Part shown: positions 1-6,234 of the stretch, one piece after another
Layout of the letters: each line of letters opens with the position of its first letter
How positions within the stretch are numbered: the first letter of the stretch is position 1
From: Anaerolineales bacterium
Lineage (GTDB): Bacteria; Chloroflexota; Anaerolineae; Promineifilales; Promineifilaceae
Length of the DNA: 6,234 bases
NCBI GenBank assembly: GCA_020432595.1
Contig: JAGQGA010000339.1
Coordinates: forward strand, 1-6,234
Direction: 5' to 3'
The notes under the pieces: model-generated
Told to the model about the DNA's origin: nothing
The model's input: the letters and a program-made list of their open reading frames with translations, nothing else
Databases searched by the model: none
Program-made: the position numbers and the translations under genes

Positions 1-463
1 AACCGCCGTCGCCGCTGGGGGCAAAAGCAATACGACCTTCGCATGTGCCTTCGGCTTCGGCCAGCAAACGGCCGTTTGCCGCCACCAGCACAATGACACA
101 GCGAAAACGGGCCGTGCGCTCCGCTTCTGGCACGTCGGCCAGCTTTTGCAGCAGCAGTTGGTAACGCTCAACGGCCGTTAATCCCGGCCCCCCATACCGC
201 GCCGAATACACCCCTGGCTCCCCATTCAGCGCGTCCACTTCCAGCCCCGAATCATCGGCCAGCGTCAGCCGCCCCGTCATCTGGGCATAGGCTGTGGCTT
301 TAAGCAGCGCATTACCTCGAAAGGTAACGGCCGTTTCCTCCACATCCTCCGTCACCCCCACCTCATCCAAACCCAGCCACCCCAGCTCCAAATCTGCCAG
401 CATCTCGGCAAACTCCCGCACCTTGCCCCGGTTATGGGTTGCCACCAATAACTCTTTCCTCAT
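1..463 (-). CDS. rdgB: XTP/dITP pyrophosphatase (RdgB/HAM1 family), 3' end cut off by window edge
   Basis: RdgB hydrolyses non-canonical purine triphosphates (dITP, XTP, dHAPTP) to monophosphate and pyrophosphate, keeping deaminated bases out of DNA and RNA in the cytosol. Translating the minus strand from the ATG at 463-461 gives 154 residues running off the left edge; the family is about 200, so roughly three quarters is present. It opens MRKELLVATHNRGKVREF, the substrate-binding T/S-x-N-x-x-K signature. It continues with EETAVTFRGNALLKA, then the strongly conserved ADDSGLEVDALNGEPGVYSA segment with the metal-binding acidic residues, then ARFRCVIVL. It ends in APSGDGG, where the family reads PAGTGGFGYDP. 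An AGGA lies 13 nt before the ATG, rather far for a Shine-Dalgarno. The gene is divergent from yceD. It carries three AACGGCCGTT copies in 154 codons. The family assignment is secure. Confidence 0.93.
   Translation of the reverse strand, partial: MRKELLVATHNRGKVREFAEMLADLELGWLGLDEVGVTEDVEETAVTFRGNALLKATAYAQMTGRLTLADDSGLEVDALNGEPGVYSARYGGPGLTAVERYQLLLQKLADVPEAERTARFRCVIVLVAANGRLLAEAEGTCEGRIAFAPSGDGG
67..76. repeat. AACGGCCGTT copy in rdgB (nearest the window edge)
   Basis: In the gene's frame this copy reads AAC-GGC-CGT (Asn-Gly-Arg), not Thr-Ala-Val. It shows no clear skew switch (plus-strand flanks G10/C14 and G11/C14). Confidence 0.9.
170..179. repeat. AACGGCCGTT copy in rdgB (middle)
   Basis: Encodes Thr-Ala-Val in LTAVE on the minus strand. 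Plus-strand flanks: left G12/C12, right G7/C20. Confidence 0.9.
326..335. repeat. AACGGCCGTT copy in rdgB (nearest the start codon)
   Basis: Encodes Thr-Ala-Val in EETAVTF on the minus strand. Plus-strand flanks: left G11/C9, right G1/C23, the most extreme one-sided skew seen. Confidence 0.9.
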
Positions 464-466
464 AAA

Positions 467-496
467 TTCACGCTTTTCCTTTTGCTATGCTATACT
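467..496 (+). promoter_or_regulatory. Probable sigma70-type promoter of yceD (extended -10)
   Basis: TATACT at 491-496 is preceded by TGC, giving an extended -10 element. TTCACG at 467-472 is a 4/6 match to a -35, with an 18-nt spacer. Transcription would start near 503, leaving a short leader that contains AAGGAA at 521-526, nine nt before the yceD ATG. It lies in the only gap between the divergent rdgB and yceD genes. Seen by eye only. Confidence 0.5.
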
Positions 497-535
497 ATCC
501 GATGCACATTTTAATTACGTAAGGAACATTTTGCC

Positions 536-1057
536 ATGAGCGAACAAGCCAACAGCCACAGATGGCCGTCACGGTTACGCTTCAACTATGGGTTTCTCCT
601 CGAAGCCACGCTGGGCACCTTCCGAGTCACCGAACTCGATTATCCCGATGTTCACGCCGAAGATATTATTCTGCGTCCCTTAAAAGGCAAAATCACCGCC
701 ACGCGCACCTCTGAGGGGATTTATATTTCAGGACGGCTAAAAAGCAAGCTCCCGACCGATTGTATGCGCTGTTTAGAACCAACGGAACAGCCCATCACCA
801 TCAAACTTGACGACCTGTTTTATTATCCGCCCCATTTGGCACCCGAAGGGGAGTTTGTGGTTGGTGAAAATGGCTTTATTGACCTGGCTCCCCTCATCCG
901 TGAACTCAGCCTCCTTGCCGTTCCCATCCAATCCTTGTGCAAACCCGATTGCCAGGGATTGTGCCAGGAATGCGGTCAGAATCTGAACGAAGGGGATTGC
1001 GGCTGCCAGGACGACGACATTGACCCACGCTTCGCCAAGCTGCGCGAACTTTTGTAA
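536..1057 (+). CDS. yceD: YceD/DUF177 family protein (23S rRNA accumulation protein)
   Basis: YceD proteins are small cytosolic proteins needed for normal 23S rRNA accumulation; their genes usually sit immediately upstream of rpmF (ribosomal protein L32). This 173-residue protein shows the family layout. An N-terminal beta-rich half includes LRPLKGKITATRTSEGIYISG (about 47-67) with C76-x-x-C79. A central DLFYY/GFIDLAPLIRELSLLAVP segment (about 93-130) follows, then the C-terminal signature C135-x3-C139-x-GLC143-x-x-C146-G-x-x-LN and C155-x-C157, ending in DPRFAKLREL. The eight cysteines suggest metal binding, as in many Gram-positive and Chloroflexota members. Start chosen for AAGGAA nine nt upstream and the promoter just before it. 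No L32 gene follows; obgE comes 90 nt later, so the ribosome-assembly theme is kept with a different partner. Confidence 0.9.
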   Translation: MSEQANSHRWPSRLRFNYGFLLEATLGTFRVTELDYPDVHAEDIILRPLKGKITATRTSEGIYISGRLKSKLPTDCMRCLEPTEQPITIKLDDLFYYPPHLAPEGEFVVGENGFIDLAPLIRELSLLAVPIQSLCKPDCQGLCQECGQNLNEGDCGCQDDDIDPRFAKLRELL

Positions 1058-1081
1058 TGTTCTTGCATCTATTCAGGTGTC

Positions 1082-1101
1082 ATACCCGCTTTCGCGGGTA
1101 T
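1082..1101. repeat. REP-like perfect hairpin between yceD and obgE
   Basis: Arms ATACCCGC (1082-1089) and GCGGGTAT (1094-1101) are perfect complements around a TTTC loop. The word CCCGCTTTCGCGGG, with GTCAT just outside it, looks like the short REP-type palindromes scattered between genes in many bacteria. No T-run follows on either strand, so it is not a textbook intrinsic terminator. It could still stabilise the yceD 3' end or attenuate read-through into obgE. Confidence 0.6.
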
Positions 1102-1147
1102 CCATCTTCAGCCTAGTCTGACAACCCTTTTTCATAGCTTTTAAACC

Positions 1148-2425
1148 ATGTTTTACGATAGAGCAAAAATCTATCTCCGCAGCGGCGATGGCGGGGATGG
1201 GATGATCAGTTTTCGCCGCGAAAAATTTGTCCCTTATGGTGGCCCAGACGGTGGCGATGGGGGTGCCGGTGGCAGCATTGTTTTTGTTGTCAACCACCAC
1301 ATGAACAGCCTCATTGGCTATCATCGTAATAACCATTACCGGGCAGGTAATGGTGTGCACGGCAACCGTAAAAATTGTACCGGAGCCAACGGCGACACGA
1401 TTCGGCTGGAAGTGGCTCCCGGAACCACTATCCGCAATGCCGAGACGGGCGACCTATTGGCCGACCTGACTGAACCGGGGCAGGAGTTTGTCATGCTTCA
1501 GGGTGGGCGCGGCGGGCGCGGCAATATCCATTTTGCCAACAGCCGCAGCCAAACGCCGCGCATTGCTGAACGGGGTGAACCGGGGCAAGAGCTATGGGTG
1601 ACGCTGGAGCTAAAAATTATTGCCGATGTGGGGATTGTGGGGGTGCCCAATGCGGGCAAATCTACACTGTTGGCGGCCGTAAGTGCTGCCCAGCCCAAGA
1701 TTGCCGACTACCCGTTTACCACGCTTCAACCCAATTTGGGGGTTGTGAACATAGGCGATGGCTTTGAAACGATGGTGCTGGCCGATATTCCGGGGCTAAT
1801 TGAGGGGGCGGCTGATGGTGTGGGGTTGGGGCATGATTTTCTGCGCCACATTGAGCGGACACGGGTGCTGATTCATTTGCTGGATGGGTCGGCGTTTGAG
1901 CCGCTGGAAGAGTGGAAGATGATCAATCAGGAGTTGGCACAGTACAAAGCCACGCTGGAGAAAAAGCCGCAGCTTGTGGTGCTGAACAAGATGGATTTGC
2001 CGGATGCCATTGCCTGGGAGCCGATTTTGGCGGAGGAGATTAAGGCGGCGGGCTATCCGTTTTGCTCGATTTCGGCGGTGACGGGGCAAGGGGTGCGGGA
2101 GATGCTGTTTCGGGTGAAGAAGATGCTGGATGACGCGCCGCCAGTGGAACTGGAACGGCCGTTAACGATGCCTGTTATTCGCGTAACGGCCGTTTCTGAC
2201 CCCAGCAACTTTACCATCACCCGTGAAGGCAACAACGACTGGCGCGTTAGCGGCATAGACATTGAGCGCATTGCCGCCATGACCTACTTTGAATTTGACG
2301 ACTCCCTACTCCGCTTCCAGCGCATTCTCGCCGGTATGGGCATTACCGAAGCCCTCACCGAAGCTGGCGTAGAAGTGGGCGACATCGTCCACATTGGCGA
2401 TGAAGAGTTAGAGTGGGCGGATTGA
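1148..2425 (+). CDS. obgE: Obg family GTPase ObgE (ribosome assembly / stringent response GTPase)
   Basis: ObgE is an essential GTPase that binds the 50S subunit and couples late ribosome assembly to GTP/ppGpp levels. All three domains are present in 425 residues, a normal length. The glycine-rich Obg fold covers about 1-158 (MFYDRAKIYLRSGDGGDG..., FRREKFVPYGGPDGGDGG..., QGGRGGRGN, RGEPG). The G domain, about 159-330, has G1 GVPNAGKS at 165-172, switch I DYPFTT at 187-192, G3 DIPG at 213-216 followed by LIEGAADGVGLGHDFLRHIERT, G4 NKMD at 280-283 and G5 SA at 309-310. A C-terminal OCT domain spans about 343-424. The start matches the canonical MF-x-D opening, although no Shine-Dalgarno precedes it. 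Third-position usage is G-rich in the middle and switches to C-rich after two AACGGCCGTT copies near codon 340. Often this gene follows rplU-rpmA; here it follows yceD. Confidence 0.97.
   Translation: MFYDRAKIYLRSGDGGDGMISFRREKFVPYGGPDGGDGGAGGSIVFVVNHHMNSLIGYHRNNHYRAGNGVHGNRKNCTGANGDTIRLEVAPGTTIRNAETGDLLADLTEPGQEFVMLQGGRGGRGNIHFANSRSQTPRIAERGEPGQELWVTLELKIIADVGIVGVPNAGKSTLLAAVSAAQPKIADYPFTTLQPNLGVVNIGDGFETMVLADIPGLIEGAADGVGLGHDFLRHIERTRVLIHLLDGSAFEPLEEWKMINQELAQYKATLEKKPQLVVLNKMDLPDAIAWEPILAEEIKAAGYPFCSISAVTGQGVREMLFRVKKMLDDAPPVELERPLTMPVIRVTAVSDPSNFTITREGNNDWRVSGIDIERIAAMTYFEFDDSLLRFQRILAGMGITEALTEAGVEVGDIVHIGDEELEWAD
2154..2194. repeat. Pair of AACGGCCGTT copies in obgE, 31 nt apart
   Basis: Copies at 2154-2163 and 2185-2194. 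The first is read Glu-Arg-Pro-Leu across its frame, the second Thr-Ala-Val (RVTAVS). They mark the junction between the G domain and the OCT domain. Flanks: left of the pair G16/C8, right G6/C15. Confidence 0.9.
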
Positions 2426-2427
2426 CG

Positions 2428-2489
2428 GTAATCAGTAATCGGTAATCGGTAATCAGTACACTGACCACCGATTACCGATTACTGATTAC
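2428..2489. terminator. Perfect 23-bp inverted repeat of a GTAATC(A/G) heptamer between convergent genes
   Basis: Arms 2428-2450 and 2467-2489 are exact reverse complements, with a 16-nt loop. The left side is a tandem of GTAATCA, GTAATCG, GTAATCG, GTAATCA (the fourth copy lies in the loop); the right arm is the mirror image of the first three. Placement two nt after the obgE stop and across the TAA of the convergent zinc-ribbon gene suggests a shared bidirectional transcription end. Neither side has a strong U-run, so termination is an inference from position and stem stability. Confidence 0.55.
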
Positions 2490-2677
2490 TCCTCTTCATC
2501 CATCGGTGCGGCAAAGCGGCGCATGTCATTGATAGGGAGCTTGACCTGCTTGCGGCAGCGGATACAGTCCACAGAGTGGTACTTGTGCTTTTTCTTCTCG
2601 GCCTTGGTAATGGCCTGTGCTAAATAATCCTTCGAGATCGTAAAAGTAGCCCCACAACTTGGGCAGCGAACGTCCAT
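2486..2677 (-). CDS. Small zinc-ribbon protein, function unknown
   Basis: A 63-residue protein opening MDVRCPSCGATF, with C5-x-x-C8 and C38-x-x-C41 (VDCIRC), the two knuckles of a four-cysteine zinc ribbon separated by a lysine-rich linker (AEKKKHKYH, about 26-34) and ending in an acidic MDEEE tail. An excellent Shine-Dalgarno, AGAGGAG (2684-2690 on the complement), stands six nt before the ATG, and the cysteine pattern is not something a random frame would give, so I regard the gene as real. The basic middle and zinc ribbon would fit nucleic-acid or protein binding, but I do not recognise a named family. It is convergent with obgE; its stop codon lies inside the heptamer hairpin. Its probable promoter is about 165 nt upstream, leaving a long structured leader. 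Confidence 0.8.
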   Translation of the reverse strand: MDVRCPSCGATFTISKDYLAQAITKAEKKKHKYHSVDCIRCRKQVKLPINDMRRFAAPMDEEE

Positions 2678-2695
2678 GAGTTTCTCCTCTAAAAT

Positions 2696-2742
2696 AGGAC
2701 GCAGATTTTTCTGATCAAGTAAATCAGGTGAATCTGCGTCCT
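2696..2742. repeat. 12-bp perfect inverted repeat in the zinc-ribbon gene leader
   Basis: AGGACGCAGATT (2696-2707) pairs exactly with 2731-2742; inside it CTGAT (2711-2715) pairs with ATCAG (2723-2727), giving a two-tier stem. Read on the plus strand it is followed by GTTTTTGTTT (2743-2752), which would suit an intrinsic terminator catching read-through from obgE. Read on the minus strand it lies six nt ahead of the zinc-ribbon gene's Shine-Dalgarno and could influence its expression. Confidence 0.6.
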
Positions 2743-2781
2743 GTTTTTGTTTATGGTGGTTGGCATAGCCGGTGTTGTCTC

Positions 2782-2832
2782 CTCGTATAAATGGTTGCTA
2801 GTTGCTGGTACGAGCCACTAACCACCAGCCAC
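2782..2832. repeat. Imperfect inverted word repeat (GTTGCTAGTTGCTGGT type)
   Basis: The left word at 2794-2809 (GTTGCTAGTTGCTGGT) matches the reverse complement of 2817-2832 at about 11 of 16 positions. A separate perfect 6-bp pair, CTCGTA (2782-2787) with TACGAG (2809-2814), overlaps it, so two alternative stems are possible. The element lies within the roughly 300-nt gene-free stretch 2678-2976. I see no gene or riboswitch signature here. Confidence 0.4.
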
Positions 2833-2843
2833 GATTTCCATTG

Positions 2844-2872
2844 ATTATGCAGCATTTTGGCTGTCCTCACAA
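2844..2872 (-). promoter_or_regulatory. Possible promoter of the zinc-ribbon gene
   Basis: On the minus strand TTGTGA (2867-2872, 4/6 to the -35 consensus) and CATAAT (2844-2849, 5/6 to the -10) are separated by exactly 17 nt. Transcription would begin near 2837, giving a leader of about 160 nt that contains both inverted repeats upstream of the zinc-ribbon gene. Confidence 0.4.
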
Positions 2873-2898
2873 TAATCCTTCGGTAAATGCGAGCAAAT

Positions 2899-2907
2899 TG
2901 TTATAAT
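2899..2907 (+). promoter_or_regulatory. Extended -10 promoter element of the PHP-ligase unit
   Basis: A perfect TATAAT at 2902-2907 is preceded by TG-T, the extended -10 arrangement; no good -35 is seen (TTCGGT at 17 nt). Expected start of transcription is about 2914. This falls downstream of the ATG at 2887, so it argues against that codon as the start of the PHP protein. Confidence 0.55.
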
Positions 2908-2943
2908 CCTGTCGGGCATTGGAGCAACTTTATTGTGTTATCG

Positions 2944-2966
2944 TCTGACAGCGTGTGGCTGTCAGA
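2944..2966. promoter_or_regulatory. Perfect 9-bp inverted repeat in the PHP gene leader; candidate operator or RNA hairpin
   Basis: TCTGACAGC (2944-2952) and GCTGTCAGA (2958-2966) are exact complements around GTGTG. The element begins about 30 nt after the predicted transcription start and ends 10 nt before the preferred ATG at 2977. It could be a dimeric repressor site or a hairpin controlling ribosome access. If translation began at GTG 2935 it would be coding instead. Confidence 0.4.
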
Positions 2967-2976
2967 ATTCGGCAAG

Positions 2977-3834
2977 ATGATTGAATGGGTTTCAATTCAC
3001 GGAGGACACAGCGGGCAGTTTTGCAACCACGCGGTGGACAGTTTGGAAGCGATTGTGCAGGCGTATGTGGCGGCTGGTTTTAGCTGGGTGGGTATTACGG
3101 AGCATATTCCGCCGGGCGGTGATGAGTTTGTCTATCCTGATGAGCAGGCGGTGGGATTAACGGCCGTTTCCCTCTACCACCGTTTCCGCGACTACATCCA
3201 GGTCGGCCGTGCCCTACAGCAACAATATGCCGACCGGCTTACTCTCTACATCGGCTGCGAAACCGAATATTACACCGGCTACGCCGACCACGTGCGGCGG
3301 CTGGTGGCTGAGTTCCAGCCGGATTATCTCGTCGGGTCGGTGCATCATCTGGAAGATATGTCGTTTGATATGGATGCCAATGATTATTGGCGCGTCGTAA
3401 CGGCCGTTGGTGGCCTCGATGCCTTCTACCAAAAATATTTCGACCAGCAGTACGACATGATCCAAACCTTGCGCCCCCAGGTCATCGGCCACTTCGACTA
3501 CCCCCGTATTTACGACCCCGACTACCCCACCCAACTGCGCCAGCCCGAAACCTGGGGCAAAATCATGCGCAATTTGCACGCCATCAAAGAAAGCGGCGCG
3601 ATTCTCGACTGCAACACCAAAGGGTGGCGTAAGGGGCATCCAGAACCATACATCTCGGCTCCCATTTTGCAGGAAGTACTGGCCCTCGGCATTCCTGTCG
3701 TCCCCGGCGACGACTCGCATGGGGTTGCCGAAATAGGCACGGATTTACAGCGTGGGATTGACTGGTTGCAGGCGGCCGGCGCTCCCACAAATTGGCAACG
3801 CCCGTGTTCGTCCGTGTTTGTTCGTGTTCCATAA
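2977..3834 (+). CDS. PHP-domain phosphoesterase, histidinol-phosphatase (HisJ/HisK)-like
   Basis: PHP proteins are metal-dependent phosphoesterases; the closest type is the HisJ/HisK histidinol-phosphatase, which makes L-histidinol. Counting from this ATG (285 residues, within the family range), the metal ligands appear in order: H8-x-x-H11 and CNHA (H18), TEH (41-43), GCETE (E95/E97), SVHH (H123), GHFD (H172/D174) and DDSH (245-248). A longer reading from 2887 is open, but the TATAAT at 2902-2907 predicts a transcript starting after it, and family members begin close to the first His motif. GTG at 2935 with GGAG ten nt upstream is a real alternative. The last residues (SSVFVRVP) are encoded by a 10-nt tandem repeat and look non-ancestral. 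The glutamine-synthetase-like gene follows after 16 nt, so they are probably co-transcribed. Substrate is not shown by sequence; no his genes are nearby. Confidence 0.85.
   Translation: MIEWVSIHGGHSGQFCNHAVDSLEAIVQAYVAAGFSWVGITEHIPPGGDEFVYPDEQAVGLTAVSLYHRFRDYIQVGRALQQQYADRLTLYIGCETEYYTGYADHVRRLVAEFQPDYLVGSVHHLEDMSFDMDANDYWRVVTAVGGLDAFYQKYFDQQYDMIQTLRPQVIGHFDYPRIYDPDYPTQLRQPETWGKIMRNLHAIKESGAILDCNTKGWRKGHPEPYISAPILQEVLALGIPVVPGDDSHGVAEIGTDLQRGIDWLQAAGAPTNWQRPCSSVFVRVP
3159..3168. repeat. AACGGCCGTT copy in the PHP gene (first)
   Basis: Read as Thr-Ala-Val in LTAVS. My counts in 40-nt flanks on the plus strand: left G15/C5, right G7/C18, one of the clearest skew switches in the window. Confidence 0.9.
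3399..3408. repeat. AACGGCCGTT copy in the PHP gene (second)
   Basis: Read as Thr-Ala-Val in VTAVG. Flanks: left G12/C6, right G8/C12, with the C-rich stretch continuing to about 3550. Confidence 0.9.
3803..3830. repeat. 10-nt tandem repeat (CGTGTT word) at the PHP gene 3' end
   Basis: CGTGTT recurs at 3803, 3813 and 3823, exactly ten nt apart, with similar filler (CGTC, TGTT, CCAT). It supplies the final codons of the PHP gene just before TAA at 3832-3834. Confidence 0.7.
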
Positions 3835-3840
3835 ACAAAA

Positions 3841-3845
3841 AGGAG
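3841..3845 (+). promoter_or_regulatory. Shine-Dalgarno AGGAG fixing the start of the ligase gene
   Basis: AGGAG followed by five A residues directly precedes the ATG at 3851. It selects this start over an upstream in-frame ATG at 3752, which lies inside the PHP gene and has no such site. Confidence 0.8.
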
Positions 3846-3850
3846 AAAAA

Positions 3851-5230
3851 ATGACAAACGTGCGTGGTATGTTAACCTTGGCCGAACTGGCCGAACTGGT
3901 GGAACAGGGTGAGATTGAGACGGTGGTGGTGGGGTTTACCGATCATTTCGGCCGTTTGATGGGCAAGCGGTTTGATGCCGAATTTTTTGTGGAAAATGCT
4001 GCCAGCCACGGCACACATGGCTGCGACTATTTGCTGACCGTTGACATGGAAATGGAGCCGGTGCCGGGTTACACCTTTGCCAACTGGGAGCGTGGCTACG
4101 GGGATTTTCATTTGGTACCCGATTTAGACACGCTGCGGCGAGCAAGCTGGCTGGACAAAACGGCGCTGGTGCTGTGTGATGTGGAGAATGAACGCGCCCA
4201 CGCCCCGGTGGAAGTCGCGCCGCGTTCCATTTTGCGGCGGCAGTTGGCAAAGGCAGAGGCTACGGGGTATGAGGTGATGTCGGCTTCGGAGCTTGAGTAC
4301 TACATTTTTGAGGATTCGTACCGCACGGCGCATGAGAAGAAGTATACCGATTTGAAAACGGCCGCTTGGTATTTGGAAGATTACCATATGTTCCAGGGGA
4401 TGCGGGAGGAAAAGTTCACGGCGGCGGCGCGGTATCACCTGAAGCATTCGGGCGTGCCGGTGGAAAATTCCAAGGGGGAATTCGGGCTGGGGCAGCACGA
4501 AATAAACGTGCGCTACGCCGATGCGCTGACAATGGCCGACCGGCATGTGGTTTACAAGCAATGCCTCAAAGAGGTGGCCGAGTCGCTGGGGGTGAGCGTG
4601 ACGTTTATGGCGAAGATTGAGCGCGAGCAGGCGGGGTCAAGCTGCCACATCCATTTGAGCCTGTGGCAGGGGGATAAAAATGCGTTTGCAGGGGATCAAA
4701 AATTTGGCCCGGTGATGGGTTCGGATCTTTTCCGCTGGTTTTTAGGGGGCTGGATTCGCCACGCGCCGGAGTTTATGGTCTTTTATGCGCCAACGATTAA
4801 CTCGTATAAGCGGTATCAGGATGGTTCCTGGGCACCGACGCGGCTGGCGTGGAGCTATGATAACCGAACGGCCGGTTTTCGGGTGGTGGGCAGCGGCCAA
4901 AGCCTTCGCATCGAGTGTCGTATTCCAGGAGCCGACTGCAACCCCTATTTGGCCTTTGCTGCCGCGCTAGCTTCAGGGCTGGACGGCATTGCCAACCAAA
5001 TTGAGCCGCCGGATATTTTTGAGGGCGACATTTACTCGGCCGCCCATTTGCCCCGCGTTCCCTACACGCTGCGCGAAGCGACTGACCTGTTTGCCAACAG
5101 CGACTTTGTGCGTGAGGCACTAGGGGAGGCGGTGGTGGCGCACTACACCCATTTTTTCCGCACCGAGCAGAAGGCGTTTGATGAGTATGTAACGGATTGG
5201 GAGCGCCACCGCTATTTTGAGCGGATTTAA
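3851..5230 (+). CDS. Glutamine-synthetase-like gamma-glutamyl ligase (GSI fold, probably not ammonia-specific)
   Basis: ATP-dependent ligase of the glutamine synthetase superfamily, 459 residues from the AGGAG-supported start. The N-terminal beta-grasp domain is about 20-113 and the catalytic domain about 120-455. Visible active-site elements are SELEYY (E147, E149), E210 with GQHEI (E217), GSSCHIHLSL (262-271; H266, H268), NSYKRY (317-322), DNRTAGFR (R339, R344) and IECRIPGADCNPYLA (E355, R357), covering metals, ATP and glutamate. Two ammonia-site features of GlnA are absent. The N-terminal DGSS motif (Asp50 in Salmonella) is not found, and the flap normally reading PGYEAP (Glu327) reads DGSWAP here. 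The adenylylation-site tyrosine region is also not recognisable. This pattern suits gamma-glutamyl-polyamine or -ethanolamide synthetases and FluG-like ligases. It probably shares a transcript with the PHP gene. The exact amine is unknown. Confidence 0.88.
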   Translation: MTNVRGMLTLAELAELVEQGEIETVVVGFTDHFGRLMGKRFDAEFFVENAASHGTHGCDYLLTVDMEMEPVPGYTFANWERGYGDFHLVPDLDTLRRASWLDKTALVLCDVENERAHAPVEVAPRSILRRQLAKAEATGYEVMSASELEYYIFEDSYRTAHEKKYTDLKTAAWYLEDYHMFQGMREEKFTAAARYHLKHSGVPVENSKGEFGLGQHEINVRYADALTMADRHVVYKQCLKEVAESLGVSVTFMAKIEREQAGSSCHIHLSLWQGDKNAFAGDQKFGPVMGSDLFRWFLGGWIRHAPEFMVFYAPTINSYKRYQDGSWAPTRLAWSYDNRTAGFRVVGSGQSLRIECRIPGADCNPYLAFAAALASGLDGIANQIEPPDIFEGDIYSAAHLPRVPYTLREATDLFANSDFVREALGEAVVAHYTHFFRTEQKAFDEYVTDWERHRYFERI

Positions 5231-5236
5231 TTTTTT

Positions 5237-5350
5237 GACAGGATTCACAGGATTTTACAGGATTATTTAAGGTTAGCAGTCAGCATACGCGGCCATGCCA
5301 AACCCTGCTAAACGACCTATCGAAATCCTGTTAATCCTGTAAATCCTGTC
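5237..5350. repeat. Nested inverted repeat built from ACAGGATT words between convergent genes
   Basis: ACAGGATT occurs at 5238, 5247 and 5257; its complement AATCCTGT at 5324, 5333 and 5342. The outer arms pair over about 27 nt with one mismatch and a one- or two-nt bulge. Inside, TTAGCAG (5273-5279) pairs with CTGCTAA (5305-5311), and GCAT (5283-5286) with ATGC (5295-5298). Almost the whole 127-nt gap can fold into one rod. Flanking runs are A-rich or weak in the transcribed sense, so it is not a classic intrinsic terminator, though its site between two gene ends suits transcript end protection. Confidence 0.6.
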
Positions 5351-5357
5351 TTATTGC

Positions 5358-6149
5358 TTATTGCAAGGCAGCAACAATGCCACCGTCTACCATCATCACG
5401 GAGCCAGTGATGTAGCTGGCTTTCTCTGAGGCCAGAAAAACGACCATGTTGGCAAATTCGTCCGGCCGGCCGAGCCGCCCCAGCGGAATGCGGTTAATGG
5501 TTGCCTGACGCACCTCGTCCACCGTTTTGCCGCTTTTGCTGGCGTTGGCCTGGTTTAGCTCGTCAATGCGCTCGGTGGCAATGGTGCCAGGAGCCACCAC
5601 ATTGACTAAAATGCCGTGCGGAGCCAGCTCGCTTGCCATCGTTTTGGCCGTACCCAACACGCCGGTCCGCATGGCGTTGGACAGCACCAGGTTGGGGATG
5701 GGCTGTTTGATGGAGGAGGAGGTGATGGCGATGATGCGCCCGTAGCCTCCGGCCTTCATGTGGGGGATGGCGGCGTGGCTGAGCCAAACAAAGCTCATCA
5801 GGTTTTGCTCAAATGCTTTGTACCATGATGGCTCGGCGGTAGCCTCAAACCCCCCGGCCGGTGGGCCACCGGCGTTGTGTACCACAATGTCCACGCCGCC
5901 GTACTGCTCGACACAGGTGGCAACGACGTTCTCTAATTCGGCTTTTTGGCTGACATCGGCAGAAACGGCCGTTATCCGCACCCCCGTCGCCCCCCGAATC
6001 TTCTCCGCCGCCGCCTCTGCCCGTTCCAGCGACCGGCTGCAAATCACCAAATCACACCCCTCCTGCGCCAGCCCCATCGCACACGCATACCCGAGCCCCC
6101 TGCTGGCCGCCAATACCACCGCCCGTTTTCCTTTCAATCCTAAATCCAT
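5358..6149 (-). CDS. Short-chain dehydrogenase/reductase-like protein with non-canonical active site
   Basis: A 263-residue Rossmann-fold SDR, usually annotated as 3-oxoacyl-ACP reductase-like. The nucleotide-binding loop reads AASRGLG (14-20) instead of TGxxxGxG; SADVS (63-67) and HNAGG (91-95, for NNAG) follow. The catalytic serine region is ITSSS (142-146). Where Tyr-x-x-x-Lys should stand, about 13 and 17 residues later, the protein reads LVLSNAMRTG (154-163), so both Tyr and Lys are missing. PGTIATERI and the C-terminal GRPDEFANMVVFLASEKASYITGSVMMVDGG are normal. This matches the divergent BKR-like SDR subgroup, whose members lack the usual tetrad. GAGGTGA (6153-6159 on the complement) fixes the start. 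The 85 nt upstream (6150-6234) are AT-rich and must hold the promoter, but I see no convincing -35/-10 pair. Substrate unknown. Confidence 0.9.
   Translation of the reverse strand: MDLGLKGKRAVVLAASRGLGYACAMGLAQEGCDLVICSRSLERAEAAAEKIRGATGVRITAVSADVSQKAELENVVATCVEQYGGVDIVVHNAGGPPAGGFEATAEPSWYKAFEQNLMSFVWLSHAAIPHMKAGGYGRIIAITSSSIKQPIPNLVLSNAMRTGVLGTAKTMASELAPHGILVNVVAPGTIATERIDELNQANASKSGKTVDEVRQATINRIPLGRLGRPDEFANMVVFLASEKASYITGSVMMVDGGIVAALQ
5964..5973. repeat. AACGGCCGTT copy in the SDR gene
   Basis: Encodes Thr-Ala-Val in RITAVSADV on the minus strand. Plus-strand flanks: left G10/C10, right G7/C23. Confidence 0.9.
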
Positions 6150-6234
6150 ATCTCACCTCAAAAATTATTGAAAATTAGCACAATTGGAGATGGCTAAAGT
6201 TCATTTAAACACAAAATTTCGCAAAAAATTATCT

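What the first reader, a model, noticed from the sequence alone, without database searches (positions are those of the whole stretch)
67..5973. Eight perfect copies of the palindrome AACGGCCGTT in 6.2 kb
Copies at 67, 170, 326, 2154, 2185, 3159, 3399 and 5964, with one-mismatch copies at 4357 and 4867. With equal base frequencies about 0.006 copies would be expected, so the word is strongly enriched. All lie in four coding genes on both strands; none is in a gap or in yceD. It recalls HIP1 (GCGATCGC) of cyanobacteria and DNA uptake sequences of Neisseria and Pasteurellaceae, but is a different word. Possible roles: uptake sequence, methylation or repair mark, nucleoid protein site.
Basis: partly seen in the sequence, partly recalled or inferred. 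Interest (0 to 1): 0.75.

Follow-up and report, generated by a model that had tools for sequence, protein, structure and literature searches.

The report
Palindrome repeated through Chloroflexota genomes
A ten-letter DNA palindrome recurs thousands of times in the genomes of one group of uncultivated Chloroflexota bacteria and is preserved copy by copy, much like a long-unexplained palindrome of cyanobacteria, so it is very probably a working genome-wide DNA mark whose reader is still unknown.

Summary
All eight copies are at the stated places; permuting synonymous codons gives a mean of 0.10 against seven in called ORFs. The window's genome is not held, but its kin, a Promineifilum-containing order, carry the word genome-wide: 29 of 56 genomes have 361-5060 copies, the reversed control word at most 42 in those 29. 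The conserved unit is ACGGCCGT; outer A..T are preferred to a degree that varies by genus. Other members use other words, mostly round the same CGGCCG core; one nested clade has lost it. Copies are held in place: 115 of 121 kept between six disjoint genome pairs, 2 changes against 53.4 expected at four-fold sites inside the word; the footprint is 8 or 10 bp. This is the HIP class known from cyanobacteria, with a new word and phylum and no methyltransferase family that tracks it. Best reading: a binding site for an unknown symmetric DNA-binding factor, kept by selection or biased repair. Methyl-directed maintenance and an uptake sequence remain possible; chance is excluded for the kin.

The parts
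67..76 (.). HIP copy AACGGCCGTT in ham1/rdgB gene; the 8-mer is present at the aligned place in 6 of 13 aligned A-word genomes
170..179 (.). HIP copy in ham1/rdgB; full 10-mer at the aligned place in 5 of 19 aligned A-word genomes (G032-G035, G041)
326..335 (.). HIP copy in ham1/rdgB; present at the aligned place in 0 of 19 aligned A-word genomes
2154..2163 (.). HIP copy in obg; present in 0 of 21 aligned A-word genomes (gappy local alignment)
2185..2194 (.). HIP copy in obg, 31 bp from the previous one; 8-mer in 1 of 21 aligned A-word genomes (gappy local alignment)
3159..3168 (.). HIP copy in PHP-domain gene
3399..3408 (.). HIP copy in PHP-domain gene
5964..5973 (.). HIP copy in short-chain dehydrogenase gene
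4357..4366 (.). one-mismatch copy (AACGGCCGCT) in glutamine-synthetase-like gene
4867..4876 (.). one-mismatch copy (AACGGCCGGT) in glutamine-synthetase-like gene
2..463 (-). Ham1/RdgB-like gene (PF01725), runs off the window; holds three copies
1148..2425 (+). GTPase Obg, holds two copies; used to place the window among its kin (60-76% protein identity over the matches of the order)
2887..3834 (+). PHP-domain protein gene; holds two copies
5358..6149 (-). short-chain dehydrogenase gene; holds one copy

Best explanation
The word is a highly iterated palindrome (HIP): a DNA-level mark present about once per kilobase throughout the genome and kept copy by copy. SHOWN on relatives: genome-wide excess, independence from codon use, a sharp 8-10 bp footprint, strong conservation of individual copies, roughly random spacing, absence from one nested clade, different words in other lineages. 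INFERRED: each copy is read as double-stranded DNA by a two-fold-symmetric (homodimeric) protein that reads the two halves independently; each copy adds a small, equal benefit wherever it lies (or is restored by a repair process with that specificity). Taking the four-fold-site slowdown at face value (2 changes against 53.4), the force per site is about 5 in population-scaled units (hand calculation, simple two-state model); the octamer's excess in the same model, mostly 30-68-fold, corresponds to about 3.4-4.2, so the two agree only roughly. The most likely role is a distributed binding or anchor site in chromosome upkeep (nucleoid, repair or recombination); the reader protein is not identified.
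For: Genome-wide counts: 29 of 56 genomes of the order have 361-5060 copies, control word at most 42 in those 29. Synonymous-codon permutation: G017 109 observed, mean 2.1; G021 84 against 3.3; G044's own word 62 against 5.3. All three frames are used and copies also lie outside called ORFs. Conservation: six disjoint genome pairs keep 115 of 121 copies, 12 of 12 outside called ORFs; inside the word 2 of 217 four-fold third bases changed, 53.4 expected from the same codons elsewhere. Profile: positions 1-4 from the centre 97-100% identical, falling at position 5 in octamer genomes and at position 6 in the 10-mer pair G016-G017. At under 75% DNA identity 910 of 1855 comparisons keep the copy, against 9.2% of matched control octamers (comparisons share genomes). 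Half-sites close to independent: doubly A-flanked copies against p squared, e.g. 121 and 119.8, 95 and 90.3; largest shortfalls 22 and 28.2, 17 and 23.7. Words differ by clade: A, T, G or no fixed letter outside CGGCCG; TGCCGGCA in G026.
Against: No binding protein was found. Conservation cannot tell selection from a repair or conversion process with the same specificity. Spacing looks random (12 of 13 sets), whereas a pure architectural role might favour even spacing. Density outside called ORFs is lower than inside in 12 of 14 sets, only marginally in G017, which an equal-benefit model does not predict without further assumptions. The relatives are mostly MAGs of unstated completeness, and the window's own genome is not held, so genome-wide claims are about kin. 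Three of the five window copies that could be aligned are at places where 0-1 of 19-21 relatives have one, so copies also turn over. The border between word-bearing and word-less genomes is soft at the six-base level (CGGCCG 3.5 times expected in G054, classed word-less, 4.1 in G052, classed core-only).
Confidence: 0.52

Rival explanations
1. Methyltransferase-coupled HIP, as proposed for cyanobacteria by Elhai (PMC4390886): an orphan methyltransferase marks an inner sequence, and methyl-directed mismatch repair ratchets neighbours into the palindrome and protects it.
For: Same class of object; single-mismatch copies are clearly in excess only at the outermost octamer position (A to T 3.36, A to G 1.96 times expected), as that paper's abstract reports for HIP1; GGCC and CGGCCG are usual cytosine-methyltransferase targets (recalled). 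Of 27 A-word genomes 23 have a PF00145 or PF01555 match, and a D12 family is in 42 of 56 genomes.
Against: Of 27 A-word genomes, 13 have no PF00145 match, 5 no PF01555 match, and 4 (G012, G018, G034, G041) have neither at the thresholds used. D12 enzymes methylate A (recalled) and occur in genomes without the A-word such as G008, G019, G020, G038, G039, G045, while the G044 word has no A or T. MutS_I is not found in 6 of 27, including G017, which has the most copies, and its sister G016. Vsr is in 8 of 56. MAG gaps could explain single absences.
Confidence: 0.22
2. DNA uptake sequence spread by molecular drive: competent cells prefer DNA with the word and recombine it in.
For: About one per kb, scattered through genes, lineage-specific; ComEC in 50 of 56 genomes. 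Raw single-mismatch to exact ratio is 906 to 1737 here, the same 0.52 as the 764 to 1471 quoted for H. influenzae (passage of PMC1939737).
Against: The word is palindromic, whereas the H. influenzae and N. gonorrhoeae words quoted in PMC1939737 are not; no conserved extension beyond 8-10 bp, though the N. gonorrhoeae word is also short; after subtracting the Markov expectation the near-miss excess here is only 113 (no like-for-like figure for H. influenzae was computed); ComEC is equally present in genomes without the word.
Confidence: 0.17
3. By-product of palindrome avoidance: type II restriction pressure purges other 6-bp palindromes and CGGCCG is merely exempt.
For: Other palindromic hexamers (CGGCCG and GCCGGC left out) are depleted in word-bearing genomes (median O/E 0.48, 37 genomes) more than in word-less ones (0.73, 13 genomes); Spearman -0.63 over 50 genomes, -0.43 within the 37, not corrected for kinship.
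Against: Exemption cannot raise a 10-mer one to several hundred fold above a background model, nor freeze synonymous sites inside it.
Confidence: 0.05
4. Chance cluster, codon usage or a favoured tripeptide.
For: The commonest frame of the A-word encodes Thr-Ala-Val (for the frame; reading of the codons mine).
Against: Synonymous-codon permutation, genome-wide counts, presence in all frames and outside ORFs, sharp footprint.
Confidence: 0.01

Closest known systems
HIP1 (GCGATCGC) and alternate HIPs of cyanobacteria (PMC4390886; abstract, passages and two of three parts of the Discussion seen)
   Same: GC-rich palindrome, about 1000-2000 per Mb, extended forms, alternate words in relatives, low or absent in some lineages, one-off copies mainly at the outermost position.
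   Different: Other phylum; core CGGCCG, not CGATCG (below expectation in all ten genomes tabulated, e.g. 0 against 57 in G015); a clade-wide family of words with graded outer letters; no methyltransferase family found that tracks it; MutS apparently dispensable.
DNA uptake sequences of Neisseriaceae and Pasteurellaceae (PMC1939737, passages seen)
   Same: Short, abundant, lineage-specific; similar raw ratio of single-mismatch to exact copies.
   Different: Palindromic; sharp 8-10 bp footprint; ComEC does not track it.
Chi and KOPS-type polar chromosome signals (recalled)
   Same: Over-represented short DNA words.
   Different: Those are strand-oriented; a palindrome cannot carry orientation.

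Membership tests
HIP class (highly iterated palindromes, sensu Elhai 2015) | Palindromic word strongly over-represented genome-wide | tested here: met
   relatives; window
HIP class (highly iterated palindromes, sensu Elhai 2015) | Density about 1000-2000 per Mb | tested here: met
   ACGGCCGT 6777 in 5.9 Mb of G001; octamer excess about 1.0-2.3 per kb in most A-, T- and G-word genomes, lower in G013 (0.57), G005 (0.36) and the core-only genomes
HIP class (highly iterated palindromes, sensu Elhai 2015) | A methyltransferase for some part of the word in every HIP genome | tested here: not met
   4 of 27 A-word genomes lack both PF00145 and PF01555 at the thresholds used; MAGs, and recognition sequences of the enzymes present are not testable here. 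The paper itself notes some HIP1 genomes without the CGATCG enzyme
HIP class (highly iterated palindromes, sensu Elhai 2015) | One-off copies deviate mostly at the outermost positions | tested here: met
   outermost letter 593 observed against 320 expected, inner letters 313 against 473
HIP1 proper | Word GCGATCGC with CGATCG core | tested here: not met
   CGATCG below expectation in the ten genomes tabulated; GCGATCGC seen 3 times (5.9 times expected) only in L007, from a word-less genome, among the palindromes listed
DNA uptake sequence | Preferential uptake by competent cells | not testable with these tools
   no culture or assay; ComEC present regardless of word
DNA uptake sequence | Abundant near-miss copies | tested here: inconclusive
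   raw ratio 0.52, as quoted for H. influenzae; excess over a Markov expectation small
Dnd phosphorothioate mark (GGCC core in Streptomyces, recalled) | dnd genes in word-bearing genomes | tested here: not met
   DndC TIGR03183 in 6 of 56 genomes, 5 above cut-off

The most novel reading that the evidence does not exclude
A second, independent HIP system in bacteria that does not depend on DNA methylation: thousands of equal, additive sites for one homodimeric DNA-binding protein whose changing specificity has rewritten the whole set of genomic sites several times within one order (A-, T-, G-flanked and GCCGGC words), alongside a general purge of other palindromes.
Probability: 0.38. Interest if true: 0.88.

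Novelty: new variant of a known kind. Interest (0 to 1): 0.75.

Why it matters
HIP1 was described in cyanobacteria in 1995 (passage) and the 2015 paper still calls the link between HIPs and methyltransferases a mystery. The copy-by-copy conservation shows that many synonymous sites per genome are under constraint unrelated to the encoded protein, which also matters for codon-usage and dN/dS work on these bacteria.

Tried and rejected
Chance or codon use: rejected for the kin. Cytosine, N4/N6 and D12 methyltransferases, MutS, Vsr, DndC and ComEC as partners: none follows the word over the order (thresholds E 1e-20, 1e-15, 1e-10, 1e-5, 1e-5, 1e-20, 1e-10 in that order). Even spacing: only G031 is more even than random at P below 0.05 (P 0.008; 13 sets from 12 genomes). 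Near-miss scarcity as an argument against an uptake sequence: I first used it, but the raw ratio equals the one quoted for H. influenzae, so it was dropped; the odds of the uptake rival went from 0.12 to 0.17, of the main reading from 0.55 to 0.52, and of the novel case from 0.40 to 0.38. Loss of old sites in the word-less clade (0 of 233 comparisons, matched controls 9.5%) was not taken as proof of active erasure: the 233 share sites and genomes, and neutral decay alone would leave few. Word outside the order: among 298 genomes of the class, 19 of them in the order, 1 of the 279 others has CGGCCG at least three times GCCGGC (G274; read by eye); among 251 genomes of the phylum, 2 of them in the order, none of the 249 others exceeds 471 ACGGCCGT. 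Eight outside contigs picked for skewed counts showed no comparable 8- or 10-mer, though GCCGGC is 4.5 and 3.3 times expected in L229 and L230 and some 8-10-mers reach high ratios on 3-5 copies. Literature: the listings showed no report of this word or of HIPs in Chloroflexota; the open library lacks most subscription papers, and a 2018 NAR study of HIP1 selection (recalled) was not held. The Thermus regulator paper that contains the letters (PMC6651687) was seen only in the listing.
Full report
OBSERVATION. The eight lie in four genes: Ham1/RdgB, Obg, a PHP-domain protein and a short-chain dehydrogenase. All eight ACGGCCGT octamers of the window are the full 10-mer. Permuting synonymous codons among the window's called ORFs gives 0.10 copies on average (maximum 1 in 40 runs) against 7 seen there.

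KIN. No whole genome is held for the window. Obg finds eight related contigs among GTDB representatives at 67-72% identity (best segment), titled Promineifilum, Ardenticatenia, Anaerolineales, Anaerolineae or Chloroflexi MAGs; a ninth hit was an unrelated Flavobacterium. The order of the first of these (56 genomes, handles G001-G056) was used for the comparisons; Obg was found in 49 of 56 at E 1e-100, at 60-76% identity. An Obg tree holds 48 of the 56 genomes and the window; the window falls in a 34-row clade with all 24 A-word genomes that are in the tree, G005 and the eight Promineifilum-clade genomes (several forks open, and no smaller starred set holds the window).

GENOME-WIDE. AACGGCCGTT occurs 361-5060 times in 29 of 56 genomes; the reversed control word is at most 42 in those 29. 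Six more are intermediate or slightly raised (G015 83, G046 51, G049 122, G050 79, G051 99, G052 149; controls 0, 35, 1, 6, 2, 22). The other 21 have 4-29; among them the eight genomes of the Promineifilum clade have 4-22, like their controls of 10-27, and G026 has 4 with 157 of the control word. That clade is nested inside the A-word clade in the Obg tree (100/100 support for the eight), so one loss is the simplest reading.

ONE CORE, SEVERAL WORDS. In about 1.9 Mb of DNA from the 56 genomes (extended) the top palindromes are ACGGCCGT or AACGGCCGTT in the A-word genomes (octamer mostly 30-68 times a second-order Markov expectation; G013 18, G005 16, G041 144); TCGGCCGA/TTCGGCCGAA in G014 and G031; GCGGCCGC/CGCGGCCGCG in G044; CGGCCG without a fixed neighbour in G015, G048, G049, G050 and G052; TGCCGGCA in G026. 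I classed 13 of the 50 genomes with at least 15 kb read as word-less (octamer excess 0.12-0.50 per kb); six genomes gave less than 15 kb. The classing is mine and soft at the six-base level. In A-word genomes the next outer letter is A with frequency 0.47-0.93 in most genera, but C is commonest in G003 and G009-G013, T in G028-G029 and G in G030. The two sides are close to independent: copies flanked by A on both sides match p squared in most sets, with the largest shortfalls in G033 (22 against 28.2) and G036 (17 against 23.7). This is how a dimer reading two half-sites additively would behave (inference).

SHARPNESS. Pooled over 28 A-word sets (27 genomes and the window; G005 left out), the octamer is seen 1737 times against 41.4 expected. 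Its single-mismatch variants are seen 906 times against 793 expected: the outermost letter 593 against 320, the three inner letters 313 against 473. H. influenzae is quoted with 764 singly mismatched uptake sequences for 1471 exact ones (passage in PMC1939737), the same raw ratio of 0.52, so the raw count does not separate the two kinds; a like-for-like null for H. influenzae was not computed.

NOT CODON USE. Synonymous-codon permutation: G017 109 observed against a mean of 2.1; G016 43 against 0.6; G021 84 against 3.3; G033 75 against 9.5; G044 62 against 5.3; G031 62 against 3.1; G015 212 against 30.6 (each with its own word; 14 sets run, all far above the shuffles' maximum). All three reading frames are used. 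Copies occur outside called ORFs too: at about equal density in G017 (1.03 against 1.05 per kb) and slightly higher in G033 and G031, lower in the other 11 of 14 sets.

EACH COPY IS HELD. In 15 pairwise alignments of A-word genomes at 76-95% DNA identity, 67-100% of copies are identical in the partner (92% or more in 13 of 15 pairs), while matched control octamers are kept at 15-67% (pairs share genomes). Using six pairs that share no genome, 115 of 121 copies are kept, including 12 of 12 outside called ORFs; inside the word 2 of 217 four-fold third bases differ, where 53.4 are expected from the same codons elsewhere. The conserved footprint is the word itself: identity is 97-100% over the four positions on each side of the centre, then drops at the fifth to 75-86% in four octamer groups at 76-92% identity, but only at the sixth in the 10-mer pair G016-G017; the 95% pair G010-G013 is too similar to tell. 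Amino acids wholly inside the word change at 15 of 742 (2.0%) against 11.6% outside (12 pairs, both directions, shared genomes). Between genomes under 75% identical, 910 of 1855 comparisons keep the copy, controls 9.2%. In the Promineifilum clade 0 of 233 aligned copies remain as the octamer, and 21 keep the CGGCCG core.

TURNOVER. A-word copies do not coincide with T- or G-word copies (0 of 21 and 0 of 23; in the other direction 0 of 29 and 0 of 96), nor with the G026 word (0 of 32); matched controls would be kept at 2-11%, so this says only that sites are not shared, on small numbers. Against core-only genomes 14 of 61 A-word copies have CGGCCG in place. A change of word therefore seems to replace sites rather than edit their edges. 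Of the window's own copies, the one at 170 is shared as a 10-mer with 5 of 19 aligned genomes and the one at 67 as an octamer with 6 of 13; those at 326, 2154 and 2185 with 0-1 of 19-21. The copies at 3159, 3399 and 5964 were not covered by these alignments.

SPACING. Gaps between copies are like random placement in 12 of 13 sets; G031 alone is more even (P 0.008). This argues against a strict distance requirement.

PARTNER. PF00145 is not found in 13 of 27 A-word genomes, PF01555 in 5, both in 4. PF02086 is in 42 of 56, with and without the word, and missing in A-word genomes G003, G016 and G035. MutS_I is not found in 6 of 27, including G017, which has the most copies, and its sister G016. 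Vsr is in 8 of 56, DndC in 6 of 56, ComEC in 50 of 56. Completeness is not stated for these genomes, so single absences are weak; the pattern over 27 is stronger.

PALINDROME PURGE. Word-bearing genomes lack other palindromic hexamers: median observed/expected 0.48 in 37 genomes against 0.73 in 13 word-less ones (CGGCCG and GCCGGC left out); Spearman -0.63 between the ratio and the top octamer's excess, without correction for kinship. In G015 the purge is extreme: CGATCG 0 against 57, GCCGGC 0 against 52, while CGGCCG is 348 against 51. The window shows it too: 31 against 108. Whether this is cause, consequence or a parallel effect of restriction pressure is open.

KNOWN KIND. Elhai (PMC4390886; abstract, passages and the first two of three parts of the Discussion read) treats HIPs as a class with HIP1 as the prime example, gives 1000-2000 per Mb, and ties them to methyltransferases and a hypothetical methyl-directed repair ratchet. 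The present word shares the class features but has another core, another phylum and no methyltransferase family that follows it. It is not HIP1; whether it aids uptake is untested. The listings showed no report of it.

VERDICT. A real genome-wide element of the kin and, by its density here, probably of the window's organism; very probably functional, kept copy by copy. Mechanism: most likely a binding site for an unknown dimeric DNA-binding factor, with methyl-directed maintenance as the chief rival and an uptake sequence third.

Noticed in passing
G015 stretches (L146, L147, L210) and most word-bearing genomes; window as a whole: Strong depletion of other 6-bp palindromes (window 31 against 108 expected; G015 311 against 1132), correlated with the word's excess.
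   Followed up: partly
L080, L086, L089, L092 (G033, G022, G028, G039): A PF01555 methyltransferase of 329 aa at about 72-76% identity in three A-word genomes and in G039, which lacks the word; target unknown.
   Followed up: partly
G026 (L027, L138, L139, L192, L193): A different iterated palindrome, TGCCGGCA (45 observed, 25 times expected), while CGGCCG is nearly absent (3 against 38).
   Followed up: partly
L229 (G117) and L230 (G152), other genomes of the class: GCCGGC 4.5 and 3.3 times expected on 10 and 5 kb, without a clear 8-mer extension; possibly further six-base iterated palindromes.
   Followed up: no
window 2428-2489: Two short arrays of 7-bp repeats (GTAATCA, ACCGATT) just downstream of obg.
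   Followed up: no
window 5234-5364: Short 9-10 bp repeats (ACAGGATTC, AAATCCTGT) between the glutamine-synthetase-like gene and the dehydrogenase gene; could be a terminator-like inverted repeat.
   Followed up: no
G017, G016: MutS_I not found in these two sister genomes, which carry the strictest 10-mer form of the word.
   Followed up: no
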